A stretch of 57,991 bases of DNA, taken from positions 1-57,991 of the IMG/VR virus record IMGVR_UViG_3300046780_000140. One strand, given 5' to 3'. The DNA comes from a virus. Positions 1-57,991 of the stretch are shown here, piece by piece. Position numbers and translations under genes: made by a program. How positions within the stretch are numbered: the first letter of the stretch is position 1; every line of letters begins with the position of its first letter. The notes beneath the pieces are model-generated. The model was not told the origin of the DNA. It worked only from the letters and a program-made list of their open reading frames with translations, and did not search any database.

Positions 1-721
1 AGGTAGTCACTAGAGGTCCCCGTGCGTTACATCTCAACGTGATCGAGCCGTCCGTCGCCCACAGGTGTCGCAAGAAAAGACGAGCCTGTTCCTCGCTGAT
101 CCCGAATATGGAAGAGGGGACAAACTTAGTCCATGCTCGTGACCCATTCAACCCATGCGGCTGCAACCAGTTCGACATCGGATGATGCACTCCATGAGTG
201 AGCCGGTATGGACTCGGGAACCACAGATTCCAAGTACGTCCCTTTATTTCCCCCTGGGTTTCAATCCCGAACAAGCGCCGAACTACCTCTTCGACTATCT
301 CCTTATTGGCTGGATCGGCTGTCGTATATTTAAATGATGGTCCCATAGACCCATCGCCAAGCATGTGTGCCATTAGGATCAGTTCATCATCTGACCACGA
401 TTCCTCAACCGTCGAGGGATTGGGGATGCGACGTGGTGTCGCAACGAACGACCCAACCTTGATCTGGTCAAGCCGAACCCACCCTTCTATGGAAAGGAAG
501 GGATGATTGGCTGTAGCTTCCACGGATCGCCCAGACGCCAACCTCAAGTTGAACACTGGCTTGATCCCAGTCGGAAATGTCTTCAGTAGACGGGCAGGTG
601 TGAGTCGTTGCCGGTCATCAACCGCCCACACCATCGGTTGGATTTGGTTGAGAACCAGATCACCAAGAGTTACCTCTTGTCCATTGTCGGCACGCAGCAC
701 GCGAGTAGACGCCGGCATACA
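1..721 (-). other. Intein in DnaB (N-terminal splicing region and LAGLIDADG endonuclease), truncated by the window edge
   Basis: In-frame intervening protein inside DnaB; 240 residues are visible. It begins with Cys (codon 719-721) and CMPASTRVL, a typical splicing block A. Residues 70-73 read TANH, the TxxH motif of block B. Two LAGLIDADG-like helices follow: LILMAHMLGDGSM near 114-126 and ARLFLRHLWATDGSI near 212-226, marking a homing endonuclease. The insertion after DLKDSG matches a known DnaB intein site. The C-terminal splice blocks are off the edge, so splicing competence cannot be judged here. Confidence 0.92.
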
Positions 722-1870
722 ACCCGAATCTTTCAGGTCGCTCATCGTCGGCCGTTTATCGCCACGCAACTCAAGACTCCGTGAAAGCGATGACAGTGCG
801 AGCACCGGGCAGTCCAGGTCGCGTGCCAACAGTTTCAATCCTTGGCTGATCCCCGCCACCCGCACCTGCTGGTTCTCCGCTTTAGCCGCGCCGGCCATCA
901 ACTGCAAATAGTCGACCACCACCAACCCGAGTCCGTTGTGGCGCAGTTTCTGGCGGCGACATTCCGCCATGATTTGTGTCACCGAACGGGCGTTGCCGTC
1001 CTCGATGAACAGCATCGGGGACGAAACCTGTTGCGCCTTGCCGATCCTCGGCCAGTCGGTGTCCACCAACCGGCCGGAGCGCAACCGGGCGAGGTCCACG
1101 TTCGCCTCGGATGCCGTGAGCCGGTCCATCACATCCAGTGACCCCATCTCCAACGAGAACACGAGAACAGGTCGGTGGAGTCCAATGGCGGTGTGCGCCG
1201 CGATGTTCATGGCAATAGCCGACTTACCCATCGAAGGTCTGGCCCCGAGGATCGTCAGGGACCCGTTCGCCAGACCGCCGATCACCGCGTCCAGATCGGG
1301 GAACCCGGTGGACAACCCACAGAGAGCGCCAGGGTCGGCGTAGCGGCGGTCCAGTTCGTCAAGGTAGGCGGGGTACAACTGCTCGGTGGACTGCGCCCCG
1401 ATCCGTCCCCCCGCCTCCATGTCGAACAGGTTGGTTCGGGCGAAGTCGAGCACCGTCGCCGGTTCCTCCCCGCCGTAGGCCCGGTCTGTCACCTCGGCCG
1501 CCAATTCGATCAGTCGGCGCAGCAGCGCGTGTTCCGCCACGACCGCCCCATACCGGCCCACGTTGCCCGTGGCGGGCGTGTTCACCTGAAGGTCGATGAG
1601 GATCATGGAACCGCCGACAGCGTCCAGCAGGGCCGTCCTACGAAGTTCGTCGGCCACGGTCACCGGGTCTACCGGGTCGCCCCGTTCCCGCAACGCTCGC
1701 ATCGCCGCGATGATGTGGCAGTGCGCCGGCTTGTAGCAGGCGTCGTCCTCGCAGACCGCCAGCCCGACATCAAGTGCTGTGGGGTCCAGGAGCATGGCTC
1801 CGAGTAGCGCCCGTTCGGCATCAAGGTTGTGGGGTGGGACACGCGCCCCGTTCCGTTCCGCCACCGTCAC
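1..1870 (-). CDS. dnaB: Replicative DNA helicase DnaB, intein-containing, 3' end cut by window edge
   Basis: DnaB-family hexameric helicase that unwinds DNA at the fork. The frame is open from a GTG at 1870 to the left edge with no stop, so the gene is partial. An N-terminal domain covers about residues 12-115 and a RecA-like domain begins near 185. Walker A GARPSMGKS lies at 209-217 and the Walker B segment LVVVDYLQLM at 316-325. The host protein reads to SDLKDSG (377-383), a conserved DnaB stretch, and is then interrupted by an intein starting at Cys384. The GTG overlaps the stop of the loader-like gene by four bases (GTGA), which supports this start. The C-terminal extein lies outside the window. 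Family assignment is firm. Confidence 0.95.
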   Translation of the reverse strand, partial: MTVAERNGARVPPHNLDAERALLGAMLLDPTALDVGLAVCEDDACYKPAHCHIIAAMRALRERGDPVDPVTVADELRRTALLDAVGGSMILIDLQVNTPATGNVGRYGAVVAEHALLRRLIELAAEVTDRAYGGEEPATVLDFARTNLFDMEAGGRIGAQSTEQLYPAYLDELDRRYADPGALCGLSTGFPDLDAVIGGLANGSLTILGARPSMGKSAIAMNIAAHTAIGLHRPVLVFSLEMGSLDVMDRLTASEANVDLARLRSGRLVDTDWPRIGKAQQVSSPMLFIEDGNARSVTQIMAECRRQKLRHNGLGLVVVDYLQLMAGAAKAENQQVRVAGISQGLKLLARDLDCPVLALSSLSRSLELRGDKRPTMSDLKDSGCMPASTRVLRADNGQEVTLGDLVLNQIQPMVWAVDDRQRLTPARLLKTFPTGIKPVFNLRLASGRSVEATANHPFLSIEGWVRLDQIKVGSFVATPRRIPNPSTVEESWSDDELILMAHMLGDGSMGPSFKYTTADPANKEIVEEVVRRLFGIETQGEIKGRTWNLWFPSPYRLTHGVHHPMSNWLQPHGLNGSRAWTKFVPSSIFGISEEQARLFLRHLWATDGSITLRCNARGPLVTT

Positions 1871-2178
1871 TCGCTGGCCGCCCTCATGGCTCGGAGGATC
1901 TGGCGGGCGGCGTCAGGTGGGGTCACCGACGATGCGGTTAGTTCACCGTGCGCCGGTTGGCGTCGAGCCACCGAGCAGTACGTTTCGTAGTACCGGGCGT
2001 AGGAGGGGGCGAACACGTCGCTGGAGATGAGCAGGTCGAACGCCTCGGCCGCGATCGGTTGCTCTTGGCGAAGCATCCGGGGAATCCAGATCCGTTCGAT
2101 GCTCTCATCCGTCAGCGCCTCCCGCGGCCATGCGCAACTCACGAGACTCAGCAGGGACAGCGCTTCCAAATCGGTCAT
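1867..2178 (-). CDS. Helicase-loader-like protein (103 aa)
   Basis: Small protein directly upstream of and coupled to dnaB. The ATG at 2178 is chosen over longer options because AGGAGG sits six bases before it. The body around residues 22-57 (ESIERIWIPRML, then FAPSYARYYET) resembles the helix pattern of SPP1 G39P-type helicase loaders, which bind DnaB and deliver it to the origin; no ATPase motif is present. The function is inferred from size, fold pattern and position between the initiator and DnaB. Its first 74 bases overlap the initiator gene. Confidence 0.55.
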   Translation of the reverse strand: MTDLEALSLLSLVSCAWPREALTDESIERIWIPRMLRQEQPIAAEAFDLLISSDVFAPSYARYYETYCSVARRQPAHGELTASSVTPPDAARQILRAMRAASE

Positions 2179-2977
2179 CGTTTCCTCCTGTCGGTTGCGG
2201 CAACAAACCTCGCCGCGCGGCTGCACGTCTGATCGCATCGAAACCCTTCGGTTCGGCGCGGGCCCCATTCCCGTTCGACGCCTTCGGGGGCAGCGGATCG
2301 TTCGCCCAACACTCGCCGTTGAGCCACGTCGACGCCCGTTTCGTGTAGGCATCATCGCGGTTCGGGTCGTTGGCATAGGTGAGAGCCGCAGAGATGAGCA
2401 GTTCGGGGTCGGCTTCCGGTCGCTTGGTTGCCTTCGCCCATGCTGTCTCTGCGATCTTGCGGTCGAGGTGCAACGGGTAGACGTTCCAGAACCGATCAAA
2501 GTCGCCCTCTGAGTTTCTAGATCTTTTCAAGTCTATAAGAGAGGCGCGTTCCAGTGTGCCGGAAGGATTTTCCATTGTCGTGGAATCTCGTTCCAGTGTG
2601 CCGGAATCCGGTGCACGATTTTCCAGTGTGCCGGAATCCGATGGCGAGGGGGACCTTGGGGCCGTCCGCACACCCTTTGACCTGCGTTTTTCCAGCACAC
2701 TGGAATCTGGTAGTTCGCCTCGGGCCTTCGGAACGAAAAGGCGCCCGTTCGGTTGTTTAACCACTGCTCCGACCTTGATGAGCACCTGGACCCCGGCATA
2801 GACAGTGCTCTTGCCGATGCCAGTAGCCTCAATCAGCGCCGACATTGATCGCCCGGCATCCCACCCATACATTGAGAGGGCGACGTACAGGCTCAGGATC
2901 GTCGGCGTGACCTCGGGTGAACGGTAGACCCACAAAGGGACCATTGAGAACGGGTTCTGGTCTACTCCGTTGCTCAC
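2105..2977 (-). CDS. Replication initiator / replisome organizer with winged-helix N-terminus (290 aa)
   Basis: Likely phage replication initiator. Residues about 1-75 form a winged-helix-type region (ATGIGKSTVYAGVQVLIKVG). Residues 90-143 are a repetitive linker with DSGTLE(N/R) units. Residues 155-225 carry the FDRFWNVYPLHLDRKIAETA pattern ending in ASTWLNGECW, seen in phage DnaT/DnaD-type replication proteins that contact the helicase loader. The linker codons hold five TTCC-N8-GGAA elements next to an AT-rich stretch, an arrangement like lambda O with its internal origin. The ATG at 2977 overlaps the WhiB stop by four bases. The role is inferred from domain order and neighbours. Confidence 0.75.
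   Translation of the reverse strand: MSNGVDQNPFSMVPLWVYRSPEVTPTILSLYVALSMYGWDAGRSMSALIEATGIGKSTVYAGVQVLIKVGAVVKQPNGRLFVPKARGELPDSSVLEKRRSKGVRTAPRSPSPSDSGTLENRAPDSGTLERDSTTMENPSGTLERASLIDLKRSRNSEGDFDRFWNVYPLHLDRKIAETAWAKATKRPEADPELLISAALTYANDPNRDDAYTKRASTWLNGECWANDPLPPKASNGNGARAEPKGFDAIRRAAARRGLLPQPTGGNDDRFGSAVPAESRELRMAAGGADG
2511..2545. other. AT-rich stretch beside the iterons (candidate unwinding element)
   Basis: Between the iterons and the C-terminal half of the initiator gene, bases 2511-2540 have 21 A/T of 30 in an otherwise GC-rich genome. AT-rich DNA next to iterons is the usual layout of a DNA unwinding element. Functional assignment is inference. Confidence 0.5.
2549..2705. repeat. 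Iteron cluster: five TTCC-N8-GGAA 16-mers inside the initiator gene (candidate origin)
   Basis: Sixteen-base elements lie at 2549-2564, 2591-2606 and 2621-2636 (all TTCCAGTGTGCCGGAA), 2570-2585 (TTCCATTGTCGTGGAA) and 2690-2705 (TTCCAGCACACTGGAA, which in reverse differs from the first by one base). Start-to-start spacings of 21, 21, 30 and 69 put most on the same helix face. They encode the DSGTLE linker repeats, so coding selection alone could explain part of the similarity, but the palindromic ends and the reversed copy favour protein-binding sites. Confidence 0.65.
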
Positions 2978-3279
2978 GCCACCCTCCCCCGACGCCGCAT
3001 GAGGGTCCGTTCACGGTCGTCCGTGCCGCCCCAGATGCCGACCTCGCCGTTCTCCAACGCGTACTGGAGGCAACGGTCGCGGACAGGGCAACCGCGGCAG
3101 ACAACCTTGCATGCCTCGACCTGCGTCCGCAACGCCAACATCTGCGCCCGGCTTCGCACCCCTGGTGCCTCGTCGTGAGGGTGGAACATGCCCGGCGGCG
3201 ACCCTTTGCAGGCCCCGTCGTTCTTCCATTCGTTCGCCAACCTGTCAGCGATGTCGTAAGATGGGTACCGATTCCTCAA
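2974..3279 (-). CDS. WhiB-family transcriptional regulator (101 aa)
   Basis: Actinobacterial Wbl protein binding a 4Fe-4S cluster. The four ligand cysteines are visible: one in DGACKG (24), then CKVVCRGCPVRDRC supplying the C-x2-C-x5-C group (61, 64, 70); Cys57 also lies nearby. A GIWGG turn and basic tail (RRRGR) follow as in the family. The start is a TTG at 3279 preceded by GGAGG at five bases; no ATG or GTG fits better. First gene of the replication cluster, downstream of the non-coding region 3280-3620. Phage Wbl proteins can interfere with host WhiB regulation; here that is inference. Confidence 0.9.
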   Translation of the reverse strand: MRNRYPSYDIADRLANEWKNDGACKGSPPGMFHPHDEAPGVRSRAQMLALRTQVEACKVVCRGCPVRDRCLQYALENGEVGIWGGTDDRERTLMRRRGRVA

Positions 3280-3323
3280 TGGTCCTCCGCTCGTTCCGGA
3301 TGGGCCGTCTTAGCGAAGACTCC

Positions 3324-3348
3324 GACCCCGAGCTGGTAACTCGGGGTC
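3324..3348. terminator. GC-rich hairpin, possible terminator
   Basis: GACCCCGAG (3324-3332) and CTCGGGGTC (3340-3348) form a perfect 9-bp stem with a 7-base loop. On the plus strand it is followed by CTTCGTTGTC, a weak T-rich run. It lies in the leader of the WhiB operon, so attenuation of minus-strand transcription is also possible. Confidence 0.4.
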
Positions 3349-3402
3349 CTTCGTTGTCTAGACCCGTATGTGTGCCGCGTCGGACGCGGATGTGGCAACC
3401 AT

Positions 3403-3629
3403 CCTAGACCCTACGGTGGAAGGGGACAAGGGCCATCTTGACCTGCTAAACTCGTCAAGGATCAAGGTCAGCGGACAATCCCGACGGTCGCGACTCGGGT
3501 AAAGAACGCTGGCTGGGACTGAGCGGCGTTACGATAGTGGTCTTAATCGGCACCAGAGGGTGCAACCCGCAAGGGTTCGTGGGTTCAAATCCCACCCCAT
3601 TCAATCCCGATCCCTAGACCCTACGGTGG
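3403..3629. repeat. 17-bp direct repeat pair CCTAGACCCTACGGTGG
   Basis: Exact copies lie at 3403-3419 and 3613-3629, 210 bases apart in the same orientation, bracketing the tRNA-like segment. Only these two copies were noticed in the window. Confidence 0.8.
3550..3607 (+). other. tRNA 3'-half-like sequence (possible attachment core, no complete tRNA)
   Basis: Three hairpins in series: GCACC-AGAG-GGTGC, AACCC-GCAA-GGGTT and GTGGG-TTCAAAT-CCCAC, followed by CCCATTCA. The last is a canonical T-arm and the second resembles the long variable arm of a Leu or Ser tRNA. No matching 5' acceptor strand (GAATGGG) or anticodon arm is found upstream, so it is not a whole tRNA. Phage attP cores often match the 3' end of a host tRNA, but no integrase gene is seen. 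Confidence 0.5.
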
Positions 3630-3818
3630 CGGCGCTCCAGAGGGAGAATCGGCCCGGCCGGCGCAGTTCACCAACTCCGTCAACCGTTCCACTTCCCCGA
3701 TCAGCGCGTACACATCGTCCGTGGATGCTCTCAGCCATGCACGGGCTTCCGGCCAATCGCAGTCATCAGCATAGGCGGCTTCCTGGCGGCGGTGCCTGAT
3801 CGCGGGAAGGTCGATCAT
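3621..3818 (-). CDS. Small helical protein of unknown function (65 aa)
   Basis: MIDLPAIRHRRQEA followed by a helix TDDVYALIGEVERLTELV; small proteins of this pattern are frequent in actinophages but have no known role. The ATG at 3818 overlaps the upstream HNH stop by four bases (ATGA) and is preferred to a TTG twelve bases upstream. Confidence 0.65.
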   Translation of the reverse strand: MIDLPAIRHRRQEAAYADDCDWPEARAWLRASTDDVYALIGEVERLTELVNCAGRADSPSGAPPP

Positions 3819-4204
3819 AACCCGCTGCAATAGCGGCGCTCATGCCACTGGTCGAATGTCTCGCTCCGACCACCCAATCGGGAGTTTTCTTGAGCGCTTA
3901 TAACCCGGAGATTGGCAGGGTCGTTGTTGTGACCGTTGCCGTCGACATGATGGACCACCAGTCTGGTACGTGCCACGGTATCCGTGTCCGGGTTTCCGTC
4001 AGGTGCCGAACGAAGGAACGCCGGTTCTCTTGTCAACCAAGCGCGGGAGAGAGCGAACCAATCCCGAACGACATCCTCCGTCCTCTGCGATTCCTCCGCG
4101 CCCGCGGGGCGACATCTCATCCCGTCTGCGAGGTTGTCGTCGCCACCGCGGACCAGTTCGTCGGCGTCAGCAAGCCAACGGTCAAGGGCGGGACGCTCAG
4201 TCAT
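3815..4204 (-). CDS. HNH endonuclease domain protein (129 aa)
   Basis: The HNH core is seen near residues 83-106: VVHHVDGNGHNND followed by PANLRVISAQEN, with the His pair at 85-86 and Asn98. The N-terminal 80 residues match no domain I recognise. It sits in a coupled row with its neighbours rather than standing apart, so it may be a resident nuclease rather than a homing insertion. Small phage HNH proteins can nick DNA or assist packaging; its role here is open. Confidence 0.8.
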   Translation of the reverse strand: MTERPALDRWLADADELVRGGDDNLADGMRCRPAGAEESQRTEDVVRDWFALSRAWLTREPAFLRSAPDGNPDTDTVARTRLVVHHVDGNGHNNDPANLRVISAQENSRLGGRSETFDQWHERRYCSGL

Positions 4205-4458
4205 CCGTCGGTTCCTTTATCGGTTTTCGCCCACCGGGCATTAGCCGCGTTCCGTGCTATCTCGACTCGGCGGTTGGTTGACAGGACTTCAGCCCGCGCC
4301 CGTCCACCTTTGGCGGGATCAGTGCGGTGGATGGCGTAGCCGAGACGGACGAGTTCATCCACTAGGACCACGCCCATTTGAGCGGATTCATATTTTGGGT
4401 GAGTGACTGTCTTAGCGATAGAGATGGCCGTCTCGACGGCTTCGGTGAGGTCGCTCAC
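4201..4458 (-). CDS. Unknown protein (85 aa)
   Basis: Begins VSDLTEAVETAISIAK and ends with a basic stretch NRRVEIARNAANARWAKT, possibly nucleic-acid binding. The GTG at 4458 overlaps the stop of the transglycosylase-like gene by four bases, which excludes the longer frame. No family recognised. Confidence 0.7.
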   Translation of the reverse strand: MSDLTEAVETAISIAKTVTHPKYESAQMGVVLVDELVRLGYAIHRTDPAKGGRARAEVLSTNRRVEIARNAANARWAKTDKGTDG

Positions 4459-5534
4459 GGTCGGTCCAGTGTCTCGCAGATGACCTCGGTGATCGCTTGG
4501 GATGCCCACGACTCGGGCGTCATCCCCTTATCCTTGATTGCCGCTGCCACCCAAAGCGGAATGGCGACCTGCACGATGCAAGTGTCCATCTCGTCATCCT
4601 CATGCTGCGCTGCGAAGTGGAGATCCATCGCTTCGATGCTCTTGCTGTTGGCGCCGCAGATGGAGCACTTGTGGAAGGTGGTTTCGATGCGGACGGTGGA
4701 GTTGGTGGGCATGAGTCCATAGTACATGCTCGGGTAAGCATCGTCAAGAGGAAATCTGGCGAGAACAGACGAAGATGGTCGCAGCGGGGTTCCTGACCAC
4801 GATGATCCCGAAATGGCGTCACGATGCACGGGAAGCGAAGGGTGTTCGAAAGTGCTCATGCCTGGCAACATCTGCGAGCACTCCAACCCGTACAACCATC
4901 TGCCCAGTTCGCCAGCCCCTCGCTCAGACCGAGAGGTCGCATGGTCCTCGGCCAGTTTGCGGCGCCGGAACCGGAGGAACGTGCCATCGGCGCTGTTGCA
5001 TCCCATCGCCCGCGCCCGCTCCATCTTCCAGCGACTGTTAACGCGTCCCATATGCACCCACTTGCCGTGGTTGCGGGCTTGCTGGCAGAGGCCCTCGGCT
5101 TCCCTGCTGATCTTCCACTCCTGCCTCGGATGAGCCTCGTTGCGCTTCCCGCCCACGAATAGGACATCGAATGCCTCCCACGGCCACACAAGCCGCTCTG
5201 CGCCGTCCTGGGCGACCAAGGCGACAGGGAACCCCATCTCCCGGATGATCCCCGCGAACTCCATGCCGCGGCGCAACGATTCGACGGCGTCCGGGTAGCA
5301 GTCTGGTGACACAGCGTAAAGGCAGCGGTCACGGGGAACGGTGTCAAGCCAGTCAAGGTAGATGTCGGCGTCCGAGAAACCCATGCCGATGTCCGCCCCA
5401 TGCCACGGGTAGCGGGGGACACGGCGCATGTATCCGTTCGTGAACCGGGTTATGACGAGTCCGACGCCAGCGGCGATCAGTCTCGGTTCGTCCTCATCAT
5501 TCGTCGCCCCCGTCAAGTAGATGATGGCGATCAC
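4455..5534 (-). CDS. tRNA-guanine transglycosylase/DpdA-like protein with C-terminal zinc finger (359 aa)
   Basis: Resembles phage queuine tRNA-ribosyltransferase-like (DpdA-type) proteins, which swap a guanine for a 7-deazaguanine base. Features in order: VSPDC (75-79), VAQDG (107-111), FVGG (126-129) with a following EWK, HMGRVNS (161-167) and SADGT (181-185), the spacing of this TIM-barrel family. Residues 290-311 form a C2H2 zinc finger (CSIC, then HFAAQH), an unusual tail about 70 residues beyond the enzyme core. The GTG at 5534 overlaps the QueF-like stop (GTGA). It is coupled to QueF-like and transporter genes, which supports a base-modification role. Whether the substrate is DNA or tRNA cannot be read from sequence. 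Confidence 0.65.
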   Translation of the reverse strand: MIAIIYLTGATNDEDEPRLIAAGVGLVITRFTNGYMRRVPRYPWHGADIGMGFSDADIYLDWLDTVPRDRCLYAVSPDCYPDAVESLRRGMEFAGIIREMGFPVALVAQDGAERLVWPWEAFDVLFVGGKRNEAHPRQEWKISREAEGLCQQARNHGKWVHMGRVNSRWKMERARAMGCNSADGTFLRFRRRKLAEDHATSRSERGAGELGRWLYGLECSQMLPGMSTFEHPSLPVHRDAISGSSWSGTPLRPSSSVLARFPLDDAYPSMYYGLMPTNSTVRIETTFHKCSICGANSKSIEAMDLHFAAQHEDDEMDTCIVQVAIPLWVAAAIKDKGMTPESWASQAITEVICETLDRP

Positions 5535-5776
5535 GCCGTCACTTCCACATGGAGGCCCGAAGTCGTCCACCATGTTGTCACTTCGGCGCCAGTGTGCTTC
5601 GCTATCTCTTGGGTCAGAACCTCATGGGTGACCACCTGATCTGTGAAGGACCGGAGGTATTCGGCCAGCGCCGCCAGCTCGGTCGGCTCCGAATAGACGA
5701 GACGCACATGGCCGATGTCGATCTCGTCCTTGAAGGGACACAGATGGGATATCTGAGCCGTGACAGTGATCCTCAC
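5531..5776 (-). CDS. Minimal QueF-like preQ0-processing protein (81 aa)
   Basis: T-fold protein of the QueF type (preQ0 reductase or amidotransferase relatives). HLCPFKDEIDIG holds the catalytic pair Cys13 and Asp20, the same seven-residue spacing as Cys55 and Asp62 of Bacillus QueF; YLRSF and THE (His51-Glu52) match the SLK-YL..HE segment. At 81 residues it is about half the usual length, essentially one core. The GTG at 5776 overlaps the transporter stop by four bases. It lies between a preQ0-type transporter and a transglycosylase, so conversion of imported preQ0 before or after insertion is the likely job. Reductase versus QueF-L amidation is undecided. Confidence 0.72.
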   Translation of the reverse strand: MRITVTAQISHLCPFKDEIDIGHVRLVYSEPTELAALAEYLRSFTDQVVTHEVLTQEIAKHTGAEVTTWWTTSGLHVEVTA

Positions 5777-6342
5777 GCTGCGACAACCCGCTGGCGTGGT
5801 AGGTGTCGTCGGACGGTGTAAGCGACCGGCGTGGCGAGCGCCACCACTATGGCCTTGACGAGTCCCAACTGCCACCACCCCGAATACGAACGGAACGCCA
5901 GTTTCACGAACACCGCCGAGTCGACCAGCGAACCGATCCAACCGGAGATGACCACGGCCCGCAGAAACATGCGATCAGCGAGAGGCGTGTAAATCAATGC
6001 GTCCATTGTCTCGGAGATAGCGAAGGCGCAGCCTGACGCTACCGCCAAAGCGGGCGAGGCGAGCCACCATGAGAGGATGGTGCCGAGAGCAATAGCGAAC
6101 CACGTCCAACGTCGACCAAGAACGAGCTGGGCGACATCCCTGAGCACGAATGCCAGCCCGACCCATACGACACCGGAGGCGACTGGTCCGAGTCCCGGAA
6201 CATGCCAGAATCCGAAATGCTTGAGCCAAGCATTCGCGATAGGAATGGTGGCAATAAAGGCGATCAGCGTCGTCCATCCGGTGCGCTTCATTGGCGATTC
6301 TTCGGTGGTCATAATGCCCCTCATTCTAGTCGGTCGATTCAT
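5773..6342 (-). CDS. YhhQ/VUT-family queuosine-precursor transporter (189 aa)
   Basis: Integral membrane protein with about six hydrophobic segments, first near residues 22-40. Features fit the YhhQ family (preQ0/preQ1 import): an RDVAQLVLG segment after the third helix and CAFAISETMDALIY before the fifth, matching the family's D-x-x-Q/E and F-x-x-x-E/Q-x-x-D patterns. The ATG at 6342 has GAGGGG at the right distance and overlaps the upstream stop. First of the three-gene 7-deazaguanine module; it would let the phage use a precursor made by the host or taken from the medium. Confidence 0.8.
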   Translation of the reverse strand: MNRPTRMRGIMTTEESPMKRTGWTTLIAFIATIPIANAWLKHFGFWHVPGLGPVASGVVWVGLAFVLRDVAQLVLGRRWTWFAIALGTILSWWLASPALAVASGCAFAISETMDALIYTPLADRMFLRAVVISGWIGSLVDSAVFVKLAFRSYSGWWQLGLVKAIVVALATPVAYTVRRHLPRQRVVAA

Positions 6343-6644
6343 CGCTTCCCCTCGTACAGCGTTCGGGCCTCGCTCGACAGCCGTTTCAGGTTCTCGATCA
6401 CTTCCGGCGCCAAGTCTCGGCGGTAGGCGACAAGGGAACAGTAGGAGTCGACGCGGACCAGGAAGTCACGATCCACCATGATCCTGTCCGCGGCGACGGC
6501 ATAGTCCGTTGGTGCCACAATCGGGGCACGGTACGCGGGGGTCGGCGGGAGAGGCGCTGCCCTTCCTTGACCGAATCCCGTCCCTCGATATGGCGGCTCG
6601 GGCCATCTGCTGCGAGGCGGGCGAGGTTTGCGGCGCCACTTCAT
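6339..6644 (-). CDS. Unknown basic, proline-rich protein (101 aa)
   Basis: The N-terminal half is Arg/Pro-rich (MKWRRKPRPPRSRW); the C-terminal half is a helical segment ending EARTLYEGKR. The ATG at 6644 overlaps the upstream stop (ATGA). No family recognised. Confidence 0.65.
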   Translation of the reverse strand: MKWRRKPRPPRSRWPEPPYRGTGFGQGRAAPLPPTPAYRAPIVAPTDYAVAADRIMVDRDFLVRVDSYCSLVAYRRDLAPEVIENLKRLSSEARTLYEGKR

Positions 6645-6967
6645 ACGGTCCCGATCCACACGCGGGCATAGTCGGCATGGTCGTACAAATCGCTCCACCA
6701 GCCGTCGAACTCGTCCACGTCTTCGGCCTCAGCCAAGTGGCAGTCGATAATCTCCCGAACACCGTCGAGCTCATCGGGGTCGGCGTCGATGTACCAGCGT
6801 GACATTTTGAGCCTCGCCACGATCGCATCCCGTCGCTGCTCGAAGGTGATCGACTTGTCGTGGAATACGTCCTTGAGGTCGATCTTCTCCGACCAGATCG
6901 GTTTCCCTGCCGCCCTCAAATCTGCCGCTAGGTGGAGCATCGCCACCTTGTGATCCGGGGTGGTCAC
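6641..6967 (-). CDS. Unknown acidic protein (108 aa)
   Basis: MTTPDHKVAMLHLAADLRAA, then a conserved-looking Asp/Glu-rich C-terminal half with several Trp and Tyr. ATGA overlap with the upstream gene gives the start. No motif assigns a function. Confidence 0.7.
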   Translation of the reverse strand: MTTPDHKVAMLHLAADLRAAGKPIWSEKIDLKDVFHDKSITFEQRRDAIVARLKMSRWYIDADPDELDGVREIIDCHLAEAEDVDEFDGWWSDLYDHADYARVWIGTV

Positions 6968-8205
6968 GACGCCGCGCCGAGGTTCAATGCGAGAGCTTCC
7001 GTCGCCACTTTGGCTCGCAACTTCTCGAGGCGCAGCCGCAGGTCCCCGTCAGACTCGTCCTTCGACACGCGTCCCTTCGGGTCCAGGTCCACGATCGCGG
7101 TCACCAGGTCTGCTCGGTCCATGTCGGCAGGGGCCGGGATCGGGGTCTGTGCGGCTTGCTGTGGCGTTTGCGGGGGCTCGGGGGCAGTGGTGGTGGGGGA
7201 AGGCGCAGAAGGGGGCTGAGGGGTGGCTATGGCGTCAACAGGTTCCCATCCGGCCACGAAGGTCACAGCCTCGTCGAAACGGTCGGCGGTCAGGTTCGTC
7301 GGTGCCCCGAACTTGGCCCGGAACGCCCGCATGCAGTCGGCCACCCGCGACGACGGGCGCAGAGCGTTGATCCGTTCCATGAGCGCCCCGAGGTCTGGTG
7401 GCGGCTCCGTCCTTGACGGCTCGTCGTCCGATGGCTCAGGGTCGTGCGGCTCCCCGGTGCCGAGCGCCGGAACCGGGGCCGGCGCGCCTAGAGCGGAAGG
7501 TGCCGCACCTTGGCCGATGGCGATACCAGCGGTTCCCGCCATGATCGACTCGGTGGTCACCGAATGAAGCGCCAGGACAGGCACCCCGAAGTGACGGGTC
7601 TGGCCTTGGTCGATGTCGGTCCGCTGCTCGATGATGAGCGAGGCGGGGATGAGCCGCAGGTTCTCCAACGCCCCTTCCAACAGGTCGACGGTACCGGGCA
7701 TCTCGATCCCAGCGTGCAGGCTGGACGTGGTGACCCGCCACACGCCGACATCGGGCAGGCGGGGCAGCACGACGCTCAACCGGGTCATCGCCTTGCACGC
7801 CTTCCCGCGGCCGGCGAGCGCCGAACGTTCGGCCAGATCGGCGGGGCATTTGCAGACCTCGCCGTCCTCCGTCGTCGCACCGCTGCACCGTCGCAGGCAT
7901 CCGCCGCCCGACCACATCTCCCACGACTGGCTCAACGAACCGGGCGGGATCAGCACATCCAACGTGTCGACATCGGTGTACAACTCCCACTGGATCCCTT
8001 CGCCCGGTGCGTCCACCCACTGCCGTACCTCCCCGCCGTACAACTCGGCGGCATGAATGAGAAGGACCTGCGACGGGGAGGTCATCCGCCACTCACTCAA
8101 CTTGTGGGGCCGAGACTTGTTGTTGCTTGTCGGCACCTTGTCACCTGTCCGCAACCGACCAAGTTCCCTCAGCCGGCGCGGCAGCCCGAGTCCCATCCCC
8201 GTCAT
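6964..8205 (-). CDS. Gp3-like recombination directionality factor family protein (413 aa)
   Basis: Matches the phiC31 Gp3-like family in actinophages: GLPRRLRELGRLRTGDKVPT near the start, then ELYGGEVRQW, IPPGSLSQSWEMWSGGGC and a Cys-rich stretch (CLRRC, CKC), then TRLSVVLPRLPDVGVWRV and GIEMPG. The C-terminal 150 residues are Pro/Ala-rich with a charged helix. Gp3 redirects serine integrases to excision, but many strictly lytic phages carry relatives with no integrase, so another DNA role is possible. The ATG at 8205 overlaps the HIRAN gene stop. No integrase lies in the window. Confidence 0.78.
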   Translation of the reverse strand: MTGMGLGLPRRLRELGRLRTGDKVPTSNNKSRPHKLSEWRMTSPSQVLLIHAAELYGGEVRQWVDAPGEGIQWELYTDVDTLDVLIPPGSLSQSWEMWSGGGCLRRCSGATTEDGEVCKCPADLAERSALAGRGKACKAMTRLSVVLPRLPDVGVWRVTTSSLHAGIEMPGTVDLLEGALENLRLIPASLIIEQRTDIDQGQTRHFGVPVLALHSVTTESIMAGTAGIAIGQGAAPSALGAPAPVPALGTGEPHDPEPSDDEPSRTEPPPDLGALMERINALRPSSRVADCMRAFRAKFGAPTNLTADRFDEAVTFVAGWEPVDAIATPQPPSAPSPTTTAPEPPQTPQQAAQTPIPAPADMDRADLVTAIVDLDPKGRVSKDESDGDLRLRLEKLRAKVATEALALNLGAAS

Positions 8206-8831
8206 ACCAATCCCCCTGTCCTCGTTTGCCGTTCTTGGATGTAGACCTCGACCAGCGCCGCCCGCATCGCCTCGATGCCGTCCGGTACCGACAGGTCGCG
8301 GGTCACCAGTTCGTAGTTGACGACACCCCACCCTTCCTTGGCTACCGCCTCCCGAATCACGTCTTCGACGGTGGCCGAACCCGGCTCGATCGTGGGCTCG
8401 CAGCGGGTGAGCCGAACATCGACTCCCGGATTCCCCGGATTATCCGGGTGTGTGCGAACCCCGACCAGTTCGCATCGCCATTCGACACCCGCCGCCAGGT
8501 CGGGTGCGATGCGGGCAGCGACAGCGCGGGGAAGATGGCCGAGCATGGACGGCACCACGTCACCGAAATGGACTTCGACGGCGTTGCGGTCGTACTCGTT
8601 GTCGGGACGGTGGCGCAGCAGGCCCGGAACGGGTGACGGGTTGTCGGGGTCATCCCAATACCTCTCGCTCAGCAGGCGTTCCAGGTGGCGCACGTTGAGC
8701 GGGTATCCGTCCACGAAGGACATGCCGACGAGTGCCACCGAGACGACATCCGGCAGGTTTGCGGGGATGGTGCGACGGCTCAGCACCCGTTCACGCTCGG
8801 CAGCGATCCGCTCCGCAGTCCAGTGGCTCAC
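8202..8831 (-). CDS. HIRAN-domain protein (209 aa)
   Basis: HIRAN domain at about residues 30-130: VALVGMSFVDGYP, then DNEYDRNAVEVHFGD and GHLPRAVAARIAP, the family's N-x-Y/F-D-x-N-A-V core and following helix. HIRAN domains bind DNA ends and stalled forks. A GTG start at 8831 overlaps the upstream small gene by four bases. It may assist recombination or replication with the Gp3-like neighbour; inferred. Confidence 0.75.
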   Translation of the reverse strand: MSHWTAERIAAERERVLSRRTIPANLPDVVSVALVGMSFVDGYPLNVRHLERLLSERYWDDPDNPSPVPGLLRHRPDNEYDRNAVEVHFGDVVPSMLGHLPRAVAARIAPDLAAGVEWRCELVGVRTHPDNPGNPGVDVRLTRCEPTIEPGSATVEDVIREAVAKEGWGVVNYELVTRDLSVPDGIEAMRAALVEVYIQERQTRTGGLV

Positions 8832-9001
8832 TTGCTTTCCCCTTCATTCGTTTCCTCGGTGACTGGCTCCCACTGTCCTAACTCACGCCTGAACAAGGCC
8901 CCGTGTCCTGCGATCGACAACCTTCTTGCCTCACTCTCATTGATCAGGGGAATGACATTATGAGTCTCCTTACTTTCAATGCCCCACTGATATTCGATCA
9001 C
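8828..9001 (-). CDS. Small unknown protein (57 aa)
   Basis: Reading GTG at 9001 gives VIEYQWGIESKETHNVIP and so on to GESK, then TGA overlapping the HIRAN start. GTGA overlaps on both sides show it belongs to the coupled row. Acidic, with Trp; function unknown. Confidence 0.7.
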   Translation of the reverse strand: MIEYQWGIESKETHNVIPLINESEARRLSIAGHGALFRRELGQWEPVTEETNEGESK

Positions 9002-9159
9002 GACTCCACCGTCCAGACGGAATCAATCTCACCAATGAAATCCTCGATGTTGGCGGCGAACATTTTCGATAACGCCGAACGTACTGCCTTCTCTGCCTCG
9101 TCCTTATTGGCGGCCACAATCTGTGACACGAACTCGACATAGACCTCGTATGCTTTCAC
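8998..9159 (-). CDS. Small unknown protein (53 aa)
   Basis: GTG at 9159 with AAGGGG upstream; reads MKAYEVYVEFVSQIVAANKD and ends DSVWTVES. Amphipathic helix KDEAEKAVRSALSKMF. Its stop overlaps the next start. Function unknown. The repeated motif at 9188-9209 lies 29 bases upstream. Confidence 0.72.
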   Translation of the reverse strand: MKAYEVYVEFVSQIVAANKDEAEKAVRSALSKMFAANIEDFIGEIDSVWTVES

Positions 9160-9187
9160 GCTGGTGCCCCTTCGTTCAATGCGCCAT

Positions 9188-9214
9188 CGGTTGATCCTGC
9201 GGGAGCGTCAACCG
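9188..9214. promoter_or_regulatory. Repeated motif, copy 1, inside a short inverted repeat
   Basis: The 22-mer at 9188-9209 is identical to 45437-45458; its 15-base core TGATCCTGCGGGAGC also occurs at 18440-18457 (reversed) and 20567-20584. Here CGGTTGA (9188-9194) and TCAACCG (9208-9214) form an inverted repeat around the core. Probably a protein-binding or RNA element. Confidence 0.6.
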
Positions 9215-9293
9215 TGCAACGGAATCCCTGAAGCAAAGAATGGTCATCCGCTCCGTTCATCATGTCCGCAGTTCATCATCGGTTGCGACATTC

Positions 9294-9500
9294 TCAAATC
9301 CCCTTCCGGTACAGATGGGCGAACTCGGGTTTGACCTCAACCGTCCAGCAGCGTCGAACGACCACGCCGTCACGGCTCGCACCGTCGATGATCCCTTGTG
9401 CCTCTTCGGCACTCCCCCAGTTCGTCCACTGAGCACCGTCCGCCCAGCGGATGTCAAACGACTCGTAGGTGCGGGACTCGATGATCTGAGTGGTGGTCAC
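9294..9500 (-). CDS. Small unknown protein with leaderless start (68 aa)
   Basis: Reads VTTTQIIESRTYESFDIRW and ends YRKGI; contains two Trp-rich strands (WADGAQWTNW). The GTG at 9500 sits seven bases after a -10 hexamer, so transcription probably starts at the start codon itself. Function unknown. Confidence 0.72.
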   Translation of the reverse strand: MTTTQIIESRTYESFDIRWADGAQWTNWGSAEEAQGIIDGASRDGVVVRRCWTVEVKPEFAHLYRKGI

Positions 9501-9545
9501 GGGACTTACGATACACCCCTAGCGCCTACCCGTCAAGTCCCTATC
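9501..9545 (-). promoter_or_regulatory. Leaderless promoter P1 (TTGACG-17-TATCGT)
   Basis: On the minus strand TTGACG (9536-9531), a 17-base spacer and TATCGT (9513-9508) are followed by seven bases and the GTG of the next gene. The same layout, with 15 identical bases around the -35 and 13 more in the spacer, recurs at 23486-23530. Overlaps the 3' end of the upstream gene. Confidence 0.75.
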
Positions 9546-9770
9546 CTTGGCGCCCATCTGGTCGCGCCGTGACCAACTGGCGTCCCGAAGGTCCACCAGG
9601 TACCGCTCCGTCAACGCTGCCATCTCGGTGTCACCGGACCATCTCCGGGCCTCTGCCCGTTCCACCGCCAGCCGTCGCGCATCACGGTCAGCCCGAACCG
9701 CACGCCACCAGCCGGCGACCGCCAACGCCACGATCACCACCGCTGCGAACCCGAGTCCGATCACCCACAC
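9519..9770 (-). CDS. Single-span membrane protein (83 aa)
   Basis: N-terminal hydrophobic segment (residues about 3-22) followed by a basic, charged tail (RADRDARRLAVERAEARR). GTG start at 9770. Topology suggests an inner-membrane protein with a cytoplasmic tail; role unknown. Confidence 0.7.
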   Translation of the reverse strand: MWVIGLGFAAVVIVALAVAGWWRAVRADRDARRLAVERAEARRWSGDTEMAALTERYLVDLRDASWSRRDQMGAKDRDLTGRR

Positions 9771-9780
9771 GGCACTCAGT

Positions 9781-10023
9781 TTACCCGTGGGGGGTGACGG
9801 TCATTCCTTGCAGCGGTGCGCGGCCCACCATGAACCGGAACCCGAGGACGAAGGCCCAGTAGTCAAGGGTCGCCAGTTGAGCGTTCGATGACCCGCCGAG
9901 CACCTTGCACAGATGCTTCTGACTGACACCGACACGACGGGCGAACTCGGCTTGCGAGAGTCCCTGATCGGTCAACGCCTCGCGGATATGGAAGACGAGC
10001 ACGGCGTGCGTTGACTCGTTCAC
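9781..10023 (-). CDS. Cro/CI-type helix-turn-helix protein (80 aa)
   Basis: HTH at about residues 22-45: GLSQAEFARRVGVSQKHLCK with the usual Q-x-x-A and G-V-S turns. GTG start at 10023. The size fits a Cro-like DNA-binding protein. It lies next to leaderless promoter P1, which it could regulate; that link is inference. Confidence 0.8.
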   Translation of the reverse strand: MNESTHAVLVFHIREALTDQGLSQAEFARRVGVSQKHLCKVLGGSSNAQLATLDYWAFVLGFRFMVGRAPLQGMTVTPHG

Positions 10024-10026
10024 GGC

Positions 10027-10299
10027 TTACATCCAGTCGTGCAGGCAAAGAGGACAAAAAGCGTCGGTCGCTTCGGCGGGCGTCATGGCACCCGGTTCGA
10101 CCTCACCTGCTACCTCGGCCAAGTTCTCTGCGTGTCCCTGCTCGACCTCATCTCGGGTAGCGAACGAATGGAAGCACTCCATGCACCGCCGATAGGTCGA
10201 GTCCGTGGTCGGCTCATCGACGTGGTGCATCCAGCAGTGGATTATCGGGCCGTCCATGTCGAGGATGGCACCGCACTCGCACGGCTGGATGTCAGACAC
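10027..10299 (-). CDS. Small zinc-ribbon-like protein (90 aa)
   Basis: Cysteine pairs CEC (8-10), CMEC and CPLC suggest zinc binding. The GTG at 10299 is inferred from an 8-base overlap with the upstream stop; the much longer frame upstream has no coding character. Function unknown. Confidence 0.68.
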   Translation of the reverse strand: MSDIQPCECGAILDMDGPIIHCWMHHVDEPTTDSTYRRCMECFHSFATRDEVEQGHAENLAEVAGEVEPGAMTPAEATDAFCPLCLHDWM

Positions 10300-10699
10300 G
10301 GTGAACCACCATCTGCATGGGCGGAATCCGCTCCCGTCGCCCGTCCGCATGGACGCGTTCGTAGCCGACACCGAAAAGCGCCACGTCGAGTCCCAACTGC
10401 TCTCGACGGCAACCGGCGCAGAGGGCCGGTCCGCCGCAGTGGTTCTTGACGCCATCGGGGTTCGGGAGGACGTGACCGTGACCGCACTTCTCGGACTCGG
10501 GGATTGCTGCCAGTACGATCGCAGCGAAATCGACGGCCGCACCGAACTCGCCAGCGGCCACCTTTGGGGCGACAGGGCGGATTCGGCCGTCCCATTTATC
10601 GTCAGGGTCGTAAGCTCCGCAACCGCCGCACGGCCCAAAGGCGAAGTCGTGACAGCACCCGATACAGCGACCGGTCGGAGGTCGGTACTTGTCAGGCAT
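10292..10699 (-). CDS. Cys-rich zinc-binding protein (135 aa)
   Basis: Starts MPDKYRPPTGRC with CIGCC, CGGCG, CGHGH and CAGC clusters, suggesting two zinc sites. The start at 10699 overlaps the upstream gene by eight bases. No catalytic motif recognised. Confidence 0.7.
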   Translation of the reverse strand: MPDKYRPPTGRCIGCCHDFAFGPCGGCGAYDPDDKWDGRIRPVAPKVAAGEFGAAVDFAAIVLAAIPESEKCGHGHVLPNPDGVKNHCGGPALCAGCRREQLGLDVALFGVGYERVHADGRRERIPPMQMVVHRV

Positions 10700-11537
10700 G
10701 GGAGCGCTCGGGCATCTCGTCCCACAGCACGCCGTCAAGCAACCGTCCGGCGGCCTTCTTGCCGACTCGGACCATAGCGCCAGGAAGGTCACCGACCTTG
10801 CACCATGGCCGGTCAGCCGGGCCAAGATCCATGAACTCTCGATGGCATGCCAACGGTAGCCATTCGCCCCACTGCTTGAAATGGAAAGGGACGCCAGCCG
10901 TTCCGCACTGGTCCCGCAGTCCCCGCGCCCAATCGGGGTGCATTGGATGAGCTTTCGCCCCCGACTCGCCGCCGCAGAGAATCCAGTTCACGCGGTCGGC
11001 ACCCAGCCACGGCGACACGTCAAGCGGCGACAGTAGCGGCTCGCACGATAGGAAGTGGACGGGCGCGGGGTTCGCCAGAAGGTGCGGGATCCGTTCGTCG
11101 GCGCACTTCTGGTTCTCCGTCGTAGTGCCAAGCCACACATTCTCGGGTGCGGTCACCCACGGCACCATCCTTGCGATGTTCTCCGGTCGCTTCGTCAGTA
11201 GCAGCCAGTCCAGCCACGGCGTCCTACCGATCAGTTCCCATAGTCGTTCCCGGTGCGGTGGCAGAGTGGGGTGAGCGTCGAACACGTCGGCCATCGATGC
11301 GCAGAAGATCCGTCGTCGGACTCCCTCGGCCTCAGCCTTCCGGTTCCATTTCAGCGGTTCATTCCAATGGGCGTCCCCGAAGAATCGTCGGTCCCCGTTC
11401 TTACCCCACACATCCAGTCCGAGCCGATGGGCGAACGTCTCCGCATAACAGGAACGGCAGGCATCGCTCACCCGAGCACATCCCCACCAGCAATTGAACG
11501 TGGAGTCACACCAGGAGATCTCGGTGCTCTCACCCAT
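10692..11537 (-). CDS. Phage Gp37/Gp68 family (DUF5131) protein (281 aa)
   Basis: Family signature at the N-terminus: TFNCWWGCARVSDACRSCYA, which holds the conserved cysteines Cys16, Cys20, Cys27 and Cys30, reminiscent of radical-SAM cluster ligands. It continues with WNEPLKWNR, SMADVFD, WLLLTKRPENI and FLSCEPLL, all typical of DUF5131. The family is common in actinophages and chromosomes; its reaction is not established. Full length for the family. Confidence 0.88.
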   Translation of the reverse strand: MGESTEISWCDSTFNCWWGCARVSDACRSCYAETFAHRLGLDVWGKNGDRRFFGDAHWNEPLKWNRKAEAEGVRRRIFCASMADVFDAHPTLPPHRERLWELIGRTPWLDWLLLTKRPENIARMVPWVTAPENVWLGTTTENQKCADERIPHLLANPAPVHFLSCEPLLSPLDVSPWLGADRVNWILCGGESGAKAHPMHPDWARGLRDQCGTAGVPFHFKQWGEWLPLACHREFMDLGPADRPWCKVGDLPGAMVRVGKKAAGRLLDGVLWDEMPERSHA

Positions 11538-11546
11538 TGCGCCCGC

Positions 11547-11726
11547 TCACGGGACCACGCACACGATGAACTCATCAGCGTCGATTTCCTCAGCCGGTAT
11601 GCCGTGGATCGTGACCTCTACATACTCACCGCGGATCACCACCGAGCGCACGTCAACGATGACACGGACCACCTCCTGATCGGCACTATCCACCTTGGGG
11701 TCATTGCGGTACAGGCGCACGTTCAC
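11547..11726 (-). CDS. Small unknown protein (59 aa)
   Basis: VNVRLYRNDPKVDSADQEVV, then a beta-rich stretch ending DEFIVCVVP. GTG at 11726 with AAGGGTGG upstream and a four-base gap after the previous stop. Function unknown. Confidence 0.65.
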   Translation of the reverse strand: MNVRLYRNDPKVDSADQEVVRVIVDVRSVVIRGEYVEVTIHGIPAEEIDADEFIVCVVP

Positions 11727-11730
11727 GGCT

Positions 11731-11922
11731 TCAGTCCACCCTTCGCAACGTATGGACCAGCGTGCAGGACGAACACGTGTGACGGCCGCGGGCATGGAAC
11801 CGGACCTTCCCCACCCATGCACCGCACACCGCCACCGTTCGTCGTGGTTCCTTGCTGCGATGGTCGAGGACGTGGATGAGTGCGCCACGGGAACGGCCCG
11901 AGAACAGGACTGGCGCGGTCAT
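11731..11922 (-). CDS. Small CxxC protein (63 aa)
   Basis: MTAPVLFSGRSRGALIHVLD, then CGAWVGKV and HTCSSC near the C-terminus, a probable zinc ribbon. The ATG at 11922 overlaps the upstream stop by one base (TGATG). Confidence 0.68.
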   Translation of the reverse strand: MTAPVLFSGRSRGALIHVLDHRSKEPRRTVAVCGAWVGKVRFHARGRHTCSSCTLVHTLRRVD

Positions 11923-12107
11923 CACAGACCTTTCCGCACGGAGTAGGGGCTGTAATGACTGTTCCTGTGCGTCTGGATAGCGGTTCCAGCCGCCGCTGCC
12001 ATTATCAAAGCCGCTGCAATTCCGGCGAACAGTACCCAGGTTATGACCGTGAGTTGATGGCGTAGAACCATGACTTGCTGCGCCAGCGGAATAGTCGTGG
12101 TGGTCAT
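11922..12107 (-). CDS. Small membrane protein (61 aa)
   Basis: One hydrophobic segment (about residues 19-43, VITWVLFAGIAAALIMAAAA) with a basic tail. ATGA overlap with the Gam-like gene. Role unknown. Confidence 0.7.
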   Translation of the reverse strand: MTTTTIPLAQQVMVLRHQLTVITWVLFAGIAAALIMAAAAGTAIQTHRNSHYSPYSVRKGL

Positions 12108-12934
12108 CCGAGGTCCGGCTTGATCGTGAACGTGATCGCCTCGGCCTCAATCCCGAGGATCGTATCGGACACCGCCTCGCCATCGGGACCGAACACTGTC
12201 GGTTGGATGATCGGATCCTTCTCGACCTTAAGAACCTGCCGTACTGACATGTGTTCCTCGAGGTCGTTGCCCCTGAATGGAACCTTGTCGCAGTCGTAAC
12301 AGGTCCATTCCTCGATCACGGCACCATCGTTCCGAGGATGACGGTCCCAGTCCATGCCGCTGATCACGTCGGTGTGCCCACAGGACAGGTGCAAGGTGAC
12401 CTGCTCACCAACCACGCATGGCTGGATCGCCACCGCCTCCCGCAGAGGTCCGAGCAGGATCGACTCCTCCGTCTTGATCGCGGCCGGCGCTTCCGTGCGC
12501 GCCCAAGCAACAGCCGCCGCCTTGTCTACGACCACCACTTTCGCCTTGTGATGTGTCGATGCGATGGCGCCACCAGGCAGGTAGAGCGTCTTGGCCTGCT
12601 CGGTGCGCTGAGAGGCCGCGTAGTGCGTCAGGTGCCCTTCGAAGAATGCTCGGGTACGTTCGGCGCGTTTACCGGCCTGCGCCCGCCAGGCGTCGATACG
12701 GGCATGGGACTCAGCCGCGTGGGCATCCAGCCGTGCCAGCTCCTGCGATGCCTCGCTGAACTTCGACATGGCCCAGTCCGCTTCACCCAGCGACCCGATC
12801 CGCCACGACCCCGCCCCCATCAGTGCGAGCCGACTGAGAATCCCCGTTTCCCTGCCATCCGCTATCGCTTCCAGTTCGTCGTCTGCGAGCGGGGCAGGCT
12901 CAAAAGACAGGGGAAGGTCCGGTGCCGCGCTCAC
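12104..12934 (-). CDS. Gam-like host-nuclease inhibitor (276 aa)
   Basis: Residues about 50-165 match the Mu Gam family: WAMSKFSEASQELARLDAHA coiled coil, then FFEGHLTHYAASQ, TLYLPGGAIAST and VVVDKAAAVAWA. Gam proteins coat DNA ends and block RecBCD/AdnAB-type exonucleases. A C-terminal extension of about 100 residues carries a CGH and CYDC zinc-ribbon-like pair and is not part of classic Gam. GTG start at 12934 overlaps the upstream stop. Confidence 0.8.
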   Translation of the reverse strand: MSAAPDLPLSFEPAPLADDELEAIADGRETGILSRLALMGAGSWRIGSLGEADWAMSKFSEASQELARLDAHAAESHARIDAWRAQAGKRAERTRAFFEGHLTHYAASQRTEQAKTLYLPGGAIASTHHKAKVVVVDKAAAVAWARTEAPAAIKTEESILLGPLREAVAIQPCVVGEQVTLHLSCGHTDVISGMDWDRHPRNDGAVIEEWTCYDCDKVPFRGNDLEEHMSVRQVLKVEKDPIIQPTVFGPDGEAVSDTILGIEAEAITFTIKPDLG

Positions 12935-13173
12935 GGCTTGACCGCCAGAAGATGAGCCGCACGCTCAGGGGAGACGCGCTGATTCAACAACCATTGGGCG
13001 ATATAGGCAGGAGCCCACGGTTGAAGATGCTCAGCGTTCCGCGGTGCGAATGGACCCGCATCCTTGTTGATCCGCATGATGCCATCATGCTCCCATGCCG
13101 GTTTACCGCAGTCATTACAAGAGTCGATCCGCTGTCCAATCCAAGCGAAACCCTGACACTCTGATTCGCTCAC
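12931..13173 (-). CDS. Small CxxC protein (80 aa)
   Basis: Contains GQRIDSCNDCGKPAWEHDG, a motif seen in many small actinophage proteins, and a helical C-terminus (QRVSPERAAHLLA). GTG start overlaps the upstream gene. Probably binds zinc; function unknown. Confidence 0.75.
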   Translation of the reverse strand: MSESECQGFAWIGQRIDSCNDCGKPAWEHDGIMRINKDAGPFAPRNAEHLQPWAPAYIAQWLLNQRVSPERAAHLLAVKP

Positions 13174-13463
13174 GGCTTGACCTCTCGTAGTACCTCAATC
13201 CACGGACATCCCTCGTCGTGTGGTTCCGTGTCGCAGTTGGTGTAGTTGCCGCACCAGTCGCAGGTAATCAGGCAGAGCGGAGCGCCCACCGTCGTGGTGT
13301 TCAGTCGTTGCAACAGGGAGCGGTACCGCTCGACCTCGGCAATCAACTTCGGCAGAGACATGACCGCGGCATAAGCGATGTTTCGGGCATCACCATCGAC
13401 AGGAGTTTGAGCCCACCTGTCATGCATCGGCTTGATCGGTTCAAGATCCAAAGGCTCGCTCAC
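13170..13463 (-). CDS. Small zinc-ribbon-like protein (97 aa)
   Basis: Helix PKLIAEVERYRSLLQRL followed by CDWCGNYTNCD and a later Cys (DEGCPW), a likely four-Cys site. GTG start, overlapping both neighbours. Function unknown. Confidence 0.7.
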   Translation of the reverse strand: MSEPLDLEPIKPMHDRWAQTPVDGDARNIAYAAVMSLPKLIAEVERYRSLLQRLNTTTVGAPLCLITCDWCGNYTNCDTEPHDEGCPWIEVLREVKP

Positions 13464-14200
13464 TTCCCCACCTTCACTGCGATCTTAGTCGTCCCCAACG
13501 GTAAGGCATCGAGGGGAATTGTGACCGTCCTATCCCCCTCGACCAAAGGTGTCAGTCGGGTCTTGAGCGGTTGATCGTCAGAGTCCCATGCTTGCACTGT
13601 GACGGTGTGCGGCTCGGCCGCCGACGGCTCGGGGCCGTCCTCAGGACACCAGACTTTAGAACACCCGACACTACTGGCGACATCGAGCGGCGGATGATCC
13701 TTCGGACGCACACAACCGACAGGCCAGTACGGCGGGTACGTGTGCTTGCCGCAACGCTCTGGTTCCGGTCGAGGGATAGCGACGGTGGCACAGGAGCGAC
13801 TTATTCGACCGTGTTCCGATGGGATGGGATCGTGATAGGTGCCCGGCTCTATGGGCTTGCGGCAACGGTGGCAGTACCGCTCGACCTCGGGGTCTAGAGA
13901 GGGGAGATCTGGTCCTAGATCAGAGACGGCTCGCAGAAGCCGCGACACCACAGCAGCAACGGGTGGACGTGGCATCTCCCTGGCGCTCTCAATCAGCAGC
14001 GCATCGAAGTCTTCGGCTGACAGTTCGATCCGGTAGGTGGGGGCAGGAGTGTCGGCCTCCCACGCTGCAACAGCATGCTCGATCATCAGCGCTCGTTGCT
14101 GTTGGCTATACCCTTCGGACAATGACATCATCTCAAGGATCGTTTCCTTGCGACTCGGCTTCGGCGGTGGGTCCACTCGGACACATCGGATCTCGGTCAT
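13460..14200 (-). CDS. Unknown protein with Cys clusters (246 aa)
   Basis: N-terminal helical half (about 1-100), a central CHRC plus further Cys/His (about 109-170), and a beta-rich C-terminus (TVTVQAWDSDDQP to VKVGK). No family recognised. Coupled to neighbours by overlaps on both sides. Confidence 0.68.
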   Translation of the reverse strand: MTEIRCVRVDPPPKPSRKETILEMMSLSEGYSQQQRALMIEHAVAAWEADTPAPTYRIELSAEDFDALLIESAREMPRPPVAAVVSRLLRAVSDLGPDLPSLDPEVERYCHRCRKPIEPGTYHDPIPSEHGRISRSCATVAIPRPEPERCGKHTYPPYWPVGCVRPKDHPPLDVASSVGCSKVWCPEDGPEPSAAEPHTVTVQAWDSDDQPLKTRLTPLVEGDRTVTIPLDALPLGTTKIAVKVGK

Positions 14201-14550
14201 CGCATGAACCAGTGAACGATGGCACCCATGACGAGAGCGACCACGCCTTCATTCAGTTGATCAAAGAGCCTCGCTTTGATGAACGCGACGAGACTCTGAC
14301 CTTTCTCCGGCTCCTTGTGATACATAAACAGACCCACAAAGAGCGCCAGTCCGAAGGCGGTCCACACGGCAAGGCGGGGTGTGCCTGGCAGTGCGAGAGG
14401 AACGAACCAGTTCCAGATCGTTTTGACCACGAACCCTTGCCACAAGGCCAGTGGGAACGCGGTGACAACCATGAGCAGGAACGCCCTCAGTGTGTCGCCG
14501 GTCTTCTGATCGGACTGCGCCTGACGCAAACGGTCGGTTCTGGTCGCCAT
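14197..14550 (-). CDS. Membrane protein (117 aa)
   Basis: Three hydrophobic segments at about residues 23-42, 60-77 and 100-115 separated by charged loops; no signal sequence. The lower-coordinate neighbour cluster also encodes membrane proteins, so a holin or membrane-modifying role is possible but not shown. Confidence 0.68.
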   Translation of the reverse strand: MATRTDRLRQAQSDQKTGDTLRAFLLMVVTAFPLALWQGFVVKTIWNWFVPLALPGTPRLAVWTAFGLALFVGLFMYHKEPEKGQSLVAFIKARLFDQLNEGVVALVMGAIVHWFMR

Positions 14551-14817
14551 CTACTTGCTCGACTGACGGAGTGCACCGATGATGACCGCCAGCAGAAATC
14601 CGACCGGGGCGCAGGTCCAGAAACCGGGCGTGTGACCGCTCACCCGGAAATGCACCGCCCCTGCGACCAGCATGAGAATCCACGTCCATGCGGCCGTGCC
14701 AAAGGCGAAGATCAGGATGAGCAGGGCTACGAGGCCGACAATCGCTGCGGCAGTCGTGCCAACGCTGCTCTTACCAGCAGTCATCGCACTGGTACGGTGG
14801 TAAATCGAACGGGCCAT
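14551..14817 (-). CDS. Membrane protein (88 aa)
   Basis: Two or three hydrophobic segments (about 22-40, 41-55 and 67-82). First gene of a transcript below the 137-base gap 14818-14954, where no clear promoter could be picked out. Function unknown. Confidence 0.65.
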   Translation of the reverse strand: MARSIYHRTSAMTAGKSSVGTTAAAIVGLVALLILIFAFGTAAWTWILMLVAGAVHFRVSGHTPGFWTCAPVGFLLAVIIGALRQSSK

Positions 14818-14954
14818 TAGCCATCCCCTTCTATCCGTGGTGGAGCAGCCAGCCAGCGTCCACCGAAGGGGTTGAGGCGGAACGCCGACTGGCCGCTACT
14901 GGGTTACAACACCAGATCCTACCACGACTGCTAGGGGGCTAGCAAGCCTTCGAT

Positions 14955-15515
14955 TTACGGGGTTCCCGCCGGCAACTGGATGGATGGGACGGTGGCCACC
15001 ACGCACGCGATGAACGCTTGCATCGTCAGACCGTGCTTGTCGGCACAGAACCCGATAGCGATGTTCGTGACCTCGATCTGCTGAAGCGCGCCAGTGGTCC
15101 GGGAAATCCCGTCGTCGTAACAGGTGTGGACCTCAGGCGGTTTCGACCCGGCACCCGGAACATCAGGGGTGGCACACTCGTTGAACGCCGACTGGAACAT
15201 CGCCACCCGAGCCAGGATGGTGCGGTTATCAGCGGACTGCTGACGTTGCGATGCCTGACCGAGTAGCAACAGAACGACAGCGAGGATCAGGAACGGGAAT
15301 ACCACGCAGTCAGCGACTAGTCGCCATTTCACGATCCGTTTCGTGTCCCCCACCACGATCGCCACGTTCTCGACGGCGACACCGACGCCGGACATGCTCG
15401 TTGCCGCCTGTACCAAGGACGCTGCGATCCCACCGAACCCAGCATCGCCTGCCGCCTCGGCCCGGTCGTGCGCTTCCCCTTCAGTCGGGTCACTTCCCGT
15501 TGACTGATCCGCCAC
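14955..15515 (-). CDS. Single-span membrane protein (186 aa)
   Basis: Acidic N-terminus, one transmembrane segment near residues 70-86 (VVFPFLILAVVLLLLG), and an exported-looking C-terminal domain with four cysteines (112, 131, 157 and 170 approximately). GTG start overlaps the upstream gene by 26 bases. Part of a four-gene membrane cluster. Confidence 0.68.
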   Translation of the reverse strand: MADQSTGSDPTEGEAHDRAEAAGDAGFGGIAASLVQAATSMSGVGVAVENVAIVVGDTKRIVKWRLVADCVVFPFLILAVVLLLLGQASQRQQSADNRTILARVAMFQSAFNECATPDVPGAGSKPPEVHTCYDDGISRTTGALQQIEVTNIAIGFCADKHGLTMQAFIACVVATVPSIQLPAGTP

Positions 15516-15690
15516 CCTGAATCCTCACCTTCCGTTCCAACTGCTCGGCTTTCACCTGCGCTGCTTGCAGGTCCGCCACCGACCTTCCGATGTCCACAAC
15601 CGCTTTCTGTACCGCCGCCCGAAGATCTTTCACCGCCGAATCCCTCGCCGCCTTATCCTCCGATGGGGTACGCCGCGACCATCGCGTCAT
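15490..15690 (-). CDS. Small coiled-coil protein (66 aa)
   Basis: MTRWSRRTPSEDK followed by a continuous helix (AVKDLRAAVQKAVVDIGRSV to VKAEQLERKV). One-base stop/start overlap (TGATG) with the upstream gene. Possibly partners its membrane neighbours. Confidence 0.65.
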   Translation of the reverse strand: MTRWSRRTPSEDKAARDSAVKDLRAAVQKAVVDIGRSVADLQAAQVKAEQLERKVRIQGGGSVNGK

Positions 15691-16007
15691 CAGGACCGTC
15701 CCTTCGACCGGTCGTGGATCACGGCCAGGTCCGCAAGCGCCGACTGCATGGTGTCCGCCATCTTCGTACCCGCCGCCGCCATTTGCGAACCGGCCGCCGC
15801 CTGCGCCGACATCGCCACCGCCACCGACGACAGGAGAGGCATCACCTCTTTCAGCAAGGCTTCCGTCTGATCCTTCGAGTCCTTGCGGAGCGAGTCGATC
15901 GTGGACATCAACCATTTCAGGACCCCACCGATCACCCCCGCCAACCCCACCACCACCGCGCCGATCGCGTACGGGGAGTTCGTCACATCGGCTAGGAGCC
16001 CGTGCAC
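15690..16007 (-). CDS. Holin-like small membrane protein (105 aa)
   Basis: One hydrophobic segment (about residues 13-34, YAIGAVVVGLAGVIGGVLKW) followed by a long amphipathic helix rich in Ala and Met. GTG at 16007; a second GTG at residue 8 is possible. The layout is compatible with a holin, but no family evidence is available and the endolysin is 8 kb away. Confidence 0.55.
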   Translation of the reverse strand: MHGLLADVTNSPYAIGAVVVGLAGVIGGVLKWLMSTIDSLRKDSKDQTEALLKEVMPLLSSVAVAMSAQAAAGSQMAAAGTKMADTMQSALADLAVIHDRSKGRS

Positions 16008-16027
16008 CTGTCAGGCCCATCTCACGC

Positions 16028-16390
16028 TCACGGCGTGCCGCAGGCTTTGTCCACTGTCTTGACGCCACCAAGGAAGTACCCGATGTACTGCTCGAAGCAG
16101 CGCAGTTCCAAGGTATGTTGGGCCTCGGCGTCCGCTTTCGCCTGCGCCTCCATCACTTTCGTGGCGGACTCCGACCGTTGCGCCGACTGAGCGTAGGATC
16201 GGGTCGCGACCACGCATCCGACCCCGATGATCAGCGCAAGAACCAGGGCTGCTACCGCCAAGGCAAACGGCCATCGTCGGGTCTTGCTTGGTGGGGTGGG
16301 AACAGGTTGCATCCGGTCGGCTATCGTCGCCAACCCCGCGGTGACCTGATCCAGCACCGCCAAAAGGGTTACAAGGTCGGACGAGGTCAT
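16028..16390 (-). CDS. Single-span membrane protein (120 aa)
   Basis: Transmembrane segment near residues 41-63 (WPFALAVAALVLALIIGVGC), then a charged helix and two Cys. May work with the three membrane or coiled-coil genes downstream of it. Confidence 0.66.
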   Translation of the reverse strand: MTSSDLVTLLAVLDQVTAGLATIADRMQPVPTPPSKTRRWPFALAVAALVLALIIGVGCVVATRSYAQSAQRSESATKVMEAQAKADAEAQHTLELRCFEQYIGYFLGGVKTVDKACGTP

Positions 16391-16484
16391 GGGTCACGCC
16401 CGCCATCGTAGGCTTCACGCCAGCACGAAAACGTGACCCGCCTAGAACGGCACCAACCGACCGACCACCTCGAGCGGTTCACCA

Positions 16485-16643
16485 TCACGCATCGGGAACC
16501 TTCGGGAGCCCTGCCCAGAACTCTGTGGCCTCATCCCTGCCATCCAACCGACCTTTGGCGTAGCAGAACCCGCCGGCTATCCCGCTTCCGGTGGTGAACC
16601 CTGCGAGCCACCAGATGACATGGGGGACGGACCATCCGGTCAC
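16485..16643 (-). CDS. Very small membrane protein (52 aa)
   Basis: Translation from GTG at 16643 reads VTGWSVPHVIWWLAGFTTGS with one hydrophobic segment, then CYAKGRLDGRDEATEFW and ends VPDA. Hydrophobic N-terminus and charged tail look coding. Start and reality are moderately supported only. Confidence 0.5.
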   Translation of the reverse strand: MTGWSVPHVIWWLAGFTTGSGIAGGFCYAKGRLDGRDEATEFWAGLPKVPDA

Positions 16644-16789
16644 CGGACTCGCCCCGTGGTGGACGGCGTGGGTTCAGCCGCATCTGTTGACTTCACGCCT
16701 AACAGTTTCCCACAGCCGACCGGGGACTAGTCGCATTTCGCGATAGTCAAACCTCCCGAATCTGGCGGTACTTCCGTCCTAGTCGACCG

Positions 16790-17137
16790 TCAAAAACGTG
16801 TGGAGTTGAGTCCCAATTGGACGGCCTTACTCGTGTTCGTGTCCCACGTCCCAGTCACGGCGCAGGCGAACCCAATGCTAGCGAGGTAGTGCTGCAACTT
16901 GGTGGCGTTCGTGTTCGCCCGACCGGGCCACAACCAGTTGGCGCTGTCCGTGTAGTGCGGCGCCCCGATCTCCACCTCTGTGTTCGTGGAAGTGAGATGT
17001 CCGTAGCTCCCATCTTGGACGAGGGTGGGAGTGATGCCTCTGTGATTCAGGAGCCATTGCAGGGCCTTAGTGCTGAGGACTCCGAATGAGCCATCAACCG
17101 TCAGCGGACAAAAAGGATTTCCATCAGAACCGACCAT
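16790..17137 (-). CDS. Peptidoglycan-binding-domain protein (115 aa)
   Basis: Two half-repeats typical of PG_binding_1: DGSFGVLSTKALQWLLN near the N-terminus and TKLQHYLASIGF with TGTWDTNTSKAVQLGLN near the C-terminus. No catalytic domain is fused, so it may be a stand-alone cell-wall-binding subunit or a remnant of a lysin. The ATG at 17137 has no clear ribosome binding site and lies just after a terminator-like hairpin. Confidence 0.7.
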   Translation of the reverse strand: MVGSDGNPFCPLTVDGSFGVLSTKALQWLLNHRGITPTLVQDGSYGHLTSTNTEVEIGAPHYTDSANWLWPGRANTNATKLQHYLASIGFACAVTGTWDTNTSKAVQLGLNSTRF

Positions 17138-17152
17138 ATCATCATAATATTA

Positions 17153-17187
17153 CTTAGAGTGGCATCCGTTGTGGATGCCACTCTAAG
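17153..17187 (-). terminator. Strong hairpin terminator (15-bp perfect stem)
   Basis: CTTAGAGTGGCATCC (17153-17167) pairs perfectly with 17173-17187 around a 5-base loop. On the minus strand it is followed by TAATATTATGAT. It ends the transcript of the Lsr2-domain gene and separates it from the PG-binding gene. Confidence 0.75.
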
Positions 17188-17377
17188 TCTCCCTACCTTG
17201 CCTTGCCACACCGGACCACACCGAACCGGGCCAAAGCCCACCTATTCACACCCCACCTTGGCGTACCGTGCCGAACCGGACCATGCCATACCAACACCGT
17301 GCCGCTCCACACCTCACCAAACCTTGGCACGCCACACCAAACCTAACCTCTCCGAACCACACCGCAAGAACCACACT
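17188..17377. repeat. C/A-rich quasi-repeat region
   Basis: About 190 non-coding bases made of degenerate units such as CCACACCGGACC, CCGAACC and ACCGTGCC on the plus strand (G/T-rich on the minus). T is scarce on the plus strand. No ORF uses it. It forms the 3' untranslated part of the Lsr2-domain gene before the terminator. Confidence 0.65.
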
Positions 17378-18106
17378 TTAGACTTCCTCGAACTTCACGC
17401 AATGAAACCGCCCATAGGTCGGTCGGAAGTCGGCCAGTCCCACGAACTTGCCCGCTTGATTTACCACGTCCAGCAGCACCGGAGGCGGGATGTACTCGGG
17501 CGAGTTGATGAGCAGGTCGAACTCAGCACGCCACCCCGCCAAGAACGCTGGGCGGGTACGGGTGATCCCGGCCCGCTGGACGGTGACATGCCGCTGATCC
17601 AGATAGTCCCAGTCGGCCTTTCCGAGACTGGCGACCTCCGTGAGCGGGATGATCGCAGCCTTGAACAGATCAATGGCCGACTTGCGCGGCGACCTCGGAT
17701 CCTGCCTATACCGACCAGCGTTCACGATCGCCATCCGCAGGTACTCGCCAGGGATGCCGATGGTCCCGTCGTCGCAGCGATAAACGTAGGACTCCACGTT
17801 GTCGGATTTCTTGGCGGCGCTTCCCTTTGCAGCGGCGGCCTTCTCGGCAACCGCCTCGACGGACCAGCGGTGGAACAGGATCGCCGCGGTGCCCTCCAAT
17901 GTCACCCGAGCGATGTAGGGGGCGGTCGGGTCGATGTCCCACTCGGCGTCGTTCGTCGGCGCGTCACCACCGATGGCTGTCGCAGTGCCGTTTGGATGTG
18001 CCCGCTCAAAGGCTGCCTGGATATCAGCGGGGATACGTCCTCGGCTGGAGACTTCGTGTCCGTTGGCGTTCGCCCATGCCCGGACATCTTGTGTACCCTT
18101 AGCCAT
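17378..18106 (-). CDS. Lsr2-type DNA-binding domain fused to a conserved phage domain (242 aa)
   Basis: Residues 5-37 (DVRAWANANGHEVSSRGRIP followed by ADIQAAFERAH) match the C-terminal AT-hook-like DNA-binding domain of Lsr2, the actinobacterial xenogeneic silencer. The rest (about 65-242) is a phage domain I cannot name, with TAAILFHRW, GIPGEYLRMAI, TRTRPAFLAGW and LADFRPTYGRF. The ATG at 18106 has AAGGACG upstream and is preferred to a GTG 27 bases earlier. It may bind AT-rich or host-silenced DNA, or counter host Lsr2; inferred. Confidence 0.78.
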   Translation of the reverse strand: MAKGTQDVRAWANANGHEVSSRGRIPADIQAAFERAHPNGTATAIGGDAPTNDAEWDIDPTAPYIARVTLEGTAAILFHRWSVEAVAEKAAAAKGSAAKKSDNVESYVYRCDDGTIGIPGEYLRMAIVNAGRYRQDPRSPRKSAIDLFKAAIIPLTEVASLGKADWDYLDQRHVTVQRAGITRTRPAFLAGWRAEFDLLINSPEYIPPPVLLDVVNQAGKFVGLADFRPTYGRFHCVKFEEV

Positions 18107-18133
18107 ATCAGCACGTCCTTCCGTGTTGGTCAC

Positions 18134-18163
18134 GCCCTCGGCAGACCCAATCTGCGCGAGGGC
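18134..18163. promoter_or_regulatory. Hairpin in the leader of the Lsr2-domain gene
   Basis: GCCCTCGGCAGA (18134-18145) pairs with TCTGCGCGAGGGC (18151-18163) with one bulged base, 28 bases before the ATG. It could be a terminator of upstream transcription or a leader control element. Confidence 0.45.
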
Positions 18164-18164
18164 A

Positions 18165-18404
18165 TCATCTTACCTCATAATCAGTCCGTCCGAGGCAGAT
18201 CAGTGTGAGGCCGCCCGCGAACCTGGATGCCGGATGGTTCTCGGTTCGGATCAGGTCCGAGGTCAGGTGTCTTGTCACCGGGAGAACGCCGAGCGGTGAT
18301 AGCCCCTGGACTGCGGGCCGGCGCAACCTGCGCCTCGGAGAGCAACCGTTCTCGGGGTAGATGGCCCCGACAAACCTTCGGACCTGATCGAAACTGAGAA
18401 TCAT
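18165..18404 (-). CDS. Doubtful small ORF or structured leader (79 aa)
   Basis: ATG at 18404 with GTAGG upstream gives MILSFDQVRRFVGAIYPENG, but the rest is Arg/Pro/Leu-rich without clear fold. The same DNA holds a perfect 12-bp inverted repeat (18249-18260 with 18378-18389), so the region may instead be a structured RNA. If this ORF is not real, 18107-18451 is non-coding. Confidence 0.3.
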   Translation of the reverse strand: MILSFDQVRRFVGAIYPENGCSPRRRLRRPAVQGLSPLGVLPVTRHLTSDLIRTENHPASRFAGGLTLICLGRTDYEVR

Positions 18405-18439
18405 CCTACTTTGCTTCGTCGGATAGTTGCACGTCCGAC

Positions 18440-18457
18440 GCTCCCGCAGGATCAGAT
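18440..18457 (-). promoter_or_regulatory. Repeated motif, copy 2 (reversed)
   Basis: Minus strand reads ATCTGATCCTGCGGGAGC, sharing 18 bases with 20567-20584. It straddles the stop of the DUF4326 gene and lies about 36 bases upstream of the ATG at 18404. Confidence 0.55.
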
Positions 18458-18859
18458 GTTGGCGCGGTGTCCAGCCAACAGGAGCGCCGCCTTCGGTGCC
18501 AGTTCAATGACGACATCACCGTGGCAGGGATCATCAAGGCCACACCAGCAACCCACGTCATGCCCGTCAGCCGCTGCCATCATTTCCACATCCCGAAGCC
18601 AATGCGATAGTTCACCCAGATCTTCGGGGCGGGACAGGCGGTATTTCCATTCCCATCGGTACATTTCGACGGCCATCGGTGCCGTCAGGGTGAGGCCCGG
18701 AATGTCATACCTAAGGCCGTCCACTTGGATGCCTGACACTTGGACCAGCGACCCGACCTTGAACATATTGCCGAGAGGTGACGGACGGGACACGACAATG
18801 CACCCTTCCGGTTTCCGCCATCCGGCCGTCCGCCGCAACTGAATCCGTCTCGGGGTCAC
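18452..18859 (-). CDS. DUF4326 domain protein (135 aa)
   Basis: TPRRIQLRRTAGWRKPEG, then VSRPSPLGNMF near the N-terminus and GCWCGLDDPCHGDVVIEL near the C-terminus, the two hallmark ends of DUF4326, found widely in phages and bacteria with no assigned reaction. GTG at 18859 overlaps the upstream stop by four bases. Confidence 0.88.
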   Translation of the reverse strand: MTPRRIQLRRTAGWRKPEGCIVVSRPSPLGNMFKVGSLVQVSGIQVDGLRYDIPGLTLTAPMAVEMYRWEWKYRLSRPEDLGELSHWLRDVEMMAAADGHDVGCWCGLDDPCHGDVVIELAPKAALLLAGHRANI

Positions 18860-19347
18860 AACCCGTACCCTAGCCTTTCCCTGCGATCTTCTCTCCACAT
18901 GGCACGCTCCCGCCGATGATCGTTCGCCTCCATCTCATCGGCCAAACCGAGGCCGTCAACAGGTTTCGGGACACGGGCCCGTGTCACCTTCGGGGAGATG
19001 TCACGGATCGCCCCCACATCCTTGCGGGCCGGTTTCACGACGACGGGAATCGGTGGCGTGTGACCGTGCTTCCCTGCCTGCTCGACAGACGCATGGAACG
19101 GGGCAGGACGTGGCTTCGCGTTCGGGTTCAACGCTATCAACCGCGCCCGCTGCCATGACTTCCAGCATGTCGGACACAACGCTAGGGCCGACAGCAACGC
19201 CTCGTTGCGCCGTTCCGCGCCCCAACACCAGACACCTTTCGGTAGCGGGTGACCCGGTTGCCCTACCGCACCGATGGATGGGAGTCCACAGATGCATGGG
19301 TGCGCCGTGAACCATTCCTTGCGGTTGCGGGCGACGTTCGATTTCAC
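18856..19347 (-). CDS. Unknown Cys-containing protein (163 aa)
   Basis: N-terminal half has PCICG and CPTCW, a probable zinc site; the C-terminal half is basic and proline-rich, ending in Arg-rich helices. GTG at 19347 overlaps the methyltransferase stop. No family recognised. Confidence 0.68.
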   Translation of the reverse strand: MKSNVARNRKEWFTAHPCICGLPSIGAVGQPGHPLPKGVWCWGAERRNEALLSALALCPTCWKSWQRARLIALNPNAKPRPAPFHASVEQAGKHGHTPPIPVVVKPARKDVGAIRDISPKVTRARVPKPVDGLGLADEMEANDHRRERAMWREDRRERLGYGL

Positions 19348-19826
19348 CCGACCAGCGCTCCCGCTCGGATCAGTTTCGCCTGACGGTCGTAGAGCACGAC
19401 GGTTCCCGCTGCGGAGACATTCAAACAATAGGCAGACTCAAACGAGATGACGGACTGGCACAATGCCTGCGCCCCAGCGGAGAGTGAGCCGTCCTCCGGG
19501 CCAAGCAGGTAGATAGCCCGAGGCGGGTGCGTGAACATTTCCAGTGGCTCGGCACCATCGGCCAGTTCTACTCCGACGAGTGGAACGTCCATCGGCCGGT
19601 GCTCGTTGAAATCGGTCACGTCCGTGTAGGTGAACATCGGTATCTGCTGCCAGGACTTCACGGTGTCCGACGCCTGCCGGGAATATCGGGGACCGATGAC
19701 GAAGATGAAGTCGGCGCCGAGACAGACAGCGGAACGCCAGAGGGTGCCGATATTGGCGGGCGTCTTGGAACGTTCGATCCCGATGGCACAGAACCCTCGG
19801 GCCTTGACTTGCGTTCGTCGGCTCAC
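19344..19826 (-). CDS. SpoU/TrmH-family RNA 2'-O-methyltransferase (160 aa)
   Basis: SPOUT-fold methyltransferase acting on ribose of tRNA or rRNA. Motif 1: NIGTLWRSAVCLGADFIFVI (25-44). Motif 2: YLLGPEDGSLS (near 105-115). Motif 3: LNVSAAGTVVLYDRQ (about 135-149), which forms the knot that holds SAM. Length matches minimal TrmL-like enzymes. GTG start at 19826. A phage copy may keep host tRNA functional or evade tRNA-targeting defence; inferred. Confidence 0.88.
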   Translation of the reverse strand: MSRRTQVKARGFCAIGIERSKTPANIGTLWRSAVCLGADFIFVIGPRYSRQASDTVKSWQQIPMFTYTDVTDFNEHRPMDVPLVGVELADGAEPLEMFTHPPRAIYLLGPEDGSLSAGAQALCQSVISFESAYCLNVSAAGTVVLYDRQAKLIRAGALVG

Positions 19827-20041
19827 AGAAGACGCTCGGATTCGGCTTGAGCCGCCGCGGACTCGGCACGCTTGACCGCCTTCTCAAGCGCCGCGGACAT
19901 GGTGGGAGCGCCCGCCCCAAGCGCGTCGGCCCGTTGGTATTTGCGCCAGAAGGAAACGCCGCACCACGTAGCCGTTACCTCCATTTCGACGCAGTGATAG
20001 CCGAGAGCATAGAGCCTGACGAGGCATTCCTCGACGCTCAC
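19823..20041 (-). CDS. Small unknown protein (72 aa)
   Basis: VSVEECLVRLYALGYHCVEM, then an Ala/Glu-rich helix (KAVKRAESAAAQAESERL). GTG overlaps on both sides. Function unknown. Confidence 0.68.
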   Translation of the reverse strand: MSVEECLVRLYALGYHCVEMEVTATWCGVSFWRKYQRADALGAGAPTMSAALEKAVKRAESAAAQAESERLL

Positions 20042-20211
20042 CCGATGACCTCACGCCCGCACTCGACCACGCGCCGCTGGCTCGCATCGTATGATTCCCA
20101 TTTGATCGCCAACCGTTCCAGCGCTTCGGGCGATAGCACCGCCTCGGGTGCGTCCGCAGCGTCACGCCAGCGGAAAGCGTCTGGCAAGGCCATGCCAGGA
20201 AGGTCGCTCAC
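20038..20211 (-). CDS. Small unknown protein (57 aa)
   Basis: VSDLPGMALPDAFRWRDAAD, then a helix (SPEALERLAIKWESYDASQR). GTG at 20211 overlaps the lipoprotein stop; upstream frame extension is non-coding. Confidence 0.65.
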   Translation of the reverse strand: MSDLPGMALPDAFRWRDAADAPEAVLSPEALERLAIKWESYDASQRRVVECGREVIG

Positions 20212-20633
20212 CGGTTGATCTTGCTGTCGTAATGCTGGCCGGGATTCAGCGCATACACCCACGGCTTGACGTTCACCCGATGCGTCTTGCCTTTGTTGTC
20301 CATGACGGACAGGAACCAGGCGTCGTCGGCGTGCAAGGTTTGTGGACCGTAGATCGGGATCAGGTTCGTTATCGGAACGCAGGATGTGAAGGTGCCCATC
20401 GTGGAGCATGACTCGGTGATCTGCGGGTAGTAGGCGATGATCCCAACCGTTTCGTAGTCGTGTGCGGGCACGAACTGTTTGCTTGTCACCGTCCCGCTCC
20501 CTTGCCACGGGTGCGAGCACGCGGTCAATAGAAGGACCCCGAGCAGGAGAACGACACCGCGCCAATATCTGATCCTGCGGGAGCTGAGCGATATTTCCGC
20601 GAGTCGAAGCAAGGGAAAGGTGTCGTCTTTCAC
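20208..20633 (-). CDS. Predicted lipoprotein (141 aa)
   Basis: Signal segment VVLLLGVLLLTAC (about 27-39) with lipobox LTAC, so Cys39 would be lipidated and the remainder anchored outside the membrane. The mature part has two close Cys (SCSTMG, TSCVP) and aromatic residues. GTG at 20633 overlaps the upstream stop; the first 25 residues are long for a signal n-region. Phage lipoproteins can act in superinfection exclusion; unproven here. Copy 3 of the repeated motif lies within this gene. Confidence 0.72.
   Translation of the reverse strand: MKDDTFPLLRLAEISLSSRRIRYWRGVVLLLGVLLLTACSHPWQGSGTVTSKQFVPAHDYETVGIIAYYPQITESCSTMGTFTSCVPITNLIPIYGPQTLHADDAWFLSVMDNKGKTHRVNVKPWVYALNPGQHYDSKINR
20567..20584 (+). 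promoter_or_regulatory. Repeated motif, copy 3
   Basis: ATCTGATCCTGCGGGAGC, matching the reversed copy at 18440-18457 over 18 bases. It falls inside the lipoprotein gene near its 5' end. Confidence 0.5.
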
Positions 20634-20800
20634 CGATTTTCCCCCATCCCCGGTGTCCACGGGTCCGCTGGCTCAGGGATCAGACCAACCTTCTCCGCCA
20701 CCCACAGAACGCCGGCAACCGCTGCCGCGAATGGGAGCAGGAAGAACGCGGCGACGGTCGGTCTGAACGTGGCGATACCCAAGTGGTCGCGGTCAGGCAT
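20630..20800 (-). CDS. Small membrane protein (56 aa)
   Basis: MPDRDHLGIATFRP, then a hydrophobic segment (TVAAFFLLPFAAAVAGVLWV) and a Pro-rich tail ending MGENR. The ATG at 20800 overlaps the upstream gene by eight bases and the stop overlaps the lipoprotein GTG. Confidence 0.7.
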   Translation of the reverse strand: MPDRDHLGIATFRPTVAAFFLLPFAAAVAGVLWVAEKVGLIPEPADPWTPGMGENR

Positions 20801-20975
20801 CGGAATCTCCGAGCGCTTGGCGGATGGCTCGTTCCGTCGGACACGGCCACGTCAGTTGGTCGTGGGCACAGGTTCCGGGCCAAGGCGGGCGCTTGATCTG
20901 ATAGTGGATTCTTCGCACGGCATCCATAGCCGCCGCACACGCCGTCAGATAGAAGTCCACGCCATTCTCAGCCAT
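20793..20975 (-). CDS. Small unknown protein (60 aa)
   Basis: MAENGVDFYLTACAAAMDAV and later CAHDQLTWPCPTERAIRQAL; a two-Cys/His pattern. Overlaps the upstream stop by eight bases. Confidence 0.66.
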   Translation of the reverse strand: MAENGVDFYLTACAAAMDAVRRIHYQIKRPPWPGTCAHDQLTWPCPTERAIRQALGDSDA

Positions 20976-21168
20976 TCCCGGCCCCCTCTTTGATCGCCTG
21001 TTGGCGTCGTGCTATCTCGGTGCGGAGGTCCGCAAGGATTCGGTCCCCGTCCTCATCATCCGGCCACGGTTGGAACTCGTCGGCGCATGCGATCAGGTCA
21101 GCCAACGATGAGTTCACCCAATACGACGGGCCTTCGTGTCGGCGCTCCAGGTCGGCGGTGTCGGTCAT
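20968..21168 (-). CDS. Small unknown protein (66 aa)
   Basis: MTDTADLERRHEGPSYWVNS, an acidic middle (FQPWPDDEDGDRI) and a helical basic end. ATGA overlap with the DUF3560 gene sets the start. Confidence 0.66.
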   Translation of the reverse strand: MTDTADLERRHEGPSYWVNSSLADLIACADEFQPWPDDEDGDRILADLRTEIARRQQAIKEGAGNG

Positions 21169-21725
21169 CGGATGCCACCCTTCAGGCGTTCCAACCGCTT
21201 GCGGTCCGCGCTGATCCGACCACCGAGGTTCGACAGGTGGTACGGCGGGAATCTGCCGTCCGGGCGCAGGTGTCCGACTTGAGCTCCAACCACCAGATCG
21301 TGACGCTGGCTGTCGTCCAACACGCTCGGGTCCGGTGCACCTTTCCGGCATGAGGCGTTGTACGCCTTCAGGCGGTCCCGTGCCGCGTCCAATAGGGCGA
21401 TGCGGGCCTCCAGCGCTTCGATGGCGTCAGGGTCGTCGCTGAAGATCGAGGCGTCGGTGGCGGCTTCAATGTTCCGGGCCTTCGACGCCATCGACCGGGC
21501 TTTCGCACCGTTCTCGTATGCCCGGTCCTGTGCGCCACGGATCCGGTTGCGGTAGCCGCGGTCGGCGCCGTAGGAGTAGTGGTCCGGCATCATCGGCTGG
21601 CCGAACGGGATCATGGCAGCCATGTCGTGCGCCTTCTTGTCGAGCGCCTCGGCTTTCACTTCCCGTTTCTCGGACCATTCCCGCAGACGGGCGGCGCGGG
21701 CCTCGCGATGTTCTCGGGTGGTCAT
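21165..21725 (-). CDS. DUF3560 domain protein (186 aa)
   Basis: Helical N-terminus (REHREARAARLREWSEKREV), then IPFGQPMMPDHYSYGADRGY, matching the G-Q-P-I-x-x-G-H-H-S segment of DUF3560, and a Lys/Ala helix after it. The C-terminal 90 residues contain DLVVGAQVGHLRPDGRF. A phage and plasmid family without known activity. The ATG at 21725 overlaps the HNH stop. Confidence 0.75.
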   Translation of the reverse strand: MTTREHREARAARLREWSEKREVKAEALDKKAHDMAAMIPFGQPMMPDHYSYGADRGYRNRIRGAQDRAYENGAKARSMASKARNIEAATDASIFSDDPDAIEALEARIALLDAARDRLKAYNASCRKGAPDPSVLDDSQRHDLVVGAQVGHLRPDGRFPPYHLSNLGGRISADRKRLERLKGGIR

Positions 21726-22216
21726 CGCTGGCCCACGTCCGTTAGATTTGGGCGGGCGAACGATCCCCAAGTTTCTACAGCGGCCACATCGTAGGCTCGT
21801 GCGGCTGATTCCTCCGTTATGAACACACCAAGATGTTGCTGCTTACCATTGATGACAATGTACGCAACCCACTTGTCTATCTTGGTCGCAAAGCAAACCC
21901 CCTTGTAGCGCGACGAGCATCCAGCACGCTTTCGTTTGTTCACTTGATTCTGTTGATGAGTTGCGATTCGCAGATTACTGCGCCGGTTATTTAGACCGTC
22001 GCTATCGCGATGATCGACCTCCAGCCCATTGGGAGCACCCATTATCAAGCGATGCATGTACAACGTAGGAGTTGCACCCTTGGCCGTGGCGTAGGAGATC
22101 GGATTCGCTGATGAGGCAGCGGCATACGAATGGACCACCCACTGGTATGCCGACACTATTCCTTCGTCCGCTTCATCGATTGCCACATCTGGTCCATTGA
22201 CAGATTCAATAACCAC
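21722..22216 (-). CDS. HNH-AP2 homing endonuclease (164 aa)
   Basis: HNH_3 nuclease core (YMHRLIMGAPNGLEVDHRDS, then NLRIATHQQNQ) followed by an AP2-like DNA-binding domain (YKGVCFATKIDKWVAYIVIN to AYDVAAVETW). This is the classic free-standing homing endonuclease layout. Base composition is visibly less GC-rich than its neighbours, a sign of later insertion. Confidence 0.9.
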   Translation of the reverse strand: MVIESVNGPDVAIDEADEGIVSAYQWVVHSYAAASSANPISYATAKGATPTLYMHRLIMGAPNGLEVDHRDSDGLNNRRSNLRIATHQQNQVNKRKRAGCSSRYKGVCFATKIDKWVAYIVINGKQQHLGVFITEESAARAYDVAAVETWGSFARPNLTDVGQR

Positions 22217-22222
22217 GGGTAA

Positions 22223-22465
22223 TTACCAAACCTTGATCGAGAACGAGAGGCGGATCGGCAGTTCGCCGTCCTGGTATTCCCAGCACACACCGTCCGGCCC
22301 GGAATCGTTCTCCCGCTGATCCGCTGCCTCTTGAATCCGGCAGGACCGGCACAGTTGGCCGCGCTTGGCAACGCCGTTACCGCACCCTGGGCAGAGAGCC
22401 TTCGGGGTGGAGAGGAAGCGGGCGAAGTCGTCGGGGTTGTCGGGGTAGGAGTGAGCATCCATCAC
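22223..22465 (-). CDS. Zinc-ribbon protein (80 aa)
   Basis: CPGCGNG (25-31) and CRSCRIQ (39-45) make a four-Cys ribbon; an acidic WEY segment follows. Start is GTG at 22465 or ATG at 22462, both overlapping the upstream stop. Now followed by the HNH-AP2 gene, which may have inserted between it and its old neighbour. Confidence 0.7.
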   Translation of the reverse strand: MMDAHSYPDNPDDFARFLSTPKALCPGCGNGVAKRGQLCRSCRIQEAADQRENDSGPDGVCWEYQDGELPIRLSFSIKVW

Positions 22466-23049
22466 GACGACACTCCAACGAACTTGGAACGCCAGTCGGC
22501 AGCGAACTTGTGGAAGATCGAATGGATGGCTCCGACCGTCGAGAGGTTCGACAACCCTTGGCCGATCAGGTACCGAGCGAAGTTGTCGCTGTCCTCACCG
22601 TCGAAGTCCTCGCCAACATTGACGTCAGCAACAAAACCGCGGGCATTGAAAGCGCCGATGATCGCCTCCGTGAACATGAACACTCCGACATGATCGGAGG
22701 GGTCGGCTATCGCCTCCATCCAGTCGATGACCGCCGCCACGTCAGAGAAATCCAGCGTCGGCAGTTCGGCCATCAGCCGATCCGCGGTCGCTTGTTCGGA
22801 CGCTCGGCGCGCCTCAGCATCCGCCGCGGCCTTGATGCCAGCGGGCGACTCCCGGTACGTCGCTGCGGCTCGGTCCATTTCGGACTGCCAGAACTGCATC
22901 AGGAGATTCGGGTCCATCCCCGGTTCCGCGATGAGTCCGACCCCGTTGAACTCGGCTTGCACCAAATCGCCCGTGGCGACCGCCATCGCGATCATCTTGC
23001 GAATGGTGCTGTCGATAGATGAACCCACCATCACCTTGAATTCGACCAT
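22462..23049 (-). CDS. Unknown protein (195 aa)
   Basis: Begins MVEFKVMVGSSIDSTIRKM; the middle is an Ala/Arg helix with ATADRLMAELPTLDFSD; the C-terminus is acidic then aromatic (IFHKFAADWRSKF). No recognised family. Confidence 0.68.
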   Translation of the reverse strand: MVEFKVMVGSSIDSTIRKMIAMAVATGDLVQAEFNGVGLIAEPGMDPNLLMQFWQSEMDRAAATYRESPAGIKAAADAEARRASEQATADRLMAELPTLDFSDVAAVIDWMEAIADPSDHVGVFMFTEAIIGAFNARGFVADVNVGEDFDGEDSDNFARYLIGQGLSNLSTVGAIHSIFHKFAADWRSKFVGVSS

Positions 23050-23051
23050 TT

Positions 23052-23252
23052 CTACATCCCCCTTCGTCCGAAAGGATCAGCATGGTGCCGATCCCAGGTG
23101 TGTCTGCATGCACCCACACAACCCGTGCAGCGGCCGTCGTCCTCGGGGTCCGAGGTGTGGTACCGCTCACCGCAAATCTGGCAGGTGCGGGCCGCCTCGG
23201 CGTCCTGCGAGTTGGTCACGGTGTGACCAGTTGGAGCGGCGTCAGCGCTCAC
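23052..23252 (-). CDS. Small zinc-ribbon protein (66 aa)
   Basis: CQICGERYHTSD, then CTGCVGACRHTW gives two cysteine knuckles. GTG at 23252 overlaps the upstream gene. Function unknown. Confidence 0.7.
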   Translation of the reverse strand: MSADAAPTGHTVTNSQDAEAARTCQICGERYHTSDPEDDGRCTGCVGACRHTWDRHHADPFGRRGM

Positions 23253-23485
23253 TTCGCACCTTCCAGCGCCCGCCGAGCCATCCGTGCTGCCACCCGCGCC
23301 GCCTTGAGTTCTTGCAGCAAGGCGAGCCGCACGGCCTCATGTTCCTCAAACGTCATGGCCGCGGCCACAGCGGTATAACTCGTATCGACTCGATCTTGGC
23401 AAGCCCAGCACCGTCCAGCATCGGTTCGGGCGAACATTGCGAGGTATCCGCTTCCCCCACACTTCTTGCAGGTGCTCGGTGCCAT
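23249..23485 (-). CDS. Small zinc-knuckle protein with leaderless start (78 aa)
   Basis: CKKCGGSGYL and CWACQDR form a DnaJ-like zinc knuckle; the C-terminal half is a long helix (FEEHEAVRLALLQELKAARV). The ATG at 23485 lies seven bases after a -10 hexamer, implying leaderless transcription. Confidence 0.75.
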   Translation of the reverse strand: MAPSTCKKCGGSGYLAMFARTDAGRCWACQDRVDTSYTAVAAAMTFEEHEAVRLALLQELKAARVAARMARRALEGAK

Positions 23486-23530
23486 GCCTCAGACACTACA
23501 CCCCTAGCGCCCGACCGTCAAGTCCCTATC
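23486..23530 (-). promoter_or_regulatory. Leaderless promoter P2 (TTGACG-17-TAGTGT)
   Basis: TTGACG at 23521-23516, 17-base spacer, TAGTGT at 23498-23493, then seven bases and ATG at 23485. Nearly the same DNA as P1 at 9501-9545, including GATAGGGACTTGACG. Confidence 0.75.
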
Positions 23531-23777
23531 TCTGCCCCTTGGATGAACGGGGGATCGCCTCGGCGGGCGGGTGGGGAACGTAGCCGAGGAACGCCATACA
23601 CGAGCATCCGTCGACCGGACCCCACGACGGGCAGCGGTTCTTGTAGCCCGCATGGTGCTCACAGGGGAAGTTGATCGGCGGTCCATCGGTCCACCAGTAG
23701 TCGATCTTGCATCCGCAGGCATCGCAGACGAGAAAGGGGTCGGCAGGGGTGATCCTCGTGTGGGTCCGTGTCGCCAT
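23526..23777 (-). CDS. Cys/His-rich zinc-binding protein (83 aa)
   Basis: FLVCDACGCKIDYWWTDG, PCEHHAGYKNRC and CSC give about seven Cys and two His, enough for two zinc sites. Lies directly downstream of the endolysin gene with a four-base gap. Function unknown. Confidence 0.7.
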   Translation of the reverse strand: MATRTHTRITPADPFLVCDACGCKIDYWWTDGPPINFPCEHHAGYKNRCPSWGPVDGCSCMAFLGYVPHPPAEAIPRSSKGQR

Positions 23778-23781
23778 CGGA

Positions 23782-24528
23782 CTAGACAGGAACGCCAGGC
23801 AGGTTCGGGGCCGCGTTCGTCCATGCCGTCCAGGCGGCACCCGGCTGCGGCTGCCACGTCGTCCACAGGGACACGGACCCGTCCGCGGCTTTCGTGAGCA
23901 CGTAGGCGGCTGCGACCATACCCTCCTTACCTTCCGGTGGCGGGGTCGGGTTCGGGATGGTGGTGACGACAAGAGAGGACAAGTCTGCTCCTTCAGGGGG
24001 TTGCGGTTGAGTCGGGGGAACGGGCGGGGTGACGCCTTGGGCCAGATCGAGGATGTGCTGCCGCTGCGCCTTGCGAAGATCGCCAGGGCAGTTGGGGTGA
24101 CCTCCCCAACCAGAATGACCGTTGCTGTCGCCCATGCCGTGCCAACCGAAACCAGGGGTTCCTGGGGCATCTGAGAGGGTGTACGGCCAGCCGTAGGTGT
24201 CGTGTCCCCAGCGGTATAACGCGGCGATGGTCTGGCAAGCCAGTTCTGTCAGCGGTTCGTTCGGGAAGCCTTGAGTGCCGACCGAGTTGTAGGTGGAGTT
24301 GCCGGCGGCTTGCGCCCAAGCTCGGGCCGCGGCGTCACAGAACTGGTCGAGCGCCCCGTCCTTGTAGGCCACCCAGGTGTACGACGCTTGCGATGCCGGA
24401 TTGTTGAACTCAGCGCCGAGGTCGTTGTTTCCGACCTGTACATGCAAGACGAGTCCGAGATGCGCCGACATGGTGCCCGACTGGTTTGTGCAGGGTCGCC
24501 AGTTCGCTCCTGGGTAAAGAGTGGTCAT
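23782..24528 (-). CDS. Endolysin, N-acetylmuramoyl-L-alanine amidase (248 aa)
   Basis: Amidase_2/PGRP-type zinc amidase cutting the glycan-peptide bond of the host wall at lysis. GLVLHVQVGN supplies the first zinc His (29), GFGWHGMG follows at 126-133, and GGHPNCPGD supplies His144 and Cys147. Residues 168-205 are a Pro-rich linker; the last 45 residues (WTTWQPQPGAAWTAWT) may bind the wall. GAGAGG precedes the ATG at 24528. No holin is directly beside it. Confidence 0.88.
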   Translation of the reverse strand: MTTLYPGANWRPCTNQSGTMSAHLGLVLHVQVGNNDLGAEFNNPASQASYTWVAYKDGALDQFCDAAARAWAQAAGNSTYNSVGTQGFPNEPLTELACQTIAALYRWGHDTYGWPYTLSDAPGTPGFGWHGMGDSNGHSGWGGHPNCPGDLRKAQRQHILDLAQGVTPPVPPTQPQPPEGADLSSLVVTTIPNPTPPPEGKEGMVAAAYVLTKAADGSVSLWTTWQPQPGAAWTAWTNAAPNLPGVPV

Positions 24529-24686
24529 CGCCTCTCAGCGTACCCGTCGTAGACGAACGTGCGGGGGATTCGGTGTCGTTGACGCCTCACGATGGGGGCG
24601 AAGGTTGGCAGTCGGAACGGTTGCCGTGGAGAAGCCAGGGCGACTAGTCCGTGACCCCGGACCTCTGACTAGAACCGGCGGATTGT

Positions 24687-25253
24687 TCAGATCTTCAAGA
24701 CCCAGATTCCGCCCGTCTTGAAGTAGATGTGGCCGTCCACGCCGAACGCCCAATCGTTGTCATCTCCCGCTCCCGATGTTGCGTCGTCTATGACAATCAC
24801 GCTCACATCGGTATTAGTGACATCCGAGAGGAAATGAAACGAGAAGGGATTGGTCGGACACATGAAGTTCATGGTTCGACAAATAACTGACTGGCTAACA
24901 GTATTTACTTCAAAGTGCCCGCTGGCTCCAGTCACAGCAAAGTCAACCTCTGAACCGCTAAACGTAATGTCTACGGTGGCTGTGTTGTCTGCGTTGTGAA
25001 TGTGAAGTGGGATGTCGTCAGTGACGACCTCAACCCCAGTGGTCAAGATGCCGCTGATAGGCGTCTGGTTTGGCCCCGACAGCGTGAGTTGACCACCGTT
25101 CACGAACAACCCGGCCGGGTTGTCGCTATTGAAAGGGTCGAAGGTGCCGTCCGAGAAGGCGAATCCCACAAGTCCGTCGTAACTGTCCGTCATCAGAAGC
25201 ATCCGAGGGAACGCTTCTCCCTCGAAGGCGATCGCGAGGGCGCTCGTCGGCAT
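24687..25253 (-). CDS. Tail-fibre C-terminal segment, probably continuing the upstream frame (188 aa from ATG)
   Basis: Beta-rich, virion-fibre-like sequence ending FGVDGHIYFKTGGIWVLKI. The first ATG (25253) has no ribosome binding site, and the frame upstream of it reads GLASKITTLVIPAN, which looks coding. It overlaps the end of the upstream fibre gene in a different frame, whose own last 30 residues look like noise. So this is probably the distal part of one fibre interrupted by a frameshift. Confidence 0.7.
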   Translation of the reverse strand: MPTSALAIAFEGEAFPRMLLMTDSYDGLVGFAFSDGTFDPFNSDNPAGLFVNGGQLTLSGPNQTPISGILTTGVEVVTDDIPLHIHNADNTATVDITFSGSEVDFAVTGASGHFEVNTVSQSVICRTMNFMCPTNPFSFHFLSDVTNTDVSVIVIDDATSGAGDDNDWAFGVDGHIYFKTGGIWVLKI

Positions 25254-25753
25254 GTTGGCCGGGATAACGAGAGTGGTGATCTTGCTAGCGAGCCCTCGAT
25301 CCCCGAGTTGGCAGCGATCGTGTCGTCGTAGGTGGTCGCATCATCGACGATCCCTGCCTGCTGTGACGCTAGTGGGACGCTCTGACCGGAACCGCCCCCG
25401 TTTGCAGTCCACCCGACATCACCGTCTGCTGACGACAGTTTGGCGGGGATCTGGCCGACAGTGCCACCGGGCGGGAGTCCCGCTGCGTACTCAGCGGCAT
25501 CGGGGGTCACCGTCACACTGGTGGTGAAACCCGCGACCACCACGTCATAGACGCCAGGGTCGGCAAACATCGTGTACCGCCCGTCGCCGCCGGACGTGAC
25601 CGGGTTGGTGACAGTGAACGCCTTCGTCCGATTGAGGTACAACGTGGCTGCGCCCCCGCCGTGCACGTTGACGAGGACGGCGGTGAACGGGGCCGCACCC
25701 CTGGAACCAGAGTCGGCCACACCCGTGTACTTGCCTGCGAAAGTTGATGCCAT
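25193..25753 (-). CDS. Tail-fibre N-terminal part (186 aa)
   Basis: MASTFAGKYTGVADSGSRGA, then beta strands (LYLNRTKAFTVTN and VYDVVVAGFTTSVTVTPDA) and a collar-like VGQIPAKLSSADGDVGW stretch typical before a fibre shaft. After GIEGSLA (about residue 156) the sequence turns into Arg/Ser/Pro-rich text, as expected for out-of-frame reading. The next gene continues in the -1 frame. Follows the Gp37-like tail gene after a terminator region. Confidence 0.72.
   Translation of the reverse strand: MASTFAGKYTGVADSGSRGAAPFTAVLVNVHGGGAATLYLNRTKAFTVTNPVTSGGDGRYTMFADPGVYDVVVAGFTTSVTVTPDAAEYAAGLPPGGTVGQIPAKLSSADGDVGWTANGGGSGQSVPLASQQAGIVDDATTYDDTIAANSGIEGSLARSPLSLSRPTCRRAPSRSPSREKRSLGCF
25255..25310 (-). 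other. Probable frameshift junction in the tail-fibre gene
   Basis: Coding character passes from the frame of 25193-25753 to that of 24687-25253 between the codons for GIEGSLA and KITTLVI. The two frames differ by -1. Cause may be a natural mutation, a programmed shift or an assembly error. Confidence 0.55.
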
Positions 25754-25885
25754 CTCTATCCTCCGCTGGGCGGGCTCAATCCTTGGGACAGCCTACTAGC
25801 CGCCCACGTCCACGTCGGTGACCCCCTCAACCTCATGGTATGCTCCGTGAACGAGTCGTCGCGTATCTCCTTACGTGGTGGCGTT

Positions 25886-25916
25886 GCCCCGAGGTCGCTC
25901 GATACGGCCTCGGGGC
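25886..25916 (+). terminator. GC-rich hairpin followed by CTTTC
   Basis: GCCCCGAGG (25886-25894) pairs with CCTCGGGGC (25908-25916) around a 13-base loop. The plus strand continues CTTTCGG, the minus strand AACGCC, so any terminator activity would be better placed on the plus strand. Confidence 0.4.
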
Positions 25917-25966
25917 CTTTCGGTGGTCCGTCATGTGCAGTCGGTGATCGGGCCAGACGCGACAAA

Positions 25967-26005
25967 GCCGCTCACCGAACCCCTCTTTGGAGGTCGGTGA
26001 GCGGC
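25967..26005 (-). terminator. Intrinsic terminator after the tail tip genes
   Basis: GCCGCTCACCGA (25967-25978) pairs perfectly with TCGGTGAGCGGC (25994-26005). On the minus strand the stem is followed by TTTGTC. It lies 58 bases past the stop of the Gp37-like gene. Confidence 0.75.
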
Positions 26006-26062
26006 CGGAGCGCGTGATGGATGGAGGGTCTATTCAGACGATGCGAAGCAGTCCGAGGATCA

Positions 26063-28312
26063 TCAGAACCCAGTGATAGCGATTACAAACGACGCCGCCG
26101 AGGTCAAGGAAAATGCTCCGGACCCGAGAAGGGACGACCCGACAGGTTGTACCGCGTAAAAGGTCACTAGGAGCGGTCCAGGCGTACCGAACCCAGGAAA
26201 CAACCGTGACGGAGCGGTTAAAGTCACTTGAGTGTCAAGGGTGGAGTTCTGCGCCCACGGTAGCGACTCGTATCCCATCGTAGGAAGGCCCCCCGCTCCC
26301 GCCGTGACATACAGTTGCACATTGTCGACGCTGGGCGCCATAGCGTACCCGATATAGTTCGACATGGACACGAGCAGCACGGACGACGGCAGTGGGGTCG
26401 ATTCGTAAAGGGTATAGATGGTGCTAAATGTCGTCTCCCATTTTTCGCTCACCCCTGGCATCTCTGGGAACGGACCCGCCGTGTACGTCACAGCACCCGG
26501 CGATGCCGCTTCGAACACCCCATATGCAACGCCGCCTGGGGTAGTCGGAATGAAGAGCCCCGAAGATTGATCGTATTTTATTGTCTGCCCATCCGTGATG
26601 CCAGTGATCGCCACCTGCCCGAGATCCGCCAATGCTGGCGGCGGCGGCGGAAGCGACCGCATAAGATTCGCTGACACCGTCGCGTTCTCCTGAATCAGTT
26701 TCAACTGGACCGGAGAAATGGCGTTCGCACCCGGCAGATCCAAGTTGAGTGTCACCGCCAATGTCTCCGTCGCCGGGGTCAACGTCATGGCAACCACCCG
26801 GTACGAACTGTTCTCCTGCACGAACCCGTAGTCGATGACAACCGGAACCACGTCACCTGTCGTCAACACTCCGATCAGGGAACCCGCCAAGTTCTCTTTC
26901 GTGGTCACCGTCAACGATTTCAACGGGTTCTTCAACCGTGCCAGTTCCGTGACCGCCTTCGACTGCAACCCACTGATCGTCGTCTCATACGACGAGTTCA
27001 CCACCGCCCCCAACGTGATCGCCCCGTTGGCGGAATCGTCGGCAGCGAACCCGAACAGGAGGCAGGGGGTGAGAACCGTGCCCAGCACAGGTTCCTGATT
27101 GTTGTTGCCCACCACCGTCACCGCGCTCGCCGTCGACTGGCCGTCCTTGTCCACCTCAAACGACCCGATGTTGCCGCCCATCACCAAAGCCAGTTGCGGT
27201 CGCACCGCCCCCTTCTTGGCGTACACCTGAACCTCGCGGGTCGTCCCCGCAGCGTTCCAAGTGATGTCCACATCGCACAATCCTTCGGACACGATCTGCT
27301 GAAGGAAATCGGACCACACGGTCCCCACCGCCGCCAACGGGACCACGTAAGGGACTTCCACCCCGATGGACCCGGTGGGTGGGTCGATGTTCAAGATCCC
27401 CGGTTTGTGCTGCGTAGCGTCCTCGGCGTACACGATCACCGTGTGCACGATGTCGGTGACATCCGCGAGCGTGTTCACGCCAAGAGTCTCGAAGTTGCGG
27501 GAGGTCACACAATCCCAGTTGATCATCCCGCCAGGCGAGTACAACCGCACCTCGTAGGTTTCGGTGGTGGACGCCGGTGTCGCCAACAGGGGAGCGTAAA
27601 TCCGTACCCACTGGTTCCGGGGTGCCGAGTTGGCGAGCGGGGTCCACACCTCCTCCTGTGTGACACCACCCAGTATCCGCCGCACATACAGGCCGCGTTC
27701 CTTGTACGCCGGCCCGATGTAAGGGGTACCGAATGTCGCCGTCAGGTAGAACGACGCGGCCACCCGGACCTCCACGCCATTCGTTGACGGGGCTATCACC
27801 GTGAACTCGTCGGCCGCCGAGAACTGGTCGAGTCCCTGATCAGCGGACACCAGTTGCAGGGAGTTCACACCCCGGCGAACGATCGTCGTGTCGATCGACT
27901 GGGTGGCACCCGTCGCCGTCCACCCCGTCAACCCTGACTCGAAGTCGCTGTTGGCGACCAAATCCTCGAGGGGTGGCCCGAGGATGATCCGCGAGAAATA
28001 CCAGAACAGGCCCATGCACTCGAAAGTGACGGTGAGAGGATTGGCACGGGAACGGACCACCGGCCCCCAGAAGATGAGGACGGAGGCCGTGCCGTCCATC
28101 GGGTCACGCCAAATCTGGACTTCCCGTTGTGTCTCCAAGTCCCGCAGAATCCCGATCTTCGGATCGGTGGTAGGCATCGTGAACGAGCATCCGCCGAGGC
28201 CGTTCAACTCCCAGGTGACTGACTCGATGACAGCGTTCTCGAACTCCCCGTAAGGCGTCCCGTAGGTGTCTGTGATGACGACGCGGTAGGCGCCGGACTG
28301 TGATCCTGGCAT
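26063..28312 (-). CDS. Siphovirus Gp37-like minor tail protein with carbohydrate-binding module (749 aa)
   Basis: N-terminal 120 residues (VVITDTYGTPYGEFENAVIE, then GCSFTMPTTDPKI and REVQIWRDP) match the ReqiPepy6 Gp37-like tail family. Residues about 130-290 form a carbohydrate-binding-like jelly roll (NSDFESGLTGWTATGA) suited to host glycan recognition. The C-terminal 200 residues are beta-rich and likely at the tail tip. The ATG at 28312 follows the distal-tail stop by four bases. Role: tail-tip or baseplate receptor binding. Confidence 0.82.
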   Translation of the reverse strand: MPGSQSGAYRVVITDTYGTPYGEFENAVIESVTWELNGLGGCSFTMPTTDPKIGILRDLETQREVQIWRDPMDGTASVLIFWGPVVRSRANPLTVTFECMGLFWYFSRIILGPPLEDLVANSDFESGLTGWTATGATQSIDTTIVRRGVNSLQLVSADQGLDQFSAADEFTVIAPSTNGVEVRVAASFYLTATFGTPYIGPAYKERGLYVRRILGGVTQEEVWTPLANSAPRNQWVRIYAPLLATPASTTETYEVRLYSPGGMINWDCVTSRNFETLGVNTLADVTDIVHTVIVYAEDATQHKPGILNIDPPTGSIGVEVPYVVPLAAVGTVWSDFLQQIVSEGLCDVDITWNAAGTTREVQVYAKKGAVRPQLALVMGGNIGSFEVDKDGQSTASAVTVVGNNNQEPVLGTVLTPCLLFGFAADDSANGAITLGAVVNSSYETTISGLQSKAVTELARLKNPLKSLTVTTKENLAGSLIGVLTTGDVVPVVIDYGFVQENSSYRVVAMTLTPATETLAVTLNLDLPGANAISPVQLKLIQENATVSANLMRSLPPPPPALADLGQVAITGITDGQTIKYDQSSGLFIPTTPGGVAYGVFEAASPGAVTYTAGPFPEMPGVSEKWETTFSTIYTLYESTPLPSSVLLVSMSNYIGYAMAPSVDNVQLYVTAGAGGLPTMGYESLPWAQNSTLDTQVTLTAPSRLFPGFGTPGPLLVTFYAVQPVGSSLLGSGAFSLTSAASFVIAITGF

Positions 28313-28316
28313 CAGG

Positions 28317-29090
28317 TCAAATCCACGCTGACCGCCACGCCCAACTAGTCGAACCACCCGAGACTGTGATGTTGTTCACGCCGGGTAGCAGCACCGTCCA
28401 CGTTGTGGACGGGTCCACGACATCAAACCTGTTGGCACCCGATCCGTCAACGACGGTCCGGTTCAACAGGTCCACCACGCATGGACTGGGGATCGAGCCG
28501 ATCATTGATGACGCCAGTACGATCACGTTCCCTGCGTCCGACGTGTTCGTGATCGTCACTGGGTCCGACGAAGGGGTCACCGTTACCACCGGCCTACTCT
28601 CAAAGTTTCCGGTGTTGGTGATGGACCCCGACGATGCAATGACCGTGGTGGTCAACGCGTCGGAGTAAAGGCGCGGGTCACCACAGAACCATTCCAGACT
28701 GATCTTCTGCCACCCCAGGTTGTAAGTGGGTTCCAGAATCGTCGCCCGTTTCCGCGTCCTCGTTTCCACCTGCCGCTGAACCTGGTTTGGCAACTTGTAG
28801 GACATTGGCAGCGAACCGGAGAACAGGGGGACCGTCGCCGTTTCGAGGGGCGCCAGCAGCGTTTCCAGATTCGACGCGGATGTCCCGGTCACGGTCAGGG
28901 TCATAGTAATGATCCGACCCTCCAAAACGTCGATACCGGAAAAGGCTCCGTGGTGACGTAGGCGAGCCCAGTCCGATGTCCGCAGTTCAGGAAGTGCCCG
29001 CAAACCGTCCCAAGTATTGATCTTGTACGGCGTGCCATGCCCACAGGTGACACCCTGATAAAGCCACTGGTAGTCGGCAAGCGTTGTCAC
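28317..29090 (-). CDS. Distal tail protein (Dit-like) (257 aa)
   Basis: Follows the tape measure and precedes the Gp37-like gene, the usual Dit position. Contains DVLEGRIITMTLTVTG, an N-terminal strand pattern of Dit, ARTRKRATILEPTY-like basic strands in the middle, and a C-terminal galectin-like beta region. GTG at 29090 overlaps the tape measure stop. Confidence 0.75.
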   Translation of the reverse strand: MTTLADYQWLYQGVTCGHGTPYKINTWDGLRALPELRTSDWARLRHHGAFSGIDVLEGRIITMTLTVTGTSASNLETLLAPLETATVPLFSGSLPMSYKLPNQVQRQVETRTRKRATILEPTYNLGWQKISLEWFCGDPRLYSDALTTTVIASSGSITNTGNFESRPVVTVTPSSDPVTITNTSDAGNVIVLASSMIGSIPSPCVVDLLNRTVVDGSGANRFDVVDPSTTWTVLLPGVNNITVSGGSTSWAWRSAWI

Positions 29091-31642
29091 TGTTGACCTC
29101 TAGTGGGGACAGGCGGTTGGACGGTCTGCAACTTCCATGCGGTCTGCCGGGCTATCTCCTGCGCTGACGCACCCGTGGTGGCGTACACGGTGATGTTGTA
29201 GACGGGACCGCTCGCACCCCCAGGGGCGACCCCGTGAGGGGTGATGTACCCGGACGTGCCACTTCCGAGTCTCAGATATTCGGCACCCTGTTCGTTCACC
29301 AGATATGTCTGGCCGGAATCCACCGGGCCACCACTGGCTCTGCCGGGTATGGTCCCCGTTGTTGTTGCAGCGGTCTTCCCTGGCGAAGTGTTAACTGGAC
29401 CTGCGGTTGGACCTGCGGCATAGGGATCAGGCAGTCCAGCGGCAATCGCTTTGGCTCTGGCAGAGGCGATAGCAGCCTCTGTTTGGGTGACCAGACCGGC
29501 GATGCCACCGAACACCGCTGGCAAACTCCCACCCAGGTCGTTCAGTGCATTAGAAATCCCCGTAAGATCATTCAGGCTTTGGCCCAATGTCGATTCATAG
29601 CCGGGAAACGCCGCCAGTTTTCCGGCGACATCACCTATGGCTTGGGCGTTCGCTTGCAAACTGGAGGTCAGAGCGTCTGTGGCGTTGCGAAGATTGAATG
29701 CTGAGGTCTGCTGATTATCCTGAGCGTCGTGGACTCCCTGCGTAGCGTCACTGAGAGCCGTCTGAGCGTCCGCTAGTTTCTGAGCAAACTCGGGGTCGCC
29801 GGCTTGTGCTGTTCGCAGATTGTCAGCGGCGGTTCTCTCCGCATCCAGAGCCGAGGCCACATTGTCATGTGCGTCAGCGACTGCCTGCTGCGCCGAGATG
29901 ACGGCCGGGTCGGCCCCCGTTCCCTTCGCCTTCGTGGTGTTCAGGTTGTCTTGCGCCTTAGCCGCGTCGATCTGCGCCTGCGTGACCCCGAACGTGGCCG
30001 TCTGCACCGCCGCTTGTGCTGCCGCCAGTTCCGACGCCGACGCGGCCCCCGACCCTTGCAGCGCGTCCAGTTTCTCCTGAGCCGCCTCCACCGCGGCTTG
30101 TGCCGCCAGCAACTTGTTCGGGCCTTCCGCCACATCCAACTGAGCCTGAGCCAGTTCCTCGGCCGTGGCCCCCGCCGTGGCCTTCTGGAGCGCCTGCTGT
30201 GCCTTGGCCTGCGAATCCACAGCCGACTCGTAAGCCTTCGCCGCGTTCGTGACCTCCTTCTGAGCCGAGGCGACCGCCTTCAGATCGACCGGCCCATCCT
30301 TCTCCAGTTTGCTGAGTGCTTCCTGCGCCTTCGTCTGCGTCAGCAACGCTTGGTTGTAGGAGCGGTTGGCGGCATCGTTCGACTTGACAGCATCGAACTC
30401 TTTGGTGACCGCGGCTGTAAGACTCTCAACGGATTTGGTGTGCTCATCGGCCTTGATTTGCGCCGCCGTGTCCGCCGCCGATTTAGCCGAGGTCGCTCGC
30501 ACAACCTCATTGAGTCCGAGCGTGAGAATGTCCAACGTCTCGCGTGAGCCGAACTTTCCGAGAGGCGTACTCGACGCCTTCGTGACCAAATCCACCAGTT
30601 TGGAAACACTTGAAACTGCTGCCTCAAGATCAGGGATGATCCCCTTGGACAAAGAAAGTTCCAGCCCTTGAAAGGATAGGGCCATCTCAGCCGACGCCAC
30701 TTTAAGGCTGTATCCATGATCTACGTCAGACTGAGACAGGAACTCGCCGCGAGCCTTCGTCGCCGCGTTGAGTTTGTTTTGTGCCTCCACCGTAAGATTC
30801 AACAAGGGGAGCAGGGCGGCACCACCGCGAGATGCCGCGGCCTTCGCTATGGCGTCCTTTGTCGCAGCGTCAGCGGACGCGTTGTAAGCGTTCCGCACAT
30901 TCTCGAACGTCTGGACGACATCAACGTTGCCGTCCTTCGTGCGCGCAACCTGCACGTTGTACTGACCGAGTTTCGTTGTCCCGTCACCGAGCGATGACCC
31001 CAACCGGAACATCGCCTTGTCAGCAAGATCGGTGTCGATCCCGAGAGTGTTCAACTGGCCGATCAGTAGGGATGCTTGACCAGCGCTGGCGCCAGTCGCC
31101 AACTGGAACTTACGAACCTGATCCGTCAAGTTCTCAAAGTTGGTGACCCCATCTTTCAGGGTCTTCAATCCGCTGAGAAGCAAGATCGCCGGGCCGACCG
31201 TGCTGGCTATGCCGGCGAACGCCTCACCGGCACTCGCACCGCTGATCCCCAGTTTGGCGAGCAGCGGATCGGCACCACCGGCAGCGGTCCCCAAACCTTG
31301 CGTGGCAGCGGCAGCGTTCGCCTCCGACACCGCCAACTGATCCGACGCCGCCCTGGACGCCAACTTCGACACTTTCGCCTTATCGGTGGCATCCGACAGC
31401 GCCAACGCCTCGGCACTCCCCGCCCCACCACCGCCCGACTGCTTGGCGTTCTCCAATGCCAAAGCGGCTGCCGACTTCGCCGCCTGATCCGTGACCGCCG
31501 CTTGCTTGGCGATGGCGACAGCCGCCTTATCGGCCGCGACCGCCTCAGTCTCAAACGATTTGGCGACCTTCGTGACATCGGACACCACTTGGGCGACACC
31601 AGGGACACCGATGAGAACGGACAGGCGTTGAACTATGTCCAC
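29087..31642 (-). CDS. Tape measure protein (851 aa)
   Basis: Sets tail length. Long Ala/Lys/Gln-rich coiled coils (about 20-120 and 400-640) with quasi-repeats such as AAQAAVQTATFGVTQAQIDA; a hydrophobic stretch near 150-170 (GIASTVGPAILLLSGLKTL). The C-terminus is Gly/Pro-rich then beta. The GTG at 31642 has AGGTGG upstream; an upstream start at 31675 is possible. By its length the tail is expected to be short to medium for a siphovirus. Confidence 0.9.
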   Translation of the reverse strand: MDIVQRLSVLIGVPGVAQVVSDVTKVAKSFETEAVAADKAAVAIAKQAAVTDQAAKSAAALALENAKQSGGGGAGSAEALALSDATDKAKVSKLASRAASDQLAVSEANAAAATQGLGTAAGGADPLLAKLGISGASAGEAFAGIASTVGPAILLLSGLKTLKDGVTNFENLTDQVRKFQLATGASAGQASLLIGQLNTLGIDTDLADKAMFRLGSSLGDGTTKLGQYNVQVARTKDGNVDVVQTFENVRNAYNASADAATKDAIAKAAASRGGAALLPLLNLTVEAQNKLNAATKARGEFLSQSDVDHGYSLKVASAEMALSFQGLELSLSKGIIPDLEAAVSSVSKLVDLVTKASSTPLGKFGSRETLDILTLGLNEVVRATSAKSAADTAAQIKADEHTKSVESLTAAVTKEFDAVKSNDAANRSYNQALLTQTKAQEALSKLEKDGPVDLKAVASAQKEVTNAAKAYESAVDSQAKAQQALQKATAGATAEELAQAQLDVAEGPNKLLAAQAAVEAAQEKLDALQGSGAASASELAAAQAAVQTATFGVTQAQIDAAKAQDNLNTTKAKGTGADPAVISAQQAVADAHDNVASALDAERTAADNLRTAQAGDPEFAQKLADAQTALSDATQGVHDAQDNQQTSAFNLRNATDALTSSLQANAQAIGDVAGKLAAFPGYESTLGQSLNDLTGISNALNDLGGSLPAVFGGIAGLVTQTEAAIASARAKAIAAGLPDPYAAGPTAGPVNTSPGKTAATTTGTIPGRASGGPVDSGQTYLVNEQGAEYLRLGSGTSGYITPHGVAPGGASGPVYNITVYATTGASAQEIARQTAWKLQTVQPPVPTRGQQ

Positions 31643-31884
31643 GGGTCCACCTGACGGACACTGAAGCCGCCACAATCCTCGCAGACCGTCACGTCATGTG
31701 CTGAGTGGACTGTGAGGCCCGACACGACACACAGTCGCTGACACGCCGCAGACGGGACGGCGCAGCGGGGGCACCACAACCCGTGGACGGGCGCGCCGAA
31801 ACGCACCAGTTCCAAGACTGGCATCACGAACCGCCACACTTCGGAACCCTGCTCACTCAAGGGAACCCAACCGCTAGGAATCAC
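31633..31884 (-). CDS. Small zinc-ribbon protein between chaperone and tape measure (83 aa)
   Basis: WCPRC, C-x3-C pairs and CEDCGG give a likely four-Cys ribbon. GTG at 31884 begins 13 bases after the frameshifted chaperone stop. An unusual extra gene in the chaperone-tape measure interval; may be structural or assembly-related. Confidence 0.62.
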   Translation of the reverse strand: MIPSGWVPLSEQGSEVWRFVMPVLELVRFGAPVHGLWCPRCAVPSAACQRLCVVSGLTVHSAHDVTVCEDCGGFSVRQVDPWT

Positions 31885-31896
31885 TCAGACGGCTCC

Positions 31897-32306
31897 CTAC
31901 TCTTGTGCTTCAAGAAGAAGTTGCAGGTCCCGAAGGCTCTGCTTCCGAGTGATACTCGGAGGCCAGTTGTACGGGGGTCGGGCGAACGCTATGACGTAGG
32001 GGTCCCAGGTTCGCCCACCGGAGAAGGGATGCCGTCCTCATACATGTCCGGCATGTCATCCTCTTCCAAGGTCCACATCTTCTCGACCTCGGTGAGAGTG
32101 ATCTTGGCGACCAGCGCCTTCGCCACCTCGTCCTTGTGGTCACGCATGAGGAAGCAGGTCATGTAGGCGACCTTGTGACCCATGTTCGCCAACGGGTTCA
32201 GGAAAACGTAGGCGACGTTGGTGGCGGCCTCAACGGCCTCGACCTCCTTTAGGGTCATGTCACCCAGCCGGTACTTCTTCCCCTCGTAGGTGAAAACGCC
32301 GCGCAT
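31897..32306 (-). CDS. Tail assembly chaperone, long -1 frameshift product
   Basis: Shares its start with the short chaperone, then shifts -1 between 32038 and 31992 and continues RTWDPYVIAFARPPYNWPPS to QLLLEAQE, stop at 31897. The extension has strong coding character and the location is where nearly all siphoviruses use a programmed -1 shift (lambda G/GT). The slip site is not obvious; GGGCGAA (G-GGC-GAA in frame) is one candidate. Confidence 0.72.
31989..32306 (-). CDS. Tail assembly chaperone, short form (105 aa)
   Basis: MRGVFTYEGKKYRLGDMTLK and a helical acidic body ending in the IPSPVGEPGTPTS tail; lambda G-like. Starts one base after the major tail protein stop. Together with the frameshift product it holds the tape measure during tail polymerisation. 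Confidence 0.8.
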   Translation of the reverse strand: MRGVFTYEGKKYRLGDMTLKEVEAVEAATNVAYVFLNPLANMGHKVAYMTCFLMRDHKDEVAKALVAKITLTEVEKMWTLEEDDMPDMYEDGIPSPVGEPGTPTS

Positions 32307-32702
32307 TTACTTGACCTGCGTGATGGTTCCGGCAGCGGTGATCGTGCCAGAGATGGCCCCGGCCTCGGTGACGCCACCGGACTGCGACTGCGAGAAGAAC
32401 GCCAGACCGTAGAAGTACGGCTTCGGCAGTTTCGCATACAGGTAGAACCCGCGTGCGACACCATCGGATGCTGCCGCGTACAGGTCTGCCGCGGTGTCGT
32501 CCATGAACCCGGTGTAGGTGCCCTTGGCGTCCGGGAGGCCGACCACGTACGTCTTGTTGACATCGCCAAGGGCGGTCACGTCAACGATGTCGGTGGTACG
32601 GTCCAGACTCCATTTGGAGATGTTGACCACCGGAACGGGTGCTGAACCCAAACCGGGGACATCGACGTAGATCGACCCAAACCTACCGTGAAAACGGGGC
32701 AT
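32307..32702 (-). CDS. Major tail protein (131 aa)
   Basis: Tail tube subunit: MPRFHGRFGSIYVD, NISKWSLDRTTDIVDVTALG and a C-terminal beta end AGAISGTITAAGTITQ, the usual compact tail-tube fold and length for a small siphovirus. Position before the chaperone genes supports it. Two short inverted repeats (32737-32751, 32773-32786) lie in its leader. Confidence 0.85.
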   Translation of the reverse strand: MPRFHGRFGSIYVDVPGLGSAPVPVVNISKWSLDRTTDIVDVTALGDVNKTYVVGLPDAKGTYTGFMDDTAADLYAAASDGVARGFYLYAKLPKPYFYGLAFFSQSQSGGVTEAGAISGTITAAGTITQVK

Positions 32703-32784
32703 GTACCCATTCCTTCCGTGAAATGTTTACACCGATCCGTGAGGATCACGGGCGGTCTTATGCTACTACCTCGATTCCCGAGAA

Positions 32785-33825
32785 TCAGGGACGCAAGGGA
32801 TTCAGCGCACCCAGCATTTGCAGGAGTGCTTGAGCGTTGGCCTCAAAGGTCCGGTCGATGACCGCCTCACGGGCCTTGTCGGCCAGCGCCGAGCGGGCGT
32901 CCGGTCGCGCCAGGTACCAGCGCAGTTTGTCCTCGAACTCGGCGGGACCGTCGAACCGGGGGAGCATCCAGAGAACCGTGTCGCCTTCGCCCCTCGACTC
33001 CCGCAGAAAGAACAGGCCCGTTGCCGACATCTCGACTTCACGCGGGCCCATCGACCATCCTTCCGACAACCCGTCCCGTTCCCCTTCGCGGCGGTACAGG
33101 TTGGCCCCCACTTTCGCTGAGCGGTACGCGTCCACCGTCTCCCGGTTGTCCATGCATGCCTCCAGCGCGTGACCGACGAACGGGTGCAGGCAGGAGCCGG
33201 GGGTCAACGTCTGCCACATGCCGCCCAGCGCCACGTCGATGCCTGACCAGTCGACGGCCTCGAGGAACGTGACCCGACTCGGGAACCCGGTGCCGACGAA
33301 ACAGAAATCGGATGCCATGCTCGCCACCGCGGGGCCGGGTGTGTGCAACGTGGGGCGGTAGGCATGCGGCATGTAGACGGACGGGCCGACCGCCTTGAAC
33401 GTGTCGAGATGGGTGGGGTCGTTGAGCAGGTTCAGGTCGGCGTGGGCAGCTCGCACCAGTTCCCGGTCCATCTCATACGGTTCCTCGGTGTGGACGAGAA
33501 CCACTTTGATCCCCCGTGCCCGAACGAGGTCGAGCAGGTCGAGGGGAATGTAGAAGCAGGACACGACCATGAGCACATCCGGCCACATCTCGAAGCAGGC
33601 GGCTTCGATCCCTTTGGCGGCCAGGCGGATGGCGCCCATCTCATCCAGCATTTCCACGAACTCGCCGCCTTTGGACATTCGGCCGGCGGATGCGTAGAAG
33701 GCCATGCGGTCGTCAAGGTTGAAGGACGCGACTTCGACGCCAAGGGTTCGGAAGGCTTCCCGCCACCCGTTGTAAACGTCGGCCACCGAGAAGGCAGCAC
33801 CAGGGTGGACTATGAGGATCCGCAA
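32785..33825 (-). CDS. CgeB-like family glycosyltransferase (346 aa)
   Basis: GT-B-type enzyme with a Rossmann N-terminal half (MRILIVHPGAAFSVADVYNG, PDVLMVVSCFY, KVVLVHTEEPYE) and a C-terminal half LLNDPTHLDTF, YMPHAYRPTLH and FVGTGFPSRVTFLEAV. It sits in the tail module, apart from the main glycosyltransferase island, so it may modify virion protein. Sugar and acceptor unknown. Confidence 0.82.
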   Translation of the reverse strand: MRILIVHPGAAFSVADVYNGWREAFRTLGVEVASFNLDDRMAFYASAGRMSKGGEFVEMLDEMGAIRLAAKGIEAACFEMWPDVLMVVSCFYIPLDLLDLVRARGIKVVLVHTEEPYEMDRELVRAAHADLNLLNDPTHLDTFKAVGPSVYMPHAYRPTLHTPGPAVASMASDFCFVGTGFPSRVTFLEAVDWSGIDVALGGMWQTLTPGSCLHPFVGHALEACMDNRETVDAYRSAKVGANLYRREGERDGLSEGWSMGPREVEMSATGLFFLRESRGEGDTVLWMLPRFDGPAEFEDKLRWYLARPDARSALADKAREAVIDRTFEANAQALLQMLGALNPLRP

Positions 33826-33828
33826 GGA

Positions 33829-34311
33829 TCAGGCAGACACCGGACGGAATGGTCTGATCTCGCGCTTGACCCACTCGACACTGAGATCGCCTGTCTCAAC
33901 CACGCAGCATGGGGCAGCGTTCAGAACCCCTGGATGGTTGCACAGATGCCTAGAACCATTCCTGACTCCCCACACCCACGCCTTTCCAGCGTCCAAGTCA
34001 ACAGCGAAACAGTGGGTTAGTTCGACACCATCCTTGAGAACGGCGACCCTGCGGTAAAAGGGGAAATCAATCGTGGGTCCACAAACAGCCGACTTGGTGT
34101 TGTGAAAACCCGGTCGATGACCACTGATAGGTGGCTCCAATGTCGGGTCACACAATCGACAGGCGCATCTATGACCACGACCAGCGCCGTTCACCAGGTA
34201 GACCTTGATCTCGTCGTCAAAGGCAGTTACTTCGGCAACCCGATCCCAATCGGTGGGGTCACAATCACAGCAACTGCAATCTTCGACGTGGCCTTCAGTC
34301 TGCTCAGACAT
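33829..34311 (-). CDS. Cys-rich protein, paralogue A (160 aa)
   Basis: CSCCDCDP near the N-terminus, then CACRLCDPTLEPP, VAVLKDGVELTHCF, AVDLDAGKAWVWG and RHLC. These landmarks occur in the same order in the next gene (34304-34636), so the two are tandem paralogues. Likely zinc-binding. Starts within the upstream gene by an 8-base overlap. Confidence 0.7.
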   Translation of the reverse strand: MSEQTEGHVEDCSCCDCDPTDWDRVAEVTAFDDEIKVYLVNGAGRGHRCACRLCDPTLEPPISGHRPGFHNTKSAVCGPTIDFPFYRRVAVLKDGVELTHCFAVDLDAGKAWVWGVRNGSRHLCNHPGVLNAAPCCVVETGDLSVEWVKREIRPFRPVSA

Positions 34312-34636
34312 GGACCGACTCCGATTTGCGTTTGACGGTGAAGACTCCGGCGTCGAGGTATGAGCACACGCCGACATTCGATCGCTGGTCACCGTTCTCG
34401 TCTATCGTCGGCTCTTGGCGGCAACAGATGTGTCTCGGGTCGCCATGATAGCGCCAAGCAATCCCCGCCTTCGTGTCCACCTCATATACCAAGGAGACAG
34501 GAACGCCGTCCTTGAGGACCGTGTGGCCGTGATCCCCGAAACGGGCGCCGTAGTGGAACTCGTTGCGGCGGGTGTCACCTGGGGGCAGCACCAGCGCCGG
34601 GGTGCAGAGTCGGCAGGCGCAAAAATGGGCGGTCAC
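34304..34636 (-). CDS. Cys-rich protein, paralogue B (110 aa)
   Basis: CACRLCTPALVLPP, TVLKDGVPVSLVY, VDTKAGIAWRYHG and RHICC parallel paralogue A but without its N-terminal CSCCDC extension. GTG at 34636 overlaps the Gp10-like stop. Function unknown. Confidence 0.7.
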   Translation of the reverse strand: MTAHFCACRLCTPALVLPPGDTRRNEFHYGARFGDHGHTVLKDGVPVSLVYEVDTKAGIAWRYHGDPRHICCRQEPTIDENGDQRSNVGVCSYLDAGVFTVKRKSESVHV

Positions 34637-35109
34637 AGGAACTGCTTCACGAACTGGTTGCCGATGGACTCGTTCATAATCGCCTCCATTTTCGGGGTCG
34701 CCGCCAGCAGCGCCTTCTCCCACATGAACTTACCTGTCGTCCCCGGATGCTTCACAGCCTCAGCGAACGCCAGCCCGCTGCTACTGCGTCGGTGCGTGGC
34801 GCTTGTGTTGGCCGTGTCAGGGAACACCAGGAACGCCGCGTTCTTCGGGACGATCTCATGGCCCTTCGTGTCGTGGTCGAGCAGGTGCGCCTTGCGGGAC
34901 ACCATTTTCACTTCCGCCCCGATCGGCAGTAGCAGGAGGGTCTTGGTTTTGACGATCCGTTTCCCCGCGTACTTGCCGGACGACACCGACACCGCCACTT
35001 CCATCAGCGCCGCCGCTTTCACGACACCCTGCTGCGCCGCCTTCGGGAGCCCGTCCGCCGCCGCTTTCAGTTTCCGGGCCACGTCGTACCCGGTGACAGC
35101 AAGACTCAT
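34633..35109 (-). CDS. HK97 gp10-like neck/tail-completion protein (158 aa)
   Basis: Helix-rich N-terminus (GYDVARKLKAAADGLPKAAQ), a basic strand region (GKYAGKRIVKTKT) and TANTSATHRRSSSG; the order connector, this gene, then chaperones fits gp10-like proteins in the head-tail joining set. The family call is moderate. Confidence 0.68.
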   Translation of the reverse strand: MSLAVTGYDVARKLKAAADGLPKAAQQGVVKAAALMEVAVSVSSGKYAGKRIVKTKTLLLLPIGAEVKMVSRKAHLLDHDTKGHEIVPKNAAFLVFPDTANTSATHRRSSSGLAFAEAVKHPGTTGKFMWEKALLAATPKMEAIMNESIGNQFVKQFL

Positions 35110-35492
35110 CCCACCAACATCCGGCCGTAGAAGGTCACCGACCCGTACGACACCGTTCCGTAGTCGATCATCGACACCGGTTCCGCCCGGTCGACTTGTG
35201 TTTGCAGGTCACTGGCCTCCACGGCATCCGATATCGACTCGGCGTTCCCTGTGGACAGGTACAGGTCGAGAGCGTTCTGCATGGACGGCCAATCCGACAT
35301 TTGGACGAGAATCTGGATCGTGAAATTCACTTCCGCCGACCCGAGGGTGAGCGTGTCCTGGTAGTTGATGGTGCCGATGCGGACAATGGCGCACGGCACG
35401 ATCGGTTTCGCCGGCACCGTCCCGAAGGCGGTCAGACCGACGATGTTCTCCAACCGTTCCTGCAACTCCTGTCGGAGCGCGGTGACATCCAC
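35106..35492 (-). CDS. Tail terminator-like protein (128 aa)
   Basis: MDVTALRQELQERLENIVGL, then PIVPCAIVRIGTINYQDTL and a beta-helix-beta core with QMSDWPSMQNALDLYL, the pattern of lambda gpU/tail-terminator proteins. Lies between the connector and the gp10-like protein. Confidence 0.72.
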   Translation of the reverse strand: MDVTALRQELQERLENIVGLTAFGTVPAKPIVPCAIVRIGTINYQDTLTLGSAEVNFTIQILVQMSDWPSMQNALDLYLSTGNAESISDAVEASDLQTQVDRAEPVSMIDYGTVSYGSVTFYGRMLVG

Positions 35493-35493
35493 G

Positions 35494-36153
35494 TCAACCG
35501 ACCAGGATCGACATGTACATGTAGGGGGTCAGGAGAAGCATGGCGTCACTGTCCTCACCGCGTGACAACTTCACGGCACCGAACTCCCCGAACCCGGCGA
35601 TACCTTGCACCGAGTCTTTGCGGTGGAAGATGCGTGCCGCTTTCAGTTTGGTGGCGGTTATCACATCCTCGGGGATCTCCGGCCACCCCCACAGTGCGGT
35701 CACCTGCACCCGGTTCAGGTGGGTGAGCCAGGTGTTCACCAACCACGGGAAGGTCTTGGTCCCCACCGCCCGCAGTTTCGTCCACGGCCTCGGCTCCGCA
35801 TACGCGTAGGGGGCGTTGACAGGGAGCGGCTGGAAATCGGTTGTGGACCACACCGTTTCGTAGGTTCCGTCACCGGACGTGTCGCACGCCACCGTCAGGC
35901 CGGTGAGGCTCCCGATGTCACCACCCGGTCCGTCGCACCACAGGTCGAGCATGAGTAGGTCGTAGGGCTGGAATGTACGGGCCGTGAGCACCGTGTCCAA
36001 CCAGAACCGACGTTGACAGTAGTTGTCCACGGAACGGGACGCGGCGGCGATGGCGGCCGTGACCTTGGCGTCGTTGTCAGTGTTGTCGGCGGGGATCCCC
36101 AACCAGGCTTTCATGGTGTTCAGGTCCGTGTAAGTGGTGACGGGACTTGGCAT
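35494..36153 (-). CDS. Head-tail connector protein, gp6-like (219 aa)
   Basis: MPSPVTTYTDLNTMKAWLGI, AAIAAASRSVDNYCQRRFW and a C-terminal IPEDVITATKLKAARIFHRK match the HK97 gp6/phage QLRG adaptor family: helical bundle binding under the portal. First gene of the connector-tail block. The gap 36154-36229 holds a TATTAT hexamer on the plus strand. Confidence 0.82.
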   Translation of the reverse strand: MPSPVTTYTDLNTMKAWLGIPADNTDNDAKVTAAIAAASRSVDNYCQRRFWLDTVLTARTFQPYDLLMLDLWCDGPGGDIGSLTGLTVACDTSGDGTYETVWSTTDFQPLPVNAPYAYAEPRPWTKLRAVGTKTFPWLVNTWLTHLNRVQVTALWGWPEIPEDVITATKLKAARIFHRKDSVQGIAGFGEFGAVKLSRGEDSDAMLLLTPYMYMSILVG

Positions 36154-36229
36154 CTACTGGATCACCACCTTAGGGTTCGGGAGGGCATGACTATTATCAT
36201 CACAACAAGATGATCCTACGTCAGGCATC

Positions 36230-36898
36230 ATGGTAACATGCAGTATGATTACCGTACTGCCTTACGCATCAGCAAGGCCACTTTCCTGCATCACCACGGG
36301 ATGCCCACACCCCGTGGTGTATCGAGGACTATGTTCCATTCACTACAGGTTCTGGTACAGACACACTTCCAAGGAAGACCGTCAATCGACACGTCCCTCA
36401 CCCCAAGAACGGTTCCTATCTAAGGTAGCACCACCTGATGAAAGGGGTTGCCGACTCTGGACTGGAGGAACATACCCCAAACAACCTAGCCATCATGGCT
36501 ATTCAGGTGGATATGGGATGTTCGGTTATCGCGAGAATGGCAAAAAAATCACGATACAGTCACACATTTGGGCATGGAGATCCCAGATGGGACCGATCCA
36601 ATCTGGGCATATTGTGTGCCACACATGCGACACGCCGCCTTGCGTGGCATTGGAACATCTCTATCTCGGCACGCCACAGTCCAACATGGACGACAAGGTG
36701 AACCGTGGACGGCTCGTTTCCTCGCCAGGCGAGGCAAATGGTCAGGCCAAACTTACTAATCTTCAGGTGCTAGCAATCAGAGATTCCTACGCCGAGACCA
36801 ACCCGCCAATGTCAAAGTCGGCCATAGCCCAACAGTATGGAGTCTCGGCTAGTCTTATAGGACAGATCTTACGGCGTCAGATCTGGAAAACCATCTAA
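36230..36898 (+). CDS. Plus-strand HNH endonuclease with C-terminal HTH (222 aa)
   Basis: The only convincing plus-strand gene. N-terminal zinc element (CITTGCPHPVVYRGLCSIHY), an HNH_3 core (CRLWTGGTY, GGYGMFGYRENGKK, HIWAWRSQMGPI, HIVCHTCDTPPCVALEHLYL) and a C-terminal HTH (SKSAIAQQYGVSASLIGQIL). A free-standing homing endonuclease inserted between head-tail genes and the glycosyltransferase island. Base composition is lower in GC. ATG at 36230 or 36245. Confidence 0.88.
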   Translation: MVTCSMITVLPYASARPLSCITTGCPHPVVYRGLCSIHYRFWYRHTSKEDRQSTRPSPQERFLSKVAPPDERGCRLWTGGTYPKQPSHHGYSGGYGMFGYRENGKKITIQSHIWAWRSQMGPIQSGHIVCHTCDTPPCVALEHLYLGTPQSNMDDKVNRGRLVSSPGEANGQAKLTNLQVLAIRDSYAETNPPMSKSAIAQQYGVSASLIGQILRRQIWKTI

Positions 36899-36901
36899 CT
36901 A

Positions 36902-37450
36902 TCATGCGTGCCACGAACCATTGCCCCAAGATCCGAATCGACAGGTCACGGATATAGTTCCAGTATCTACAAACCGAGCGCCCTTGTCCAGTAGGTAATT
37001 CCACTGAGCCCAGTCATTCCAATGACGCCCGTTCTGGGGTCCTACCCATCGATCACACACCGATGATCGAGCAATAACGCAGGATGGTGAACTAATCCAG
37101 TTAGTCCTACGGAGATCCTCAAAATCAGAATGAAAGGGCTCCATGCTTTCTCGGGGGCGTCCCTCAAGAGTGAACCTTGCCACGATCACATCGTGATCGT
37201 CCATAAACTTCTCGGCAAGAGCGAGATGTTCGGGATGCATTAGATCATCGTCGTGAAGAAAACTATACCATTCGCAATCCGTAGAACGTTGCAATCGCTC
37301 CATATTGCGGCACTCACCCAACCGCCGAGGGTCGATGCCGATCACGATGTCGTCCGGTTGACGGGTTTGCGCGTGGACGCTGGCGAGACATTCGGTGAGA
37401 AGATGCGCCCGCTCGGGCAGCGAAACGATCAGCGCCGCTATCGTCGGCAC
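36902..37450 (-). CDS. Family 2-type glycosyltransferase (182 aa)
   Basis: GT-A fold: IAALIVSLPERAHLLTECL, QTRQPDDIVIGID and the metal-binding triad FLHDDDL (Asp67-69). It is shorter than usual, with a compact acceptor end (HWNDWAQWNYLLDKG). Abuts the plus-strand HNH gene tail to tail. GTG at 37450 overlaps the next glycosyltransferase by 13 bases. Confidence 0.82.
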   Translation of the reverse strand: MPTIAALIVSLPERAHLLTECLASVHAQTRQPDDIVIGIDPRRLGECRNMERLQRSTDCEWYSFLHDDDLMHPEHLALAEKFMDDHDVIVARFTLEGRPRESMEPFHSDFEDLRRTNWISSPSCVIARSSVCDRWVGPQNGRHWNDWAQWNYLLDKGARFVDTGTISVTCRFGSWGNGSWHA

Positions 37451-38190
37451 GGGTCCAGCACGACCTGTTGGCTCACGTACTCTTTCCACCACACCTCGAG
37501 GTCGGCGTCGGTCAACGCCCCGAGGTCACGCCAATGCTTGCCTTCCGTCAAGGCGAGGTTGGTGGCGTCGTAGGCAGCTTTCCCGATCCGCACCTTGTGT
37601 GCCAGATGGGCGAACGAGCGGTACTGGAACTCTTTGATGTGGAGGTCACCGATCAGGCCGCGGTCGGCACCGGAATGGTCCACCTGATGGTTCCCCTGCC
37701 AGACACGGACACCCGGCTCATACCGGAACGCCACTTTCATGCACCGCTTCCGGTCGGGGAGCCGGTGGACGATGCGTCGGGTCGGGTCCGGGTCGTCACC
37801 GTCGATGTCCGGTTGCGGAACCATCTCAAACGTGGGGGCACGAAGGACAGGCACCGGAGCCTCGTTCAGCACGTCGGCTATCGTTCCGCCCTCCGTGGCG
37901 TACCACCATTCGTCGGCGTCGAACGGGACCACCCAGTCCGCCCCGAAATCTTCGCCCGCCATCTCCGTTAGGCGTGTCATCTTGGCCGACTGGTAAAACG
38001 CGGGGTCGTTGTCGTCCACGACGGTCAACGGGAACTCGGTCGTCAGGGAGTCGAGGATCGAACGGGTGCCATCCGAGGACATGTTGTCGGCCACGATGAT
38101 CCGGGTCATGCCCTCAGCGAACATGTGACGCAGGATCAGCTCCGCGATATCAGCTTCATCTTTGAACATGGCTACCCCGACGAGGTTCAC
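37438..38190 (-). CDS. Glycosyltransferase, GT2/GT92-like (250 aa)
   Basis: VGVAMFKDEADIAELILRHM and ADNMSSDGTRSIL give the nucleotide-sugar part; DWVVPFDADEWW is the DxD motif. Later His-rich strands (GNHQVDHSGADR, KEFQYRSFAHLAHK) resemble Glyco_tranf_2_4 proteins. GTG at 38190 overlaps the methyltransferase stop. It probably acts with adjacent enzymes on one glycan. Confidence 0.85.
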   Translation of the reverse strand: MNLVGVAMFKDEADIAELILRHMFAEGMTRIIVADNMSSDGTRSILDSLTTEFPLTVVDDNDPAFYQSAKMTRLTEMAGEDFGADWVVPFDADEWWYATEGGTIADVLNEAPVPVLRAPTFEMVPQPDIDGDDPDPTRRIVHRLPDRKRCMKVAFRYEPGVRVWQGNHQVDHSGADRGLIGDLHIKEFQYRSFAHLAHKVRIGKAAYDATNLALTEGKHWRDLGALTDADLEVWWKEYVSQQVVLDPCRR

Positions 38191-38789
38191 TGGACGCGTT
38201 GCAGCACACGAATGGTGTGGCAACCCTCAATCTCATCGAACCGTGACGATGCGGCGGCCTCATCGACCACTTGGGCGATCGCAGGGATAGTGGTGTCATG
38301 GAAGGCCGCCAATCCGCCGATGGTCAGCCGTGAAAGCCAAGTGTTCGAGTCGAGTTTGCAACCGGCGTAGTCGTGGGCGGCGTCGATGAACACGAACCCG
38401 ACCGGCAGCGCCCACAACGGCCCGATCGTAGCCGTGGCGGCCACCACCGGGATGATGGTGTTGGTCAGACAGGCAGCGCGGATGGTTCGACGGAAGGCGA
38501 GCAGCGTGTCGTGCGCCCCGTCACCGTCCACCATTTCCGGGTCATGGCAGTCACGATCCGGTGCCATCTCAGGGGAGCCTTGATGGTGGTCGACGGCGAA
38601 CAGCACGGTGCCGTTCGCCTCGGCGGAATCACCGATCCAGATGGTCGACTTCCCGCAGTACGACCCAACCTCCAGGTATGGACCGGAGCAACGTAGGGCG
38701 AGGGAACGAAGGAACGGTCCTTCGTCGGGAAACAACCATCCCTTTGTCTGGTCGGCCAACCTGGCTCGGTCGTCGCTGATGGCTTCCAC
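38187..38789 (-). CDS. SAM-dependent methyltransferase, class I (200 aa)
   Basis: Motif I YLEVGSYCGKST (39-50), acidic loop FAVDHHQG (64-71) and VFIDAAHDY (133-141) fit the Methyltransf_24/TylF-type fold, often sugar O-methyltransferases. Its place between a glycosyltransferase and an acyltransferase suggests it decorates a sugar. GTG start at 38789. Confidence 0.83.
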   Translation of the reverse strand: MEAISDDRARLADQTKGWLFPDEGPFLRSLALRCSGPYLEVGSYCGKSTIWIGDSAEANGTVLFAVDHHQGSPEMAPDRDCHDPEMVDGDGAHDTLLAFRRTIRAACLTNTIIPVVAATATIGPLWALPVGFVFIDAAHDYAGCKLDSNTWLSRLTIGGLAAFHDTTIPAIAQVVDEAAASSRFDEIEGCHTIRVLQRVQ

Positions 38790-38792
38790 CGC

Positions 38793-39362
38793 TCAGCCGG
38801 CCCAAGCCCTCGCGGAACGGTACAGGTGTGATCGGTGAGCTGGGTTGCCGACCATCGTTTCGCCGGCTGGCACGTCACGGATCACCACGGCACCAGCACC
38901 GATGACGGCCCCTTTGCCGATCGTGATGCCACCGTGGATCACCACCGCACCTGCCCCGATGAACACGTCGTCCTCTACGGTCACTTCGCCCCCGAGGACG
39001 ACACCGGGGCAGATGTTCACGAACTCACCGACACGGCAACCGTGGCTCACGGTGGCGTTCGGCCCGACATGGCTGTGACGCCCCAGAACGGCCGAGGGGG
39101 ACACGTAGGCACCGGGGAACACGACAACGCCTGACGCGGCCTCCTGTACGGCTCTGGCGGCAATCTGGCGTCGTGTCTTCGGCCACGCGGCCCCGATCAC
39201 GAAGTCGGCTCCGGCGTACACGTTCACGGCGTAGGTGGATAGCTCCGGGTTGTCGTCGCAGAGCACAGCGTCAGGGTAGAGAGCCGCCAGTTCCTGCCCG
39301 TGGGCGCCAGCACCGAGGATCGCCCGAACCTTCCCAGCGTATTGCATTGTCAATCGGACCAT
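38793..39362 (-). CDS. NeuD/PglD-type sugar O-acyltransferase (189 aa)
   Basis: N-terminal Rossmann piece AILGAGAHGQELAALYPDAV, then left-handed beta-helix hexapeptides (VVFPGAYVSPSAVLGRHSHV, EDDVFIGAGAVVI, GKGAVIGAGAVVIR) and the VGNPAH end signature. It transfers acetyl or similar groups to sugars. Start ATG at 39362 or 39347; neither has a clear ribosome binding site. Confidence 0.85.
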   Translation of the reverse strand: MVRLTMQYAGKVRAILGAGAHGQELAALYPDAVLCDDNPELSTYAVNVYAGADFVIGAAWPKTRRQIAARAVQEAASGVVVFPGAYVSPSAVLGRHSHVGPNATVSHGCRVGEFVNICPGVVLGGEVTVEDDVFIGAGAVVIHGGITIGKGAVIGAGAVVIRDVPAGETMVGNPAHRSHLYRSARAWAG

Positions 39363-39718
39363 ACAAGGTAATTAGGTGACACACCATGAACATCCCGACA
39401 CACATCAAGATAGGACTGCCACCGTTCTGATTCGGCTAAAACTTCGGCCAACAGAACCCGCGATTCCTCGGTCAGACGCTCACGCCTTGTGACGGGTGCT
39501 GGAACTTGCTCGGTTAACCCGCATGACCCACAGGTCAGATCAACAAAGGGACGGACGATTGTCGAACAAAACGGCACCCCCACCTTGGTTGGTCTAGGTG
39601 CTGCGACGATGCATATAACGTCTACACGATCAACGGCCTTGTTAGCACAAGAGCAAGAGGTGTCCAGACTGTCCCACGCCTCCTGATCCTCTGGGCACCT
39701 CTTGCTGGGAGGAAACAC
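39350..39718 (-). CDS. Cys-rich protein (122 aa)
   Basis: CSCANKAVD and CGSCGLTEQ pairs in the first half suggest a zinc ribbon; the second half is helical (ESRVLLAEVLAESERWQSYL). GTG at 39718 just after the previous stop. Function unknown. Confidence 0.65.
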   Translation of the reverse strand: MFPPSKRCPEDQEAWDSLDTSCSCANKAVDRVDVICIVAAPRPTKVGVPFCSTIVRPFVDLTCGSCGLTEQVPAPVTRRERLTEESRVLLAEVLAESERWQSYLDVCRDVHGVSPNYLVWSD

Positions 39719-39719
39719 G

Positions 39720-39878
39720 CTAGAGCAGTTCCCCGATACCGAGCGCGATCAGGCCGACGAACACGGCCACCGTGAAGTCGTGGCCGTTCGGGTGCGACCC
39801 GATGCCAATGATGAGCACGAACACCGCTGCCACGATGGCAACCACGGCGCAGATTCGCTTGAGGGTCAACTGGTTCAC
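39720..39878 (-). CDS. Small membrane protein (52 aa)
   Basis: VNQLTLKRICAVVAIVAAVF and FTVAVFVGLIALGIGELL form two hydrophobic spans. GTG at 39878 overlaps the upstream stop by four bases. Confidence 0.68.
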   Translation of the reverse strand: MNQLTLKRICAVVAIVAAVFVLIIGIGSHPNGHDFTVAVFVGLIALGIGELL

Positions 39879-40009
39879 GACATCCCTCCTTGGATTTCGG
39901 CTAGATGCTGCTGTGCTTGGGCGAGTTGCCGCTGAGCACTTTCTACTGCGCCGACCGCTGCCAGCCACGCCTTCACTGCTTCACGTTGGGGGTCGGAACC
40001 TTCGCACAC
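39875..40009 (-). CDS. Very small helical protein (44 aa)
   Basis: VCEGSDPQREAVKAWLAAVG, then a Gln/Ala helix. GTG at 40009 is chosen for an AGGAGG seven bases upstream; a GTG at 39976 with a 4-base stop overlap is the alternative. Confidence 0.55.
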   Translation of the reverse strand: MCEGSDPQREAVKAWLAAVGAVESAQRQLAQAQQHLAEIQGGMS

Positions 40010-40359
40010 GGCCGTACCTCCTCTCCCCATGAGCACCGACCCACGGCGTTGACGCCATGATGGCGAGAGTCGGTGTCCCACATGGAACAGACCTTGCACA
40101 TTCTCAGGCCCATCCCGTTGTCAACGAAGTCGTGCGCTCGCACCATCTCGACCACCCGCCGCCGCTCCTGGTCCTTGTTGTTGAGCAAACAGGCTCCGCA
40201 GAGCAGGTCCATCCCGACAAGTTCAGGTTCAAGGCAGGAGCAAAACTGTCCGAGGTCGGCCTGCGCTCGGGCACGGAAGGCGATCCCGAGGATCGGTCCT
40301 ACCTGGCAGGGCGTGGCGTCCAGTGCCTCGCGTGCCTTAACAAGCAATGGATGAGTCAC
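39973..40359 (-). CDS. Zinc-ribbon protein (128 aa)
   Basis: Helical start (HPLLVKAREALDATPC), then CSCLEPELVGMDLLCGAC and MCKVCSMWDTDSRHH, giving about eight Cys for two sites. GTG overlaps the upstream membrane gene. Function unknown. Confidence 0.68.
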   Translation of the reverse strand: MTHPLLVKAREALDATPCQVGPILGIAFRARAQADLGQFCSCLEPELVGMDLLCGACLLNNKDQERRRVVEMVRAHDFVDNGMGLRMCKVCSMWDTDSRHHGVNAVGRCSWGEEVRPCAKVPTPNVKQ

Positions 40360-40484
40360 CGTTTCCGTCCTTGTCCTCGCACCGCGTTGTCGTGAATCCA
40401 CCGCCATGCCATCCACAACGGGAAGGCAACACCCAGCAGCACCATGACAGCGATCACCGTCCAGAACAGGACGTGCACTGTCAT
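40356..40484 (-). CDS. Very small membrane protein (42 aa)
   Basis: MTVHVLFWTVIAVMVLLGVA spans the membrane; a basic tail RGQGRKR follows. Overlaps both neighbours by four bases, which supports it despite its size. Confidence 0.62.
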   Translation of the reverse strand: MTVHVLFWTVIAVMVLLGVAFPLWMAWRWIHDNAVRGQGRKR

Positions 40485-41086
40485 AACCGCCACCCTTGTC
40501 CTCGTACCGCTCCGATGTGTCGGCACCGCGGCGGATCGTCACGGGCACCATAGAAGGCGAACTGGAGGCCAGCGTCAAGACACTGGCGGGTCATCCCCTG
40601 CTCGTTCGTGTCCGGGTAACTCATCTCCAACACCCGCCGAGGGATCAGACAAGGGTTACATGACCATCCCCAGTCCCGTATCGCACCGTGGCGAAGAAAC
40701 GTGCAGCCAGGACCGAACGATTCCTCGGTGTAAAGGAACGGGTCAAGGTGGACGATGCCACCCGCCGCGATCTCCAACGGGGAGAACGGCTCCCGCAGAA
40801 GCACCACTTGTGCGAGCGTCTGGTCCCAGTCAAGGATCGCAGCCAACATGGACAGGTCCACGTCGGCAAGGAAAACGAAGTCTTCCTCAACGGCCAGCAA
40901 ATAGTCGACTTCGGCCGTCAGTGCCCAGTCCCATGCCGCTTGTACCGCTCCCGCCATACCGAGAGTGTGGTCCCGGTCGTCAATGACCACCGACTCGTTG
41001 ATCGGTCGTAGATGGGCGTTCAACGAATCCTCGCATTGCGGCAGGTACAGGTCACCGCGATCCGAGATGTAGGCGAGGCCGATCAC
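40481..41086 (-). CDS. Glycosyltransferase-like protein (201 aa)
   Basis: GLAYISDRGDLYLPQCEDSL, HTLGMAGAVQAAWDWALTAE and LLAVEEDFVFLADV (an acidic DxD-like site) followed by PGCTFLRHGAIRDWGW suggest a compact GT-A enzyme. GTG at 41086 overlaps the upstream stop. Confidence 0.68.
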   Translation of the reverse strand: MIGLAYISDRGDLYLPQCEDSLNAHLRPINESVVIDDRDHTLGMAGAVQAAWDWALTAEVDYLLAVEEDFVFLADVDLSMLAAILDWDQTLAQVVLLREPFSPLEIAAGGIVHLDPFLYTEESFGPGCTFLRHGAIRDWGWSCNPCLIPRRVLEMSYPDTNEQGMTRQCLDAGLQFAFYGARDDPPRCRHIGAVRGQGWRL

Positions 41087-41373
41087 GGCTTGACGTTCCA
41101 ATCCCACCGTACCCACTCGTGCTCGGTGCCAATGTCCATACGAGTCAATATGGGATCGAGCCTATGAGGTACGTCGGCCTCGGGGAGATCGGAGTCTCTG
41201 GCGCATACCTCCACGAATCCCCACCGATCCACACCGGAAAGGGAGACGATCTGCGAAGTAGACGGCATACAAAGAGCCCGCTTGAGGTCTTCCTTTGATG
41301 TCAACTCAAGCGAGTTGCCACCGAGTACCTCACAGAGAAGTTCGTCCGACACTTGGAAGAAAGCCATTCTCAT
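41083..41373 (-). CDS. Unknown protein (96 aa)
   Basis: MRMAFFQVSDELLCEVLGGN, then mixed alpha/beta with several Trp at the end (HEWVRWDWNV). ATGA overlap with the upstream gene. No family recognised. Confidence 0.65.
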   Translation of the reverse strand: MRMAFFQVSDELLCEVLGGNSLELTSKEDLKRALCMPSTSQIVSLSGVDRWGFVEVCARDSDLPEADVPHRLDPILTRMDIGTEHEWVRWDWNVKP

Positions 41374-41645
41374 CCCGTTATCTCATAACGGTCAGGTTCC
41401 CGCGACTCCGCCAGGCGCTCGCACGCCTCGCGGAAGCCATGATCCTTGTGCTTCACGACCTCCATCGCTTCTTCTGGCGTCAGGAAATACTCTCCCTTGT
41501 CGCCACAGTATTTCCGGTAATAGGAAAGCGTCACTTCGGTCAACCCACCGTGGACATTCCGAGCCACTGACATCTTCCACAACCTACGATCCGTCGCTAC
41601 GATCTCGTCGTAGTGGGGTTGCGAAAAAGCCCGAGAGCCCTTCAC
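41370..41645 (-). CDS. Unknown protein (91 aa)
   Basis: Contains LSYYRKYCGDKGEYFLTPEE and a helical Glu/Arg end. ATGA overlap with the HNH gene upstream. Function unknown. Confidence 0.65.
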   Translation of the reverse strand: MKGSRAFSQPHYDEIVATDRRLWKMSVARNVHGGLTEVTLSYYRKYCGDKGEYFLTPEEAMEVVKHKDHGFREACERLAESREPDRYEITG

Positions 41646-42265
41646 TTCACTGTCGCCTTCCGCTGCGCCAAAATAGGAGGACGGTCTGATGCTCCTACCA
41701 GGCGCCTCTTTGCGACATAACGAGCATCAGCGACCGCTCGGCAGGCAACACAACTCCGGTATCCATTACCGGGTTGTCTATATAAATTCTCCCCGCTTAA
41801 AGCCCTCCCGCATGTAGAGCAGTGGGTTTTCCGAGCATTCCGGGCAGCCGGAGATTCGCCTCGCTCCTTGTTCACGGCCGCTGGTACGGCTTCCAAATGG
41901 GAGGGACGGACGCAACGCCGAACTCGACATAAATGGTCTATCTGCAAACCATCTGGTATCAACCCGTTGGCCCATTCATACGAAACCACATGAGCGCCGC
42001 GACGACTGTTCCCGATGGTAAAGACCCCGTATCCGTGAGAATTCCCCTTAGGAGTCCAGATCCAACAGGGACCCAAGTCGGGACGATTGACAGGAACGGG
42101 ACCGTCCTTACTGATCTTAGCCCAAAATCTTTCGGATGGTAAGGCAGAGTATCTGCATACATCGCTACAGAACCGTCGCTTGCGAGTGAGCGTTGAGCAT
42201 CCTTCTCGTTCGCATTGGTGGACAGGGTTCTTGTATACACGTCCTGACCATGTACCCTTTGGCAT
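41642..42265 (-). CDS. HNH endonuclease (207 aa)
   Basis: N-terminal zinc element (CEREGCSTLTRKRRFCSDVC), then CWIWTPKG, GYGVFTIG and the HNH_3 core HVVSYEWANGLIPDGLQIDH followed by RCVRPSHLEAV; a second zinc pair CSTCGRA and CVACR at the end. The ATG at 42265 has AAGGAGGGG upstream. Probably a homing endonuclease in the glycosyltransferase island. Confidence 0.88.
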   Translation of the reverse strand: MPKGTWSGRVYKNPVHQCEREGCSTLTRKRRFCSDVCRYSALPSERFWAKISKDGPVPVNRPDLGPCWIWTPKGNSHGYGVFTIGNSRRGAHVVSYEWANGLIPDGLQIDHLCRVRRCVRPSHLEAVPAAVNKERGESPAARNARKTHCSTCGRALSGENLYRQPGNGYRSCVACRAVADARYVAKRRLVGASDRPPILAQRKATVK

Positions 42266-42339
42266 GTCGGCACCCCTCCTTGGGTGTTGACCTGGCCGGG
42301 GGCGGTTACAGCCGTGCCCCGGCCCTTGACTCCTACATC

Positions 42340-44028
42340 TTAGTCGGTACATACGGCGGCCGATGACAACAAGGGTAACTTGTCGCGGTTCTGGTGCATC
42401 CAAAGCGATTCCACATCCAGCCCCCACTTGGCCGCAAAACGCGCCTCGTCACCCCACGCCAGCGCCGTTCTTTCGGCACTCTCGACGGTAGACTTCATGG
42501 GTTCAAGATGGCGAACAGCCGTGTTCACGCAGACTGTGAACCTTCCCGCCTCTCGGGTCTGTCGTTCAAGATCGCTATCGCTATAGAACCAAGCGAACTG
42601 CGGATCGAACCGGAGCCGGTCACTGACCTCACCGCGCACCATGAAGGCGAACCCGCTCATCGTCTGACCCGCCATCGAATCGGACTGGGTGCGGGCGAAC
42701 CCCTCAGGGGGAAGTTCCATCTCCCGGTGGTTAGGGTAACTGATCCAATGATCGTCGGACACCCGTAGCGCTGCCTCAAGGCGCGCCGCGAAATCGGATG
42801 GTATTTCGGTGTCGTCGTTCAGGACAAGCAGGTTGAAAAGGGGTGCGCCTTCCGTGTCGGCCGCTTCCCATGCCAACTGCCAACCTCGTTCCCACATCGA
42901 GGTCAGGGACCAACCGTGACAGTCAACGATCTGGTGTTCCACGTTCGGGGGGTGCGGCAGGTTCTCGTACCCGTTGTCCATGATGAAAACGGTTGTGCAT
43001 TGGTCGGCAAGTTGCGCCACCAGTGTCGCCAGCATCTCCGGCCGGTCCTTGGAGGCGATCACCGCGTAGGTGGGAAGCGCCGGTCGGCACGCCTCCTGCA
43101 ACGACTCCGACTCCGCAATGAACCGGCCCTCATCGGCGGTGAAACTTTTGACGTGTCCCAACCGGACCCCGGTGTGAACATGGACAGCAAACCCGAGAGC
43201 CTGTGCCCTCAAGCAGAAGCTCAGATCTTCCGAATATTCGTCGCCGGTTTCCTGTATCGCCTGCCCGTCATCCCCGATCTCATAGAACTTGGTTTCATCG
43301 AACCACGGCCTTGGCGGCGGGAACCTCAACCGGCCCTCAGGGGTCCGGGCGTCCCGCATCGCCTCAAGCACGGTGCGGTGCACCAGCAGGCAGGCGGCAC
43401 CGGTACCGGACACTGGGATCAGCGTGTCCGCGGGGTACTGGGTGAGTCGCCGCAACCGTTGAACACCGGGCACGAACGCATACAGCGTCGGCCAGATCGT
43501 CCGCGACTGGTCGTTCATCACAGCGAAACACAGGCCACCGACAATCGGCCGGTCCACCGGGTGCGCCGCCTCCACCAACCGTTCCACCAGGTCAGGGTCG
43601 AACACCATATCCGTGTCGATTTGCAGCAACCAGTCGGCGTCCGACTCTTTCAGGAACATGTCAACCAGCCGGTTCCGGTTTCGTGCAATCGTGGCACCCC
43701 CCTCCATGTCAAGGGAGCCGCCACCGTTCACGATCCTCTGCTTCCCACCCAGTTTCCTGCCATCCGGTCCCCGTCGCCCCACCGCGTCATATTGGAACAG
43801 GAACAGCATGGAGCGCATAAACTTGGCTTTCACGTCCTCGGGGTGAGGCCAGCCAATAATGACTTTCTCCTGATCCCTCGGCTTGATACGACTGGCGGGG
43901 ATGAGCAGTTCCCGACCCTCCGGTTCCGAATGGGGACCGAGGATGACGGGACCAGAATGGGGACCGAGGATGACGGGACCACCCTGTACTCGCTTCGGTG
44001 TCACGCGGCCGTTGTGAGGTTTGGTCAC
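42340..44028 (-). CDS. Double-domain glycosyltransferase (562 aa)
   Basis: Two GT-A domains. The first (about 55-320) has IARNRNRLVDMFLKESDADW and LLQIDTDMVFDPDL; the second (about 320-540) has YAVIASKDRPEMLATLVAQL and LLVLNDDTEIPSDF with FAWFYSDSDLERQTREAG. A perfect 27-base tandem duplication gives VILGPHSGP twice near residues 17-34. GTG at 44028 overlaps the upstream stop. Likely the largest enzyme of the glycan pathway; acceptor unknown. Confidence 0.85.
   Translation of the reverse strand: MTKPHNGRVTPKRVQGGPVILGPHSGPVILGPHSEPEGRELLIPASRIKPRDQEKVIIGWPHPEDVKAKFMRSMLFLFQYDAVGRRGPDGRKLGGKQRIVNGGGSLDMEGGATIARNRNRLVDMFLKESDADWLLQIDTDMVFDPDLVERLVEAAHPVDRPIVGGLCFAVMNDQSRTIWPTLYAFVPGVQRLRRLTQYPADTLIPVSGTGAACLLVHRTVLEAMRDARTPEGRLRFPPPRPWFDETKFYEIGDDGQAIQETGDEYSEDLSFCLRAQALGFAVHVHTGVRLGHVKSFTADEGRFIAESESLQEACRPALPTYAVIASKDRPEMLATLVAQLADQCTTVFIMDNGYENLPHPPNVEHQIVDCHGWSLTSMWERGWQLAWEAADTEGAPLFNLLVLNDDTEIPSDFAARLEAALRVSDDHWISYPNHREMELPPEGFARTQSDSMAGQTMSGFAFMVRGEVSDRLRFDPQFAWFYSDSDLERQTREAGRFTVCVNTAVRHLEPMKSTVESAERTALAWGDEARFAAKWGLDVESLWMHQNRDKLPLLSSAAVCTD
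43928..43981. repeat. Perfect 27-bp tandem duplication
   Basis: Two identical 27-base units, 43928-43954 and 43955-43981, inside the N-terminal coding part of the double glycosyltransferase. Frame is kept. Likely a recent slippage event. Confidence 0.9.
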
Positions 44029-44162
44029 GTTTGCTTCCCCAACAGATCGATTTGATGAGCCGACTCACAGTGACGGAGCCACTTCGTCGGGTCGCCCGGA
44101 TAAAAGGCACGACCGCAACAAAGGGCGAAGGGGAACCGCTCCTCGTTCTGCGGCTTCGTCAC
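44025..44162 (-). CDS. Very small zinc-finger protein (45 aa)
   Basis: VTKPQNEERFPFALCCGRAF, then LRHCESAHQIDL, giving a C-C...H-x-C...H arrangement. GTGA overlaps on both sides. Function unknown. Confidence 0.65.
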   Translation of the reverse strand: MTKPQNEERFPFALCCGRAFYPGDPTKWLRHCESAHQIDLLGKQT

Positions 44163-44311
44163 TTCGGGATGTCCCATTCATTCCAACAGTCACGACACCC
44201 GAGCACGTAGAACTCATGGTCCATTCCGAAGTCTCCCGCCTCGCCTTGACCGATGCTATAGGTATCAGTGCCTTCGCACTTCGGGCAGGGTTGACCGTTG
44301 GGGAAGGTCAC
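44159..44311 (-). CDS. Very small zinc-ribbon protein (50 aa)
   Basis: VTFPNGQPCPKCEGTDTYSI and later GCRDCWNEW make a classic four-Cys ribbon. Overlaps both neighbours (GTGA). Confidence 0.7.
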   Translation of the reverse strand: MTFPNGQPCPKCEGTDTYSIGQGEAGDFGMDHEFYVLGCRDCWNEWDIPK

Positions 44312-44661
44312 GGCTTCACTTCAAGCGCATCCGCAAGACGGTCGCCCGCTTCACCCAGTCCGTACTCCTGAGAACCCACGCTGTCTAGGACGGACTCGAT
44401 GTCGGCACGGAGCACCAGTACGTACTTGGCGGCTTCGCTTTGAGCGCAATTCTTGTGTCCCCGCCAAGACTTGCCGACGAACTGGGACCATGAGCACCCG
44501 TCGCCTATAGGTCGCTTGCACACCCCACAAAGGTCGCCCGCCACACACTCGCGGTGACCGACGACGGATGGGTCGTGGAAGGAAGGAGTCAAGGCGATGT
44601 ACGGGACATCAGCACCGCAGACATCGCAGGGAACGGGCGGGAAGGAGTCGGCCGTGGTCAT
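44308..44661 (-). CDS. Cys-rich zinc-binding protein (117 aa)
   Basis: PCDVCGADVPYIA, HRECVAGDLCGVCKRPIGDG and HKNC supply two zinc sites; the C-terminus is helical. The ATG at 44661 overlaps the upstream small gene. Confidence 0.7.
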   Translation of the reverse strand: MTTADSFPPVPCDVCGADVPYIALTPSFHDPSVVGHRECVAGDLCGVCKRPIGDGCSWSQFVGKSWRGHKNCAQSEAAKYVLVLRADIESVLDSVGSQEYGLGEAGDRLADALEVKP

Positions 44662-44813
44662 GCCGATGCCTCCGCTACATCCTTGACGAACCACTTATCG
44701 TGACCCGTCGCGTTGCGGTGTTCAGAGGCCCAACGTCCCCGTTCCTCGGCACTGCCGAACGGTATCGGATCTTCGCCGTAGCACTCTCGGCACAACAGCA
44801 GGAAGAAGGTCAC
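44658..44813 (-). CDS. Very small CxxC protein (51 aa)
   Basis: VTFFLLLCRECYGEDPIPFG, then RGRWASEHRNATGHDKW: one C-x2-C and two His, a single zinc site. Overlaps on both sides. Confidence 0.66.
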   Translation of the reverse strand: MTFFLLLCRECYGEDPIPFGSAEERGRWASEHRNATGHDKWFVKDVAEASA

Positions 44814-45073
44814 GCGTACCACTTCGGCATCTCACGCCAGATGGCGACACCCGCACCGAACCCGAGAGCCTCCAACTGGTTCGCCATGACCTGATCGGCA
44901 ACCTTGTGGGTGTCTTCCCCATCGCCATACGTCTGCTCAGCGACTCGCATCGCCAGCGCAAAATCTGGCGCGCTCAGCGCCACCTCTGAAACTACGACCT
45001 CTTCACGGCGCCCGTCTAGGCGGTTTTCGCCTATGAACCATGTTCCTGGGACGCTTCCCGTTCCGTCCGTCAC
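44810..45073 (-). CDS. Unknown protein (87 aa)
   Basis: VTDGTGSVPGTWFIGENRLD, a beta segment EEVVVSEVAL, then helices ending WREMPKWYA. GTG at 45073 overlaps the upstream stop. Function unknown. Confidence 0.66.
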   Translation of the reverse strand: MTDGTGSVPGTWFIGENRLDGRREEVVVSEVALSAPDFALAMRVAEQTYGDGEDTHKVADQVMANQLEALGFGAGVAIWREMPKWYA

Positions 45074-45390
45074 GCTGACGCCATCCCATGCGCCCGGAGA
45101 TAGTCAGGATTCGTCAACCAGGGTGGCGGGTTGTCGTGACGATGCTCGTGGTACCACATTTCATCCCTCGACACTGGATACCCGTGGGCGATCTTCGCCG
45201 CCACAGACCATGAGCGAGGGTCATCGTTTCCGTGCCGTCGCGGCCCGTAGATGTTGGCGAAGGAACAGTCACGGCAGTACCAACCGAACCCTCCGGGACC
45301 AGTGTTGGACCATCCTGACGGAGACTCGCACCACGGCGGCATCTCGTCGGCCGTAAAGTCTCTCACGGTCCCGTCTGCGTTCAACGGCAT
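45070..45390 (-). CDS. Unknown Cys/Trp-rich protein (106 aa)
   Basis: MPLNADGTVRDFTADEMPPW, then GGFGWYCRDCSFANIYG, and His-rich C-terminal half (MWYHEHRHD). The ATG at 45390 has GGGAGG upstream and is the first gene after the promoter region 45391-45579. Confidence 0.7.
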   Translation of the reverse strand: MPLNADGTVRDFTADEMPPWCESPSGWSNTGPGGFGWYCRDCSFANIYGPRRHGNDDPRSWSVAAKIAHGYPVSRDEMWYHEHRHDNPPPWLTNPDYLRAHGMASA

Positions 45391-45579
45391 CCCATCAACC
45401 TCCCGAATAGGTTCTACACCGAGTATAGCCACCGAACGGTTGATCCTGCGGGAGCGTCCCGGTCCAGCAGTTAACCGAAGCATATGGAAATGCATGGCCG
45501 AGCAGGACAGGGCAGGAGATTCGGGCTCCCACCCCATCCCGCCGGCATCGTCCCCCGACGGGGGGAAGGGGACGAGAAC
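45391..45579 (-). promoter_or_regulatory. Putative promoter region with TATACT -10 and repeated motif copy 4
   Basis: A minus-strand TATACT (45427-45422) is preceded at -35 spacing (17 bases) by CGCAGG, which belongs to the repeated motif at 45437-45458. The motif (identical over 22 bases to 9188-9209) thus overlaps the -35 position, suggesting activator or repressor control of the small-gene operon. Confidence 0.6.
45437..45458 (+). promoter_or_regulatory. Repeated motif, copy 4
   Basis: 22 bases identical to 9188-9209, core TGATCCTGCGGGAGC. Lies 47 bases upstream of the ATG at 45390. Confidence 0.65.
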
Positions 45580-46404
45580 TTACGAGGCCAACGCGTCCGG
45601 GTCGTACAAGGCGAGCAGATCCTTCGCCCATGCCACCTTGTCTGCCACCCGCTGCCCGCTCGGCTGCGACTTCGACCACAGTTCCAGATTGCCGCTACGG
45701 AAGTTGACCAGCGGCCCGTCCGTCGTGTTGTCTGACTTGACCCCGTTGACATGGTGGACGTTCTCGCCCTTGACCAACCGCCGCCCGATCAATTGCTCCA
45801 TCACGAATCGGTGTTCATCAAGGGTGCGCCCATCAACTCGGATGCGGATGTAACCATTCGGCAACGGTTGACGCTCGCCGTTTCCTCGCTTCTTGCGCCG
45901 CAGAGGACCAGGATCGCCGTCCTTCAACTGGCGGGCGTAGTGCAAGCGGCACAGTCCGCGCGCCCATCGACCGGACTCACATTCTTGCACCATACAAACT
46001 TCATGCAAAGAAGTAGTGGGACCGACTTCGCCTGATCCCAACAACCTCTTGTAGTGCATGCCGCACAATCCCTGCGAGCGGGCTCGGCCATCACACCCGT
46101 CCACTTCGCATGGGACATTGGCGAGACGCCTAGATACAACACCCCGGCTGCGGGCACGATCTCGCTCCATGCGGTTCGCCCTGATCCGTTTGCAGTCCCG
46201 CTCGGGATCATCGCAAACAGTGGGGGGCCGACCTTTATGTCCTAGCAGTTGATACTGGAACACGATCCCGCATTCAAGACAGGAGATGTCAATGAAAGGC
46301 GCCGAACTTCCGCTCTTCAGCCACCGCCGATAGTGCGGTTCACACATCCCCCGAGAGCAGACAGCGGTTCCGCACCCATCGATCGAGCAAGTACTGTTCA
46401 GCAT
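45580..46404 (-). CDS. HNH endonuclease with three zinc knuckles (274 aa)
   Basis: Three similar Cys/His knuckles at the front (CSIDGCGTAVCSRGMCEPHY, CEVDGCDGRARSQGLCGMHY and CMVQECESGRWARGLCRLHY) followed by a C-terminal HNH core (EHRFVMEQLIGRRLVKGENV, HHVNGVKSDN, NLELWSKSQ). The ATG at 46404 has AGGAGG seven bases upstream. Free-standing homing endonuclease type, sited next to the capsid gene as is common in phages. Confidence 0.88.
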   Translation of the reverse strand: MLNSTCSIDGCGTAVCSRGMCEPHYRRWLKSGSSAPFIDISCLECGIVFQYQLLGHKGRPPTVCDDPERDCKRIRANRMERDRARSRGVVSRRLANVPCEVDGCDGRARSQGLCGMHYKRLLGSGEVGPTTSLHEVCMVQECESGRWARGLCRLHYARQLKDGDPGPLRRKKRGNGERQPLPNGYIRIRVDGRTLDEHRFVMEQLIGRRLVKGENVHHVNGVKSDNTTDGPLVNFRSGNLELWSKSQPSGQRVADKVAWAKDLLALYDPDALAS

Positions 46405-46430
46405 ATCGGACCTCCTACATAGGTCTGGTA

Positions 46431-46460
46431 GAGAGCCAGGGGGTCCATCCCCTGGCTCTC
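46431..46460 (-). terminator. Hairpin after the major capsid gene
   Basis: GAGAGCCAGGGG (46431-46442) pairs perfectly with CCCCTGGCTCTC (46449-46460) around a 6-base loop, 72 bases past the capsid stop. There is no clear T-run on the minus strand, so termination may be partial. It would insulate the HNH gene from strong capsid transcription. Confidence 0.65.
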
Positions 46461-46531
46461 CCTTATTGTACCAGATTCTACGTTGGAGCGACATGCCACA
46501 TGGCGATTAACCCACCAGCGGCGTGTCTAGG

Positions 46532-48076
46532 TCATACTCTTAAGAGCTGAAAAGCGGAGGGCACGACGGCCCGTGCGCCAACTCTCCAGCTCCCAAACCA
46601 ACCTACCTCGCCAGTTGGCCGGCGATTTGCGCCAATGACCAAGGGATTATAGGCCACGGAAAATCCGATTCGATCGACGATGTAGTACCCCGCTTTGAAG
46701 TCCCCAAGGACGAGAACGTCGTCATTGGAGGCGGTGGCGGCGCTGAGCGAGTTCTGCATCGCGGACGCCTCGTTCATCGGGTAGCCGATCAACTTGGACG
46801 GGACCGCTCCACCGAAGTCGACCCAGAACGCGGACTGCGCCTGAGAGGGGCCGGTGGCGAGCGCCCGGAGGATGTTGATGATCCCCTTGGCGGCGATCCA
46901 CTGGGCGTTGGGACGGAACCGGGGACTCATGTTGGTGTCCACGGTGAACACGTCGATGGCGCCGATGGACCCGTTGGTCTGCGCCGAGGTGCGCGACGCG
47001 GTGACCAACTGGAGTTCGGTGACCACCCCGTACGGCTGGGTGGACCCAGTGCCCACGGCGAACGCTGCGCCTTCCAGCCGGTCGCGGGCGTCCGCGAACA
47101 GCATGGCGATGTCGGTTGCCAGGTTGGTGTCCTCGATCGTCTCGAACGACGCCTGCACGTACGCGTCGGCTCGGACGGGGGTGATGGACGGCTGGGTGAA
47201 CGTGGGGGACGCATCGGTCGCCTCGGCGGCCTCAGAAGTCCATTCCGCCGTGACGCCGGCAGAGGTGACACCCTTCCACGTCTGTGTCGTAATTGTCTTA
47301 ACAGTGGAGATGGACCGGATCGGATTGACAATTCCGGCATTGGTCATGAGGAGCGTGGGGTCGAGGAACGGCGGCACGATGGCCTGACCCGCGGAGATGG
47401 AACCCTCGTTGACGGCACGGTCGCGAGCCTCGGTGAAGTACCGGGCGTCGTCGCGGTCCACCATGTGCAAACCTTCGGGGCCTTGACGGAGGAACGCGGT
47501 GAACGCCCGCACGTACATGGGGTTGCCGTAGGTGAGGATGTGGTCGGCCACCTGGCGGTCACGGCGGGAGTTGTCGGCGTTGTCGATCAGCTTCTGCGCC
47601 GACTTCTTCCACTCCGGTTCCGCGCTGCGCCACGAGTCGATGGCGAACGAGGCCCGGTCCCGGTAGGACGCGCCGTCCTTCGGGTTCAACGGGTTCATGT
47701 TCGCCCGGTCGTAGATGTCGTCGGTCCCGGTGTTGCCGATGTTGAACGCGGCGCGGGCTTGGCCACTACCTGCGGCCCCGTCACCGGTCACGGCGACAGC
47801 CGAGGTGGCGAGGTTGGAGGAACGGATCTCGTTGAGGCGAAGGGCGCGGGCCTGAAGGGGTGCGGCCTCGTCCTCGAGGGTCTGGTGTTCGGCGGTGATG
47901 GTGTCGAACTCGGCGGTCCCGGCGTCCCATGCGGAACGCTGCGATTCGTCGAGGTCGCCGTCGACGGCACCGAGGGTCGCCATCTCCGACTGGAGGGCGG
48001 CGTGTCGGGTGCGGATCTCGGTCTGGCGGGCACGGATCTCTGCGAGTCGTGCGCCACCGGAAGGGGTGTCGGGCAT
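46532..48076 (-). CDS. Major capsid protein, HK97 family (514 aa)
   Basis: Residues 1-85 are a coiled-coil delta (scaffold) domain (RLAEIRARQTEIRTRHAALQ). The capsid fold follows with GSISAGQAIVPPFLDPTLLM, EWTSEAAEATDASPTF, VQASFETIEDTNLATDIAML and the C-terminal GEVGWFGSWRVGARAVV. The protease gene directly upstream presumably removes the delta domain. The ATG at 48076 has AAGGAA upstream. Confidence 0.93.
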   Translation of the reverse strand: MPDTPSGGARLAEIRARQTEIRTRHAALQSEMATLGAVDGDLDESQRSAWDAGTAEFDTITAEHQTLEDEAAPLQARALRLNEIRSSNLATSAVAVTGDGAAGSGQARAAFNIGNTGTDDIYDRANMNPLNPKDGASYRDRASFAIDSWRSAEPEWKKSAQKLIDNADNSRRDRQVADHILTYGNPMYVRAFTAFLRQGPEGLHMVDRDDARYFTEARDRAVNEGSISAGQAIVPPFLDPTLLMTNAGIVNPIRSISTVKTITTQTWKGVTSAGVTAEWTSEAAEATDASPTFTQPSITPVRADAYVQASFETIEDTNLATDIAMLFADARDRLEGAAFAVGTGSTQPYGVVTELQLVTASRTSAQTNGSIGAIDVFTVDTNMSPRFRPNAQWIAAKGIINILRALATGPSQAQSAFWVDFGGAVPSKLIGYPMNEASAMQNSLSAATASNDDVLVLGDFKAGYYIVDRIGFSVAYNPLVIGANRRPTGEVGWFGSWRVGARAVVPSAFQLLRV

Positions 48077-48079
48077 GGG

Positions 48080-49222
48080 TCAGTTCCTTTCGGGAGTGAG
48101 GGTCGAGGTCGCCAGTTGCATGGCACGCACGCGGCGCTGGCGTTGCTCTTGTGTCGGTCCCGACAGGTGGCCCGTGTTGGCCGGCGTGTCGTTTGCCGCA
48201 GGGGTGCCCGTGGGGGCGGCGCCTGCGTCTGTTTGCTGTCCTACGATACCACCATTGTCACCGGAAGCGTTGGAATCCCCTTCGGTGTCGGATCGTGCGG
48301 TGGTGTTGAGGGTCAGTGGGGATCCGAGGATGCGGATCAGTTCCCGGCGGTCGTCGTCCCCGAGGCCGTGGATCGTGTCCACCAGTTCCTCCACGACAGG
48401 CATCCCGGAGCGCACCCCGACGATGGCCGCTTCATGGTTCACAGCGATGGGTGTCGGGCCGAAGTCGAACAGTTTCGCCTCGGAACGCACGATGCTGTCC
48501 ATTCCGTTGTAGCCGCCGCGGGTGCGCTGCGAGCGTCCGGGCATGAACTGAGCCCGGAACGACTGGGTTCGCATTTCACCGCTACGAATCGACTCCAAAA
48601 TCTCGTCGGCCAGCGGATTCTTGTTGTACCGGGTGACCGTGAGCAGTCCCTTGTTGTCGGGGCGAATCTCCAGGGGGAGTCCGAGTGGCATGGAGAACCG
48701 CTCGGATGGCGTCCCGTAGAGAGTCTTGCCGTGGTTGTAGAGGCAAACGACCTGCGCCATCCGCTCAGCGAGTGTCTTGTCGAAACATGACCTCTGGATG
48801 GTTTCCATGTAATGACCATCCATGTCCTGTACCTCATACGGGGCATCGAAGATCGCCGCGTAGGCGACCACCGTGCGACCGTCGCCACCGGAGCGGATGG
48901 AGATGTCGTCCAAGAGCACCGAGCGAACCGCCATGTTGGCTTGGTCGATGACCTCAGAGCGCATCTCGCCATCCTTCATGGACCCGTCCGAGTTCCAGGT
49001 GTCAGGGATCTTGTCCGACAATCCCAGTTCACCAGCTCGCTTGACGATGAACTTGCGGATGTCCTCATGGGACGCGCTCCCCCGCCCGACGGCGTGAATG
49101 GCCGACGTGAGGTCTTCGGCGTCCCCGATGGGGTAGGAGTAGGTGCCGTCGGCCTTCTTGAAGGCGTGGCCCTTCTCCCCGAGTGCCCGCAGTTCGGAAG
49201 CGGAGTACTTGTCAGCCATCAT
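48080..49222 (-). CDS. Capsid maturation protease, HK97 prohead family, with N-terminal extension (380 aa)
   Basis: Serine protease that cuts the capsid delta domain. VVAYAAIFDAPYEVQDMDGH, LYNHGKTLYGTPSE with catalytic His164, and MRTQSFRAQF with candidate Ser221 match the family. The first 80 residues (YSASELRALGEKGHAFKKAD) are an extra actinophage domain; the C-terminal 80 are acidic and disordered, probably scaffold-like. Start ATG 49222 or 49219. Confidence 0.88.
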   Translation of the reverse strand: MMADKYSASELRALGEKGHAFKKADGTYSYPIGDAEDLTSAIHAVGRGSASHEDIRKFIVKRAGELGLSDKIPDTWNSDGSMKDGEMRSEVIDQANMAVRSVLLDDISIRSGGDGRTVVAYAAIFDAPYEVQDMDGHYMETIQRSCFDKTLAERMAQVVCLYNHGKTLYGTPSERFSMPLGLPLEIRPDNKGLLTVTRYNKNPLADEILESIRSGEMRTQSFRAQFMPGRSQRTRGGYNGMDSIVRSEAKLFDFGPTPIAVNHEAAIVGVRSGMPVVEELVDTIHGLGDDDRRELIRILGSPLTLNTTARSDTEGDSNASGDNGGIVGQQTDAGAAPTGTPAANDTPANTGHLSGPTQEQRQRRVRAMQLATSTLTPERN

Positions 49223-49484
49223 GGCCTCCTGAGATTTTGGTCAGTTCCATATCCCTGCCAAGCACCATCACCTTGCGATCAGCCCCGACGATCGCCGTCG
49301 CCTGTGCTTGGAGCCGTTCGATCTGCTCGGGGCCGACATGCACCAAACATCGAATGACGAGAACGTCATCCGGTTCGAGGTCGAGTTTCCCGACAACTAC
49401 CTCAAGATGGTTCACAACCACCTCTTGTCGGGTTGTGCCAGCGGATTGGAGCGGCCATGTCGGCCAACTGCCACCTCGGCTCAC
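49212..49484 (-). CDS. Unknown protein (90 aa)
   Basis: RQEVVVNHLEVVVGKLDLEP, DDVLVIRCLVHVGPEQIERL and RKVMVLGRDMEL: a small alpha/beta protein. ATGA overlap with the upstream acidic protein and 11-base overlap with the protease gene. Confidence 0.68.
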   Translation of the reverse strand: MSRGGSWPTWPLQSAGTTRQEVVVNHLEVVVGKLDLEPDDVLVIRCLVHVGPEQIERLQAQATAIVGADRKVMVLGRDMELTKISGGHDG

Positions 49485-49753
49485 CCCATACCTCCATCGT
49501 CAGGGTCGTCGGCGTCGGGTGCGCCGACAGCCGCCAGCAAGGCGTCAGACACCGTTTCGGCCGCCGTCAAAAGGGCCTGCGCCTGCCCGATGTTCCCCTC
49601 GTCCAAAGCGTCCCCGATGGCGTCGATGGCAGCGTCAACCGCCATCGCGAGGCCAGGGATCGAGTCGTCCATGTCGTCGGACTCAGGTGTGTACACCTGC
49701 GGTGCCCCGGCGTCCGGGTAGTGAACAATGAACGGTTGGCCCATGTCAGTCAT
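49481..49753 (-). CDS. Acidic helical protein (90 aa)
   Basis: HYPDAGAPQVYTPESDDMDD, two Ala/Asp helices and a DADDPDDGG end; strongly acidic. Could be a minor head or scaffold-associated protein given its place before the protease; inferred. Confidence 0.66.
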   Translation of the reverse strand: MTDMGQPFIVHYPDAGAPQVYTPESDDMDDSIPGLAMAVDAAIDAIGDALDEGNIGQAQALLTAAETVSDALLAAVGAPDADDPDDGGMG

Positions 49754-49766
49754 TTGGTTGATCCCT

Positions 49767-50594
49767 TCATGCCAAGGCGAGTAGGAGAGCGAAAAGTTCG
49801 GTGTCGGTGATCGTGCCGTTTGCGTAAAGCGCCATCAGAACCAAATCCCCGTCAAGTTCAGGGATCGTGGGGGGAAGATCTTCTTCTGTCGGGACAATCG
49901 GCCGCTGTCCCGACTTGACGGGACGGGACTTGACGGGTGTGGCGACCTTGACCCGAGGGTGAGGCCAGGAAGGGGTGAAGTCCTGAGGGGCTTCCGACCA
50001 TCCTTGACGGCGGCGACGTTGGGGACGGCCACCGGGCGGGGTGGTGACCCCTGGCGTCCCCTCTACCGTCCCTGTGCCGTCCAAGGACAAGTTCCCTGTA
50101 CCTGAGGTCGGGACCACCAGTCCGGCGGTGCCCGTGGCGGTGAACGTGAGGGTTCCGGTACCAGAAGCGGGTACGGCGACCACGGCCAACCCGGTTCCAC
50201 TGAAAGTCAGGTGACCGGACCCGGAGGCGGCCACGACGACAAGAGGACCGGCGTACCCTGCGAAGGTGAGTGCACCGGACCCGGATGCTTGGACCCGCTC
50301 CCCGATGGTGGCGGCACCGTCGAAACGGAGAGGACCGGACCCGGCCGCGGGAACTTTGACGGTGGCGCTGGCAGTGCCAGACAGGTTCAGATGGCCGGTT
50401 CCCGCTGCCGGGACGACAACAGTGGCCGTGGCCGAGCCGCCAAAGGTCAGGAACCCTATGCCGGTCGCGGCTTCCACCACAATCGCTGCGGCAGTACCAG
50501 AAAAACCCAGGGTTCCAGCACCTGACATCGGGACTATTACGAGACCATTGCCCGCATAGTCCCCCCCACCATAGGATGCGCCACCGTGAGTCAA
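49767..50594 (-). CDS. 20-residue beta-repeat structural protein (275 aa)
   Basis: Residues 25-177 consist of seven full and one partial exact-length 20-residue repeats of the form G(S/T)G-x-L-x-F-x-G-x8-V-x-P/A-A-(A/S), for example GTGHLNLSGTASATVKVPAA. Likely a beta-solenoid fibre or decoration protein. A basic Arg/Pro linker (190-240) and an acidic helical end (PELDGDLVLMALYANG) follow. Lies in the head gene block with other fibre-like genes. Confidence 0.72.
   Translation of the reverse strand: MTHGGASYGGGDYAGNGLVIVPMSGAGTLGFSGTAAAIVVEAATGIGFLTFGGSATATVVVPAAGTGHLNLSGTASATVKVPAAGSGPLRFDGAATIGERVQASGSGALTFAGYAGPLVVVAASGSGHLTFSGTGLAVVAVPASGTGTLTFTATGTAGLVVPTSGTGNLSLDGTGTVEGTPGVTTPPGGRPQRRRRQGWSEAPQDFTPSWPHPRVKVATPVKSRPVKSGQRPIVPTEEDLPPTIPELDGDLVLMALYANGTITDTELFALLLALA
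50064..50522 (-). repeat. Tandem 60-bp coding repeats
   Basis: Seven and a half diverged 60-base units encoding the 20-residue repeats of the protein at 49767-50594; the period is exact, with no insertions between units. Confidence 0.85.
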
Positions 50595-50598
50595 TGAC

Positions 50599-51042
50599 TC
50601 ATCCTGTATCAGTGATAGTGGAACCGAGTCCCAGGACCAACCGGATCAAGGCGTTGCATTCCTTGGTGAGAAGTTGAACTTGTGCGACCACCTGTAGGTT
50701 CGTCGGGTTACCCAACGCCAGATAGTTGGCATTCGCAACAAGCGCGGCCGTTGCTCGCTGCTGCACCGTCACCAGATTCGCAGATAAGGCACTCTGCGCC
50801 GCGGCGGCGTTCTGTTCAAGGGCCAGAATAGGGGCGAGTGCCGCTGCGACGACGACACTCGTCGTTGGTGGAATGTCAGATATGATCTCAGTGATCCCCT
50901 GCCCCGTCAGTATGACCACAGGCAACGCTGACACTAGGGAGACAAACTCGGATGGCACCGTCGGCATCCATCCGCATCCCAATTGTGTCGCCCGAACAGG
51001 TCCGTTCACGGCATCGGGGTTGATGTAAAGAGTGCGGGCCAT
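50599..51042 (-). CDS. Virion-associated protein of unknown role (147 aa)
   Basis: MARTLYINPDAVNGPVRATQ, VSLVSALPVVILTGQGITEI and a long Ala/Gln helix (LEQNAAAAQSALSANLVTVQ). Small proteins like this recur among actinophage head genes. Function not known. Confidence 0.66.
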   Translation of the reverse strand: MARTLYINPDAVNGPVRATQLGCGWMPTVPSEFVSLVSALPVVILTGQGITEIISDIPPTTSVVVAAALAPILALEQNAAAAQSALSANLVTVQQRATAALVANANYLALGNPTNLQVVAQVQLLTKECNALIRLVLGLGSTITDTG

Positions 51043-51049
51043 GACGCTC

Positions 51050-52246
51050 CTAGTTGGGGATCAGGATGACAGAACCGTTGGAACCGTTGGAACCGTTGGC
51101 CCCAGTTGTCCCAACCTTTGCACCCCCAGAACCACCGTTAGCGTCAATAGTCTGCCCAGGGACGGCTCCACTCGCCACTGACGACGAGATGACAACGACC
51201 CAACCTCCGCCGCCCCCGCCGCCGCCGCCGGCCCCGAGCGTCGACAGGGAATATCCACCGCCGCCATCGCCGCCGCGCGCCCGTATCGCGCCAGTCCCGC
51301 TCATCGTCTTGGCGTACACCCCGACGCAACCTCCGCCGCCCCCGCCGCCGCCGCCGAAGTGCGTCCCGTCTCCACCACCGGCCCCTCCACTGCCTCCGCC
51401 TCCAAGGGCGTTCTGCGCTGCGCCAGTGTATGCCCCCAGTATGCCGATGCTGCCTGTCAGCGCCCCCGGTAGGCTGTGGAGGGAGCCTTGCGTTGCCGCA
51501 GCGGTCCCCAAGGCCCCCGCTGATCCGCCCCCGCCGCCTGCACCCGCTCCACCGCCACCGCCTGCACCTCCGACACATGGAAAGGTATTGGTGGCACTAG
51601 CACCGGCTCCCCCGGCCCCCGTGGCACCGGACCCACCGGACTGTCCACGGCCAGGGAAGGTGTTAACCGAACCACCAGCGCCAGGAACACCCGAGTTCGA
51701 CCCCGAACCCCCGTTACTGGAAATGGTGCCATTGTTGGTTAGAAGACCCTGACAAAACACTCGGAACTGAGCAGTATTTATGGTCACGCTACTATTGATT
51801 GTTCCCGCTGCGAGGAAAATATCGCGTGTGAGCGTGTACACCGATGAGGATGGGGCCATTCCAAGCAGTGTGGTGGACCCGTCAAAGGTTACCGTCCCGT
51901 CCGAGCCGTCCCCGAAGATCGCAAGGCCAGCTAGTCCGAAATCTCCCGAGGTCGCCCCATGAACCCAAATGGAGGATGTATGAGCCGGAGCTGCATTCGC
52001 CCCACCATTGGTCGCCTCGAAGTTGCGAACGACTGTCGCAGTTGTGGCCGCCGCCGTAAAGGCGGTCACTTGGATGATCTCCTCGTGGACGGTATCGGGT
52101 TCGACCACGATTACCGCATAATCAGGTGCCGTAATCGTCGGGAAGGCTGGAGTCGAGGTGAATGTTGCGGTCGTACCATTCAAGGTGAGAGTGATTGGAT
52201 TGACCACTCCGAAACTACTGATGTTATTGAATCGAAGCCGACTCAA
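51050..52246 (-). CDS. Glycine-rich fibre protein (398 aa)
   Basis: N-terminal beta part (about 1-190: TLTLNGTTATFTSTPAFPTI, FDGSTTLLGMAPSSSVYTLT, VFCQGLLTNNGTISSNGGSG) and a C-terminal half with long Gly runs, ending GANGSNGSNGSVILIPN. Gly-rich domains form sandwich-like fibre tips in other phages. Begins one base after the upstream stop. Probably a head or tail appendage. Confidence 0.75.
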   Translation of the reverse strand: MSRLRFNNISSFGVVNPITLTLNGTTATFTSTPAFPTITAPDYAVIVVEPDTVHEEIIQVTAFTAAATTATVVRNFEATNGGANAAPAHTSSIWVHGATSGDFGLAGLAIFGDGSDGTVTFDGSTTLLGMAPSSSVYTLTRDIFLAAGTINSSVTINTAQFRVFCQGLLTNNGTISSNGGSGSNSGVPGAGGSVNTFPGRGQSGGSGATGAGGAGASATNTFPCVGGAGGGGGAGAGGGGGSAGALGTAAATQGSLHSLPGALTGSIGILGAYTGAAQNALGGGGSGGAGGGDGTHFGGGGGGGGGCVGVYAKTMSGTGAIRARGGDGGGGYSLSTLGAGGGGGGGGGWVVVISSSVASGAVPGQTIDANGGSGGAKVGTTGANGSNGSNGSVILIPN

Positions 52247-52603
52247 CTAGGACGCCGTGAACACGATGGCCCCGGACGCCACCGTGATCTGTGATGCGGC
52301 TGGGGGCACGATGGTTGAGTTGAGTGTCCCACCACGCTTGTATGTTCCGGATGAAGCCGCGGTCCACACGCCAAAATAGGTGTACGTCTGGCCACCCACC
52401 GCCGAAGCCCACAGTTGCGAAGTGTTCGACGCCTGTGACCCACCTGACGAGGCCGCAAACTGGATCGCCTGGCGGCCGTCCGTCCCCTCGGACGCCCCTG
52501 TGGTCCCCGGATCAGCGGTGTGCAAAGAGAGGTAGAAGTTCGTGGAGGTCGCCAGGATGGCGTTCTGTGCCAGGTCGGCCTGCGCTGAGGGGACATCGGG
52601 CAT
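52247..52603 (-). CDS. Small virion appendage protein (118 aa)
   Basis: FYLSLHTADPGTTGASEGTD, RQAIQFAASSGGSQASNTSQ and AVGGQTYTYFGVWTAASSGT follow the pattern of short phage fibre/appendage proteins (LHTADPG family). Sits between portal and Gly-rich protein. Confidence 0.72.
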   Translation of the reverse strand: MPDVPSAQADLAQNAILATSTNFYLSLHTADPGTTGASEGTDGRQAIQFAASSGGSQASNTSQLWASAVGGQTYTYFGVWTAASSGTYKRGGTLNSTIVPPAASQITVASGAIVFTAS

Positions 52604-52604
52604 A

Positions 52605-55600
52605 TCAGTTCTCCTCGGTTTCCACGGTTACCGAACCGTCCGCTTGGCGTCGAGCCGTGGTACGTCGTTTCGCTGGCTTTCGGACGGGAACCGGGGGAGT
52701 TGGCGCGGGCGGCACGTTCACATGCACGTCGGCGGGGTGAACAGCAACGGCAGCAGGGGCCACATTCACGGTCGGACCCTCCACTGTCAGCGGGTTCGTG
52801 ACATTCACCTCGGCCGGTTCCACTGTCACGTTCACCTGAGCGGGTTCAACGGTCACATTCGGGGGTTGGACACTCACCTGAGCGGGTTCCACCGTTATTT
52901 GCGGTCCCTCCACCGTCAAATTGAGGGACTCGACCGTCACATTCGGCGGTTGCACGTCGATATTCGGCCCGTCGACATGAATATCGCTTCGCTCCACGAC
53001 CACCGAAGGCGGATTCACCGTCACATTCGACGTTCGGGCCGCCAAAGCCACCGCTGCACCCAAAAGGGCGAGAACTTGGTCATCGCGGCGCACCGCCTCC
53101 ACCTCTGAGCGTTGCGACATCTCAAACATGGCCGATTTGAACGTGTCTGCCGCTGTCGGAAGCGACAATTGTTCCGGTGCGGACGGAATAGCGGTACCCG
53201 TCGAGTCGGGACTGAGCGGCGGCACGTCCACGGTGTCCGAAAGGAGCCGGGAGTTCGTACCGGGAGTCTGAACCTGAATCGAGTAGACCCCGGTGTGCAC
53301 CAGAAGCGTCAGATCGTCGGCATTTACAGCCGCAACACACGATTCCGCCGTGAACCCAGCCATGAAAAGTTCCCGAATGGCCGTCGCATGCGCCGATTGA
53401 ATCGCCGCCTGGTCCTTCATGTCTTCGCGGAGGAAAGGTATGTCCCGAATGTCGTACCAGAGGCGTGCACCGCCGTGTGGCGGCGGCACTAGCACCTCAA
53501 GGGAGGCCGAAACATTGCTCCACAGGTCCGCCAGGGTGATGTCAGAGAACTGTCGACGGGCAGCGCTGTTACCCGTTATGGCAACAACCGGGCCTTGACG
53601 CATCACCCAAGTTCCGAGGCCAGTTTCAATGCACCAAACTGGGACAACCCCAGCAGGTGTCATCTTCAGGTATTTAGCGTCAAGTTTCGGCTTGCCGAGA
53701 TGGAAGGGCTTGCACCGTGCATTTGTGTGGTGGTGACGGACAGCATAACCACTGAGAGTGGCAGCCAGAGCAAACGCTTCGAACGTATCCCCTTCGTTCT
53801 GAGCGAATCCCCACCGATACCAGGGACCATAGTCCGCCTTGGGTTCAACTGTGCGATTATATGCACCCAACCATCCTTCAGCCAACATTCCAGCACGAAG
53901 AAAGGCGTCTCGTTGTGCATTTCCTAGGTCAAGAACGAACTCGGTCAGTGACCGCTTATCAAGGCGAGCACGATCCCACACATCTCGCATCCATTCGGGA
54001 GGCAAACTAAACCACCACACACCATCTGGTTTCATACCCGACGTGTATTCGACACCAGCATCCGCTAGATCGCCCAGCAATTCATCAAGATGGTTCTTCT
54101 GGAAGATACGACCTCGGAACCCGACCTTCGTGCCCTTGGCCTGCGAAGTACGCCCAGTCGAAACGGACCTCTCGATTGAGCCGTCCGTCACAAGCCAGCC
54201 AATGAGCGCCGCCTCAGGGGCGGTTATGGTCGCCAGGTTCGGAGTGTCCGCCTCAGCCGCCAACAAAAGATCGTGTCCTTCACGGAACAACCGCGTCTCA
54301 AGGCGATCCCAAGTTAAGGGTCCTTGTTTTGCTGCCCATGTTGGACGCATCGACTGCACGGGTCGGTCACTACGACCGCGCCACCTACCTATCCATGAGT
54401 GGTTCTCGGTGCATCGCACCTTGAAATCCTTATTACCGAACTCGACAATGGGCGCATCAAATAAGGGGGTGATCCCAGTGATGGGTGTCCACCTACACCG
54501 TTCATCTGTAGTGTCGTAACCAAGAACGGCATCGCCGACCTTGAGGTCCCAATATTTTCGCCATCCAGTGGATGTCAAGGCTTCAGTGTCTAGCGGAACA
54601 CAGAAGTTTCCAGCGTTCAAGGACGAACCTTGCAATCCTTCAGAGAGCCCGGCTACCGAAGGATGCACTCCAGCGGCGGCGGCAAGACGCACTTCACCCG
54701 CAGCGATGACTTTGGCGAAGTCCATCTGCTGCATATCTTTGCCAATGACCGTCACATCGGCGCCAGCGCCGAGATAGAGGGTCTGATAGGCGTTCGCTAG
54801 CCCTTGGTGCTGCTCGTCCATTTTCTCTTTGAACGCATTGAACTGGTTTATGTCCGTCGTCTGGAGTTTCACGGCGAGGTTCGGTGAGGCGCTGTTCTCC
54901 CAAAACTTCAACTTATGGGTCTGCGCAGCTTGATCCGCCTGAATCTCCCGAACAACCGGAGTCAACCAGGACATTCCCCGATAATTCGCCAACGGATCAG
55001 GGATAGGGGCGAAATGGGTGACCTCATCAGCCAGGAAGGCGACGGGCTTCACCCCTGAATTCTTTCCACCTTGGTAGTAAAGGTAGCCGACCTTCTCCAA
55101 ACCAACGGTTCCAGTATGCCCCGAGGTGTCGGTGTAACGACGGTCTGCAAGAAGAATGTCCACCCAGTCGGGCCGCATGACCACGATTTGACCGTCGATG
55201 AGCGTAATATAGGCGTTACCGGCGAAATCGGCGTGCAGGAGCATGATCGCCAACAAATCACCCGTCACGCCACCAGGCCACGGGCGCTCCAGAACCTCAA
55301 GGGACTGGGAAGCGAACAGCGTGGAGGGTCGGCCTTTGCTGAACGATTGGAACTGGAATCGAGCCTGCTTGAAAACCCGAATCCGAGTCATCGCCAAGGA
55401 GAAAATGATGCTGTTCGCTGAAAGGCCACCAAGAATGTAGCCCTCAAAGGAATTGGAGATGGATTCAGCCTTGCTTCCTGGCATCGTTGTCGAAACCGGA
55501 ACCGTATAGGTCTGGCCACCCGTCGAATACGTGAGCCAGTTTCCCAGCCCGAATGGATTCAGACCATTCCCCGCGTCGTAAAACGCCTCAGCGAGACTCG

Positions 55601-55643
55601 TCCGTTGCGACCTGGCCGGAACAAGCGCGTCGAGTAGCCTCAC
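52605..55643 (-). CDS. Portal protein, HK97 family, interrupted by an intein (1012 aa precursor, 667 aa mature)
   Basis: Forms the dodecameric DNA gate. N-extein 1-347 has EVLERPWPGGVTGDLLAIML, HADFAGNAYITLIDGQIVVM, HKLKFWENSASPNLAVKL and AAAAGVHPSVAGLSEG; C-extein 693-1012 begins SAARRQFSDITLADLWSN. The 345-residue intein (348-692) splits the conserved portal segment. Residues about 870-980 are a beta tail with repeated V-x-V-E-P-P units. GTG at 55643 overlaps the upstream membrane gene by four bases. Without splicing the portal core would be broken, so splicing is expected. Confidence 0.92.
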   Translation of the reverse strand: MRLLDALVPARSQRTSLAEAFYDAGNGLNPFGLGNWLTYSTGGQTYTVPVSTTMPGSKAESISNSFEGYILGGLSANSIIFSLAMTRIRVFKQARFQFQSFSKGRPSTLFASQSLEVLERPWPGGVTGDLLAIMLLHADFAGNAYITLIDGQIVVMRPDWVDILLADRRYTDTSGHTGTVGLEKVGYLYYQGGKNSGVKPVAFLADEVTHFAPIPDPLANYRGMSWLTPVVREIQADQAAQTHKLKFWENSASPNLAVKLQTTDINQFNAFKEKMDEQHQGLANAYQTLYLGAGADVTVIGKDMQQMDFAKVIAAGEVRLAAAAGVHPSVAGLSEGLQGSSLNAGNFCVPLDTEALTSTGWRKYWDLKVGDAVLGYDTTDERCRWTPITGITPLFDAPIVEFGNKDFKVRCTENHSWIGRWRGRSDRPVQSMRPTWAAKQGPLTWDRLETRLFREGHDLLLAAEADTPNLATITAPEAALIGWLVTDGSIERSVSTGRTSQAKGTKVGFRGRIFQKNHLDELLGDLADAGVEYTSGMKPDGVWWFSLPPEWMRDVWDRARLDKRSLTEFVLDLGNAQRDAFLRAGMLAEGWLGAYNRTVEPKADYGPWYRWGFAQNEGDTFEAFALAATLSGYAVRHHHTNARCKPFHLGKPKLDAKYLKMTPAGVVPVWCIETGLGTWVMRQGPVVAITGNSAARRQFSDITLADLWSNVSASLEVLVPPPHGGARLWYDIRDIPFLREDMKDQAAIQSAHATAIRELFMAGFTAESCVAAVNADDLTLLVHTGVYSIQVQTPGTNSRLLSDTVDVPPLSPDSTGTAIPSAPEQLSLPTAADTFKSAMFEMSQRSEVEAVRRDDQVLALLGAAVALAARTSNVTVNPPSVVVERSDIHVDGPNIDVQPPNVTVESLNLTVEGPQITVEPAQVSVQPPNVTVEPAQVNVTVEPAEVNVTNPLTVEGPTVNVAPAAVAVHPADVHVNVPPAPTPPVPVRKPAKRRTTARRQADGSVTVETEEN
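52760..53035 (-). repeat. Beta-repeat tail of the portal protein
   Basis: About 13 short units of the type N-V-T-V-E-P-A/P (for example PPNVTVEPAQVNVTVEPAEV) at residues 870-961 of the precursor, giving quasi-repeats in DNA. Such tails are unusual in portals. Confidence 0.7.
53568..54602 (-). other. Intein in the portal protein with DOD/LAGLIDADG endonuclease (345 aa)
   Basis: Starts Cys348 (CVPLDTEALTSTGW), block B VRCTENHSW with the TxxH pattern (Thr412, His415), LAGLIDADG-like helices LIGWLVTDGSIE (480-491) and FLRAGMLAEGWLGAY (581-595), block F VWCIETGLGTWVMRQG and block G VVAITGN ending at Asn692, followed by Ser693. The penultimate residue is Gly, not the usual His. Composition looks less GC-rich than the exteins, as expected for a mobile insertion. 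Confidence 0.93.
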
Positions 55644-55804
55644 TTAGCCTTCCCATCCGGCTTCGCCTGAAAATACAGGCCGAGGTAGGCGGCACCGATG
55701 GTTTCGACCCCGAGCATAATCAGACCGGCAGCGGGAAGGAGCCATCCGACACCTGCGGCGACCATCAGGGCGCCGACCACGGCGAGAACCACGAACCATG
55801 TCAT
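55640..55804 (-). CDS. Small membrane protein between terminase and portal (54 aa)
   Basis: MTWFVVLAVVGALMVAAGVG and LLPAAGLIMLGVETIGAAYL form two hydrophobic spans; tail QAKPDGKAK is basic. GAGGTG precedes the ATG at 55804 and the stop overlaps the portal GTG. Role unknown. Confidence 0.78.
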   Translation of the reverse strand: MTWFVVLAVVGALMVAAGVGWLLPAAGLIMLGVETIGAAYLGLYFQAKPDGKAK

Positions 55805-55838
55805 CGGAACACCTCGATCTTCGCTAAGTACGGCATGG

Positions 55839-57476
55839 TTAGAAGGCGTTGCCCCATGCCACCATGATGTCGTTGTTCTTCGGGGTAGCCGTCGGCATTG
55901 TCATGGCCGCCTGCAACGCCAGAACGGCACCGATGCCAGCGTCGATCTTGCGGCCGTCAGGCGGTTTCGTGAACACGTACAACGTGCGACCGTCATCAGC
56001 CTTCTCACGGGACTTCGGCACCGCTTTCACCATCGCCAAAATATGCGACGTCAGTTCGGCGTCCGCACCGTGTGACAGTGACCCTTCGATCACACCAGTC
56101 TCAAACCGGTCGCAGGCGGGGGACATCCGACGGGCCTGGTTGGTGTCGAAGAACACCACCACCCCGTCCTCCTTCGGTTTCCCGGCGTTCCACCGTTCCA
56201 TCCACCGCTCAATCTCCGTCTGCCACTTCGGGGGGTCACAGAACATGCGGCCCACGTCGTAGCGGTCGAACATTTCCTCCACCGCCCGTTCCACCTCGAG
56301 CCGGGGGACACGCCAGTCACCGGGGGCGTTCACGGGGCGACTCCAAATCTGGATGGGAAACAGGAACCCGTCGGCGGTGCAACCGATCAGTACCGTGCAG
56401 TCCCGGTTGATGGACCCGTCGAACCCGACCCCGATCCGCTCCTTAGCTCCCACCGTGCGTGTCGGGTCACCGAGAACGGCCCATAGGTCCGGGTCGATCG
56501 CCTTCGCCTCACCTTTGCGGTTCCAGTTGAAGAAGAACCGTTCCGAGTCAGGCCACGGGTTGTCAGGGTCGCGGACATCGGCCACGATCCGGTTCAGGTC
56601 AACCCACCAGCACCCCTTGTAGGGGACACTGAGCGCCGCCTTCAAGATGTGGTCGGGGGCATCCAGGTCGACGGTGATGCCGTCAATGAGTGCAGGAGCC
56701 TCCACTGCGTCATAGAAGATGCCCGTGGTCCCCGAGGTGATCGCCTTATGGGTGCCCTCGGCTACCGAGTCCTCGCCGGGAACGAACCCGTTGGTCGTCT
56801 CGTAGCATCGGCCGTCCATCTTCGACGTGTTCCGCCGGATCGTGCGGGCCAGTTTCAGGCCACCGTTCTGGCGGGTCATCAGCCCTGTCTCGTCCAACGT
56901 GGCGTAGGTGACAGGTTGCCCTTCACGGGAACCGGCACGGGCCGTCACCGGTTCGATCTTCGCCTCCGACCGGTCCATCAGGATGCACCGGGTCAACCCG
57001 GCGTCGATCCGCAACTCATTGGCCAGTTTCTTGTCGTTGGCAGTCAGGAACGTGTGCAACGGGGTGTAAGTGTTCTCGTCCTGATCCTCCGACAGCGAAG
57101 CGATCTGAATCCACGGTGCTGGGTCACCCTTCGACCCCCACGGACGCCCCACTGGTTCACCGGGTTGGTAGCGGTACCCCCACGGGGAGATCTCACCTTT
57201 CTTCGCCCAATGGTCGAACCGGACCTCAAGGCGAAGCTCCGAGATGCACTTGGCGGCCTCAAGCGGCGACTTCCCCGAACCCTTCGACCTACGGGAACAC
57301 CCGCGCCGCCACACGAACTGACCGGAACGGGGATGGACCCGATACCAGTCCACCACCGTCAGCGCCTGCTCGTTCGTCAGTTCAAACGGACCCGACTCGT
57401 CACGGGGCGACGGGAACAGTTGGTACCAGGCTTCGATGAGCGCCCAACCAAGCGACAGATCCTGCTCGGTCAGCAC
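55839..57476 (-). CDS. terL: Terminase large subunit (545 aa)
   Basis: DNA packaging motor and nuclease. Walker A SKGSGKS (64-70), Walker B-like YATLDETG near 193-200, and nuclease-domain acidic residues in GVGFDGSINRD, RMFCDPPKWQ and HGADAELTSHI. Full length for the family. Start is GTG at 57476; the next codons upstream run into a stop in frame. No intein. Confidence 0.93.
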   Translation of the reverse strand: MLTEQDLSLGWALIEAWYQLFPSPRDESGPFELTNEQALTVVDWYRVHPRSGQFVWRRGCSRRSKGSGKSPLEAAKCISELRLEVRFDHWAKKGEISPWGYRYQPGEPVGRPWGSKGDPAPWIQIASLSEDQDENTYTPLHTFLTANDKKLANELRIDAGLTRCILMDRSEAKIEPVTARAGSREGQPVTYATLDETGLMTRQNGGLKLARTIRRNTSKMDGRCYETTNGFVPGEDSVAEGTHKAITSGTTGIFYDAVEAPALIDGITVDLDAPDHILKAALSVPYKGCWWVDLNRIVADVRDPDNPWPDSERFFFNWNRKGEAKAIDPDLWAVLGDPTRTVGAKERIGVGFDGSINRDCTVLIGCTADGFLFPIQIWSRPVNAPGDWRVPRLEVERAVEEMFDRYDVGRMFCDPPKWQTEIERWMERWNAGKPKEDGVVVFFDTNQARRMSPACDRFETGVIEGSLSHGADAELTSHILAMVKAVPKSREKADDGRTLYVFTKPPDGRKIDAGIGAVLALQAAMTMPTATPKNNDIMVAWGNAF

Positions 57477-57518
57477 CCGTCAACCACCTCCAGATTGGTC
57501 ACGGTGTGACCAGCTACC

Positions 57519-57953
57519 TCACTCAGGAACCGCTCGCAACTTCCCGTACCTCGACGGCTGCTCAGCCACCGTCAACCCGACACCATCCTTCACCTCGGCC
57601 TTTGGCGGCTGCCACCGCCGATCCTGCTGACCCTTCGGGGTGATCCCAAACGTATCCATCGCTATCCGCAACTCACCGTGCCGCTGAAACTCGCCGCGCT
57701 CCACCTGATCGTACAACCGGATCAACTGTCGCAACGCCGGCAGATCCTCCGGTCCCCAATGAGACGCGAACCATGACCCCATCCACACCCGCCACGCCTC
57801 CTGGGACGGACCCATCAGATGCGCCGGTGGACTCGGATGCCTCTCCGAGTGCTGCCACCCGATGTCCGTCGTCGGCTTCCACTCATGGCCCGGCGTCGAT
57901 CGAGGGTTCCGTCTGGCGGAGATATCTTTCGGTGGTGCCCCACGACCAGCCAT
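57519..57953 (-). CDS. terS: Terminase small subunit (144 aa)
   Basis: DNA recognition subunit: MAGRGAPPKDISARRNPRST, then LPALRQLIRLYDQVERGEFQ and a basic C-terminal part (FGITPKGQQDRRW). The ATG at 57953 is preferred to a start at 57980 because of its family-like MAGRGAPPK beginning. First gene of the structural transcript; only 38 bases lie beyond it. Confidence 0.8.
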   Translation of the reverse strand: MAGRGAPPKDISARRNPRSTPGHEWKPTTDIGWQHSERHPSPPAHLMGPSQEAWRVWMGSWFASHWGPEDLPALRQLIRLYDQVERGEFQRHGELRIAMDTFGITPKGQQDRRWQPPKAEVKDGVGLTVAEQPSRYGKLRAVPE

Positions 57954-57991
57954 TTGAGTTGCCTCCAGACTGCGACACACTGCGAATCGGG

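Follow-up and report, generated by a model that had tools for sequence, protein, structure and literature searches.

Three consecutive genes lie on the minus strand between positions 4455 and 6312 of the window, the whole stretch of DNA analyzed here, which is a linear IMG/VR virus record of 57,991 bases with nearly all of its genes on that strand. In reading order they encode a YhhQ, a QueF-like and a DpdA-like protein, and stop and start codons overlap as GTGA at both junctions within the trio and again where the trio meets the following gene. The first gene (5773 to 6312 after refinement, with an alternative ATG start at 6342) specifies a 179-residue queuosine-precursor transporter of the YhhQ/QPTR family (COG1738, PF02592). 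The second (5531 to 5776, minus strand) encodes an 81-residue single T-fold protein of the QueF-L type, predicted to be an amidinotransferase that would convert the preQ0 nitrile into a formamidine. The third (4455 to 5534, minus strand) is a DpdA-like frame of 359 residues, of which about residues 1 to 248 (4787 to 5534, minus strand) form a short DpdA-like guanine transglycosylase domain. These three coupled genes had been recognized in the preliminary description, and the recurrence of their order in independent contigs, far beyond chance, establishes the trio as a real module.

Portal, capsid, prohead protease and tail genes, together with WhiB/Lsr2 genes, were found elsewhere in the window by Pfam scans, and on this gene content the source virus is probably a phage of Actinobacteria. 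A Gp3-like recombination directionality factor (6964 to 8085, minus strand; PF18897, E 4e-26) is encoded close upstream of YhhQ, suggesting that the phage is temperate, and a HIRAN-domain protein (8202 to 8831, minus strand; E 7e-7) is also encoded close to the module.

The YhhQ protein possesses several hydrophobic segments and exceeds the curated cut-off of PF02592 (E 3.8e-9, 37.5 bits against 27.2); its match to TIGR00697 (E 3.6e-8, 33.4 bits) is under that model's cut-off of 50.95, and it matches phrog_4899 with an E value of 2e-32. It is a predicted importer of preQ0 (or preQ1), and its homologue in Arthrobacter phage Aoka is gp38. Profile searches over all six frames, in which positive controls were detected, found no FolE, QueD, QueC or radical-SAM gene in the record, which is linear and may be missing an end. 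The preliminary description had likewise seen no de novo preQ0 genes.

How widespread is this arrangement? Searching IMG/VR with single window proteins as queries gave no matches, and profile searches were required. Sixteen distinct contigs carry the QueF-like gene, among them the window, Aoka and one from Nocardia farcinica. YhhQ is directly upstream of it in 15 of the 16 and DpdA directly downstream also in 15 of the 16, the single contig without DpdA ending 29 bases further on. A profile of the short DpdA found 380 relatives among viral contigs, and the 80 best were retained. YhhQ is found in the flanks of short DpdA in 56 of these best 80 contigs, at a distance of 150 bp or less in 43. QueC is found beside short DpdA in 3 of the 56 contigs with YhhQ versus 7 of the 24 without (Fisher p 0.007, or p = 0.0008 if three like contigs are counted once, kinship and cut contigs being ignored). 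YhhQ and QueC therefore appear to avoid each other beside short DpdA, and import seems to take the place of synthesis. The route proposed in the preliminary description, import with processing and insertion in dependence on salvage, is well supported by the gene order, the missing synthesis genes and this recurrence; that description had left the middle step open.

Does the middle protein belong with the QueF nitrile reductases or with the archaeosine synthase QueF-L? As a lone query the window protein matched no PDB chain and reached E 1e-3 with PF14489, under the cut-off, whereas in the PDB its family profile matched QueF-L (5jyx, E 1.7e-7) as well as QueF (E 5e-6). The AF2 model has a pLDDT of 97.4, and in a PDB fold search its top 13 matches were all QueF-L (5k0p/5jyx; TM 0.94, 1.3 Å, E about 1e-5), compared with E about 1e-2 and 3.2 Å for the QueF reductases. 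Among 15 sequences of the family, H11, C13, P14, E18, D20, G22, E33, L37, H51, E52 and T72 are invariant. C13, D20 and E52 align with Cys55, Asp62 and Glu97 of Bacillus QueF, which are the thioimide cysteine, the acid and the substrate glutamate of that enzyme (PMC5372742), and being common to QueF and QueF-L they do not discriminate between the two. All 15 lack the motif E(S/L)K(S/A)hK(L/Y)(Y/F/W), described as the NADPH-binding element of QueF (PMC5372742), its first lysine being replaced by His or Ala and its second by Arg or Ala; the Aoka protein also fails the motif, and the window sequence at this site is ELAALAEY. The PRGG stretch of QueF is replaced in the family by W-x-T-A-G. As controls, the QueF of phage Dp-1 (ESKSLKLY) and gp82 of HVTV-1 (ELKSLKYY) keep both the motif and PRGG, and the DNA of these two viruses contains mainly dPreQ1 (PMC6884629). 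Loss of the motif here and its retention in the dPreQ1-making viruses argue for amidination and against reduction, and the resemblance of the modeled fold to QueF-L likewise favors amidination. The predicted product would be deoxyarchaeosine (dG+) instead of dPreQ1. The products of the QueF family may not be clean, because HVTV-1 DNA also contains a small amount of dG+. A residue-level rule for separating reduction from amidination in phage QueF-family proteins can thus be offered, and it is open to test because Aoka, which carries the trio, is a cultured phage with a laboratory host.

The DpdA-like protein matches phrog_15826 (E 5e-36), and its core is 39-49% identical to phage proteins annotated as "DpdA-like tRNA-guanine transglycosylase". 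Its relatives are about 200-240 residues long (a ~205 aa family), and D48, D78, Q109, G111, H161, R164, N166 and D183 are invariant in 48 of them; the window copy is unique among the 48 in having isoleucine in place of N49 of the conserved DNG motif. The preliminary description had named failure to align with TGT/DpdA structures as one outcome that would count against its proposal. The model, with pLDDT mostly above 90 in the core, does align with the TGT structures 3blo/4gh3 (E about 4e-4, rmsd 4.7-4.8 Å), although other TIM barrels score equally well or better. In a viral library, at E ≤ 1e-3, the functionally named matches were phage queuine tRNA-ribosyltransferases only (E 6e-8 and 2e-4), one of them the full-length DpdA of Arthrobacter phage Sonali. 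The short DpdA profile matched DpdA1 plus TGT modestly, at E 3.8e-4 and a low hhalign probability of 36; of the three candidate catalytic or base-binding aspartates, D48 and D78 pair with invariant aspartates of DpdA1/TGT, and D183 is off by three residues at the end of the alignment. No meaningful alignment was obtained with E. coli Tgt alone, and a PDB sequence search with the profile returned chance-level matches only. The CxCxxC zinc motif of tRNA-TGT, present in E. coli Tgt, is found in none of the 48 relatives and is likewise absent from the DNA-acting enzyme of phage 9g. A DpdA2 label was dropped because the comparison with the DpdA2 of Vibrio phage nt-1 failed (hhalign E 0.49 over 19 residues). 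Judged by sequence, the short family lies outside DpdA1 and DpdA2, the two classes compared. Short DpdA, full-length DpdA and preQ0 synthesis genes are found together in Sonali (L003), Vibrio phage R29Z (L007) and a further contig (L053), and short DpdA adjoins full-length DpdA in some E. coli phages; its role may therefore be something other than base insertion.

The final ~110 residues of the DpdA frame do not belong to DpdA. A fused zinc-finger domain was the first reading of this C-terminus, and it was set aside: the two nearest relatives (L009 and L010) end at 236 and 243 residues, whereas the window frame reads on, and residues 249-320 of the model are of low confidence and disordered. 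For these reasons the frame is taken to run on into a small downstream gene that shares it (4455 to 4712, minus strand). This gene would encode 85 residues from ATG 4712, among them a C2H2-type zinc-finger motif (CSIC-X12-HFAAQH), and no phage homologue of it was found. These features are suggestive of either a lost DpdA stop codon or two genes that share a frame by chance, although the frame may be a true DpdA/zinc-finger fusion. With N49I and fusion to the downstream gene, the window copy of DpdA could be weakened.

The closest known counterpart of the module is in Arthrobacter phage Aoka (ON755180), where gp38-gp39-gp40 match the trio in gene content, order and strand, gp38 being annotated as "membrane protein" and gp39 as "hypothetical protein"; unlike the window frame, its DpdA has 208 residues and no extra C-terminal part. 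The archaeal QueF-L of Pyrobaculum calidifontis (5jyx/5k0p) likewise has one T-fold, the thioimide Cys, the acid Asp and the Glu, and no NADPH motif. It differs in acting on preQ0 in tRNA, with nitrogen from free ammonium (PMC5485725), whereas the phage protein, about 18% identical, adjoins a DNA-type transglycosylase. The DpdA1 phages 9g, CAjan and Rosebush (Hutinet et al. 2019) also use a guanine transglycosylase for preQ0 in DNA, and CAjan-type phages carry YhhQ too, but the DpdA1 phages encode FolE-QueD-QueE-QueC and a DpdA of about 300 residues that is distantly alignable. The nt-1 DpdA2 is also a divergent phage DpdA without the usual signatures, but at 464 residues it is unalignable with the short family. 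In Mycobacterium phage Bunnies and Rhodococcus phage ReqiPine5, YhhQ directly precedes a short DpdA with no QueF-L; such two-gene phages have no amidination gene, and their expected product is dPreQ0 or a derivative. A PAPS-reductase gene immediately follows the YhhQ-DpdA pair in ReqiPine5 (L004). For Sphingomonas phage MMDA13, a QueF-L giving archaeosine in DNA has been predicted by its authors (PMC7472734), but unlike the window trio that phage has the full preQ0 synthesis pathway.

Taken together, the module could be viewed as a salvage-only 7-deazaguanine system for DNA, a reading to which we give slightly better than even chances as a whole, comprising import by YhhQ, insertion by DpdA, amidination to dG+ and resistance to restriction. 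YhhQ would supply the infected cell with preQ0 (7-cyano-7-deazaguanine) that other organisms have made, and the short DpdA would put this preQ0 in place of guanines in phage DNA. Archaeal QueF-L modifies preQ0 already in tRNA, and by analogy the QueF-L-type step would follow insertion into DNA: Cys13 would attack the nitrile to form a thioimide, from which ammonia would release the formamidine, leaving dG+ in the DNA. A positively charged base in DNA could then confer resistance to host restriction enzymes; DNA as the target and protection against restriction are suggested by what relatives of DpdA do. Hosts of such phages may lack a preQ0 pathway. The occurrence of 7-deazaguanines in phage DNA and the protection they give are already known, as are a large group of phages with DpdA but without preQ0 genes and the presence of YhhQ in some phages, uncorrelated with any phage group (Hutinet et al. 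2019, PMC6884629). The same study left open where the DpdA-only phages obtain their precursor and whether QueF-family proteins reduce or amidinate; for phages with DpdA and without preQ0 genes, the gene linkage is a strong answer to the question of source. What would be new, and is proposed tentatively as nearly an even bet, is a DNA-acting T-fold QueF-L in actinobacteriophages, joined to an importer and a minimal (~205 aa) transglycosylase, with dG+ formed purely from scavenged preQ0. The papers searched, which did not extend to key reviews and the 2023 work on new DpdA subfamilies, contained no description of a salvage trio that includes a QueF-L-type protein, and the novelty is provisional. 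If the proposal is true, a community metabolite governs phage resistance to restriction, and the DNA of a phage of soil-type bacteria can be shielded with no synthesis of the analogue by virus or host.

What else might the middle protein do in the same salvage module? It could be a nitrile reductase that leaves dPreQ1 in phage DNA, which we consider unlikely. The protein does fall in the QueF Pfam/TIGR family, phage proteins named QueF-L in 2019 turned out to accompany dPreQ1 (PMC6884629), and the QueF-L family retains part of the QueF motif, its E, L/S and basic residue (ELHSLR); against this, both motif lysines are missing in 15 of 15 sequences and PRGG is also missing, the two dPreQ1 controls keep both elements, and the structure is far closer to QueF-L. 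Less probable again is that the protein forms a different derivative, or only binds preQ0 and keeps it as a thioimide or passes it to DpdA, so that the DNA would contain dPreQ0 or dADG. Import and insertion do seem workable alone, because 46 of the 80 short DpdA loci (the best 80 of 380) have YhhQ without the QueF-like gene, and free preQ0 forms very stable thioimides with QueF (PMC5372742), but the invariance of Asp20, Glu52 and Cys13 suggests turnover rather than mere binding.

Two further readings are improbable, and concern the target of the module and the state of this copy of it. The TGT superfamily consists chiefly of tRNA enzymes, and phages that have preQ0 genes but lack DpdA have been proposed to direct them at tRNA (PMC6884629), which would fit a module that supplies 7-deazaguanine to tRNA, as queuosine or an archaeosine-like base, and aids phage translation. 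The absence of the zinc motif from all 48 short DpdA proteins, and the fact that no QueA, QueG or QueH family was noticed among the general Pfam scan matches, make this the least probable of the readings considered. Barely more credible is decay of the window copy, with the DpdA stop and a conserved Asn lost, so that the module would be inactive here and active in relatives. N49I, unique in 48, the extension of the frame past the ends of the two nearest relatives, and the changes H35A, S36A and A73S in the window QueF-L point in this direction; yet the three frames are each intact and overlap one another, and the catalytic Cys, Asp, His and Glu and the DpdA aspartates are kept.

A promoter-like site (TTGACG-17-TACTAT, 4719 to 4747, minus strand), a consensus match that is suggestive at most, lies within the DpdA frame 6 nt ahead of ATG 4712; one such site was found, and chance alone would give 0.9 in 5 kb; a transcript that begins at this ATG is possibly leaderless. 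Further TTGACG-17-TANNNT sites are present at 9508-9536 and 23493-23521 (minus strand), one of them 8 bases before a GTG, and loose promoter-like sites number four in all versus 1.7 expected. Elsewhere on the minus strand, the window encodes a DUF5131 (Gp37/Gp68) protein (10692-11537; E 3e-82), and its late region, placed at about 37400-44000, contains several Pfam matches to glycosyltransferases, hexapeptide transferases and methyltransferases.
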